37,336 bases of DNA, taken from positions 1 to 37,336 of the IMG/VR virus record IMGVR_UViG_3300020583_000026. One strand, 5' to 3'. This document shows, in pieces, positions 1 to 37,336 of the stretch. Within the stretch, counting starts at the first letter, position 1. Every line of letters starts with the position of its first letter. The notes under the pieces are model-generated. The model had not been told where the DNA came from. It made no database searches and saw only the letters and a program-made list of their open reading frames with translations. The position numbers and the translations under genes are program-made. This DNA is from a virus.

Positions 1-2
1 TT

Positions 3-62
3 CGCTTTATCGCGCGCGCCCGCTCTCATGCGGAACAAAAGCAGCAACGAGGGCAAATCTGA
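3..62 (+). CDS. Probable C-terminal end of large terminase (partial)
   Basis: An open frame runs from the window edge to a TGA that overlaps the portal start codon (TGATG). Only 19 residues are visible, rich in Arg, Gln and Lys. There is no motif to identify it. The call rests on position: in HK97-like phages the gene directly before the portal is normally the large terminase, which pumps DNA into the prohead. The missing remainder lies outside the window. Confidence 0.4.
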   Translation, partial: RFIARARSHAEQKQQRGQI

Positions 63-1693
63 TGGGCTTGATCACGCGCGCCGTCGGCATCCGCAACGTT
101 TCGATGGAGGACCCGGCGCAGCCGTTACTTCCGTGGTCGGCGCTGATGGAATCGCTCGGCATGGGCAAGTCGGACGCCGGCGTGATGGTGAACGAGAAGC
201 AGGCGATGCGGCTTACCACCGCTTACGCCTGCGTCAATAACATCTCGGCCGATCTCTCCGGGCTTCCGCTCCCGGTTCTGCAGCGGCTTCCCGACGGGTC
301 TATCCGGGAAGCCACAGAACACCGCATGTACCCCATGCTTCAGACCTCGCCGAACAAGAACATGACCGCGATGGTCTTCCGCGGAACGATGCTCGCCTCG
401 GTGCTCGGCTGGGGAAATTCCTACTCTTACATCCGCCGCGACGGCGCCGCGCGCGCGACGGAGCTCGTCCCGCTGCCGTCCGAAAAGACTTCGCCGGTTC
501 TGATCCCCCAGCGCGTGGCCGCGACCGGGCTGGTCAAGAAGACGTTGATGTACGCGACCACGGCGACCGACGACGGGCTCGCCAGTTACATCGATCCGGA
601 AAACATTCTTCATATCTCCGGGCTTTCGTTCGACGGCTATGTCGGGATGAGCGTGATCGGGACGTGCAAGAACGCATTCGGGATCGCCCTGGCCGCCGAA
701 AAGTTCGGTGCTCAACTCTTCGCGAATGGCGCCAAGGCCTCCGGCGTTCTTTCGCATCCCGGCACGCTCGGGACCGAAGCCTTCGAGAATCTCAAGAAGT
801 CAATCCGCGAAATCATCACCGGAGAAAACGCGCTGCGCCCATTAGTGCTCGAGGAGGGCATGAAGTGGGAGCAGACGACCATCAATCCGAACGACGCGCA
901 GTTTCTTGAGACGCGCAACTTCCAGAGGGAAGAGGTCGCCGCGCTCTACCGGATGCCGATGCACCTGCTCCAGTCGTTACAACGTGCAACGAACAATAAC
1001 ATCGAGCACCAATCTCTCGACTACATCCGAAGCTGTCTCCGCATGTGGGCGGTCCGCATCGAGCAGGAGATCAACCGCAAGCTGCTCGCCGCGCCCTACT
1101 TCTGCGAGCACGATTTCAACGCCTTCCAGCGCGGCGACTTCGCCTCGCAGACGACCGGCTATACGCTGCTCCGCAACGCCGCCATCTATTCCGCGAACGA
1201 CGTGCTCCGCAAATTGCGCGAGAATCCGATCCCGGCCGACGAGGGCGGCGACATTCGCCTGGCGCCTTTGAACATGGTTCCGCTGACCTCGCTTCTTGAC
1301 GCCAAACCCGGCGACGCCGCCGCGGCTACGGATCCAGCCACGCCGGGCGAAGGCGAGGAAGTTATCACCGACGTTCGCCGCGAGCGGATCGAGGGCGCTT
1401 ATCGGCGTCTGTTCCGCGACGCGGTCGGCCGGATCGTGAACCGCGCCAAGCCCGACGAGGTCTTCGCCTATCGCGCGCTGCAGCCGGCCGTCGCTTCGAT
1501 GGGCGAAGCCATCATGGCGATGTACTACACGCCGGACGAGGAAATGAAGGTCGAGAATGAGGCCGCGGCCACGCGGCTTGCCAAGGAACACGCCGCGGCG
1601 TCGGCCGGTTGGGCGAAGGCCGAGGCGAACGCGATCGCGACCGATCTCACCGCCCGGATTTACACGGCGCTGGTCGCCGAGCTCGTGGGCTAA
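62..1693 (+). CDS. Phage portal protein, HK97 family
   Basis: The portal forms the dodecameric ring at one head vertex through which DNA enters and leaves. At 543 residues it is somewhat longer than HK97-type portals (about 400-450). The conserved early region is visible around residues 45-75 (TTAYACVNNISADLSGLPL), followed by the central part with YRMPMHLL near residue 300 and the EQEINRKLL helix typical of the family. The C-terminal 130 residues are helical and Ala/Glu-rich and probably form the crown. It overlaps the preceding stop by one base and is followed by the small membrane gene and the protease, the normal head-gene order. Confidence 0.95.
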   Translation: MGLITRAVGIRNVSMEDPAQPLLPWSALMESLGMGKSDAGVMVNEKQAMRLTTAYACVNNISADLSGLPLPVLQRLPDGSIREATEHRMYPMLQTSPNKNMTAMVFRGTMLASVLGWGNSYSYIRRDGAARATELVPLPSEKTSPVLIPQRVAATGLVKKTLMYATTATDDGLASYIDPENILHISGLSFDGYVGMSVIGTCKNAFGIALAAEKFGAQLFANGAKASGVLSHPGTLGTEAFENLKKSIREIITGENALRPLVLEEGMKWEQTTINPNDAQFLETRNFQREEVAALYRMPMHLLQSLQRATNNNIEHQSLDYIRSCLRMWAVRIEQEINRKLLAAPYFCEHDFNAFQRGDFASQTTGYTLLRNAAIYSANDVLRKLRENPIPADEGGDIRLAPLNMVPLTSLLDAKPGDAAAATDPATPGEGEEVITDVRRERIEGAYRRLFRDAVGRIVNRAKPDEVFAYRALQPAVASMGEAIMAMYYTPDEEMKVENEAAATRLAKEHAAASAGWAKAEANAIATDLTARIYTALVAELVG

Positions 1694-1710
1694 ACAAAGG
1701 AGAAACGAAC

Positions 1711-1884
1711 ATGATCATTTACCTTCCGCTTCTGATCTCGATCATCGGACTCCTGATGTACGCGCTTTCGAGTCCCAACCCACCGAACAACCCGAAACTC
1801 CAAGCGATCGGCCTTCACATGTTCTGGGTCGGTCTCCTGGCTTTTCTTCTCATCTATCACGGCCCGCTGATTTCGGCGCGCTAA
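1711..1884 (+). CDS. Small two-helix membrane protein
   Basis: A 57-residue protein with two hydrophobic segments, about residues 1-19 (starting MIIYLPLLISIIGLLMYAL) and 33-52, joined by a Pro/Asn-rich turn. I chose ATG 1711 because a good AAAGGAGA ribosome site lies 7 bases upstream; longer frames upstream overlap the portal gene. No family is recognised. A membrane protein between portal and protease is not part of the core head set. It could be an inner-membrane accessory, an exclusion protein or a holin-like protein. It is far shorter than classical holins, so that last idea is weak. Confidence 0.75.
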   Translation: MIIYLPLLISIIGLLMYALSSPNPPNNPKLQAIGLHMFWVGLLAFLLIYHGPLISAR

Positions 1885-1898
1885 CCCGGAGGCCTTCG

Positions 1899-2819
1899 AT
1901 GAAGAACCGACCCAAGCTGAAACCTCAATTCCGCGCCGCGCTTCAGGCCGACGGAACGCTCGAGCTCCTCGTCTACGAAGATATCGGCGTCGATTGGTGG
2001 ACCGGCGGCGGCGTGACCGCGAAGACCGTCAAGGATCAGATTGACCAGGCGGGCCCGTTCAACACGATTACGGTCCGGATCAACTCGCCGGGCGGCGATG
2101 CATTCGAGGGCGTGGCGATCTTCAACATCCTTCGCTCTTCCGGTAAGCCGGTGAACGTCTTCGTCGATGGGATCGCGGCCTCGGCGGCCTCGATCATCGC
2201 TATGGCGGGTGATACGCGGGTCATGGGCGCGGGCTCTATGCTGATGATCCATAACGCCTGGTCAAGTTGCGTCGGCTATGCCGAAGACATGCGCAAGATG
2301 GCCGACACGCTCGACAAGGTTTCGGCGTCGGTCGCGGAGACCTACATCTCGCGCGCCGGCGTGACGAAGGCCAAGGCCAAGGAGCTCATGGATTCGGAAA
2401 GCTGGCTCTCGGCTTCGGAATCGCTCGAGCTGGGCCTGGCCACCGCGATCGCAGAACCAGATGAGGAAGAGACCGCCGCGGCGATGGCGCTGGCGCGCGG
2501 ATTCCAGGCACTCAAGAGAATGAAGAAGGTTCCCGAGTCGCTGAAGGTCGCCGCGCCGAAAGCGGAAGACGGCGATGCGATGTGTTCCTGCTATTGCGCG
2601 CCCTGCTCTGACGGGCGCTGTCTCGAATGCGAATGCCGCGGCTGTGACGCGACCGATTGCGCCGCCGAGAATTGCCAGTGTGCCGGATCGACCCAGTCGG
2701 CCGCTATACCGCAGTCTGTTCGTTCATCGGTTCCCGCGGTCGCCGACCTGGCCGCCGCCGATCTGACCATCTTCGAAGCCGAGCTCCTGCTCGTCGAGAT
2801 GGCCTCGCGCCGCAACTAA
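1899..2819 (+). CDS. ClpP-type prohead maturation protease with Cys-rich tail
   Basis: This serine protease matures the prohead, cleaving the scaffold-like N-terminal part of the capsid protein. The 306-residue protein shows the ClpP fold signatures: NSPGGDAFEGVAIFNIL near 62-78, the nucleophile in GIAASAASIIAMAG (Ser95) and the His in MLMIHNAWS (His118). An acidic residue in the ESWLSASESLELGLA segment would complete the triad. ATG 1899 follows a CCGGAGG site. The unusual part is residues 229-261, where 11 cysteines occur in 33 residues, followed by about 45 residues to the end. Typical phage ClpP-like proteases lack this; it may bind metal or form disulfides. Confidence 0.93.
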   Translation: MKNRPKLKPQFRAALQADGTLELLVYEDIGVDWWTGGGVTAKTVKDQIDQAGPFNTITVRINSPGGDAFEGVAIFNILRSSGKPVNVFVDGIAASAASIIAMAGDTRVMGAGSMLMIHNAWSSCVGYAEDMRKMADTLDKVSASVAETYISRAGVTKAKAKELMDSESWLSASESLELGLATAIAEPDEEETAAAMALARGFQALKRMKKVPESLKVAAPKAEDGDAMCSCYCAPCSDGRCLECECRGCDATDCAAENCQCAGSTQSAAIPQSVRSSVPAVADLAAADLTIFEAELLLVEMASRRN

Positions 2820-2841
2820 CCGGAACAAGTTCAAAAACGAA

Positions 2842-2878
2842 GGCACCGCCAACAATCGGCCACGTCGGCCGACGGCGT
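2842..2878. repeat. 12-bp perfect palindrome between protease and capsid genes
   Basis: The 130-base gap before the capsid gene contains CGTCGGCCGACG, a perfect palindrome at about 2864-2875, followed by GCGTTTTCG. It could form a hairpin that moderates read-through or stabilises the capsid mRNA. The T run is too short for a convincing terminator. Confidence 0.35.
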
Positions 2879-2949
2879 TTTCGTGTGCGAAGAGCAACCG
2901 GGGCCCAGGGGCCGCGGCGGGCGCGCAATCCCAACAAGGAGAAACACCG

Positions 2950-4287
2950 ATGGCATACGCCAAGGAATTACGTGAAGCCCAGGCCCGCCTCGCCACCCAG
3001 ATGCGCGCCATGATTGAGACCGCCAAGAAGGACAAGCGCGGTTTCACCAACGAAGAGAGAACCGCGTGGGCCAAGATGGTCGACGAGACCGAATCGAACG
3101 AAGCCACCATCAAGGCCGAAGAGCAGCTCGTCGTCCTCGACACGCGCCTCGGCAAGATCGCGGAGGATGATCTCCTTCCCGCCTTCGCCGACGCGAGCCT
3201 CGATCCCGATCCTGAAGCTCCCGCGGCAGGGCAACGCCGTTTCAGCGGAAAACACAAGAAAGACAACTCGCCTCACGCGAAGGCCTTCGCCAAGTGGCTC
3301 CGGAACGGCCTCGGCGCGCTGGCGCCTGAAGAGCAACAGTTAATGCAGTCGCGCTCGATCGGGCTCGACAGCCTCGGAATTCGAAACGCTCAGACGATCA
3401 CGACGACCGGCGGCGGCTACCTGATCCCGACGGGCTTCTCAGACAAACTCGAGGAAGCTATGAAGTGGTTCGGCGGCATCATGGGCGTGGTAGAAGAATT
3501 TACCACCGACACCGGCGCGCCGCTCCCCTGGCCGACTGATAACGACACGGCGCAAAAAGGCCGGATGCTCGCCATCAACACGCAGCTCACCGAAACCGAT
3601 ATCACTTTCGGCCAGGTGACGTTCAACGCCTTCATCGGCACGTCGGACACAATCCTGGTCCCGCTCGCGCTGATGCAGGACAGCTACTTCGATATGGACT
3701 CCTATCTCGCGCGCAAGCTCGGGACCCGGCTCGGCCGTCTCGTCAACTACCAGTGCACAGTCGGCGTCGGCACCACGGCGCCGAACGGAATCGTGACCGC
3801 CGCGATCGCCGCGGGCCTCAACACGCAGGGCGCGGTCGGAACCTCGACCTCCGCCGGATATGCCGACCTCGTCAACCTGCTTCACTCCGTCGATCCGGCC
3901 TATCGCGACCGGCCTTCGGCGAAATTTATGTGGGCTGATTCCACGCTGAAGATTCTCCGCAAGCTGGTCGACGGATCCAACCGTCCGTTGTGGCAGCCCG
4001 GTATCTCGGCCGGATTCGGCGGCGGCTTCCCGGCAACGGTTCTCGACAAGCCGTACATCATCAACCAGGACATGGCCGCGATGGCCGCCTCCGCCTACCC
4101 GATGCTTTTCGGGGATATGAGCACCTACAAACTACGCCGCGTCGCCGGGGGCGTCACCATCATGCGGCTGGTCGAGCGTTACGCCGATTACCTGCAGGTT
4201 GGCTTCCTCGGCTTCCTCCGCTTCGATGGAAATCTGATCGATGCCGGCACTCACCCCGTCGCTACTTGGCAGAATTCCGCCACGTAA
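2950..4287 (+). CDS. Major capsid protein, HK97 family
   Basis: This is the shell-forming protein. It has 445 residues, long enough to include an N-terminal delta (scaffolding) domain that the upstream protease would remove. Residues 1-75 are strongly charged and helical (coiled-coil), with a flexible acidic/Pro stretch after that. The HK97 fold begins near residue 125, with TTGGGYLIPTGF typical of the N-arm to E-loop region, and the C-terminal part contains FGDMSTYKLRRVAGGVTIMR, a common family signature. The start has a clear AAGGAG site. A short GC hairpin followed by CTTTCTCCCC lies in the 81-base gap downstream. Confidence 0.96.
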   Translation: MAYAKELREAQARLATQMRAMIETAKKDKRGFTNEERTAWAKMVDETESNEATIKAEEQLVVLDTRLGKIAEDDLLPAFADASLDPDPEAPAAGQRRFSGKHKKDNSPHAKAFAKWLRNGLGALAPEEQQLMQSRSIGLDSLGIRNAQTITTTGGGYLIPTGFSDKLEEAMKWFGGIMGVVEEFTTDTGAPLPWPTDNDTAQKGRMLAINTQLTETDITFGQVTFNAFIGTSDTILVPLALMQDSYFDMDSYLARKLGTRLGRLVNYQCTVGVGTTAPNGIVTAAIAAGLNTQGAVGTSTSAGYADLVNLLHSVDPAYRDRPSAKFMWADSTLKILRKLVDGSNRPLWQPGISAGFGGGFPATVLDKPYIINQDMAAMAASAYPMLFGDMSTYKLRRVAGGVTIMRLVERYADYLQVGFLGFLRFDGNLIDAGTHPVATWQNSAT

Positions 4288-4368
4288 AGCGCGACGCGCG
4301 GAGCCGCTCGAAATCGCGGGCGGCTTCGCCTCGCCTTTCTCCCCATATTTTCCCCGGAGTTCTCTCGA

Positions 4369-4656
4369 ATGAAAATCAAGATGATTCAATCGATCGCCGG
4401 TCACGCGGATCCGCGCTATGAGATCGCCGACTTCGCCTTCCGGCCGGGCGAAGAAGTCGACGTCTTCGACTCACTCGCCGAGGCCTGGATTGCGAGCGGC
4501 GTCGCCGTCGCCGTGGTCGAGGCCGGCGGCAAGATCGATCCTGCGCGGAAGAAACCGCCCGCGCGCCAGCCGGTGCCGCGGATCAGGCTCGAAGCTGATC
4601 CAGATTACGTTCCCGCGCCTGGCCCGGAAGACCAGCGGCCGGAAGGCGAGGTTTAG
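4369..4656 (+). CDS. Small head-associated protein of unknown function
   Basis: A 95-residue protein with a compact N-terminal half containing the phrase YEIADFAFRPGEEVDV. The C-terminal half is Pro/Arg-rich and probably disordered. Proteins of this size and style (basic start, then a beta-rich part resembling 'held in place, then out of range' small barrel proteins) are often found between capsid and connector genes of soil siphophages. I do not recognise a named family. A CCGGAG site precedes ATG 4369, and only three bases separate it from the next gene. Confidence 0.75.
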   Translation: MKIKMIQSIAGHADPRYEIADFAFRPGEEVDVFDSLAEAWIASGVAVAVVEAGGKIDPARKKPPARQPVPRIRLEADPDYVPAPGPEDQRPEGEV

Positions 4657-4659
4657 GCC

Positions 4660-5508
4660 GTGGCGCTTCTCACCATCGCGCCGCCGGCGCTCGAGCCCGT
4701 TACCACGGCGCAGTTGATCAGCTACGGCCATATCGACGCGAACGAAGACGCCTCGCTGCTCGCCATGCTGATATCAGCCGCGCGGGAGTGGGCCGAGGCC
4801 TTCTGCGAGCGCGCCTTCGTCTTCCAGACCAAAAGATTGTTGATGGATTTTTTCCCCGGTTACGTCGATTTCAAGATGGCCGGTCAACGCGTCTCTTCGC
4901 CGTTCGTCTCGGGCTCGAACGCGGTCCTGGTCGGCATTCGTTACGCCGTCGCGCTTCCGTGGCCGATCGCTCGCTCGGTCGTCAACTTCCAGTATCAGGA
5001 CGAGAACGGCAATATTCAGGTGATGGCGGCCGGCACTGACTTCATCGTCGATCTCGATTCGCAGCCGGCGCGCCTCATGCCGCTCTTCGGCCAGATGTGG
5101 CCGGTGGCTCGCGTAGTCGCGAACGCCGTCCAGGTCGATTACGTGACCGGCTACTCCGGCCCGATCATGGTCTCGGTCACCGCGGGCTCGGCCGTTCTTA
5201 CCTCCTCGGCAGGGTTTCTTCAGCGCGACGTGGGCGCGCCGATCTCCATCCCGAAGGCCGCCGATGGCGTGGCGCCGTTCGTGACGTCGATCCTCTCCGT
5301 CGACGCGAACGGCGTAGCCACGCTCGCCGCCATGGCGCCACATAGCGCGAGCCTCGTCACGACGACCTTCGGGACTATCCCGATGTCTGTCCAGCTCGCC
5401 ATCCTTGCGCTCGCCGCCACCTGGTACGAGAAGCGCGTGCCTGACAACAACGATGTTCCCTTCGGCGTGAAGGCGCTGCTCTATCCGTACCGGGATTTGA
5501 GGCTGTGA
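4660..5508 (+). CDS. Head-tail connector (adaptor) protein, gp6-like, with inserted beta domain
   Basis: This adaptor docks under the portal and begins the neck. The N-terminal 60 residues (PPALEPVTTAQLISYGHID, then an AREWAEAFCERAFVFQTKR helix) match the phage gp6/DnaA-N-like connector family. The C-terminal helix (VQLAILALAATWYEKR ending in YPYRDLRL) also fits. The start is GTG 4660, three bases after the previous stop. At 282 residues it is longer than usual because of an extra beta-rich module at about residues 176-238 (starting GSAVLTSSAGF). This resembles repeats found in phage tail-spike and fibre proteins rather than in connectors. Confidence 0.88.
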   Translation: MALLTIAPPALEPVTTAQLISYGHIDANEDASLLAMLISAAREWAEAFCERAFVFQTKRLLMDFFPGYVDFKMAGQRVSSPFVSGSNAVLVGIRYAVALPWPIARSVVNFQYQDENGNIQVMAAGTDFIVDLDSQPARLMPLFGQMWPVARVVANAVQVDYVTGYSGPIMVSVTAGSAVLTSSAGFLQRDVGAPISIPKAADGVAPFVTSILSVDANGVATLAAMAPHSASLVTTTFGTIPMSVQLAILALAATWYEKRVPDNNDVPFGVKALLYPYRDLRL

Positions 5509-5512
5509 GGCT

Positions 5513-5896
5513 ATGACCGAAGTCGTCATCTTCCGCCAGAGGGACCCGCTGGTCATCGAGCCGGGCGAGCTCCACAACTTCATCACCATCGAAACCGCGT
5601 CGACGGTTCCAGACACCTTCGGGCAATCAGTGAGCCCGGCCGCGTGGAACGTGGTCGGCCAGGTGTGGGCCGCGCTCTATACCGCGGGCGGCCGGGAAAC
5701 TTCGCAGGCCGCGCAGATCGTGAGCGAGGTTTCGCATGTCATCAAGATTCGCTACTCGTCGGCCTTCAAACCGCGCGCCAACTATCGCGTGATCTACGGC
5801 GAGCGTTACTTCACGGTTCAGTACGTCGAGAACGTGAAGGAACGCAACCGTGTCCTGCTCCTCTACGCGCTCGAAGTCAACTCCGGAGGCAGTTAG
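5513..5896 (+). CDS. Head closure protein (SPP1 gp16-like)
   Basis: A 127-residue beta-barrel type protein predicted to sit between adaptor and tail and prevent DNA leakage. The pattern GELHNFITIETAS, W..VGQVWAALYT..GRE, then IKIRYSS.F.PR..Y and ERYFTVQYVENVKERNR is the classical head-closure/head-tail joining signature (PF05521-like). The gene starts four bases after the previous stop and ends directly against the next start codon. Confidence 0.9.
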   Translation: MTEVVIFRQRDPLVIEPGELHNFITIETASTVPDTFGQSVSPAAWNVVGQVWAALYTAGGRETSQAAQIVSEVSHVIKIRYSSAFKPRANYRVIYGERYFTVQYVENVKERNRVLLLYALEVNSGGS

Positions 5897-6295
5897 TTGA
5901 TCCAGGAAGGTCTTTTCGCGCGCCTGGCTGCAGATGCTGGCGTCCTGGCGCTGGTAGGCGGCAACATCTTCGCCGGCGCCGCTCCCGACGATCTCTCTCT
6001 CTATCCCTGCGCTAGTTACACGTTCGTCGGCGGCTCGGACGCGGTCACGTTTTCAGGCAAACATGAAACGCGATCGCGCGTCGAGCTGAACGGTCACGCG
6101 CTCACGTACGCCGCCGCCGCCAAGATTCGCCTGGCCATCATCAAGGCGCTCGACGGCTGGGCCGCCACTCTCACTGATGGAACGGTCGTCACCGCGACCA
6201 CGCTCATCAATCCGGGGCTCGACTTCGTCGGGGAAGATCGCATCTTCCGCCACTTAGTCGAGTTTTACGTCGACTTCAACCCACCCACAAGTTAA
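5897..6295 (+). CDS. Tail completion/terminator protein, DUF3168-like
   Basis: A 132-residue protein with IQEGLFARLAADAGVLALVG at the N-terminus, typical of the DUF3168 tail-terminator family that caps the tail tube on the head side. The start is a TTG immediately after the upstream TAG. It is supported by CCGGAGG seven bases upstream, inside the previous gene, which suggests coupled translation. The length and the ending RHLVEFYVDF agree with the family. Confidence 0.88.
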   Translation: MIQEGLFARLAADAGVLALVGGNIFAGAAPDDLSLYPCASYTFVGGSDAVTFSGKHETRSRVELNGHALTYAAAAKIRLAIIKALDGWAATLTDGTVVTATTLINPGLDFVGEDRIFRHLVEFYVDFNPPTS

Positions 6296-6310
6296 AAGGA
6301 GCAATCGGCG

Positions 6311-6751
6311 ATGACCTACACAGGAAGCAAAGCACAGGCAGGGCGCGGATCGGTACTCTCGATCGGCGCGACGCCGACCGAAATCGGCGAATGCGCCGAC
6401 GTTCCCTTCAACCGTCCGGAATGGGAAACCGTCGACACTACGAACTTTGACTCAGGCTCAGACGAAGAGCAGCTCGTCACCATCCGTAAGGCGGCCACCT
6501 TCTCGATCACCGGAAATCGCGTGAGCTCTGACGCGGGGCAGGTCCTCGCTGAAGCGGCTTATCAAAGCGGTGCTCTGACGGCCTTTACCTTCGTACTCCC
6601 GAAGACTCCGGTGCAGACGACGGCGGGCGATAAGTACACCTTCAACGCTTACGTGAAGGGCTCGACGTTCAAGGTCCAGCCGACCCAGAAAGTGGAATTC
6701 TCGCTCAACCTCCAGACTTCCGGCCCAGTCGCGCTTGTGGTTGGTTCGTAA
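6311..6751 (+). CDS. Major tail tube protein
   Basis: A 146-residue tail tube protein. Features are an N-terminal arm, EWETVDTTNFDSGSDEEQLVTIRKAATFSI-like beta strands (two acidic loops) and the KVEFSLNLQTSGPV C-terminal strand that recurs in lambda gpV/HK97 tube proteins. The AAAAGGAGC site precedes the ATG. A strong intrinsic terminator directly follows, as expected for a gene whose product is needed in hundreds of copies while downstream products are needed in few. Confidence 0.88.
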   Translation: MTYTGSKAQAGRGSVLSIGATPTEIGECADVPFNRPEWETVDTTNFDSGSDEEQLVTIRKAATFSITGNRVSSDAGQVLAEAAYQSGALTAFTFVLPKTPVQTTAGDKYTFNAYVKGSTFKVQPTQKVEFSLNLQTSGPVALVVGS

Positions 6752-6783
6752 CCCGCGCGGCCTCGCCATTCGCTCCTTCTGAA

Positions 6784-6840
6784 ACGGGCCGTGGAATCGC
6801 GAACTGGGGAAGAAAACTACCCGCGGCCCGTCTTTTTTTA
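6784..6840 (+). terminator. Intrinsic terminator after tail tube gene
   Basis: An 11-bp stem (ACGGGCCGTGG at 6784-6794 with CCGCGGCCCGT at 6821-6831, one G-U pair) encloses a 26-base loop and is followed by seven T residues (6833-6839). This is a good Rho-independent terminator, probably partial, limiting transcription into the chaperone and tape-measure genes. Confidence 0.8.
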
Positions 6841-6850
6841 AGAGGAAATC

Positions 6851-7270
6851 ATGATCAAACGAACCATCGCCGGCACTTCTGCCGACGCCACGCTGCCTAA
6901 GACGCCGGTCACCGTCGGCGGCCGCGAATACGACCTCTGCTTCGATATCACGGCGCTGTTAGAGGCCGAGCACGCCATCAATGATGTCTACAGGCGGGCG
7001 AAGCTTCCGAATCGCGTTAATTTGCTCGTCGCTCTGGGCGAGTTGAACCTCGAGAACACGTGCACCTTATTTGCCGCCGGCGTCCGGACCTTTCACCCTG
7101 AAATCGCTTTCGATGAGGCGCGCCGCATGCTCAAGCTCGCCGACGTCTTCGCCGTTGCCGCGGCCATCGGGGATGCGTGGACCGAGGCGGTCCCGGAGGC
7201 TACGAAACAGCCGGGCCCTATCGAGGCCGATCCCGACGCCACGGCCCAGGCGCCCGCGAGCGAAACGTAA
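6851..7270 (+). CDS. Tail assembly chaperone (gpG-like)
   Basis: A 139-residue protein beginning after a good AAGAGG site. The phrase VTVGGREYDLCFDITALLEAEHAIN is typical of the tail assembly chaperones that coat the tape measure during tail building. The last 20 residues (after KQPGP) are Pro/Ala-rich and disordered-looking. They correspond to the zone where the ribosome can slip into the -1 frame to make the longer G-T type product with the next gene. Position between the tail tube and tape measure supports the role. Confidence 0.85.
   Translation: MIKRTIAGTSADATLPKTPVTVGGREYDLCFDITALLEAEHAINDVYRRAKLPNRVNLLVALGELNLENTCTLFAAGVRTFHPEIAFDEARRMLKLADVFAVAAAIGDAWTEAVPEATKQPGPIEADPDATAQAPASET
7213..7219 (+). 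promoter_or_regulatory. Putative -1 ribosomal frameshift site (GGGCCCT)
   Basis: Read in the chaperone frame the bases are ..G GGC CCT, a perfect X XXY YYZ slippery heptamer. It lies 51 bases before the chaperone stop and inside the stretch where the -1 frame is open into the next gene. Slippage would join the first 123 residues of the chaperone to 129 residues from the -1 frame (about 252 residues in all). This mirrors lambda gpG/gpGT. Confidence 0.72.
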
Positions 7271-7275
7271 AGCCC

Positions 7276-7608
7276 ATGACCTGGGCTGATCACTGGGCTT
7301 TCGCGCGCGTCCGGCTCGGCCTCTCGAAAGAGGAGTTTTTCTCTCTTACGCCGCGCCTCTTCGCCATGCTGTGTAAGCAATACGCTGCGGTCAGGCGCGA
7401 AACGCACACACTCGTCGCGCTCCTCCGGACCGACATCATCAACTTCTCGCAGATTCATCCGAGAGAGCGCATCCTGCTCGATGATCTGCTTCCGCCGGAG
7501 AACGACGACCGGCCGAGCACGCTCCCGCGGAGATTGAGCGCGAAACGTCGCCAGCGCATCGCCGACGGGATCCGCGCCATGTTCGCTCACTGCGTCGAAA
7601 AGAATTGA
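7276..7608 (+). CDS. Tail assembly chaperone, T-part (frameshift extension)
   Basis: This is in the -1 frame relative to the upstream chaperone. The ATG at 7276 would give 110 residues (MTWADHWAFARVRLGLSKEE), but no good ribosome site precedes it. I infer it is made mainly as the C-terminal extension after slippage at 7213-7219. The text LGLSKEEFFSLTPRLFAMLC resembles the small 'LS..EF..LTPR' chaperone family of tail gene clusters. Its role is to recruit tail tube subunits to the tape measure. Confidence 0.8.
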   Translation: MTWADHWAFARVRLGLSKEEFFSLTPRLFAMLCKQYAAVRRETHTLVALLRTDIINFSQIHPRERILLDDLLPPENDDRPSTLPRRLSAKRRQRIADGIRAMFAHCVEKN

Positions 7609-7616
7609 GGCTCATC

Positions 7617-8132
7617 GTGGGTGGATTCACCGCATCGTTCCAAGGCCTGAAGGAGCTCGACGCCAAGCTCGAGGCGCTCAAACCGAAAGTCGCGCACAAG
7701 CTGATTCACGACGCGCTGATGGACGGCGGCGAGGTCCTCCGCGCCGCGGTCGCCGAGCGGGCTCCGGAGCGCGTCCCGCAGATCCACGGCAACGCCATCC
7801 CGCCGGGCGCGCTGAAACGCGATATAGAGATCGCCTTCGGCATCACCGACGAAGGCCTGCCGGCGGCGATCATCAAGCCGGGCCGGTACACGATCCACGT
7901 CGCACGCTGGCTCGAATACGGTCACCGCCTGGTCAGGGGCGGCTATTCCAAAGTGGTCGGGAATCGGACGCGCGGGCCGGGCAAAGCCGCGGAGGAGGAT
8001 GTTCCCGCCTATCCGTTCATCCGGCCGGCCTTCGAAACTGCGCGGGCCCTGGCTACAACCACGGCGGTCGAATCTCTCAAGTCGAAGCTCCCTTTCGCGG
8101 CCGGAGAGGGCGGGAGAGGACTAAAGTTGTAA
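7617..8132 (+). CDS. HK97 gp10-like tail/neck protein
   Basis: A 171-residue protein with the HK97 gp10-like pattern: an N-terminal GLKELDAKLEAL helix, a central VLRAAVAERAPER and WLEYGH segment, and the PAYPFIRPAFETA ending. Such proteins join or complete the tail. I prefer GTG 7617, six bases after a GAGG site; a TTG at 7605 is also in frame. It lies after the chaperone pair instead of between head closure and DUF3168, which is an uncommon position. Confidence 0.83.
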   Translation: MGGFTASFQGLKELDAKLEALKPKVAHKLIHDALMDGGEVLRAAVAERAPERVPQIHGNAIPPGALKRDIEIAFGITDEGLPAAIIKPGRYTIHVARWLEYGHRLVRGGYSKVVGNRTRGPGKAAEEDVPAYPFIRPAFETARALATTTAVESLKSKLPFAAGEGGRGLKL

Positions 8133-8167
8133 CCGCCATCGCTGGCTTTTGTCCCGAAATAAGCCTA

Positions 8168-8212
8168 CCCTTGTCTTAATTTCCACATTTTGAGGGGACA
8201 AGGGGTAAGTCA
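8168..8212 (+). promoter_or_regulatory. Hairpin covering the ribosome site of the secreted cargo gene
   Basis: CCCTTGTC (8168-8175) and GACAAGGG (8197-8204) form a perfect 8-bp stem with a 21-base loop. The right arm contains the AAGGGG ribosome site 7-8 bases before ATG 8213, so folding would hide the start. This suggests translation control of the cargo genes. There is no T run, so it is not a terminator. Confidence 0.55.
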
Positions 8213-8671
8213 ATGATTAAGTCGTTCGCGATCATCCTTGCTGCGATCATGTTGCCGGCCGCCCAGGCGCAGACCGTGCTGGTGACATCTAGCCAGGAAA
8301 CAGACAGCGCATCCAGCGTAGCGGGGCTGGGGACCAAGGCCGGTCCAGTAGTGATCGGAACGGTCGCGTCGACGACGAGCGTTTACGAGCATTCTGAAGT
8401 GTGGGAGGTAGTTCGTCGATTCAGCGAGGAATGTCCTGGGACAGCGTTTGTGACCAACCCGGCGACCCCGCATTCGCTTACGATCCGGACCGAGTACGAG
8501 AAGGTCCCTGGCACCTTGATGGGAACGCTGGTGGTGTACCAGCTCGTTCTGCTTGATTCCCAAAATAACCCGCTCTATGTGAGCAAGAAGAATTGGCTGC
8601 GTCGCGAGGTTAAACCTGTCTGCAAGGTCATTCATCAGAGTCTGGGAAACGCGATCGAGGCGGCCCGATGA
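8213..8671 (+). CDS. Secreted protein of unknown function (cargo/moron)
   Basis: A 152-residue protein with a clear Sec signal peptide: MIKSFAIILAAIMLPAAQAQ, with cleavage likely after AQA (residues 17-19). The mature part contains Cys75 and Cys138-type single cysteines and a PHSLTIRTEYEKVPGTLMG beta segment. No tail family is recognised. It sits between the gp10-like gene and the tape measure with its own hairpin-controlled start and a terminator after its partner, the layout of a moron expressed independently. A role in altering the host surface or superinfection exclusion is possible but unproven. Its base composition is a little lower in GC than its neighbours. Confidence 0.75.
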   Translation: MIKSFAIILAAIMLPAAQAQTVLVTSSQETDSASSVAGLGTKAGPVVIGTVASTTSVYEHSEVWEVVRRFSEECPGTAFVTNPATPHSLTIRTEYEKVPGTLMGTLVVYQLVLLDSQNNPLYVSKKNWLRREVKPVCKVIHQSLGNAIEAAR

Positions 8672-8874
8672 CCAAGCCTGGAAGCACGTTTCTCGATATG
8701 TTGAAGCCGGAAAACTCTGGAGTCATGACGACGGCACCGGGTAAGGCCGCCGCCGCTGCCCCGGAAGCGAAGGCCGCAAAGCCGCTCACGTTCGGCGGCG
8801 CGCTTCTCGCTATAGTTCTCGGGAACCTGATCACGGCCGCAATCGTCGCCATCATCTATAGCGCGATTCACTAA
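8668..8874 (+). CDS. Small membrane protein, partner of the secreted cargo
   Basis: A 68-residue protein with an Ala/Pro/Lys-rich N-terminal part (about 40 residues) and one C-terminal transmembrane helix (GALLAIVLGNLITAAIVAII). Its ATG overlaps the upstream stop (ATGA), so the two are translationally coupled. A tail-anchored topology with the N-terminus in the cytoplasm is likely. No family is recognised. Confidence 0.7.
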   Translation: MTKPGSTFLDMLKPENSGVMTTAPGKAAAAAPEAKAAKPLTFGGALLAIVLGNLITAAIVAIIYSAIH

Positions 8875-8895
8875 AAAGCTGATTGTGAACTACCG

Positions 8896-8919
8896 AACGC
8901 CGCCTCCGGGCGGCGTTTT
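8896..8919 (+). terminator. Intrinsic terminator with UCCG tetraloop
   Basis: A perfect 10-bp stem (8896-8904 with 8909-8917 plus flanking A-T pairs) closed by C(TCCG)G, a very stable UNCG-type tetraloop, runs into TTTT. It ends the two-gene cargo, 15 bases before the tape measure start. Confidence 0.8.
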
Positions 8920-8933
8920 CTATTGGAGGAAAC

Positions 8934-11273
8934 ATGGCTGAAGTCGCGGGCGAAGTAAAACTCATATTCACGGCCGATGCGACTTCCTGGTCGCAGGTCC
9001 TCGACAACGCGCAGAAGCAGCTCAACAAGCTCAAGGGGCAGGCCGAGACAACTGGGAAAGCTACGCGCGCAGAAATGAACGAGGCGCGCGGCTCCATCAT
9101 GGTCCTGGGCGAAGAGATCGGGATCCACCTTCCGCGGCATGTTCAGAAGTTCGTCGCCGGGCTCCCTGGCGTAGCCTCGGCCATGAGCGCGGCCTTCAAT
9201 GGCGTCGCGGTTTTCGCGATCGGGATGGCGATCTTCGAAGCCGGGAAAAAGGTCGTCGAGTTCGTCGAAAAAACGCGCAACGCGGCGAGGGAAAATGCGC
9301 GCGCCTGGGGCGAGGTCGAGGCGCCGCTGCGGCGTACCAACGAAGAAATGCAGGTCGCCAATGACAAGCTCGAGGAGGCCATCGCCACACTCGAGCGCAA
9401 GCCGCACAACGGTATTAAATTGGCCATCGACGAGGCCATCCTCTCGGCCGATACGCTGGGCGAAAAGTTGCGCGCCGATCTAGAGAAAATTGGAGCGGTC
9501 TTAGAAAAACAGGAGCCGGGCGTGATGAGCCGCGTCTTCATGGGCACGGCGGGGACCGGGGACGTTACCGAGCATTCCAAAGGTCTTCAAGATGCTTTAG
9601 ACAAGGCCGACGTGAATGGCCGCGCGCGGCTCGATGCCATGCGTAAGAGCGGCGCCACACAAGAGACGATCGACAGCGCGCGCCGCGAGCTGGATGCCAC
9701 CCGGAAGAAATCGATAGATGCCGAGCTCGAGTGGGCGCGTGGAGAGCTTGCAACCGCGCAAAAGCTCAAGGCCGGCGCCCGGCGGGCTTCCCCGGCCGAG
9801 TGGGCGCAAGACTCGCGCATACGGGATGTAACGGGCTATGCCGCCTCGCTGGGGCGGATGAGCGATTTCACCTCAGTGAGTGATACGCACGCTGATTTAC
9901 AGGGGCAGCTTGGGGGCGATGAGGCAAAGCACAAGAATGAGGAAGAGGCGAAGGCGGCGAGCGAAAAGCGCATGCAGGCAGCGCGCGAGACGCTCGAGCA
10001 GCTCGAGGCCATCCACACTCTGAGCTTCTACGACGAGGCGCAGTACTGGCGCAAACTTGCCGACACCGCGACCAAAGGTTCGGACTTTTACAGGGCGGCC
10101 AGCAAGGCAGCTAACACCGCCGCCGCCGCCGAGCAAAAACAGTTCGAACACAGTATCTCGGAAGAAATGGTGCGGTCGAACGAAGCCGACCTGGCGAGCA
10201 AGGCAGAAGGGGCGCGCATCACCGAGGAGATCACCCGCACGTTTGTTGAGGGAGAGCGCGCTGCGTCTGAGCTCACCCGCGAGCAGCAGAGGGCCGCGCG
10301 CGAGAGTTTCCAAAATAACGCGGAAGAGATTGAGGCGGCCGAACGCATGGGCGAGGCGGCCATCAGGATCGAGGCCGCGCGCGGCCGGTTATCCGCGCTC
10401 GCCGCGGCTATGGGCATGAGCGCGCTGCATCAGCTTTCGGCAGCTAACTGGACTGCGGCCCTGGGCTCGGCGCAGAACGCCGGCGCGGGGATCGGGCTGG
10501 CGGAGATTGAGAAACATTCGGCCACCGTGGGCGAGCGCGCGCAGCTCGACGATGCCGCGGTGCGCTCGGCAACCGCTCTTGGGGCCCTGCGCGACTCGGC
10601 GTCGGAACTTGTCGCCAAGTTTACCGATATGCCGGCGCACATCCGCGAGACTCTCGACCAGGCTACGAGCTCGATCAACGGGGCGATCCTCAAGACCATC
10701 ACCGAGCCTCACGCGCGCGGTCAATGGAAAGAGGCCGGCAAGTCGATCTTCACAGGCGTCGCTGGCTCCGGCCTCAATATGGCCGAGGGCTCGATCGCCA
10801 AGGCCTTCGGCATCTCTGGCGTAGGCAAGCTGGGAACGCAGGCGAATCCGATGTGGGTCCGCATGGCGGCGATGAATGCCGCGGGATCTGGCGTGGCTTC
10901 GCTCGCCACTAGCGTTGCCGGAGGCTCGATGTCTTCTCTGGCGGGCTCCGTGTGGGGCAAGATCGTCCAGGCCGGATTAGGTGCGCTCCCGTTCCTGGCC
11001 TCCGGCGGCAATCTCTCGACCAACATGCCGGCCATCGTCGGCGAGCGCGGCCCAGAGCTCTTCGTTCCGTCGGGTTCGGGCCGGATCGTTCCCAATGATT
11101 CGCTCGGCGGAACGCAGCACACATGGAATATCGACGCGCGCGGAGCCGCCGACCCGGCCGCGACCAGGGCTGCGGTCCAGCGCGGGATTCTCGAGGCCGC
11201 GCCGCGCATCGCCGCCGGATCGATCGCGGCTCAGAAAGACATGAGCGCGCGCCGGCCCACGATGGGCCGATAG
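8934..11273 (+). CDS. Tape measure protein
   Basis: The 779-residue protein sets tail length and helps DNA entry. It is short; by the usual rule of about 0.15 nm per residue the tail would be roughly 115-120 nm. Long charged coiled-coil stretches occur at about 20-70, 110-180 and 240-480. Hydrophobic segments suited to membrane insertion lie at about 75-110 and in the Ala/Gly/Ser region near 600-690. The C-terminus has the hallmark FLASGGNLSTNMPAIVGERG followed by PELFVPSGSGRIVPND. The start has a strong GGAGGA site. Confidence 0.93.
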   Translation: MAEVAGEVKLIFTADATSWSQVLDNAQKQLNKLKGQAETTGKATRAEMNEARGSIMVLGEEIGIHLPRHVQKFVAGLPGVASAMSAAFNGVAVFAIGMAIFEAGKKVVEFVEKTRNAARENARAWGEVEAPLRRTNEEMQVANDKLEEAIATLERKPHNGIKLAIDEAILSADTLGEKLRADLEKIGAVLEKQEPGVMSRVFMGTAGTGDVTEHSKGLQDALDKADVNGRARLDAMRKSGATQETIDSARRELDATRKKSIDAELEWARGELATAQKLKAGARRASPAEWAQDSRIRDVTGYAASLGRMSDFTSVSDTHADLQGQLGGDEAKHKNEEEAKAASEKRMQAARETLEQLEAIHTLSFYDEAQYWRKLADTATKGSDFYRAASKAANTAAAAEQKQFEHSISEEMVRSNEADLASKAEGARITEEITRTFVEGERAASELTREQQRAARESFQNNAEEIEAAERMGEAAIRIEAARGRLSALAAAMGMSALHQLSAANWTAALGSAQNAGAGIGLAEIEKHSATVGERAQLDDAAVRSATALGALRDSASELVAKFTDMPAHIRETLDQATSSINGAILKTITEPHARGQWKEAGKSIFTGVAGSGLNMAEGSIAKAFGISGVGKLGTQANPMWVRMAAMNAAGSGVASLATSVAGGSMSSLAGSVWGKIVQAGLGALPFLASGGNLSTNMPAIVGERGPELFVPSGSGRIVPNDSLGGTQHTWNIDARGAADPAATRAAVQRGILEAAPRIAAGSIAAQKDMSARRPTMGR

Positions 11274-11303
11274 CGACAACCGCTTCAGGGAGGCGCGGGG
11301 AAG

Positions 11304-11648
11304 ATGCTTTTCAACAATCACCAGTTCACCGAAATCATGGGCTCGTTCGCCCAACTTCACTTGGAGATGAAAAATATGTCAACCGGACTCACAGCACTCA
11401 CCACCGCGGTCAGCGATCTGACCGCCGCCGTCACCACGGAAACCAACAACGTCAACACCGCCGCCGCCGAGATCAAGTCAGCGCTCGGCGGCCTGGCCGC
11501 GAGCGAAGATCCAGCCGTCCAGAACGCCGCGGCCCAGATCGAAGCCCAGGTCGCGCTGATCACGACCGCCAACGCGAACCTAGCCACCGCGGCGGCTTCG
11601 CTCCCGGCCGCGCCGGCGCCACCGGCCGCTTCCGCCGCCAAAGTCTAA
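11304..11648 (+). CDS. Ala/Thr-rich coiled-coil protein
   Basis: A 114-residue protein of regular heptad-like sequence ([19 protein letters not shown]) ending in a Pro/Ala-rich tail. It is probably a helical trimer or oligomer associated with the tail tip or fibre. ATG 11304 has a GGGGAAG site. Another ATG at 11367 inside the frame has a weaker context. No named family is recognised. Confidence 0.75.
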
Positions 11649-11814
11649 AACCGGCCTCGGCGGCTGGATACGCTCAAAAATCCCGGCCGCCGTGGCCCGC
11701 AGCCGCCTCTGGGCGCCCTTCGTGGGCTCCCGGAGGCTCTACCACCCCCCAAAAACCCCTGCGCCGCGCCTTGAGGCCTTCCCGCCCGTTTTCGCCTTAT
11801 CCGGAGATATCAAA

Positions 11815-14800
11815 GTGAAAAAGCTATTTATCGCCTCGCTCGCCGCGGCCTTGGGATTCCTCGCGCTCATTTCGCCCGCCCGCGCTCAGGCACCGACCGG
11901 CTACGTTCAAGTTTCCGGCACGGCGACCTCGGACTCGACCGGGACGCTGGTCGCGAACGGCACCATTGCGTTTGCTCCGGTCAATAACAGTGGGACGCCG
12001 ATCGGCTATCAGGTAAACGGTCACGGCCACGCGATCTCTCTTCCCGTAACCGCTTTAGTCACGGCTGGCGCGTTTACCATCAACCTCGCCGATACCGCGC
12101 TCACGGCTCCGGTCAACGTCTGCTTTTCCGTCACGGTCACCGACAATATAAGCGGCGCGAGCGAGCTCGGTCCCGGCTACTCCTGTTTTCAACCATCCGG
12201 ATATGGAACGGCCGTCTCGAGCGGGATGTGCACCGCTCCGACCGGCGGTCACGGCGGCGCGTGTAACTTCGATCTCTTCGTTCCTAACCTCGCCGGACTT
12301 GTAGTCCAGACTACCGGGCCGACCGGCGCAACCGGCCCATCAGGATCAGCAGGGCCGACGGGGCCGACCGGCCCGACCGGGCCGACCGGCGCAACCGGTC
12401 CAGCGGGCGCGACGGGGCCGTCCGGGGCACCACTGAATTTTGTGGGCGCTTGGTCTTCGGTAACGGCTTATACCGCGGGTCAGGTCGTTACCTTCTCCGG
12501 TACGGCATACGTTGCATTAGTGGGGAGCACGAATGTAACACCGACGCCGGGCGCGACCTGGGCCGTTACTACTTCCGGGGCGGCCGTCCTCGCGCCCGGT
12601 GGTTCCCAGACGATCGCCGAGCCGTCGCTTTCTACCGGGATGGCGCAGTTCTTAGTGAACGAACAAACGATCACAGGCGACCAATCGGTAACCGGCCCGC
12701 AGTTCAAAGTTAATGGCAATATCCCAAAGCAGCTTTTGACGAGACTCCAGCAAGCGAGTCATCGCGTGGTACGCGTGGGCTATTACGGGACGAGCATTGA
12801 AGCATTTAACGATAGCTTTGGCCCTACGTTCGTGAAGTCTCTACAGGCCGTCTATGGAGCGTCGAGTTCCACTTATTCCCGCGTCGGTAACGGAGTGACA
12901 GGCTGCCCGTTACAAGGTTTCAATGGAGCGGCATATTTGAGATATCGGTGCGCCGGGGCAACTACGACGCTCACATTTACGTTCAAGACCTCAGACTTTC
13001 ATCTCGTCTACGACCAAGAGACGGATGGGACCTCTATCCCTGTTACTCTCGACGGCGTGTCTCAAACGGCTTTGAACTGCAATGGGACGCAATCGAACTA
13101 CAGGCTCAGCTATGACATAACAGGACAAAACCCCAACGTGTTTCATACGCTCACTCTTTCCCTCACGTCGGGTACAACGGTGGCCTATATAGAGGGCTAC
13201 GAGTCGGGCAGCCAAACGGGTTTCGCGGATAAGGGTATCGAGATGATGTTCGGCGCGCAGCCGTCTTCGTTGTTGGCTGATTTTTTTACGACCCGGTTTG
13301 CCCCCGGAGGCACGGCGGCGAGTCCTCTGTCGGCTGGTTACACAAGTATCTTCCACGCCGGATCAACCGTCGATCCTGACTTTGTTATCTTCGGTGGACC
13401 AACAAACGATGTACTTCAATCAAATACGAACTACGCTACCCAACTCGCCTCGTTCGTCGGCGCGGCGGTTTCCACAAAAACTCCGCTTATCCTGCTTATA
13501 GAACCCGCTGCGTGCGCTTCCGGCGTCGGCACTCTAACGTATGCTGCTACGGCAGGTTGCGGCAGCGGTACGAATAATAACGCGACCACGTGGGCGACGT
13601 TTAAGGCCGCCACGCTCGCGGCTTGCGCGGCCAACCCCGATTGGGTCTATTGCGCAGACGAGGACGACTATACAGGTTTTGAATTCGCCAATGCTAACTT
13701 CCATACCTCGCCGCTAGTTAGCGGTGACACTCACCCTTCGGACGTTGGCAACGGCAACACCCAGATTGCTTTCGCTGATAGGGTTGCTGCCGAATTCGGA
13801 GCGCCACCGTCGACGGGCGGGTTTAATATGCAACCTGCTCTGACTTCCACTCATCACTTAGGCCCATATATCACCAGCGCAACGGAGCCTTGTACGGGTA
13901 TTGGAACTATGTGGGAAGATACATCTAATGGAACGGGCTCGTCTGCGACGGTGAAATTGAAGACAGCAAATACAGGATACAGGATAGACTCCGGGGGTTT
14001 GGGGGGAACGGCTATAAATGCCATTGGAACTTTAGTAAATTCGACCGTTCAAACTAATTCTCTAAATTCGGGCTGCTCTCGCGGGGTGTGGCAGGTTATA
14101 AGTGGACCGAGTGCAAATATAGCGCTACCAATTAGCGATCCGTATGCCGTAACTTCGACGGCGAGCACACCGTCGACCTACAGCAATGGCGAGGCATATA
14201 GTCTTATCAATACTGCCAGCTCGGCTAATGTGTTCAGCTATCAGATTGCTCCCGATAGAATGACGGTTGGATCCGCCTATACGTTCTCAATTAAGTACAA
14301 GGTGACCACGGCTTCCGTCGCAACTTCCATTAATTGTGGTTTCTATTCCTATAACGGTGCATATATTCAATTCAACCCGCTAGACGGCCTATGGGACCTT
14401 TCTCTAGGTGGGGGTAACTTCGTGTCGCTTCTTGTAATCGGACCATTCCCGCTATATGCGGCTGGTACTGTGATGCCCGATTACGACACGGACTACCATC
14501 GGATGGCGGTCACACTCCCCGGTATATCGTCGTCCGTCGTGTTTAAGTGCACTGTACCAATTGGCGTAGTTATGGAGATAAGTGAACCGAGGATGGACTT
14601 CGGTGCGAGTATAGCTTACGGACCAATGGAGCCTTTACATGTGCCTTCAGCCTCAAACACGATGCTAAACGTTCCCACGGCTACTACTGAACCGTTATAC
14701 GGGCAGAGCTACCCAGAGATGTCTTGGAGCGATACTAGCTCAACCATCGGAACGGTAACAAAAGTGGTGAAAGTCCACGGGGGGGTGTATAGATCGGACA

Positions 14801-15684
14801 CAACGGGCACCCTGAGCCGGGGCAACATATGGAAGGTTACATCGGGTCAAAATATGGACCCGTTCAATATCATGAGTTCGTATACGTGCGCGAACAGCCA
14901 ATGGGGCGTGACTCCAAATAGCACCTACACGTTTAGTCCTGAAACGGGAAACACTCTCACCGCTAAGGGCTGTCAAAATATTCTTAATCCGGGTGGCTTC
15001 CTTCACAACGCGCGAATTGATTTCACCCCCGCTGCGGGGATAACTCTCGCAGCGGCGGACACATTCACTTTGAGTTTTCTCTATCAGCAGACATATCAAG
15101 GCACGGCGGTCCCCAGTGCTACGGCTCCCACGTTTGGGGTCCTTCACTACAACGGAGGTACGATCTATTACTTACAGGCAAATAAAACGTGGAGTACAAC
15201 TGTGTATACGGGGTGGCCCGCTCCCGTTATTTATCCTTCCGCGACGGGCTACCGGCGCATAGCTATTACGTTTCCGGGGGACAGTAATTTAGCCCCATCC
15301 ACCAGTAACTATCTCGCTATCCAATATTTCGCGAACCCGAACGCGTACACCTTTACGTGGGTGATAGGCGATGCGAGGTTAGAGCGCGGGGCTTCAGTAA
15401 CCGAGGGGTCACAGACAGCCAGTTTCGCGATACTCATCGGCTCTGGTCAGGCCGTAATGACGACAGCCGCTATCACTGCTCCGGCGTGCGGTTCTACCGT
15501 CACCGTTCCTCAGGTAGGAGTATTAGCAACGGACGCAATCGCGTGGTCATTCAGCGCAGCGCCGGCAGGGACCAATGCTGGAGTCGTGGCATGGACGACT
15601 GCCGGCAACGTTAATTTCGCTTACTGTCCCGGAGTTACGGAAACACCGGCGGCGGCCACACTAAACTGGCGCGTTACCAGATAA
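11815..15684 (+). CDS. Giant exported-type tail fibre with collagen repeats and SGNH esterase domain
   Basis: A probable receptor-binding and polysaccharide-modifying protein of 1289 residues. GTG 11815 is chosen because CCGGAG lies eight bases upstream and it yields a textbook signal peptide ([20 protein letters not shown], cleavage after ARA near residue 24). Order: signal peptide; Ig-like beta domain to about 167; 13 collagen-type GXY triplets at 168-206; a small carbohydrate-binding-like module ([20 protein letters not shown]) at about 210-250. An SGNH hydrolase domain follows at about 315-660, with GTS (Ser327), GPTND (Asn531) and DTHP (Asp638, His640). Then come two jelly-roll modules ending in similar GAS motifs and a Cys-containing C-terminal domain ending LNWRVTR. 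From about 12,700 the DNA is distinctly lower in GC than flanking genes, which suggests recent acquisition. Confidence 0.85.
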
Positions 15685-15701
15685 GAAGAGAGGAAAATAG
15701 T

Positions 15702-16415
15702 ATGTTACAGCCAATCAATGATATCAACTTAGAATCCGAACTTTGGGCCGATCATAACCCACTCGACGGCTCCTTGATCGGCGGAGCGATGCCGAAGGAA
15801 TACATCCTGATGACGGCCGTTCCCGGCGCGCCGCGCGGCATCCTGCTCGGCGTTAACGGCGCGGCGTGGGCCACGATGGAAGCCTATTGCCTTCCGCGCC
15901 CGAACTTCGTTACCAAGGGCTTCGGAGTTACGACCGAAACCTTTACGTTGACGATCGATCACTTGGGCGCGGCTCAAATCCGCGAGTTCGATCTGATCCG
16001 GATTATCCGCCTCGCCGACGGCACGGTATGGCATTTCGACGGATCGATTCAGATTGTCATCGCGACGGGAATGATCCAAGTCGACTCGGCTCCTCCGGCG
16101 CTGCCCAAGCTGCCGACGTGGGTCGATACCGGCGTTACGATTCCGGCGTCCGCACTCACTCCGGACGTACCCCATCTGATCGCGATCACCCACAAGTCGG
16201 ACCCGGTGGCGAAGACGCATTCGGTCATCTCGATCTCGGTCGACGGCGTGGTGTACGCGATTCCGGCCGCATTCCAGAATCTGCCGGCAACGCCGAGTAA
16301 CTGGAGCGTGGTCGACGTCGATTACATTCAGGCTCAACTAACTGTGCTCGGGACCGGCGGCGCGGCGGCCGAGCTCCTCTCCGCGATCTCCCTTCAGCAT
16401 CGGACGGCTGTCTAG
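15702..16415 (+). CDS. Unknown tail-associated beta protein (lectin-like?)
   Basis: A 237-residue protein with no signal peptide. The strand pattern with the phrases VTTETFTLTIDHLGAAQI and HSVISISVDGVVYAI resembles a concanavalin/LamG-type beta-sandwich, but this is a guess from texture only. The GAGAGG site precedes ATG 15702, 17 bases after the fibre stop. GC content returns to the phage average here. Its place beside the fibre suggests a fibre accessory or sugar-binding decoration. Confidence 0.65.
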   Translation: MLQPINDINLESELWADHNPLDGSLIGGAMPKEYILMTAVPGAPRGILLGVNGAAWATMEAYCLPRPNFVTKGFGVTTETFTLTIDHLGAAQIREFDLIRIIRLADGTVWHFDGSIQIVIATGMIQVDSAPPALPKLPTWVDTGVTIPASALTPDVPHLIAITHKSDPVAKTHSVISISVDGVVYAIPAAFQNLPATPSNWSVVDVDYIQAQLTVLGTGGAAAELLSAISLQHRTAV

Positions 16416-16417
16416 TT

Positions 16418-17107
16418 ATGCCCGGCATCGTCAACCACACGGAGTGGACGCTCGATTCGCTTCACGAGTATCTCGTCTCGGTTCTAAAGGAGCGCGATGA
16501 TCGTCACAAAAGCGAATTGATCGCGCTCGAAAAAACGCTGCTGACTCATATCGAGGCCGCGGCGGAAAGCGCGGGGATACTATCGACCGCCAACGCTGCG
16601 GCGATCCAGAAGGCCGACGAGAACATCGACCGGCGCTTTGAGATTCTTCGCCAGGACACGCTGGCTCACGCTCAATCCGACGTCGTCGCTCATTCGAAGA
16701 TTTCGTCGGAATTTCACGAGACCGTCAACTCGGAAGTTGCCCACCTGAAGACGACCATCGACGTCATTCTCTCCGCCAATGAAAAGGCAATCGCTAAGGC
16801 CGACGCCGCCAACGAGAAGCGATTCGATTCGGTCAACGAGATTCGCGGCACCATGGCCGATCAAGCGACGAAATTCATCTCGCGGACCGAAGTCGGCCAG
16901 ATGGTGAAAAACGTCGAGGACAAAACCATGGCAAACGTGAGCCGCCTCGACCGGATAGAGAGCGCGAAGAGCGGCCGCATGGAGGGCTGGCAGTTGTTAG
17001 TCGCTGCCCTTGGCGCGGTCGGCGTCCTGATCGGGATCATCAGCGGAATTGCTTTGCTTCTCCACACCTTCGTTGCCAGCACCGTCCCGAGCACCATCCC
17101 GAAATAG
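16418..17107 (+). CDS. Coiled-coil protein with C-terminal membrane anchor
   Basis: A 229-residue protein. Residues 10-180 are a long charged helix with repeated AAIQKADENIDRRFEIL- and AIAKADAANEKRFDSV-like segments. Residues about 190-215 form one hydrophobic segment (LLVAALGAVGVLIGIISGIA). The family with AEKA.A.A...NEKRF...NE.R....DQ followed by a membrane helix is common in phage genomes with unknown role. It could act in lysis or at the membrane during injection. It starts two bases after the upstream stop. Confidence 0.75.
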   Translation: MPGIVNHTEWTLDSLHEYLVSVLKERDDRHKSELIALEKTLLTHIEAAAESAGILSTANAAAIQKADENIDRRFEILRQDTLAHAQSDVVAHSKISSEFHETVNSEVAHLKTTIDVILSANEKAIAKADAANEKRFDSVNEIRGTMADQATKFISRTEVGQMVKNVEDKTMANVSRLDRIESAKSGRMEGWQLLVAALGAVGVLIGIISGIALLLHTFVASTVPSTIPK

Positions 17108-17110
17108 CCG

Positions 17111-17130
17111 CGGGCGGCGGTCTCCGCCCG
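17111..17130 (+). promoter_or_regulatory. Intercistronic hairpin
   Basis: CGGGCGG (17111-17117) pairs with CCGCCCG (17124-17130) around a six-base loop. There is no T run. It probably stabilises or punctuates the mRNA between two genes. Confidence 0.5.
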
Positions 17131-17154
17131 AATCAAGAAAACGAGAGGAAATTT

Positions 17155-17631
17155 ATGGCTACGACTTTACCAGTCGCCGCGAAGCCGGAATCTGGCTTCA
17201 AGCGGTTCATCGATGAGGTTGGAAACTTTTTCGTTCACACCGCGCCCATCGTCGAGGAGGAAGCCGTCGCCGCGGAGCCGTTTCTCGCTCTGACGCCGTT
17301 CGGCCCGGAATACAATCTCGTGGTCGGTGCGATCGTCGGAATCCAGAAAGTCGCGACGGTCTCGCTATCAACCGGAGCCGCGCTCTCGGGCGTTCAGAGG
17401 ATGGCGCTGGTCATGTCGGCGGTCCTGCCCGGCCTCGAGGCGATCCTCAAATCGAAGGGGATTACCGAGCCCGCGGCCGTCTCGGCGGCGTCGTCGCAAT
17501 TCGCCCAGAACGTCTACAACTTCCAGACCGGGCCGGTCGCCCTGCTTCCGCCTCCGGCGGCCGCTGCGCCGGCGCCACAGGCCGCGGCGGCCACTTCTGG
17601 CGCGGTTCCAGCAAGGCCGGTGGCGGTCTAA
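17155..17631 (+). CDS. Unknown protein with hydrophobic core
   Basis: A 158-residue protein. It starts ATTLPVAAKPESGFKRFIDE, has a hydrophobic middle (LVVGAIVGIQKVATVSLSTG, then MALVMSAVLPGLEAIL) and ends in a Pro/Ala-rich tail. No family is recognised. The AGAGGAAA site is good. One weak possibility is a membrane-active lysis protein, because no other holin can be seen; its place before the distal tail gene argues for a virion or assembly role instead. Confidence 0.65.
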   Translation: MATTLPVAAKPESGFKRFIDEVGNFFVHTAPIVEEEAVAAEPFLALTPFGPEYNLVVGAIVGIQKVATVSLSTGAALSGVQRMALVMSAVLPGLEAILKSKGITEPAAVSAASSQFAQNVYNFQTGPVALLPPPAAAAPAPQAAAATSGAVPARPVAV

Positions 17632-18282
17632 ATGGCCACGATCACGCTGGGCGCGAACGTCTACACCGCCGTCACGATGCCGGTGTCGCCTTCCGCGCCC
17701 GCGACGATCGCGGTCGGCATGGAAGACTCGGTCGCGGTCGTCGAGTCGCCCTTCGTTCCGTCGCAGAGCCAGCTTCAGCAGTGGCCCGGAGCGGATCGCT
17801 GGACGATGTCGATCGAGCTCCCGCCGATGAGCCGGGCCCGCGCTCTTCCCTGGCTTGCCTTCCTGGCAAGTCTTCAGGGCATGCTGAACGTGTTTCAACT
17901 CGGCGACCCGCTCGGACGGAAACCGAGCGGCGTTGCCCAGGGCGCGCCGGTCGTCGCCGCCGGCACGGGCTTGAACGCGGTCAGCGCGATCGCGCTCTCG
18001 ACGCGTGGCTGGGTGGCGTCGAAATACGGCCAGCTAAATCCGGGGGATTATCTTCAGGTCGGGTACCGGCTCCATCAAGTTACGGCCCAGGTTAACTCAG
18101 ACTCCTCCGGCAACGCGACGATTGCGCTCTGGCCGTCGCTGCGCGAGACGCCGGCAGACGGCACGGCGATTCACCTGGTCAATGCTCAGGGCGTCTTCCG
18201 CCTCGCCACGAACAAACGCCAGTGGCACGCCTCGCCGCGCCAGTTAACCCAGATCAGCTTCGCGGCGATTGAAGTCAGATGA
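17632..18282 (+). CDS. Distal tail-like protein
   Basis: A 216-residue protein whose ATG directly follows the previous TAA. The motifs PPMSRARALPWLAFLASLQG and GDPLGRKPSGVAQGAP belong to a family found in tail clusters just before DUF2163 and NlpC/P60 genes, matching the distal-tail position of gene-transfer-agent and HK97-like clusters. It would form the ring joining the tube to the hub. Its ATGA overlap with the next gene indicates coupled translation. Confidence 0.75.
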   Translation: MATITLGANVYTAVTMPVSPSAPATIAVGMEDSVAVVESPFVPSQSQLQQWPGADRWTMSIELPPMSRARALPWLAFLASLQGMLNVFQLGDPLGRKPSGVAQGAPVVAAGTGLNAVSAIALSTRGWVASKYGQLNPGDYLQVGYRLHQVTAQVNSDSSGNATIALWPSLRETPADGTAIHLVNAQGVFRLATNKRQWHASPRQLTQISFAAIEVR

Positions 18283-18836
18283 CGCGCAACGTTTCCTCGC
18301 CGATGCTCTCTTCGCTTCTCGGGAGCCCGGTCCGGCCCGGTTTCCTCGCCGCGCTCACCTTCCGCTCGACGACCGAATACGTCTGGACCGGGCTCGGGAA
18401 TCTCGTGTACGGCGGGAACACCTACCGCGGCATCGGCTCGCTCGGAAAAATCGGCGCGGTGGCCGAGTCGACCGAGCTCCGCGCCGACGGAACCACCGTC
18501 ACCCTGAGCGGCATCGATCCCGGCCTCCTGGCCGAATCGTTAACCGATATTCAGATCGGCGCGCCGGCCGCGATTTACTTTGCGGCCTTCGATCAGACCA
18601 TGGCGATCGTCGGCACGCCGTATCCGCTTTTCGTCGGCACGGTCGACCAGCCGGTGGTTCAGATCGGGCTCGACGAGATGGCGATCTCGCTCAAGCTCGA
18701 GAACAAACTCGCCAACCTGCAGCGCGCCAATATGCGCCGCTACACCGCCGCCGACCAGGGCCTCTACTTTCCCAATGACACGGCCTTCGTTTTCGTCGAG
18801 CTGCTCAATGACCAAGCCCTGAAATGGACGCCGTAA
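18279..18836 (+). CDS. Tail hub protein, DUF2163-like
   Basis: A 185-residue protein with the ATG inside the upstream stop. It contains FRSTTEYVWTGLGNLVYGGN and GIGSLGKIGAVAESTELRAD, which match the N-terminal part of DUF2163-type hub proteins. The complete family is often longer (about 270-300), so this is a short member. Position before an NlpC/P60-like gene and a large tip protein supports a baseplate hub role. Confidence 0.75.
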   Translation: MTRNVSSPMLSSLLGSPVRPGFLAALTFRSTTEYVWTGLGNLVYGGNTYRGIGSLGKIGAVAESTELRADGTTVTLSGIDPGLLAESLTDIQIGAPAAIYFAAFDQTMAIVGTPYPLFVGTVDQPVVQIGLDEMAISLKLENKLANLQRANMRRYTAADQGLYFPNDTAFVFVELLNDQALKWTP

Positions 18837-19288
18837 TTTCTATGAAGAGAATCGAACACTGGGCCACGCGCTCTTTCCATGAATTTCTGCTCGCGCGCGC
18901 CGCGCGTCCGTTCGTCTGGGGCGAGAACGATTGCGCGCTATTTTGTGCCGACGGGATCGAGGCTATGACCGGCGTCGATATCGCAGCCGAGTTTCGCGGC
19001 AAATATCACGACGAGGCCTCGGCCCTGGCGCTGATCAAAACCGTGACCGGCGGCGCGACGATCGCCGACGCCGCGGCGTATTGCGCCAAAGGCGCGGGCC
19101 TCGCCGAATGGAAGTGGCCGCTCTTTGCCCAGCGCGGCGACCTGGTCATCGTCGTTGACGCGGGCCGCGAGACGGCGCGCTCGATCTCCGGGCTCGTCCA
19201 TCTTTCCGGCCGGCACGTGGTCGCCGTCGGCGAGCTGGGCCTGAAGCGGCTTCCTATTGAAGCGATCGAAAGAGCATGGCATGTCTAA
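18824..19288 (+). CDS. NlpC/P60-like tail peptidase (DUF6950-type)
   Basis: A 154-residue cysteine-peptidase-like protein, likely cutting peptidoglycan during DNA entry. The Cys lies in PFVWGENDCALFCADGI (Cys37), followed by QRGDLVIV and the GRHVVAVGELGLKRLP segment, the normal pattern of short phage members. A second start at 18842 (MKRIEHW) gives a length closer to relatives and avoids the 13-base overlap with the hub gene; neither start has a clear ribosome site. This is the only recognisable cell-wall enzyme in the window. Confidence 0.8.
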   Translation: MDAVISMKRIEHWATRSFHEFLLARAARPFVWGENDCALFCADGIEAMTGVDIAAEFRGKYHDEASALALIKTVTGGATIADAAAYCAKGAGLAEWKWPLFAQRGDLVIVVDAGRETARSISGLVHLSGRHVVAVGELGLKRLPIEAIERAWHV

Positions 19289-22200
19289 GGCCATTTCGGG
19301 CGCGGTCATGATAGCGGCCGATCTTGCTATCGGCGCGGCCTTGTTTCTCAATCCCGCGCTGCTTGCCGTCTTCAATCCGGCGACGATCAATATTTTGAAC
19401 GGCGTCATCATCGGGCTTTTTGCGGGCGGCGTCTCGATGGAAGCCGGGGCCCTGGCCGACGCCTTGACCTCGAACCGCGGCCAGAATATTTCCACTCGCC
19501 AGGCTGCAGGCCTGCGCCAGATCATCTACGGGACCCAGCGCGTGGGCGGCGTGGTCATCTATCAGTCGACGACCGGCGTGGGCGGCTCCGGCGGCAATTT
19601 CGTATACAACTACATCATCGCGGTCGCGACCCACTCGATCGACGCCTTCGTGAACGTCTTCCTCGACGGCCGCCAGGTGTTTTGGAAGCAGGACGGCAAC
19701 ACGGCCAACGTGGGATGCGGCTCGGTCGCGACTCCGGCGACGACAGTCGTCACGATCTCCGGTGGGGCCGTTACAGCGATCGCCGTCACCGCGCCGGGCT
19801 CCGGCTATGCCAACGTCAAGCCGACGCGCCAGCGGGTCAGGATTTACGGCGGCGGCGGATCGGGCGCAGCGGCTTACGCGACTAACTCCGGCACCCCTTC
19901 CTCGCCTGTATTTACGGTCCATGTCACCTCGGGCGGCTCCGGCTATACGACCGCACCGACGGCCGAGATTCAGGGCCTGTACGTCTTCGGCGGCGTGGGC
20001 GCAGCCGATACCCAGGACCCGACCCAGATCGGCTTCGGGTCAGGCTACGGGATCGGGCCGTCGGGCGCTCATTACAACTTTTCAGGCAAGGTATTTTGCG
20101 AAGCCCGCTTCGGCGATCAGATCCCATCGGATTACATGGCGAGTTTGAGCGCGAACGATTCCGTTTGGCCGTCGACGGCGAACGTGAGCGGCGTGGCGTA
20201 TCTCTATCTCAATGTCGGCTTCGATACCAACCTGTTCACTAATCCGCCGGAGATACGGATCACAGTCAACGGCAAAGACACGATCTATGATCCGAGGAGC
20301 GGGGCGACCGGGTTCTCGACGAACTGGGCTCTTCAGGTTGCCGATGTTATCACCGATCCGACCTTCGGCCTTGGCGACGCGGGCTCAGTCAACACGGCGC
20401 AGTTAATCGCCGCGGCCAACGTCTGCGATCAACTTATCCTGACCAGCCAGGGCAACGAGCCGCAGTACCCGCAGAACATTCACTTTGATTCGTCCACCGC
20501 TCCCGGCGATCAACTCTCTCTGATGATGCCGAGCGCGCAGGGCCGTTTGAGCCGCATCGGCGGCCAGTGGTTCATCTGGCCCGCTTACTGGCAGGGGCCG
20601 AGTTACAGCTTCGACTCTTCGGTCCTGATCGACGCGCCGACGTGGACGCCGAACCGCAGTTTCAAGGATTTGTTTAACCGGGTCAACGGGACCTACATCG
20701 CGCCGAATTATCCGTACGCGACCTCCGGGAATTTGTACGACGCCAACGGTTGGTATTACGGAACGCGCTCAAACGTGTGGCCCTTCGCGTGGCAGCCGAC
20801 GAACTTTCCCCAGTATGCGGCCGACGTTCGCCACGGCTATACCTCCGACCTCTATCTTGCCGAGGACGGCGGCGTTCAGCTTCCCAAGGAGCTGGGGCTC
20901 CGCGGCGTGATCTCGATTACGCAGGCCCAACGCCTCGCGAAAATTTGTCTGATGCGGAACCGCTTCCAGGGCTCGGGGAGTTTTCCGATGGCGCTGGCGG
21001 CATGGGCGCAGATGCAGCCGACCGACGTCTTCAATTTCACCTGGGCCGCACTCGGCTGGTCGTCGAAAGTCCTCGAGGTCGACTCGATTCACTTCGTTGT
21101 CGAGCCGGTAAAAAACCGCGCGGGTGGCGAGGACGATCAGACTCCGGCGATCACCGCCACCATCACCGCGATCGAGACCGATCCGACTATCTACGAATGG
21201 TCGATCGCCGAAGAGCTCACTCCCTACGACGTGCCGGCGGCGGCGAGCCAGATACCCTCGAGCCCGGCCGCGCCGACGCTCTTCACTGTTACGAGCTCCG
21301 CGGCGACGGCGATCGTGGGCGCGGATGGCATCGTGACGCCGCGCGCGCTGCTCTCCTGGAATGCGCCGCTCGATATCTCGGTAACGCAGATCGAGATTCA
21401 GTATCAGTTAGCTGGCGCTCCGGCCTGGCTGGCCGCCGGTATGGTCGCCGTGGGCCTTTTCGAGCACTACGTCTCCGGAGTGATCGCCGGGCAGACGTAT
21501 AACTTCCAGATCAGGAGCGTGAGGCCGAGCGGCAATACTTCCGGCTGGGTAACGGCGCTGGGCGAAGTGATCAGCATCACGCTTTCGACGACCATCTCCG
21601 GCGATCCGCCGGTCGCTCCTCCTGGCACCTTGTCTGCCGTTGTAGATGGCACGGGCGCGGATATTATCGTGTGGCCGTTCACGGCCTCGGTGGGCGGGCT
21701 CTCGGTCGCCTGCCTTCCCAGCGGAGCCGCTACTATCACCGCACTCGTTCAAGGTCAGCTTTATTACGTCTACTATGCCGACCCGACCTTCGCGGGCGGC
21801 GCGATCACTCCGGTAGCTACGCAGAACCTCGGCGATTTCGTCGGTGTGATCGGCCGCTTCTATATCGGCTCGATCACCACGCCGACGAGCGGCTCCTCGG
21901 CCTTGCAGCGGCCCAACACCTACGCCGATTCGGGAACCCGCGCGACGTCGAACCCGACCTATGCCTACGACGGGAATCCGTCAACTTACGCTTTGCTCGA
22001 CGCGCAGAACACGACGCTCGCCGGGCAGACTAACGCCGACTGCGTCTTCTCCGGGTTCGTGCCTTATGTCACCACAGCGGTGATGACGCTATCGGTGACC
22101 GCGGACCTTACTGTCCCGGCGGCCTCGAACGCTTCGACCATTACGGCGACGATCGGCGGCGCGAGCACTACCATGTTATCAACCGCGGTGACGACGGCCT

Positions 22201-22337
22201 CGGCGACTTATACGGCAACCGTGCCGATCGGGACTAACCTGAACAGTATTTCAGTCGAAGTCATAACCGGGCCTCAGTTAGCGACGAGCGGCGGCTCGCG
22301 CGTGCTTCTGAAGGTCTACGATATCAATGTTCACTAA
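19281..22337 (+). CDS. Tail tip / host specificity protein (J-like)
   Basis: A 1018-residue central tip protein. The N-terminus has two hydrophobic segments (about 5-28 and 35-55), then the hub-fold region. At about 154-235 are tandem Gly-rich repeats (APGSGYANVKPT, then SGGSGYTTAPTAEI). Next come the conserved VADVITDPTFGLGDAGSVN and PSAQGRLSRIGGQWFIWPA elements shared by J/GTA gp15-like proteins, and a fibronectin-III-like domain at about 665-770. The C-terminal third is beta-rich and probably variable in host range. ATG 19281 overlaps the peptidase stop by eight bases; an upstream ATG at 19257 has no better site. Confidence 0.88.
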   Translation: MSKAISGAVMIAADLAIGAALFLNPALLAVFNPATINILNGVIIGLFAGGVSMEAGALADALTSNRGQNISTRQAAGLRQIIYGTQRVGGVVIYQSTTGVGGSGGNFVYNYIIAVATHSIDAFVNVFLDGRQVFWKQDGNTANVGCGSVATPATTVVTISGGAVTAIAVTAPGSGYANVKPTRQRVRIYGGGGSGAAAYATNSGTPSSPVFTVHVTSGGSGYTTAPTAEIQGLYVFGGVGAADTQDPTQIGFGSGYGIGPSGAHYNFSGKVFCEARFGDQIPSDYMASLSANDSVWPSTANVSGVAYLYLNVGFDTNLFTNPPEIRITVNGKDTIYDPRSGATGFSTNWALQVADVITDPTFGLGDAGSVNTAQLIAAANVCDQLILTSQGNEPQYPQNIHFDSSTAPGDQLSLMMPSAQGRLSRIGGQWFIWPAYWQGPSYSFDSSVLIDAPTWTPNRSFKDLFNRVNGTYIAPNYPYATSGNLYDANGWYYGTRSNVWPFAWQPTNFPQYAADVRHGYTSDLYLAEDGGVQLPKELGLRGVISITQAQRLAKICLMRNRFQGSGSFPMALAAWAQMQPTDVFNFTWAALGWSSKVLEVDSIHFVVEPVKNRAGGEDDQTPAITATITAIETDPTIYEWSIAEELTPYDVPAAASQIPSSPAAPTLFTVTSSAATAIVGADGIVTPRALLSWNAPLDISVTQIEIQYQLAGAPAWLAAGMVAVGLFEHYVSGVIAGQTYNFQIRSVRPSGNTSGWVTALGEVISITLSTTISGDPPVAPPGTLSAVVDGTGADIIVWPFTASVGGLSVACLPSGAATITALVQGQLYYVYYADPTFAGGAITPVATQNLGDFVGVIGRFYIGSITTPTSGSSALQRPNTYADSGTRATSNPTYAYDGNPSTYALLDAQNTTLAGQTNADCVFSGFVPYVTTAVMTLSVTADLTVPAASNASTITATIGGASTTMLSTAVTTASATYTATVPIGTNLNSISVEVITGPQLATSGGSRVLLKVYDINVH

Positions 22338-22347
22338 GGGCTGAACG

Positions 22348-22626
22348 ATGACCGCTTTTGATTTGATTGACTCGATCTTCGCCCGCCATCAGGACGGAGT
22401 GCCAGGGAACGAGCGGCGCGTAACTTCGGCGCAGTTAGGTTATCTCCGCAATCTGATCGACGCCGATCCGGAAGGCGGCGCGCTCCGGCGTGATGGGCCG
22501 AACGTCTGGCTCTGGGCTCCGGCTGGGCGCAACAAATACCGCATCGAAGAGGACATGGTGAAAGGCCGACATAAAATCGCCCGGCTCTCGACGCTGACTC
22601 CGTCTGCTACCGGGCGATTGTTTTAA
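22348..22626 (+). CDS. Small protein of unknown function
   Basis: A 92-residue protein after an AAGGG site, 10 bases from the tip gene. The phrase VTSAQLGYLRNLIDADPEGG suggests a helical nucleic-acid or protein-binding module, seen in phage and bacterial small proteins with 'T..Q..YL..L'. It is the last rightward gene of the tail block and ends tail-to-tail, with a four-base overlap, against the leftward gene. Confidence 0.65.
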   Translation: MTAFDLIDSIFARHQDGVPGNERRVTSAQLGYLRNLIDADPEGGALRRDGPNVWLWAPAGRNKYRIEEDMVKGRHKIARLSTLTPSATGRLF

Positions 22627-22817
22627 GCGGCCACTGTTTTTCTTTGTCGCCGCCAGCGCTTGCGCTGGGCCGCGCTTATCTTCTCGCGCGCCGCCGCGCT
22701 CATGGTCCGCTTTGGTTTGATGACGCGGCGTACCTGATTCTCCACGATCATCCGTTTCGCTTCCGTAAGGGAAGCCAGTCGCGTATCGATCCAACCTAGA
22801 ATGTCTTTCAACTCCAT
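22623..22817 (-). CDS. Basic helical small protein
   Basis: A 64-residue protein; start ATG 22817 has a good GGGAGAGG site. Its C-terminal half (TMSAAAREKISAAQRKRWRR) is a strongly basic helix like the nucleic-acid-binding 'AAR..I..AQ..RW' tails of many small proteins, common in Acidobacteriota genomes and their phages. The N-terminal half is an amphipathic helix. It may bind DNA; function is unknown. It is last in the leftward operon. Confidence 0.7.
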   Translation of the reverse strand: MELKDILGWIDTRLASLTEAKRMIVENQVRRVIKPKRTMSAAAREKISAAQRKRWRRQRKTVAA

Positions 22818-22855
22818 GTTTCCTCTCCCTTCAATTGATGTGAATGATGCCAGTT

Positions 22856-23092
22856 TTAAAGCGTAGGAGATTTCTGTCGAAGCGCCTGGCCAATCGGCGA
22901 GTTATATCCCCAGTCGCCCGGCGCGCCGAAAGCCCGGCTGATGTCCTTGCCTTCGACAATGCGCGCAAGAACGATCAGCAGTTCGGCATTATCGGCCATC
23001 TCGGCTGCGGTGAGAGGGTTCACGCCATCGGCCGCGTCGCGCTGTGCGGCTCCCCGATGGCGCAATATTTTAGAAAGCTCGACAGCATTCAT
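22856..23092 (-). CDS. Small helical protein of unknown function
   Basis: A 78-residue protein with an AAAGGA site before ATG 23092. It is mostly helical (TAAEMADNAELLIVLARIVE) with a Gly/Pro C-terminal tail. No family is recognised. It lies between two other leftward small genes. Confidence 0.6.
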   Translation of the reverse strand: MNAVELSKILRHRGAAQRDAADGVNPLTAAEMADNAELLIVLARIVEGKDISRAFGAPGDWGYNSPIGQALRQKSPTL

Positions 23093-23216
23093 TTTGTCCT
23101 TTCGTTTCCGGTTTGGTGTTTTGGGGGGCCTCCGGTTCTGATCCCCTCGGGGGGATGATCTGAGAACTCAAGCCTCCTTCGAACCTGCCCCCCCAAACCT
23201 TTAGTGCAATTGAGAC
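23093..23216. repeat. Nested inverted repeats in a leftward intergenic gap
   Basis: TTTGGGGGG (23120-23128) pairs with CCCCCCAAA (23189-23197), and inside it ATCCCC (23141-23146) pairs with GGGGAT (23151-23156) around TCGG. No T run in either direction makes this a standard terminator. It may be a regulatory or attenuating RNA structure before the 78-residue gene. A GTTCGAA-like string here is not part of a tRNA (arms do not pair). Confidence 0.5.
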
Positions 23217-23540
23217 TCAAAGCGGGTCGAGCCCGAGATCGAGGCAATGCTCCAGTAAGTTAACGGCGTCGTCGACGTTCTGGATCAGATAGGCTTCGAA
23301 GCGTAACTGGAGCAGCGCGGCCTTGTACTCGCGCTCAGCTTCGGGGTATTGCCAGACGGGCGCGTCAACGTAGTAGATGAGATAGTCCTTGACCAGCGCG
23401 AACTGCTCGCGGGTGAGCGGCGCGCCATCGATACGGTGGTCGAGATAGGCATTCATGGCGGCGGCGAGAACGCCGGAGGCCTCGTCGCGCCAGTAGCGGG
23501 GAAAGCCGTGAGGATAGACGCGGGGAATGGTCAGGGGCAT
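23217..23540 (-). CDS. Unknown conserved-style phage protein
   Basis: A 107-residue protein. I chose ATG 23540 (MPLTIPRVYPHGFPRYWRDE) because the longer frame is Arg/Pro-rich read-through and GAGGAG lies upstream. It is mostly helical, with LTREQFALVKDYLIYYVDAP and a C-terminal acidic helix. No name is known to me. Confidence 0.7.
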   Translation of the reverse strand: MPLTIPRVYPHGFPRYWRDEASGVLAAAMNAYLDHRIDGAPLTREQFALVKDYLIYYVDAPVWQYPEAEREYKAALLQLRFEAYLIQNVDDAVNLLEHCLDLGLDPL

Positions 23541-23548
23541 GGGCGGCT

Positions 23549-23995
23549 TCACTCCTCCTCGGCGTGCGAGGGCTCGGCGTGCGAGGGCCGCGGCGGTTTC
23601 TTTTGGACCAGGACGCGGAAGCCGCGCATGCCGGCCTCTTCGGTAGCCTCGTCGAGCCTGGCGTAATTGGCGACCTGAACGGAGGAGGCCGGGACGCCGC
23701 GGTAGTGGGGAACCCATCTGGAGCCTGACCAGGCGAGACCGGGCGCGTCGGCTTTCTCGAAATACCAGCGGCCCATCATGCCGAGGAGGATGTGGATATC
23801 TTCAGAAGCTGAGCGGTGAACGCCTTTGCAGGCGAGCGATTCCGGGTCGGCGCGGTAGTAGATGCCGGAGACGGTCAGAAGGCCACAGCGGCAGCAGAGT
23901 TCGACCTGGGCATCTCGGAGGGCGACCGGATTGCGGCCGGGCTCGAGGGCTTCATAGCAGGGTGCGCAGAGCGCGTGGCGCCACGGTGAAGGCAT
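23549..23995 (-). CDS. Zinc-ribbon protein of unknown function
   Basis: A 148-residue protein; ATG 23995 gives MPSPWRHALCAPCYEALEPG. Two CxxC pairs (CAPC and, 24 residues later, CCRCG) with the GIYYRADPE phrase form a zinc ribbon, followed by a mixed C-terminal domain. Such ribbons recur in phage small proteins; the role is unknown. It is two bases from the upstream gene. Confidence 0.72.
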   Translation of the reverse strand: MPSPWRHALCAPCYEALEPGRNPVALRDAQVELCCRCGLLTVSGIYYRADPESLACKGVHRSASEDIHILLGMMGRWYFEKADAPGLAWSGSRWVPHYRGVPASSVQVANYARLDEATEEAGMRGFRVLVQKKPPRPSHAEPSHAEEE

Positions 23996-23997
23996 AG

Positions 23998-24231
23998 TCA
24001 GTGCTCCCTGAATTTGGCGATAAACGATTGCATGGCCTTGATGACTTCCTCGCGCTTGCAGTTGGAGGTATAGAAGAGGTCTTCCTCGTGGAAGAGCCAC
24101 AGGGCGAAGCCCCACTCATCGCCGGGGGGCAATTCGGCGCGGAGTTCGTCGCCGATCTTCTTGATGAGGGCCTCGCCGACCGGGTCCCTGACTTCGAAGT
24201 CGTTCGACGGATTGAAGGGTTTGAAATCCAT
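23998..24231 (-). CDS. Small acidic protein of unknown function
   Basis: A 77-residue protein. ATG 24231 has AAGGAG at the right distance; a TTG six bases earlier is also in frame. Sequence such as DEWGFALWLFHEEDLFYTSN is compact and aromatic. It is part of the leftward operon. No family is recognised. Confidence 0.7.
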   Translation of the reverse strand: MDFKPFNPSNDFEVRDPVGEALIKKIGDELRAELPPGDEWGFALWLFHEEDLFYTSNCKREEVIKAMQSFIAKFREH

Positions 24232-24274
24232 AAGCAATCTCCTTGCCAGTGGACAAATAAAGCATTATCGGACG

Positions 24275-24517
24275 CTACTCGCCGTTTTCGGTCACGCGCA
24301 GGATTTCGATGCCGACGAAGCGCACCAGCGAGATGCGCTTCCCGAAGCGGCGCGCCTGGGCTTCGTACTGCGCCCAAAACTGTTCGACCTTATCGCGGCG
24401 GGTGGCTACCATCGCGACCACTCCGGCCGGAGCGAGGGCTTGCTTCAGTCCGATCTCGCCGGATCCAAACTCGTCTTCGCCGAGAATCGCGAATAGTTCA
24501 ACATCGGAGAGTTTCAT
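24275..24517 (-). CDS. Small protein of unknown function
   Basis: An 80-residue protein with an excellent GAGGAGGAGG site before ATG 24517. It is a helical and beta mix (GLKQALAPAGVVAMVATRRD, then RFVGIEILRVTENGE). No family is recognised. The preceding gene ends 18 bases upstream. Confidence 0.68.
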   Translation of the reverse strand: MKLSDVELFAILGEDEFGSGEIGLKQALAPAGVVAMVATRRDKVEQFWAQYEAQARRFGKRISLVRFVGIEILRVTENGE

Positions 24518-24535
24518 CGCTTCGCCTCCTCCTCG

Positions 24536-25107
24536 TTACTGAACCGCGCGCGAGCTCTCCCACCAATCGGGCAGGATGTAGATTTCCGCGCCGCTATAGC
24601 CGCCGCCGGTTTCGGTCGTCTCGATGACCTCGACACGGTCCGCATCCAGAGCGCGGCGATATTTGGTGGAGACCATGAAGGGCAGAACCCTGGGGCCTTT
24701 GACGGCGGTGAAGATGATGTCGTACCAGAGTTCGCGGGGCAGGTTTCCCATCTGGCCGTCGTAGCGGCTCGTGATGATGCGGGAGTACTCGGCCTGATAG
24801 GCTTCGGCGCTGAGGTCCGGCGGGAGATGTGAAAATAGGCGCTGAAGTAAAGCGAATCGCACATGCGCGCGTCGGATTGGAGGACGGCGGCGGCGGGCTT
24901 CAGCTTCCGGAAGGCGACGGCGAGCATACGGAGCGCGGCGCGCCCGCGATCGTCGAGGCCTTCGTTCATGCTTAAAACCTCATCGCTGCGGCCGTCCCAG
25001 CGATAGGCGATCAGCCGGAAGGGAATCCCACCCTCGTCGTAGGGCAGGGAGCAGCGCGAGGCCACGGCGGCCTTCTGAAGGCGTCTCACTTCGAGCTCCC
25101 AGTTCAT
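24536..25107 (-). pseudogene. Frameshifted gene, unknown function
   Basis: The gene starts at ATG 25107 (MNWELEVRRLQKAAVAS, with a GGAGG site) and ends at 24536 in the neighbouring frame. The first frame is sensible up to about 24830 (SLYFSAYFH). Beyond it, the long open frame to 24514 becomes Ser/Pro/Arg-rich shadow sequence, while the -1 frame carries normal protein (LPPDLSAEAYQAEYSRIITS and IYILPDWWE). One missing T in the TTTT near 24829-24832 would restore a single protein of about 190 residues. A GTG at 24862 could start the second half alone. It could be a true mutation, a base-calling error or, less likely, programmed slippage. Confidence 0.7.
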
Positions 25108-25766
25108 TGCTTCGCCTCCGGCAGCCATCTCTCGAAGCGCGCCACCGAGCGGCCCAGGGTTTCCATGCCCCCCCGTTCTGTGCGGGCAAGGGCCTGGAGC
25201 GAGGGAAGACCGGTGTCAATCGATTCCTGGACCTCATCGCGGGTCGCCGGTCTGCCTTCACGGAACCACTCGACAGCCAGGGGCGCGCCCATCTGGATCA
25301 GGGGCCTTCCTTTGCCATCGTTGAATACCTCATACGACCGCGTGAACCAGAGCATCGTGACGCCGGGATTACGGGTCAGGGCGAAGCCCGCGCTTTGATC
25401 GCGAAATCTCTGGTTGGTGACCGTCTCGTCCTCGCGGCGCGCCATGAGCGGATTGGACAGGAAAGGGCAGTTCAGGGCGCTCCAGCGCGCGCATTGAGGA
25501 TGAGACGGAGGCTCGGAACTGGTGCGGTTGATGCCGCACATCGGCCCGGCCACGAAGCATTTGGATGGTTGCATTCTTTCACCGCAAACCCAACACAGTG
25601 ATTCGCGGATTGCGCGGATGAATTTGTCTCCATCCATGGCGCGGAACTCAGGCTGGCCGTCGTGCCATGCAACAAACCATGGGACCGGATAGCCGCGCGC
25701 TAGTGGGAGTTTAGCCATCGAGCGGGGCATGGTTCCAAAATGAACTTTGGCGATCGTCTCAGTCAT
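25104..25766 (-). CDS. Conserved-style phage protein with Cys motifs
   Basis: A 220-residue protein. It contains RGYPVPWFVAWHDGQPEFRA, then CWVCGERM, GPMCGINR and HPQCARWSALNCPFL, giving about five conserved cysteines that suggest metal binding. It belongs to a family I have seen in phages but which has no established function. Its stop overlaps the next start (ATGA), so it is coupled to the downstream gene. Confidence 0.75.
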   Translation of the reverse strand: MTETIAKVHFGTMPRSMAKLPLARGYPVPWFVAWHDGQPEFRAMDGDKFIRAIRESLCWVCGERMQPSKCFVAGPMCGINRTSSEPPSHPQCARWSALNCPFLSNPLMARREDETVTNQRFRDQSAGFALTRNPGVTMLWFTRSYEVFNDGKGRPLIQMGAPLAVEWFREGRPATRDEVQESIDTGLPSLQALARTERGGMETLGRSVARFERWLPEAKQ

Positions 25767-26095
25767 TGCTTCACCCTCGGATCGTGTTTGATCACGCGCT
25801 CGATGGCGCGTTCGAATTCGTCCATCTGCTCCTCAGTCATCGAGCCGTCGGGATTGACCTCGACGATGGCCGTGGCGCAGGTTCGCAGGTTGACGGAGAT
25901 GGAACGGCCGCGCGGAAGGCAAAGGATCAGCGGCTTGTCGAGCAGGATGGCCGCGCCGATCTCGAGGCACAACTTCGGGTCGGGCCGGTCGCTGCCCAGC
26001 ACGCAGCACATCGCGGATTCCATCATCTTCGGCAGGCCGCGCTCGCCGAACTGCTTCAGAAAATCGCGTACCACTGGATCGTCGAGATTGTTCAT
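25763..26095 (-). CDS. Nucleoside deoxyribosyltransferase-like small protein (tentative)
   Basis: A 110-residue protein. The core DPKLCLEIGAAILLDKPLIL resembles the conserved part of nucleoside 2-deoxyribosyltransferase/TIR-like Rossmann folds, where an acidic residue then 'ElG.A...kP' line the active site. The length is about two thirds of a normal enzyme, so it may lack part of the fold. Enzymatic activity is not shown; it may bind nucleotides or act against host nucleotide-signalling defence. Both ends have ATGA-type overlaps. Confidence 0.6.
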   Translation of the reverse strand: MNNLDDPVVRDFLKQFGERGLPKMMESAMCCVLGSDRPDPKLCLEIGAAILLDKPLILCLPRGRSISVNLRTCATAIVEVNPDGSMTEEQMDEFERAIERVIKHDPRVKQ

Positions 26096-26589
26096 CGCTT
26101 CGCCTCCTCGCGCTGGTCACAGGTACATTGATACTTCGGGAAGCGGGCGGAGATAGTCTTGAGCGCGGGCCGGAGGTCGGCGAAGTTATCCGGGTCGGCC
26201 CTGACGATGCTCTCGGCGAAGGCCTTCAGGAAATCGCCGGGGGGCTCCGGCTCGCCGTGGACGACGCCGTATACCCAGCGCTGGAGCGCGAAGTTTTCCT
26301 CGATCGCGATCATCGAATGAAATTGATGGCAGGCGCCACAGTAACGGCGCTCGACATCAAGCGGGTTATAGGACACCGCACCGCAGCGAGGGCAGGCGAT
26401 CGAGGGCGGCCGGTTATTGGCATCTACCAGGATCTGGAGCAGCGTCGTCACGCCGAGCGTTGCCGGCGCGCTGCTGCCCAGGATGGTGAATTCGAGCGGA
26501 AGCTCAGAGCCGGGCTTCGCCGACGCGGTCACGTACTCGATGACCAGACCGAGGAGCGCGCGCCGTTCGGTTTCAGTTAGCTGGATCAT
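26092..26589 (-). CDS. Zinc-ribbon protein of unknown function
   Basis: A 165-residue protein; ATG 26589 (MIQLTETERRALLGLVIEYV) overlaps the preceding stop by four bases. A CPRCG ... YCGACH ribbon occurs at about residues 66-86, with two more Cys near the end (CTCDQ). The start is helical. No named family. Confidence 0.7.
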   Translation of the reverse strand: MIQLTETERRALLGLVIEYVTASAKPGSELPLEFTILGSSAPATLGVTTLLQILVDANNRPPSIACPRCGAVSYNPLDVERRYCGACHQFHSMIAIEENFALQRWVYGVVHGEPEPPGDFLKAFAESIVRADPDNFADLRPALKTISARFPKYQCTCDQREEAKR

Positions 26590-26858
26590 TGCGTCCGGCC
26601 TCTTTTCTCTTCGCCGGGCCATCCCTCGAGCGCGGCGAAGGCCTGAGCGCAACTGAGAAAAAGCCGGAGACTGGTCTCGGCGAAGACGATCTCGCCGCCG
26701 GGAAGTTCGAACATAAACGAGACGGTCGAGCGGCCGGAGGTTGTTCCCTGCTGCAAAAGACCGACGGAGATTTCCTTCTGTGCTTCGATGAGTTTCCGAT
26801 CGGGCGGGAACTGGCGGCCCATCTCTTCGGCGTTCATAAAAATATGCAAAGCGATCAC
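26586..26858 (-). CDS. Small phage protein, unknown function
   Basis: A 90-residue protein. The start is GTG 26858, supported by GAGGAGGAAGC directly upstream and overlapping the previous stop (GTGA). The motif TSGRSTVSFMFELPGGEIVF and AETSLRLFLSCAQAFAA marks a small phage family of unknown role. Confidence 0.7.
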   Translation of the reverse strand: MIALHIFMNAEEMGRQFPPDRKLIEAQKEISVGLLQQGTTSGRSTVSFMFELPGGEIVFAETSLRLFLSCAQAFAALEGWPGEEKRGRTQ

Positions 26859-27127
26859 GCTTCCTCCTCCTCGCGCGCCGTTCGGCGAAGTCTCGCGGTT
26901 GTTTCCCAAAGCGAGAGCGCGGCCTCGGCCGCTTCGCGCCGGGTCATTCCTTCCGGGTCGCCATCGCTCGAGCCACAGACGAAGCAGGAACAGGTCTTCA
27001 TCTGATGAGCGACGGAGCCGATGATCGAGCGAAGCCCGCAAGCGCGGTGCATCGCGACCTCGCCGTTATTGAACGGGAGAATCGGATCGCCCGCGACGAT
27101 CTCCTCTTGGCAATGCAGACATTTCAT
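26855..27127 (-). CDS. Zinc-binding small protein
   Basis: A 90-residue protein with CLHCQEEI, MHRACG and CSCFVCG motifs, suggesting a double zinc site. The C-terminal end is acidic (REEEEA) and encodes part of the next gene's ribosome site. Function is unknown; such proteins often bind nucleic acid or host enzymes. Confidence 0.7.
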   Translation of the reverse strand: MKCLHCQEEIVAGDPILPFNNGEVAMHRACGLRSIIGSVAHQMKTCSCFVCGSSDGDPEGMTRREAAEAALSLWETTARLRRTAREEEEA

Positions 27128-27131
27128 TTCG

Positions 27132-27338
27132 CTATGCCTTCCCGAAGCTGGCCTCGATCTCCGCAGCGATCGAGCGGAGAATTGCGGGAAGCCGCGTGGT
27201 TAGGTCAACCGAGACCGATTGAACGCTGAAGCCGCCGCCGCGCGAGCCGCCGATAACGAGGAGCAGGACGCCGGCGGCCTTGGCTTCCTCGCGCGCCTTC
27301 GTACAGAGGTCGTCATACTTTCCCGGTCCCATCGTCAT
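27132..27338 (-). CDS. Small protein of unknown function
   Basis: A 68-residue protein beginning MTMGPGKYDDLCTKAREEAK. ATG 27338 overlaps the restored stop of the upstream gene (ATGA) and has a GAGGAAGC site. A central hydrophobic Gly-rich strand (GVLLLVIGGSRGGGF) follows a helix. No family is recognised. Confidence 0.65.
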   Translation of the reverse strand: MTMGPGKYDDLCTKAREEAKAAGVLLLVIGGSRGGGFSVQSVSVDLTTRLPAILRSIAAEIEASFGKA

Positions 27339-27680
27339 CGCTTCCTCCACACTTCCGCCTCGGCGCGCACCGCCGCGATCATCCAAGCGTGGCCCGCCAA
27401 TCGCGGCTTGACGCGAATCGTATCGGACCTGATTTTGATCGAGAGGGCCGCCGAAGACCATCGTCTCCCAGAGAACGGGGCGATAGCGGAGCGGATCAAA
27501 GAACCTCTGCCAGTTGTGATCGAGGCCGAGGAAGACGGTCGAGACCTGGCCCAGTTCGCCGAGGTCGTCGAAGGCCACGCGGCGGTTCTCCGTCTTCTCA
27601 AACCAACGCGCCCAGGTGAGAAGGTCGGGCTCGAAAACTGGCTCACCGTTTTCGTCGGTGACCCAGTGTTCGCCGGTCAA
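27335..27680 (-). pseudogene. Frameshifted phage gene, unknown function
   Basis: From TTG 27680 the frame reads HWVTDENGEPVFEPDLLTWA, VSTVFLGLDHNW and LWETMVFGGPLDQ, a family known in phages but not characterised. Near 27400 it loses sense. The +1 frame then gives GHAWMIAAVRAEAEVWRKR and a stop at 27335 that overlaps the next ATG, exactly like neighbouring junctions. One extra G in GGCGGG explains the shift. The complete ancestral protein would be about 114 residues. It could be mutation or an assembly error. Confidence 0.72.
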
Positions 27681-27844
27681 AACATGCTCATGATCAGGGC
27701 CGCGGCGCCGAAGACCGCCGCGACGATCATGCCCCAGATGAGCGCGTCAATGACGCGGTCGGCGATGGGGCCGCGGATGCGCACGGCCGCGTCATCGAAA
27801 GCGGCGATGGCGATGATGCCACAGACGAACCCCTCGATCACGCG
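27677..27844 (-). CDS. Small membrane protein with internal repeat
   Basis: A 55-residue protein if started at GTG 27844; the longer frame to 28216 is antisense to the cyclophilin fragment and reads like noise. It has two similar halves (DRVIEGFVCGIIAIAAFDDA and DRVIDALIWGMIVAAVFGAA), each with one membrane helix. It overlaps the next gene by four bases, fitting the operon. The start is uncertain (no clear ribosome site). Confidence 0.5.
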   Translation of the reverse strand, partial: RVIEGFVCGIIAIAAFDDAAVRIRGPIADRVIDALIWGMIVAAVFGAAALIMSMF

Positions 27845-27917
27845 ATCGCCGAGCCGCTGGGGTCCTGCTCGCCGGTTGCTAAAGAGACGATGCTTTGTCT
27901 TGGAGGATGGTTCAGAT

Positions 27918-27934
27918 GGCCGGTTAAACCGGCC
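27918..27934. repeat. Perfect 17-bp dyad, candidate attP core/operator
   Basis: GGCCGGTT-A-AACCGGCC is a perfect 8-bp inverted repeat around one base. It sits between the leftward operon and the integrase side, at the precise point where similarity to cyclophilin begins (27933). Large serine integrases use short, partly symmetric att sites, so this is a reasonable attP centre. An operator for the leftward operon is the alternative. Confidence 0.55.
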
Positions 27935-28127
27935 TACTACAAATGGCTGCCAATTTTTCATTACCCTGTCTCCTACTGCGTGGCTCAACGGCAAACATAC
28001 CATTTTTGGTGAGGTGGTCGAGGGCCAAAACGTCGCGGACCGTATATCGAAGGTACCGCGCGGCGCGCAGGACAAGCCCCAAAAGCCCGTCACACTCGAG
28101 TCCGTCGTCATCGAGAGAATTGCGTAA
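27933..28127 (+). pseudogene. 3' fragment of a cyclophilin gene (likely attP-borne)
   Basis: 64 codons read like the C-terminal third of a bacterial cyclophilin (peptidyl-prolyl cis-trans isomerase): PTTNGCQFFITLSPTAWLNG, then KHTIFGEVVEGQNVADRI and a normal ending with TAA at 28125. The full enzyme is about 160-190 residues, so the N-terminal two thirds are absent; the frame continues upstream only as noise. There is no start codon or ribosome site. It lies directly before the integrase operon. The most economical explanation is an attachment site that restores the 3' end of a host cyclophilin gene after integration. A transduced remnant is the alternative. Confidence 0.8.
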
Positions 28128-28215
28128 CGAGGCCGCCTCTTGCCAGAAATAATACCGCGATAGTGAGCAAAAGTGCACAGACAGCCTAAAATTTCTACTG
28201 GTATTTTCCCTAGCA

Positions 28216-28293
28216 CGAGGCGGAGGGCCTCAAAATCAGGCCCTTACGCCTCGGTCGAAACCCGAGAGATGCGCCACGGTCGCCCGGTGCATC
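28216..28293 (+). ncRNA. Structured leader with three tandem hairpins
   Basis: Hairpin A: 28216-28230 with 28238-28253 (two 7-bp stems around a small internal loop, loop CAAAATC). Hairpin B: CTCGG (28250-28254) with CCGAG (28262-28266), overlapping the base of A, so the two compete. Hairpin C: 28268-28275 with 28286-28293 (8 bp, one G-U). They lie in an otherwise gene-free 256-base leader of the integrase operon (28128-28383), suggesting a regulatory RNA or attenuator. No known riboswitch is recognised. Confidence 0.45.
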
Positions 28294-28383
28294 CCACGAC
28301 GTGTAAATGGCAAACTGGGAGCCGGTAGTGTAGGATTACCACCTAACCCTAGTTGGTCGCTTAACCCGGTAGCCGAGGAGCAG

Positions 28384-28611
28384 ATGAAACCGATGGCGAC
28401 GAGAGGTGGCACATTCTTAGGGCTTGCGCGAGCGGCATTCGAGATCGCGCAAAAAGAAGCTGAAGAGCTCGATCAGATCGACCGTGACCTGAAAGACGGA
28501 AAAGATGGCGAGGCTCTCAGTGCGATGAGAAAGTTTTTCAATCGCAAGAAACCAGCGACAGGGGAGAAAGCACATGACAGGGAAAACGACAGGGAGCGCA
28601 GGCAAGCGTGA
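28384..28611 (+). CDS. Small charged protein upstream of integrase
   Basis: A 75-residue protein with GAGGAG before ATG 28384. It is highly charged (KEAEELDQIDRDLKDGKDGE) and Lys/Arg-rich at the end. The 3' end overlaps the integrase start by 38 bases. It may be a recombination-directionality factor by size, charge and location, but nothing in the sequence proves it. Confidence 0.6.
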   Translation: MKPMATRGGTFLGLARAAFEIAQKEAEELDQIDRDLKDGKDGEALSAMRKFFNRKKPATGEKAHDRENDRERRQA

Positions 28612-30322
28612 GCGTAAGTCGGTTATCGCTTTGATCAGGGTCTCGACCGACGACCAGGCTGCGGATGACAAGGGCGGCATACCGGCGCAGGAACACGCAT
28701 GCGAGACGATCGCCGGCCGCTACGGGCTGGAAATCAAATGGCGGATCCAGATTGAGGGCATAAGCGGCGCCGGCGTTCGTCGCTCGCCGCAGTTCCAGGA
28801 GTTGATTCGGATCGTCAAAAGCGGCCAATGCGATGGGATCGTGATCAAGGAGGAATCGCGGCTCATGCGCCGCGCGGACTCGGCGGTCCTGCAGATGCTC
28901 GAAACGTATCGCGTGAAGCTCTACTGCCTCGACACCGTGCTCGACTTCAGTAACTCCTCGCAGAAACTTTTAGGCACGATGAAATTTGCGTTCGGCGATT
29001 ACGAGCGCGACCTGATCCGCGACCGGACGGTGAGCGGGAAGGCGGGCAAGCGGCGGCGCGGTGAGTGGGTGGGCGGTGCGAATTCTGTTCCTTTTGGGCT
29101 AGAGCTCTACAAGGCGGGTAAGTTGAACCGGTTGCGCGTCAACCCGCTGACTATAGGTCGCGTCACGCGTCTCTTCGAGTTGTTCATCGAGTACGGAGGT
29201 TTTTCGTCGTTCGCCCAACTTGCGCGCGAGAGTGGCGTTCCGTTTCATTCAATCGAATACGTCCTCCAGAATGAAATTTACACCGGCTATTACGTTTCGC
29301 GGCTTCGGGTGAACCCGGACAGGAATGTGTATTGGGGACCGGAAGCCGGCATCGAGCGCGCGGGAAAACTCCGTTATCAGCGGCGCGAGCCGATACCGAT
29401 CGATGAGCGCGAGAGGATCAAGATGTTCGATGACGCGCCGATCTCCGATGTGGTCTTCGCCCAGGCGCAGAAGCTTCTCGCTCTCCGCAAAGAAATGCGA
29501 GTTCGTGTCCGCGAAGGCGTCGAAGACCTCTTCCTGTATCGCGGCTTCCTCCGCTGCGCCGGTTGTGGCCGGCGCCTGATCACGGTCTCATACACCAACA
29601 AGAAGGCGAACAATTTTCACGCTGATTATTACGTTTGCCAGGGCGCCCATGGTTCGCGCAATGCAAACGGAACCTGGTACGTGAAAAACGGAACCTGTTC
29701 CACGCGCCGGATTCGCCGCGAGACTCTCGAGCCGATGCTTGATCGGCTGATCTCCGACCGGCTCTCTAACCCCAAACTGTTAAGCGAAATCATCGACGCT
29801 CAGGCCGCGGCGGAAGCCGAAAGCTCGAGCGAGCAAAAGCTGGAAAGGCTCAATCTCGAGATTGCCGAAACGCTTCGCGCCATCGAACGCAATCACGAGC
29901 TCTATGTCAGGGGGAAGATTCAAGAGGGCGCGTTCGCCCGGCTCGACGGGCAGCTCCAGATGGAGCTGCGGGCCGCGCGCGCGGAGTTGCAGAAGACGAA
30001 GCCCGATCTGGGCCGGATCACGCCTGAGATGTGGGCTCCGATTGCTCGCCAGTTCCTCCGCTGGAACAAGCTCGACAATCAGAAAAAGCGGGCGATGCTG
30101 GCGGCGATCGCGCCGACCTTCGAGGTCGTCGGCGTAGCTGGAAAGGGCTACCACGAGACGGTAATCGCAGTGAAGGCCTTGCGGCTGGATCTTGGCCATC
30201 ACAAGCCGGAAGATGGCGGCGATGACGGCGAAGAAGTCGCCAGCCCCGAATTGGTTCCTAGCCAGAGCCTATTGTGTTCGGCTCGTGATGTGAACCAATC
30301 ATCTATCTACCTCAATCTTTAG
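28574..30322 (+). CDS. Large serine integrase (recombinase)
   Basis: A 582-residue site-specific recombinase that would integrate the phage. The resolvase domain begins at residue 17 with ALIRVSTDDQ (nucleophile Ser24), the EESRLMRRADSAVLQML region and FGDYERDLIRDRT (active-site helix). The recombinase domain spans about 185-310, with a zinc ribbon at Cys328, Cys331, Cys355 and Cys375. A long coiled-coil occurs at about 410-480 and an acidic C-terminal tail follows. GGGGAG precedes ATG 28574. The neighbouring cyclophilin fragment and dyad fit its attachment site. Confidence 0.95.
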   Translation: MTGKTTGSAGKRERKSVIALIRVSTDDQAADDKGGIPAQEHACETIAGRYGLEIKWRIQIEGISGAGVRRSPQFQELIRIVKSGQCDGIVIKEESRLMRRADSAVLQMLETYRVKLYCLDTVLDFSNSSQKLLGTMKFAFGDYERDLIRDRTVSGKAGKRRRGEWVGGANSVPFGLELYKAGKLNRLRVNPLTIGRVTRLFELFIEYGGFSSFAQLARESGVPFHSIEYVLQNEIYTGYYVSRLRVNPDRNVYWGPEAGIERAGKLRYQRREPIPIDERERIKMFDDAPISDVVFAQAQKLLALRKEMRVRVREGVEDLFLYRGFLRCAGCGRRLITVSYTNKKANNFHADYYVCQGAHGSRNANGTWYVKNGTCSTRRIRRETLEPMLDRLISDRLSNPKLLSEIIDAQAAAEAESSSEQKLERLNLEIAETLRAIERNHELYVRGKIQEGAFARLDGQLQMELRAARAELQKTKPDLGRITPEMWAPIARQFLRWNKLDNQKKRAMLAAIAPTFEVVGVAGKGYHETVIAVKALRLDLGHHKPEDGGDDGEEVASPELVPSQSLLCSARDVNQSSIYLNL

Positions 30323-30332
30323 CAGTTGACTT

Positions 30333-30370
30333 CGGGCGGCTCGCGCGAGCGGGTCGCCCGTTTCTATTTT
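30333..30370 (+). terminator. Intrinsic terminator after integrase
   Basis: CGGGCG (30333-30338) pairs with CGCCCG (30355-30360). Inside, GCTCGCGCGAGC forms a further stem, with a 4-base bulge, and the tail is TTTCTATTTT. This separates integrase transcription from the early genes. Confidence 0.7.
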
Positions 30371-30410
30371 GGCACGTAAACCGGGATATGACAGGGAGGT
30401 TTTCGAGGAG

Positions 30411-31316
30411 ATGGAAAACGTTCAGTATTTGCCGAATGGGAAGAGCGATGAAACTCAAGAGTTGAACCGGAAACTCCGTGCGTCTCTCGACGCTACGCCG
30501 GAGCCCGCGGCGGCGATGTGGCCGAGCGACGAGCAGCGCGCAGCGCTCAGAGATTTCCGGCCGGAAGAGATCGCCGAGACCTATCGCGTCCGACCAGGTG
30601 AGCCCGGCGACGCCGTGTACTATCCCGCGCCGCCGATCGAGCTCCTCGACGCTGCGGCGGAGCTCTCTAGCGCGGGAATCGATATGCCTGGCGTCGGAGT
30701 GGTCGACGAGAGCGGGAACAATCTGCCGAGCGCGGCCGATCTCGATCGCGTAGCCGAGGAGCGGTCCGCGGCTGACGAGACTGGCACCTCGCTCTTCGTC
30801 CAGTTCGCCGCTGCGTCGCGCGCGTTGGCGCGGACCAGGCTCGCGATTAGGTCGCGATTCCAGCATGACCAGGTTGTCTGCCTTGAATGCGGCGCGGCGG
30901 CCTGGCCTGGCTCAGCTATAACGCATGAGCCGGGATGTGTGACGTCCTTAGTTCTTTCGCTCGCCGATCGGCTGATGGTGAGCTCCGCTTTTGACCGCTC
31001 AGGTTCTGAGTTAAATCCAAAACGAAAGGAGGAAACTTTTTCCGTGGAGACGAGAGACGCGGCGGGCGGGAACCCGCCGCGTCTCGACTTCGGCGAACCG
31101 TGGATGTTCAATGCCGCGGAGCTCCCAGTCACGCTTCGGATATTCGACCGCACTGGTCGGCCACTCGCTATAGTTCCCGGCTCGGTCGGATTGGAAAAGG
31201 AGCGGCTAGAGATCGCCGAGCGGATCATCGCCGCGATCAATTTCGCGTCGTTCAATTCAACCGACTTTCTGCATCACGTGGCCGCGATCAATCGGGCGGG
31301 GCGATCGAAGGTATGA
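30411..31316 (+). CDS. Early protein with zinc motif and C-terminal domain
   Basis: A 301-residue protein. I prefer ATG 30411 (MENVQYLPNGKSDETQELNR) with GGGAGG 11 bases upstream; TTG 30369 is also in frame but weaker. A CLECG ... THEPGC zinc finger lies near residue 160. The last 90 residues (DFGEPWMFNAAELPVTLRIF and FASFNSTDFLHHVAAIN) look like a separate domain, and an in-frame GTG at 31044 has a near-perfect AAAGGAGG site. Function is unknown; phage early regions often carry such proteins. Confidence 0.72.
   Translation: MENVQYLPNGKSDETQELNRKLRASLDATPEPAAAMWPSDEQRAALRDFRPEEIAETYRVRPGEPGDAVYYPAPPIELLDAAAELSSAGIDMPGVGVVDESGNNLPSAADLDRVAEERSAADETGTSLFVQFAAASRALARTRLAIRSRFQHDQVVCLECGAAAWPGSAITHEPGCVTSLVLSLADRLMVSSAFDRSGSELNPKRKEETFSVETRDAAGGNPPRLDFGEPWMFNAAELPVTLRIFDRTGRPLAIVPGSVGLEKERLEIAERIIAAINFASFNSTDFLHHVAAINRAGRSKV
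31025..31046 (+). promoter_or_regulatory. Internal ribosome site with in-frame GTG
   Basis: AAAGGAGG (31025-31032) precedes GTG 31044 by 11 bases, in the reading frame of the surrounding gene. It could start a separate 90-residue C-terminal protein. The same bases encode Lys-Arg-Lys-Glu-Glu, so part of the match could be due to codon content. Confidence 0.5.
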
Positions 31317-31522
31317 GGTTCTTCTGGTTTCTGATCGGTTGCGCAGTCGGCGCGAACGCGATCATTCTCGGCACGCTCGCGGCGCTGTTTCTCGTCGGCC
31401 CGGAAGAGCGCGCGCGGCGGCGAACAGCGAAGACACTGGAGCGGGCGATCGAAGCCCAGGAGCAGGCGGTCGAGGCCTCGCTCGACGCGGAATATCACGC
31501 GCTCGGCGTCAGGAGGAATTGA
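31313..31522 (+). CDS. Small membrane-anchored helical protein
   Basis: A 69-residue protein with ATG 31313 inside the upstream stop (ATGA). One N-terminal hydrophobic segment (FFWFLIGCAVGANAIILGTL) is followed by a charged Arg/Glu coiled-coil. Likely anchored in the inner membrane with a cytoplasmic tail. Unknown function. Confidence 0.65.
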   Translation: MRFFWFLIGCAVGANAIILGTLAALFLVGPEERARRRTAKTLERAIEAQEQAVEASLDAEYHALGVRRN

Positions 31523-31524
31523 TT

Positions 31525-31752
31525 ATGCGAATCGAGATCGATATGAGCGAGAGATGGATCACGGTGAACGGCGTCACGATAGCCGTCGAGGTCCTCGAGA
31601 TGCTGACTCGGCCCGATCGCGGGAAGTTCTACAGATTTCAGCGGAGCGGCAGCGTCGTGATTCTGAGCGCGTATTCGACAGCGGTGGAAGCCGAGGCCGA
31701 TCTCCGGGCCGTAGAGCGCGCCGCATCAATGGAGGACGTATGCCGAACCTAA
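31525..31752 (+). CDS. Small unknown protein
   Basis: A 75-residue protein, ATG 31525 with AGGAGGA. It begins MRIEIDMSERWITVNGVTIA and has a beta-rich N-terminal part and helix end. Common small phage early gene style; no function known. Confidence 0.68.
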   Translation: MRIEIDMSERWITVNGVTIAVEVLEMLTRPDRGKFYRFQRSGSVVILSAYSTAVEAEADLRAVERAASMEDVCRT

Positions 31753-32006
31753 CGCCGGGCGTATGTCGCCATTGTCACTGTACCGAAGACCGCGCTTGTC
31801 TGCTCCAGACCGGAGGCGGCGAAACCTGTAGCTGGACGGATCGGACGCGGCTTGTCTGTAACGCTCCGGCATGTGTGAAGGCGGAAGCTGCGCGCGTCGC
31901 CACGGTCAAGGCCTCGAGGCCGCGACGTCTGTCTCCGGCCGAGGTTCACCAACTGATCGTGGGGCGGGGAAGAAAATCGCGCGCCTCGAAAGGATCCAGG
32001 CTATGA
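31740..32006 (+). CDS. Small zinc-binding protein
   Basis: An 88-residue protein, overlapping its neighbour by 13 bases. Motifs CRHCHCTEDRACLL, ETCSWTD and CNAPAC give at least seven cysteines in the first 50 residues, a zinc-binding phage family. The basic tail (GRKSRASKGSR) suggests nucleic-acid contact. Function unknown. Confidence 0.7.
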   Translation: MPNLTPGVCRHCHCTEDRACLLQTGGGETCSWTDRTRLVCNAPACVKAEAARVATVKASRPRRLSPAEVHQLIVGRGRKSRASKGSRL

Positions 32007-32401
32007 CGCAAACGACGACGACGGAAACACGCGGGGTCAGCGATCTCGCGACGATCAACATCGGCAACATCAACGAGGGCGCAATCGTCGACGGGTTCGA
32101 GGTCGAATTCGCGCGCGCCCTGGCGAACATTGCTGACCTCTCGACGCCGGCGTCGCCGGCGCGTGTGGTCACGATTCAGGTGGTATTGAAACCGCACGGC
32201 GATCGCGTCGTGATCGAGACGGAGATCAAGATCACGTCGAAACTCTGCGGGATGGAGACCCACAAGTCGAAGGTGTTCCTGGGTCGGGCCGAGGGCGGCG
32301 GCTTCGTCGCGGTCGATGGCGACCCGCGCCAGATGCCGCTCTGGACGTCGCCGAAGCCGACCGAGGTTCAGAAGCCGATCGAGTTCAAGGTGGGGAACTG
32401 A
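32003..32401 (+). CDS. Phage 'replication terminator'-type protein (name only)
   Basis: A 132-residue protein resembling a family that other phage genomes label replication terminator, without functional proof. Hallmarks are NIGNINEGAIVDGFEVEFAR, the NIADLSTPASPARVVTIQV strand and the KITSKLCGMETHKSKVFLG region. The start overlaps the upstream stop. Probably acts in early DNA metabolism. Confidence 0.7.
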   Translation: MTQTTTTETRGVSDLATINIGNINEGAIVDGFEVEFARALANIADLSTPASPARVVTIQVVLKPHGDRVVIETEIKITSKLCGMETHKSKVFLGRAEGGGFVAVDGDPRQMPLWTSPKPTEVQKPIEFKVGN

Positions 32402-32698
32402 TGACCGGCGTCGAATTGATCGCGGCGGAACGCGAACGGCAGATAGTCGTGGAGATATTACGATGCTGCCCACGATGACCGCCACGAGGCGGGGGAGTTA
32501 TCTGAGGCAGCCGCTAGTTATGCGGACCTGGCGGCGTTTCAGGCTAAGCGAGGACCAGTATTGGACTATTCGAGGCCTCCGATGGGATGGCCGTTTAATC
32601 GAAAAGAATGGAAGCCGAGCTCTGACCCGATCCGCAACTTAGTCAAAGCTGGCGCACTTATAGCGGCGGAGATCGACCGTCTCCATCGAGTGAAGTAA
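32401..32698 (+). pseudogene. Frameshifted phage gene, unknown function
   Basis: From ATG 32401 (TGVELIAAERERQIVVE) the frame stops at 32478. The +1 frame continues with HDDRHEAGELSEAAASYADL, then a WPFNRKEWKPSSDPIRNLVK segment and stop at 32698, matching a widespread phage family whose proteins combine exactly these two parts. The shift lies about 32450-32470. The second half has no start codon, so as sequenced the gene is broken. Intact length would be about 98 residues. Confidence 0.78.
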
Positions 32699-32748
32699 CA
32701 AAGGGAACCGAGGCGCGGGCCGAGCTCGCGCGATGAGAGAGGAAACGA

Positions 32749-33495
32749 ATGATCAAAGAGGCGCTCGAATTCTTAACTAAGCTGCAGACGCCGAAGAACC
32801 CGCTCACCGTGGAGATCCACGGCGAGCCGTACGGCGTCAAAGTCGACGGAACGGTCGGCGATTACATCAAGATTCCGAGGACGACGGTGATCGCGTCGCG
32901 GCTCGAGGTCGTAACGCTCTCGGCGCTCGTCGCGGCATATAAGGCCGGGATCGATAGTCTCGACGGAGCGTTGGTGGCCGTTCACGTCGTGGACCCGTTC
33001 GAGGTCGAGGTCATCGATATCAACGCCGACGCGTTCGGCGATCGTCATTCCTATATTCGCGCCTCTCACGAGACGGAGACGCCGTTCCCGTTCGATACCT
33101 TCCTCAAGCCGGAAGAGTTTCTGATCAAGTTCCGCGCGTCGTTTTTCTTTAACGACGAGGCCACGAAGGTTCAGCAGCTCTGCTCGACGCTCGAGGTAGG
33201 AACGACGGTCAACGTGGCCGACGATGGCATCTCGCAGCAAGTGACGGCGGTCTCGGGCACGATCACGAAGGCCGCGATCAAGCTGCCTGCGGAAGGGATT
33301 CCGCTGATCCCCTGGCGAACCTTCCGCGATGCGAACCCGGTTGAGTCGAAGTTTCTGTTGCGCATGAAGGGCGTCAAAGACAGCCTGCCGATGATCGCGC
33401 TTTTCGAGATCGATGAGAAGTGGAAGCTGGACACGGTCGGCGCCATCCGCGATTACCTGGCCGAGAACCTTCCCGACGCGACCATCATCGCTTGA
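32749..33495 (+). CDS. DUF2303-like protein
   Basis: A 248-residue protein resembling the DUF2303/YfdQ phage family, often near recombination or replication genes; its function is unknown. The C-terminal part (ESKFLLRMKGVKDSLPMIAL, then a DEKWKL segment) matches best. It follows a good AGAGGAAA site, 50 bases after the disrupted gene. Confidence 0.75.
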   Translation: MIKEALEFLTKLQTPKNPLTVEIHGEPYGVKVDGTVGDYIKIPRTTVIASRLEVVTLSALVAAYKAGIDSLDGALVAVHVVDPFEVEVIDINADAFGDRHSYIRASHETETPFPFDTFLKPEEFLIKFRASFFFNDEATKVQQLCSTLEVGTTVNVADDGISQQVTAVSGTITKAAIKLPAEGIPLIPWRTFRDANPVESKFLLRMKGVKDSLPMIALFEIDEKWKLDTVGAIRDYLAENLPDATIIA

Positions 33496-33506
33496 TGCTT
33501 TTCTGT

Positions 33507-33536
33507 TTCCCGCCGCTCTCGGCTGCGCGGCGGGAA
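33507..33536 (+). promoter_or_regulatory. Strong GC hairpin without T tract
   Basis: TTCCCGCCGC (33507-33516) pairs perfectly with GCGGCGGGAA (33527-33536), loop ten bases. It follows the DUF2303-like gene. Lack of a T run argues for mRNA stabilisation or pausing rather than termination. Confidence 0.55.
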
Positions 33537-33626
33537 GCCCGCGGCGCGCCTGCGGTCCAGTCCATTCCCTGTCCTGGCCGCTCCGTTTCGCGCCGCGGTG
33601 TTTTTTCTCTTTTGAGGCAAGCTGCA

Positions 33627-33821
33627 ATGCCGGAGCACTATACAAAACTCACCGTCGAGGCAGCGATCTTCTGCAAAACCTGCATGAAGGTGACGCCGTG
33701 GCGGATCGCCGACGGACGGCGCCAGTGGTGTATCCCCTGTTACGAACGGGAGCATCAGGCCGCGCCAGAGCCGAGGCGACAACCACCCGAACCGCGGCCC
33801 AAGTCTGGACTTTTATTTTGA
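33627..33821 (+). CDS. Small zinc-finger protein
   Basis: A 64-residue protein, start ATG 33627 (MPEHYTKLTVEAAIFCKTCM). Cys pairs CKTC and CIPC with a Pro/Arg-rich tail. Its stop overlaps the TTG start of the replication gene (TTGA), so it is translationally coupled to it. Possibly binds DNA or a replication partner. Confidence 0.72.
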   Translation: MPEHYTKLTVEAAIFCKTCMKVTPWRIADGRRQWCIPCYEREHQAAPEPRRQPPEPRPKSGLLF

Positions 33822-34654
33822 GCCACGAATGGTACAAACCGGCGTACGCGACGCGGCTCGGCAACCTGACCGCCAAGAGTGTGCTGGTGTTGATCGCCGA
33901 CCAGATGAACGGCGAGGGCTTTGGCTGGCCGTCGATCGAGTTCATCTCCCACAGTACGGAGATCAACAGGCGAACGGTGCTGCGCGTCTTCCAGATTTTT
34001 GTGGAGATGGAGCTGGTCGCAATCGTGGATCGCGGGAAGGTCAATGGAAAACGCAAAGCCCAGGGGATCCAGTTGAACACCGAGAAGCTGGGGTCCGATC
34101 TAGCGGCCGAATTCGCACGTCTGCTCAAGATAGCGCAAGGCCGAACATCGGGCAGTGGAAAATGTCTCAGAGACACAGGCCGAAATGTCTCAGAGACACA
34201 AAAAAGTGTCTCAGAGACGCAAAAAAGTGTCTCAGAGACATTTCCCCCACACCCCCATATAGGTGGACCCGTTATTGACCCGTTAATGACCCACTCCCCT
34301 ACCCCCCAACGGGGGGGCGGCGCCAAAAAGACTTTGCCCCAGGAAGACTCGCGAGCAACGCGCTTCGCGATCGACGCGGTGATGCAGGGCTGCGGGTTCA
34401 CCTCGACCAGGCTGCGCAAGGTGATCCGCGATGTGGCGAGGCAGGAGGCCGACAAGGGAGTCGAGCCGCGCACGACGGCGCTGGGGATGATGGCGATGTG
34501 GAAGCGGTATGCGGCGGCGACAACGACGCTGCGGTTCAAGTGGTCGGCGACGAGGTTCTTCGCCGAGGGCCACTGGCACGATCCCGACTCGTGGCCGTGG
34601 GACATGGAAGCCATCAGGGCGCAGCAGAACGCATCGGTGGGAACGCTTCACTGA
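33818..34654 (+). CDS. Replication initiator with winged-helix domain (lambda O-like arrangement)
   Basis: A 278-residue protein. TTG 33818 overlaps the upstream stop; longer frames upstream are noise. The N-terminal 90 residues form a winged-helix domain (LTAKSVLVLIADQMNGEGFG, then HSTEINRRTVLRVFQIFVEM) as in phage replication initiators. The middle (116-142) is encoded by four palindromic iterons and reads as SVSETQK repeats. The C-terminal 100 residues (ATRFAIDAVMQGCGFTSTRL, then an Arg/Lys helix region) may bind the helicase or loader. No phage helicase is seen, so host helicase recruitment is likely. Confidence 0.8.
   Translation: MSHEWYKPAYATRLGNLTAKSVLVLIADQMNGEGFGWPSIEFISHSTEINRRTVLRVFQIFVEMELVAIVDRGKVNGKRKAQGIQLNTEKLGSDLAAEFARLLKIAQGRTSGSGKCLRDTGRNVSETQKSVSETQKSVSETFPPHPHIGGPVIDPLMTHSPTPQRGGGAKKTLPQEDSRATRFAIDAVMQGCGFTSTRLRKVIRDVARQEADKGVEPRTTALGMMAMWKRYAAATTTLRFKWSATRFFAEGHWHDPDSWPWDMEAIRAQQNASVGTLH
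34163..34240 (+). repeat. Four palindromic iterons: candidate replication origin
   Basis: GTCTCAGAGAC, an 11-bp palindrome, occurs at 34164-34174, 34187-34197, 34208-34218 and 34229-34239. The spacing is 23, 21 and 21 bp, close to two helical turns. All copies lie in the initiator gene, as in lambda O. Spacers are A-rich. A C-rich stretch and short direct repeats follow. Confidence 0.85.
34266..34317 (+). repeat. 11-bp direct repeats and C6/G6 hairpin beside iterons
   Basis: GACCC occurs at 34266, 34277 and 34288 (period 11), with GTTAWT between. CCCCCC (34302-34307) faces GGGGGG (34311-34316) around AAC. They lie within the coding sequence and could be part of the origin. Confidence 0.5.
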
Positions 34655-34669
34655 GTTGCGCGGCCCGAA

Positions 34670-34704
34670 TGTTCCACGAGGAACGTTTTGGGCCACGTGG
34701 AGCA
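34670..34704 (+). repeat. Two tandem parS-like sites
   Basis: TGTTCCACGAGGAACG (34670-34685) and TGGGCCACGTGGAGCA (34689-34704) resemble the ParB site TGTTCCACGTGGAACA with three or four changes each. They lie in the 57-base gap after the replication gene. No ParB/ParA gene is present, so they would need the host ParB. Confidence 0.45.
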
Positions 34705-34711
34705 CGAGCAA

Positions 34712-34888
34712 ATGAAATGGCGCGAGGTTTCGAAGCTTTGCAAATGCGGCAAACCGCGCCGGCCTGGCCAGCGCGAATGCAGGCAATGCCACGCCACGGC
34801 GGTGCGGGAATACCGGCGCCGGCTGAAAGACGAGATCGAGAAGCTTCGCGCCGAAATTCAACGTCTGAGAGAGGCGGCGAAACGATGA
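34712..34888 (+). CDS. Small zinc-ribbon/coiled-coil protein
   Basis: A 58-residue protein from ATG 34712 (MKWREVSKLCKCGKPRRPGQ) with CKCG ... CRQC and a charged helical tail. A TTG at 34688 in frame would add GHVEHEQ, the usual reading of a parS-like site. Unknown function; ATGA overlap with the next gene. Confidence 0.68.
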   Translation: MKWREVSKLCKCGKPRRPGQRECRQCHATAVREYRRRLKDEIEKLRAEIQRLREAAKR

Positions 34889-35232
34889 GCGATCGGCAAC
34901 GCGGCGATTACGAGCAGCGATTCGAAGCCGAGATCGGGCACGCGATCCAGCGCAAGCGCGAGGCGCTGGGCATGGACCAGGCCGAATTAGGCAACCGCGT
35001 CGGCGTGCACGCGAACACCATCTGGCGCTGGGAGAACGGCGAGAGTTTGAGTTATTGGATGTTCCTGCGCATCTGCGACGCGCTCGGCGTTCAGCCCGGC
35101 GGGATGACGCCATCGCATGCGACCTATCTCGGCATGGCGATCCGGCGGATGGAGCGCGAGCGCGATGCCGAGGCGACGGCCGATGAGCGCAGGTTTCATC
35201 ACCCATTGCCGGCGCGAGGCCTTGTCCAATGA
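34885..35232 (+). CDS. XRE-type helix-turn-helix regulator
   Basis: A 115-residue protein. The HTH spans about residues 29-70 (LGMDQAELGNRVGVHANTIW, then RWENGESLSYWMF). It is likely a transcriptional repressor or activator of the early genes. It lacks a C-terminal protease-like domain, so it is not a LexA/CI-type self-cleaving repressor. Starts inside the upstream stop. Confidence 0.82.
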   Translation: MSDRQRGDYEQRFEAEIGHAIQRKREALGMDQAELGNRVGVHANTIWRWENGESLSYWMFLRICDALGVQPGGMTPSHATYLGMAIRRMERERDAEATADERRFHHPLPARGLVQ

Positions 35233-35756
35233 GGCGGCAGCGTTCCCTGGTCGGCGTGGAATGCGTACCGTGCCGGGCGTCGGGTCATCGCTGCCAGGCG
35301 CAGATTTGGATTGACGCGGTCGCGACCTGTCTCCGCTGTGCCAACGAAGAGCCCTGCGTCTATGTGACCGCGCGGCTGGGCGCGAAGCCGGAGCCGGAGC
35401 CGGTCGATCCGTGCATCGTTCCCAAGGTCACACGCGCGGACCGGGAAGCGATTCGGGAGATGACGCCGGCGCCGTCGATTTACGATGGTCGCTACGGGCT
35501 CGACGAGGCGACACGACGGGCGATCCTCAATGCGTCGCGCAAGATCAGCTCGGCGAAGCTGGCGGAGAAATATCATCTCTCCCGGTCGACGGTGTTGAAT
35601 CTGCGCGCGCGGGCCCGGAGGGAGGAGCTCGAGCGCATCATCGGCGTGGCGCGGGAATGCGCGATGACGCCGCTCGAGCAGCGGATCGGCGGCGAAGATG
35701 TCAAGATGGCTCCAGCCGTCGTGATGGGCGCGGAGATGATCGAACGCAAGAAGTGA
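35229..35756 (+). CDS. Zinc and HTH domain regulatory protein
   Basis: A 175-residue protein with N-terminal cysteines CVPCRASGHRC and CLRCANEEPC (zinc binding), a flexible Pro-rich linker and an HTH near 105-130 (SSAKLAEKYHLSRSTVLNLR). Probably a DNA-binding regulator, perhaps of late genes. Starts four bases inside the regulator's end. Confidence 0.75.
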   Translation: MRRQRSLVGVECVPCRASGHRCQAQIWIDAVATCLRCANEEPCVYVTARLGAKPEPEPVDPCIVPKVTRADREAIREMTPAPSIYDGRYGLDEATRRAILNASRKISSAKLAEKYHLSRSTVLNLRARARREELERIIGVARECAMTPLEQRIGGEDVKMAPAVVMGAEMIERKK

Positions 35757-35800
35757 CCATGGGAATCATCGCCGCTGGCACTACGGTACGGAAGGAAACA

Positions 35801-36205
35801 ATGAGAACTCCGGTGATTTCGCTTTATCCACCTTGGGCAAATTGGGTAGCCCTTGGGTGGAAGAAGATCGAGACTAGAACCCATACCCGCTTCGCCTCGC
35901 TTGTTGGCAAGCGTATTGGCATCCATGTTTCTCTCAAGTGGGACAACGCAGCTTTGGAACTAGCCTCCGAGTTCCTCACCGAAGCGCAGCGCAGTACCAG
36001 CAAGAATTTCCTTCGCGTTGGTGGGGCGATAATCTGCACCGCGTTTGTGGACTGGCACCGCGAGTTAGACCCGCTTGACAACAAGAATGCGCTCATTGAC
36101 TGCACTCACATCACCCGTTACGGGTTGGGATTGAGCGACGTGCAAGGGATCGAAGCTATCCCATGCAGGGGCAAACAAGGCATCTGGTACTACGACATTC
36201 CGTAG
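35801..36205 (+). CDS. ASCH-domain (PUA-like) protein
   Basis: A 134-residue protein. The start PVISLYPPWANWVALGWKKI and ETRTHTRF are ASCH hallmarks; such domains bind RNA or modified nucleosides and some are acetylcytidine amidohydrolases. GGAAGGA lies before ATG 35801; an upstream in-frame ATG at 35759 is weaker. The gene is clearly lower in GC than its neighbours, suggesting a recently gained cargo gene. Exact substrate unknown. Confidence 0.8.
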   Translation: MRTPVISLYPPWANWVALGWKKIETRTHTRFASLVGKRIGIHVSLKWDNAALELASEFLTEAQRSTSKNFLRVGGAIICTAFVDWHRELDPLDNKNALIDCTHITRYGLGLSDVQGIEAIPCRGKQGIWYYDIP

Positions 36206-36401
36206 GCACCGTCGTGATCCGGCGCTTCGGTTTCCAAAACCGAAAGCTTGCGGAATCCGAAGTTAGCGCGTTAGAGTCTGAAATCGGACTCAGACATTCA
36301 AAGTCCCGGCGCTGACACGTATCAGCGGTCTCTCCGTCAACGAGTAGTTGTAAAGGTAACCTGATCCGTCTTCAAATATCTAAAAAGCTCTTTTCCCTTG
36401 A
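36206..36401. other. Intergenic region with three hairpins
   Basis: No gene is seen. Hairpins: TTCGGTTT (36226-36233) with AAACCGAA (36237-36244), loop CCA; GAGTC (36274-36278) with GACTC (36287-36291); CGCTGA (36310-36315) with TCAGCG (36322-36327). The first looks like a tRNA-Trp anticodon arm but the other tRNA arms do not fit. An AT-rich stretch near 36375-36395 could contain a promoter. Confidence 0.55.
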
Positions 36402-36459
36402 ATGGCGATAAACGCCGGAAGAGCTCGCGTGTGTCTCCCGGCTGAAGTCAATCATCGAT

Positions 36460-36948
36460 ATGGGTGGAAGGAATGCAACGCAACGGCGAGCCGCGAATTC
36501 GGATCGATCAGTAGATGTGTTTCCGGCCGATGTTTCGCGAGGCTGGCGCGTCGTTCGTCAGGTGACGGCGACACACGCATTCGAGAAGGTCACGCTGGGC
36601 AAGTGGCGCGAGGTCTTCGACGATGGCGGAAACTTCTTAGGCTGTCAGGTGCTGGCGACCTTCAGAACAGATCAGGATCTGCCGAGCGGCGCATCGTCGA
36701 CGTCGATCACGTGGCGCGAGGCGATGTTGTATGCGGGTCTCGGCGGCGAGTCACGCACCATCGGCATGAATGAGGATCAACGCATCACGCGCCAGAATCT
36801 GGTATCGCGTTCACTGCCACCTGAAGACAGGATCGAACGGGTGATGGCGAAGGTGGAGTGTTGGCCGTATCCAGCATCGCGCATTGACGATGGGCGCGGC
36901 GCGCCGGTGTTCGGCGATCGCGCCATCCGCATTTATCCGCGCGAGTAA
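36460..36948 (+). CDS. Unknown phage protein, start uncertain
   Basis: The convincing part begins near 36562 (TATHAFEKVTLGKWREVFDD) and ends at 36948 with DRAIRIYPRE; SSTSITWREAMLYAGLGGES and SLPPEDRIERVMAKVECWP are the most family-like phrases. Starts at ATG 36460, GTG 36517 or GTG 36562 are all possible, none with a good ribosome site. Length would be 128-162 residues. Function unknown; located before the HNH gene. Confidence 0.65.
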   Translation: MGGRNATQRRAANSDRSVDVFPADVSRGWRVVRQVTATHAFEKVTLGKWREVFDDGGNFLGCQVLATFRTDQDLPSGASSTSITWREAMLYAGLGGESRTIGMNEDQRITRQNLVSRSLPPEDRIERVMAKVECWPYPASRIDDGRGAPVFGDRAIRIYPRE

Positions 36949-36951
36949 TCA

Positions 36952-37287
36952 ATGGCGATCAAGAAGCCGTGCGCGAGACCAGGCTGCGCCGAGCTCGTGG
37001 TCAGGGGTTATTGCGAGGCGCATCGAGCCGCGGCGACCTCGACCAGGTGGCAGTCGCATGACCGCTTCCGAGGTTCATCGCGCGAGCGTGGTTACGACAC
37101 CAACTGGGAACGGTTCAGGCGCATGTTTCTCGCGCGTCATCCGGCGTGTGAGGACTGCGGCCGCCTGGCGAGCGAGGTTCACCACGAGAAGAAAGTTGCC
37201 GAGCATCCGGAGCTGAAGCTGGTCGAGAGTAACTGCCACGCGCTCTGTAAGGGCTGCCACAGCGTGCGCACGGCGCGCGGCGAATGA
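36952..37287 (+). CDS. HNH endonuclease (packaging-associated)
   Basis: A 111-residue protein with zinc cysteines Cys66, Cys69, Cys99 and Cys102 and the catalytic HNH core: His78 in SEVHHEKKVAEH, Asn94 and His103. A separate N-terminal Cys cluster (PCARPGCAEL, YCEAH) precedes it. HNH proteins of this size beside the terminase genes assist cleavage of concatemers at cos sites. It starts three bases after the previous gene. Confidence 0.9.
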   Translation: MAIKKPCARPGCAELVVRGYCEAHRAAATSTRWQSHDRFRGSSRERGYDTNWERFRRMFLARHPACEDCGRLASEVHHEKKVAEHPELKLVESNCHALCKGCHSVRTARGE

Positions 37288-37294
37288 CGGCGCG

Positions 37295-37336
37295 ACCGGG
37301 GGGCCTGAAATTCCTCTGAGACCTCGGGCGCCGAAC
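37295..37336 (+). other. Candidate cos/packaging region (window end)
   Basis: Directly after the HNH gene, GACCGGGGGGCCTGAAATTC is followed by CTCTGAGACCTCGGGCGCCG. A G-run then AAA motif is common near cos sites of HNH-associated phages. The small terminase is expected next, but the window stops. Confidence 0.4.

Follow-up and report, generated by a model that had tools for sequence, protein, structure and literature searches.

A tail fibre with a Sec signal peptide in a temperate-looking siphovirus, and its signal-bearing, cysteine-rich relatives in other phages

The window, by which we mean the whole stretch of DNA analysed, is a complete IMG/VR record of 37336 bases from a soil virus that looks like a temperate siphovirus. 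Its genes run in the order portal, protease, capsid, tail tube, probable tape measure, a group of extra genes, tail-tip genes and serine recombinase, with the tail-tip genes in the same order as those of Klebsiella phage K21lambda1. Relatives suggest that the host may be an acidobacterium. The fibre gene considered here is one of the extra genes, lying inside the tail module and flanked by the tape measure and Dit. Its parts and its neighbours are as follows.

8213..8671, + strand: second signal-peptide gene of the tail module (predicted signal MIKSFAIILAAIMLPAAQA, cut before QTVLV); 152 aa, 2 Cys, no known family
8934..11273, + strand: probable tape-measure protein, assigned from size and position; no Cys, no signal
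11803..11806, + strand: ribosome-binding site GGAG, read from the sequence, with an 8-nt spacer to GTG 11815
11815..15684, + strand: predicted exported tail fibre; 1289 aa, 19 Cys
11815..11886, + strand: Sec signal peptide, residues 1-24, predicted cut between ARA and QAPT; present in most related fibres
11887..12312, + strand: N-terminal domain, residues 25-166, candidate virion-attachment domain; Cys103/Cys124 shared with locus L055
12316..12432, + strand: collagen-like stretch, residues 168-206
12448..12555, + strand: CBM_5_12-like module, residues 212-247 (E=1.6e-4), also in Rhizobium phage tail fibres
12712..13884, + strand: putative SGNH esterase region, residues 300-690, from motifs and sub-threshold Pfam matches
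12793..12795, + strand: Ser327 codon, block I GTS (motif GTSIE)
13405..13407, + strand: Asn531 codon, block III (motif GGPTND)
13726..13734, + strand: Asp638-Thr639-His640 codons, block V (motif GDTHPSD)
13885..15411, + strand: residues 691-1199, no family match, DARLERGA-type motif at the end
15412..15681, + strand: C-terminal tip domain, residues 1200-1289, with Cys1225/Cys1271; tailspike tip or H-type lectin-like predicted fold
17632..22337, + strand: tail-tip module (Dit-like, L-like, DUF6950, central fibre J-like)
28574-30322: serine recombinase

Five genes occupy the interval 11304-17631 between the tape measure and Dit, an interval that is empty in lambda-like phages; the product of one at 16418-17107 is a long probable coiled-coil protein with a hydrophobic helix at its end. 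The second signal-bearing gene (8213-8671) sits just before the tape measure, and no relatives of it were found in viral contigs. Cysteines number 0 in the tape-measure, Dit-like and L-like proteins, 6 in the J-like protein and 19 in the fibre.

The fibre reading frame is open from 11584, and among its in-frame starts only GTG 11815 is preceded by a ribosome site. An earlier note on this DNA had read an export signal from that start, and the reading holds: the N-terminus matches all three signal regions (n, h and c) and the cleavage site, and scores 4.95 under a rule that passes at 4.5 or more. No in-frame start occurs between the signal and the mature part, so that the signal cannot be removed by another choice of start. 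Signals were called by this self-written rule together with inspection, rather than by SignalP, on predicted start codons. Random N-termini of the same composition pass the threshold in 68 of 20000 cases (0.34%), and shuffling the fibre's own N-terminus gave a score as high as 4.95 in 322 of 20000. Across the window only the fibre and the 8213-8671 product pass; the J-like protein scores a weak 3.71, from a doubtful TTG start.

Residues 25-166 appear to form a new N-terminal domain. Locus L055 has the fibre's succession of signal, N-terminal domain, collagen and CBM and aligns with it throughout (272 columns, 30% identical), and the nearest signal-less candidate for the domain, L156, is a weak match that is suggestive only (E=0.014). 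The collagen repeats described in the earlier note could be counted as 13 uninterrupted G-X-Y triplets, and the Pfam Collagen match (E=3.3e-5, 24.0 bits) falls just under the curated cut-off of 27.2. Tail-fibre family PHROG 5073 matches residues 147-254 (E=1.6e-15), spanning the junction of anchor, collagen and CBM; members of this family and the CBM_5_12 fibres of Rhizobium phages resemble the window's collagen and CBM region, although a Rhizobium example, RHph_TM3_3_9, with 4 Cys in its 911 aa, differs in lacking a signal. No relative turned up when viral contigs and phage records were searched with the whole protein, its N-terminal part or the SGNH region alone, apart from a match limited to the CBM in six Rhizobium phages; an N-terminal query of genome contigs was likewise negative. 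About 14 copies of the same CBM5/12-like module make up part of a jumbo-phage tail fibre, Tunturi_5 gp29 (L069:28905-33314). The DARLERGA-type motif that closes residues 691-1199 is of a kind common in phage carbohydrate-binding modules. Fibre-type domains (collagen and tailspike tip) and a fibre family match are present, and trimer formation through the collagen stretch and the tailspike-like tip is plausible.

For the enzyme proposed in the middle of the protein, the named residues Ser327, Asn531 and His640 are placed exactly, and the Ser, Asn and Asp-x-His catalytic motifs occur in that order. The Pfam matches lie below cut-off (Lipase_GDSL_2, E=0.019, 15.9 bits against 32.9; CE2_N, E=0.041), and residues 377-434 may form a CE2_N-like beta insert. 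A single-sequence AlphaFold model of the region folded alone (pLDDT 37.6) was uninformative and was not used. The SGNH esterase is therefore given here as a putative, motif-level assignment. The earlier description of an exported trimeric enzyme thus keeps its export, which signal and cysteine evidence supports, its trimer as plausible and its enzyme at the level of motifs.

On a model with pLDDT 89.5, residues 1200-1289 are the fibre tip. Tailspike tips, pyocin fibres and H-type lectins head its list of fold matches (Z 5.3-7.1), which includes LKA1 gp49 (Z 7.1), the Pam1 tailspike (7.0), Helix pomatia agglutinin (6.3), K64-1 S2-4, KP32gp38 and R-pyocin fibres. Sequence identity to these known tips is low, about 5-20%, and with Z under 8 a shared fold is likely rather than proven. 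The last 90 residues were the query that opened the family, with 7 loci at first. An alignment-based search gave 47 viral and 4 genome loci (three from Acidobacteriota, one from a beta-proteobacterial MAG), and a wider search of IMG/VR counted 124 viral relatives and retained 80 of them; tblastn against cultured phages gave no match. The domain is rare among sampled genomes: 396 from Acidobacteriota gave 5 matches, and 369 from the same class as the beta-proteobacterial MAG gave 1. It forms the C-terminus of nearly all proteins that carry it; the parts ahead of it are diverse, yet most of these proteins start with a signal peptide. At L037:8906-9745 two tip-domain cassettes stand in succession behind a signal-bearing fibre, the second in its own short frame and possibly a spare tip.

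Among the tip-bearing fibres 84 could be scored (start or ORF was uncertain for L015, L016, L037, L041, L128 and L142), and 71 of them bear a signal peptide. The earlier note had held that its proposal would fail if homologous fibres lacked signals; most have one. Both tip cysteine columns (Cys1225 and Cys1271) are occupied in 70 of the 71 signal-bearing fibres, the remaining one having the second only, against neither column in any of the 13 signal-less fibres (Fisher p=2e-14, with counts inflated by relatedness). The first set alone gave 36/1 versus 0/9 for the cysteine pair, and the second scan repeated the pattern. To deal with relatedness, a tree was built with the tip cysteine columns removed. 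It shows 8 switches of the signal label; its well-supported branches provide five independent pairs, and in each of these the cysteine pair switches along with the signal (sign test p=0.0625, the limit reachable with five pairs).

Exported proteins with disulfide bonds tend towards even cysteine counts. In these contigs the number is even for 43 of 50 mature signal-bearing proteins (p=2e-7 versus one half), compared with 112 of 247 (45%) for a control of signal-less open frames, which are not all real genes; in proteins of at least 350 aa, median cysteine content is 1.72% with a signal and 0.57% in the others. The window fibre itself, with its 19 cysteines, goes against the even trend. As far as sequence can tell, the cysteine patterns of the fibre and most of its relatives are typical of disulfide-bonded extracytoplasmic proteins, a conclusion that we regard as well supported. 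The same grade applies to a functional-type signal peptide on the fibre and to export as a property reaching beyond this gene, because the signal is kept in related fibres and co-occurs with the cysteine pair and with cysteine parity.

Two groups of phage genes bear on the destination of such proteins. In L007, a 27-residue stretch with the signal precedes a domain that aligns with the extreme N-terminus of six signal-less podovirus spike or fibre proteins, in which it begins at residue 1. The six include annotated tailspikes, such as those of Xanthomonas phage PBR31 and Pseudoalteromonas phage H6/1. L007 shares the domain with the tailspikes of these two phages and of Rhodoferax phage P26218 and also carries a tailspike-like tip, but those tailspikes have no signal and few cysteines. 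The L007 domain is the sole copy in its record, and the window's own N-terminal domain differs from it. For the N-terminal domain of L010 there was no match in phage records. We consider the L007 arrangement the best argument that signal-bearing fibres remain destined for the virion.

The other group is in Tunturi_1 (PP887698), a cultured acidobacterial podovirus isolated as lytic:

L066:10371-23028: Tunturi_1 gp12-gp17, signal-bearing Cys-rich module

Signals were called on gp12, gp13, gp14, gp16 and gp17, which are consecutive except for the small gp15, and the run adjoins a tail gene. Its annotations include 'tail spike' for gp14 and 'virion structural' within the gp16/gp17 run; the large signal-bearing proteins have 20, 10, 21 and 32 cysteines, and the portal and capsid genes have no signal. 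In the stretches examined of Tunturi_4 and of Tunturi_3, which infects the same host strain as Tunturi_1, the annotated tail and fibre genes all lack signals. As Tunturi_3 lacks signals on the same host, the trait would belong to phage lineages and not to a host-wide annotation bias. The text of the paper on the Tunturi phages (PMC11924767) does not mention mass spectrometry or virion proteomics.

Runs of signal-bearing genes recur elsewhere. The acidobacterial prophage L099 has a signal-bearing fibre frame of 1711 codons and two further signal-bearing genes directly before terminase and portal, and in L021, L024, L032 and L045 consecutive signal-bearing genes, several of them beta-helix or lectin-like, surround the fibre. 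The fibre at L023:8549-10303 has a lipoprotein-type signal (LVSG, cut before C) and may be membrane-anchored. Two distant tip relatives, L101 and L102, are signal-bearing and Cys-rich and lie in a chromosomal setting (FtsX/MacB; Ku, ThuA), so that cellular secreted proteins with this tip do exist; these would be cellular secreted counterparts or domesticated spikes, and they count against virion mounting. Unrelated fibres and host signals repeatedly show AxA-type cleavage sites with Q at +1; in one acidobacterial genome A-x-A is followed by Q in 17 of 30 signals. VKOR was found in 4 of 5 acidobacterial genomes searched.

We think it probable, though by no means assured, that the protein is a trimeric tail fibre that is exported by Sec, oxidised in the periplasm and joined to the virion at or after lysis. 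The chain would leave the cytoplasm through the host Sec pathway, signal peptidase I would cut it after ARA, before Gln25, and the mature chain would fold and be oxidised in the periplasm by a host VKOR-type oxidase, with the collagen stretch and the tip domain bringing three chains together. Capsids and tails would meanwhile assemble in the cytoplasm as usual. At or just after lysis the fibre would meet the tail, on which its N-terminal domain would dock. Once mounted, its CBM module and lectin-like tip would bind a host surface glycan, from which the SGNH module, if active, would strip acyl groups; some of the fibres may stay free and work as enzyme or adhesin. In vitro, completed particles of T4 and P22 can still take up their fibres and tailspikes, respectively. 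For this reason, and because T4 parts assemble in mixed extracts (PMC9576892), joining at lysis is feasible in principle.

The main rival is a purely secreted protein, exported and never in the virion: an adhesin, depolymerase or esterase released from lysogens or infected cells, which might alter the cell surface, block superinfection or clear exopolysaccharide for the escape of progeny. Signal and disulfide evidence fits it equally well, Acidobacteriota chromosomes encode secreted cellular proteins that have a distant form of the tip, the window's J-like tail-tip protein could be the receptor-binding protein, and the 8213-8671 gene is a second signal-bearing member of the tail module. We nevertheless judge it rather unlikely. 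The fibre lies within the tail operon, between tape measure and Dit, and the PHROG 5073 match covers its anchor-collagen-CBM junction; L007 keeps a podovirus tailspike N-terminal domain directly behind its signal, and lytic Tunturi_1 has signal-bearing spike-like genes next to a tail gene. It is because of the L007 arrangement and the almost wholly signal-bearing spike-like run of Tunturi_1 that we provisionally favour virion mounting over secretion by the lysogen.

Less probable by far is that the hydrophobic stretch stays uncleaved, as a membrane or hydrophobic plug by which the fibre is anchored in the tail or tails are held at the inner membrane while they assemble. Some tail-tip proteins do have N-terminal hydrophobic helices (the J-like protein here, and the 'TMhelix containing protein' of Vibrio phages). 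Against a plug stand the repeated AxA sites with Q at +1 in unrelated fibres and host signals, and cysteine parity and the tip pair indicate an oxidising compartment for the C-terminal parts. As for an artefact, whether a wrong start codon or a chance hydrophobic stretch, the GTG start and the lack of a full-length homologue could be held in its favour, but the ribosome site singles out GTG 11815, no alternative start lies downstream of the signal, and the signal recurs in most relatives; we give this reading almost no weight.

The reducing cytoplasm is the accepted site of tail-fibre folding and assembly. Phage proteins known to use Sec include SAR endolysins, spanins and the coat proteins of filamentous phages; these resemble the window fibre in their export, whereas their roles are in lysis or in assembly by membrane extrusion and they are not tail fibres. 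Genes with Sec signals in Porphyromonas phages, of unknown function and with the potential to modify the host (PMC10367356), share the Q at +1 with the fibre; they were not reported as fibres. A contractile-injection paper on disulfide bonds proved to be no precedent for exported fibres. One paper counts it as support for the phage origin of variable proteins that they lack signal peptides (PMC6199706). Searches of open full texts in PMC turned up no account of exported tail fibres, and the group to which this fibre belongs appears to be undescribed, though widespread among viruses of bacteria.

We put at about even the chances that a widespread class of tailed phages, many of them from soil and some infecting Acidobacteriota, has host-recognition fibres that are Sec-exported and disulfide-bonded, and completes its virions outside the cytoplasm when these periplasmic fibres meet cytoplasmic tails at lysis. 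Tunturi_1 and Tunturi_2 on Tunturiibacter, together with the signal-less Tunturi_3 on the same strain, make a cultured soil system in which this is directly testable. If true, completion outside the cytoplasm would give tailed phages a mode of assembly for which no description is known. If fibres are indeed exported and oxidised, this would bear on how they must be expressed as reagents and would caution annotators against setting signal-bearing fibres aside as host genes. It would also change how virions of such phages are understood to be completed and would link their host range to the Sec and disulfide machinery of the host.
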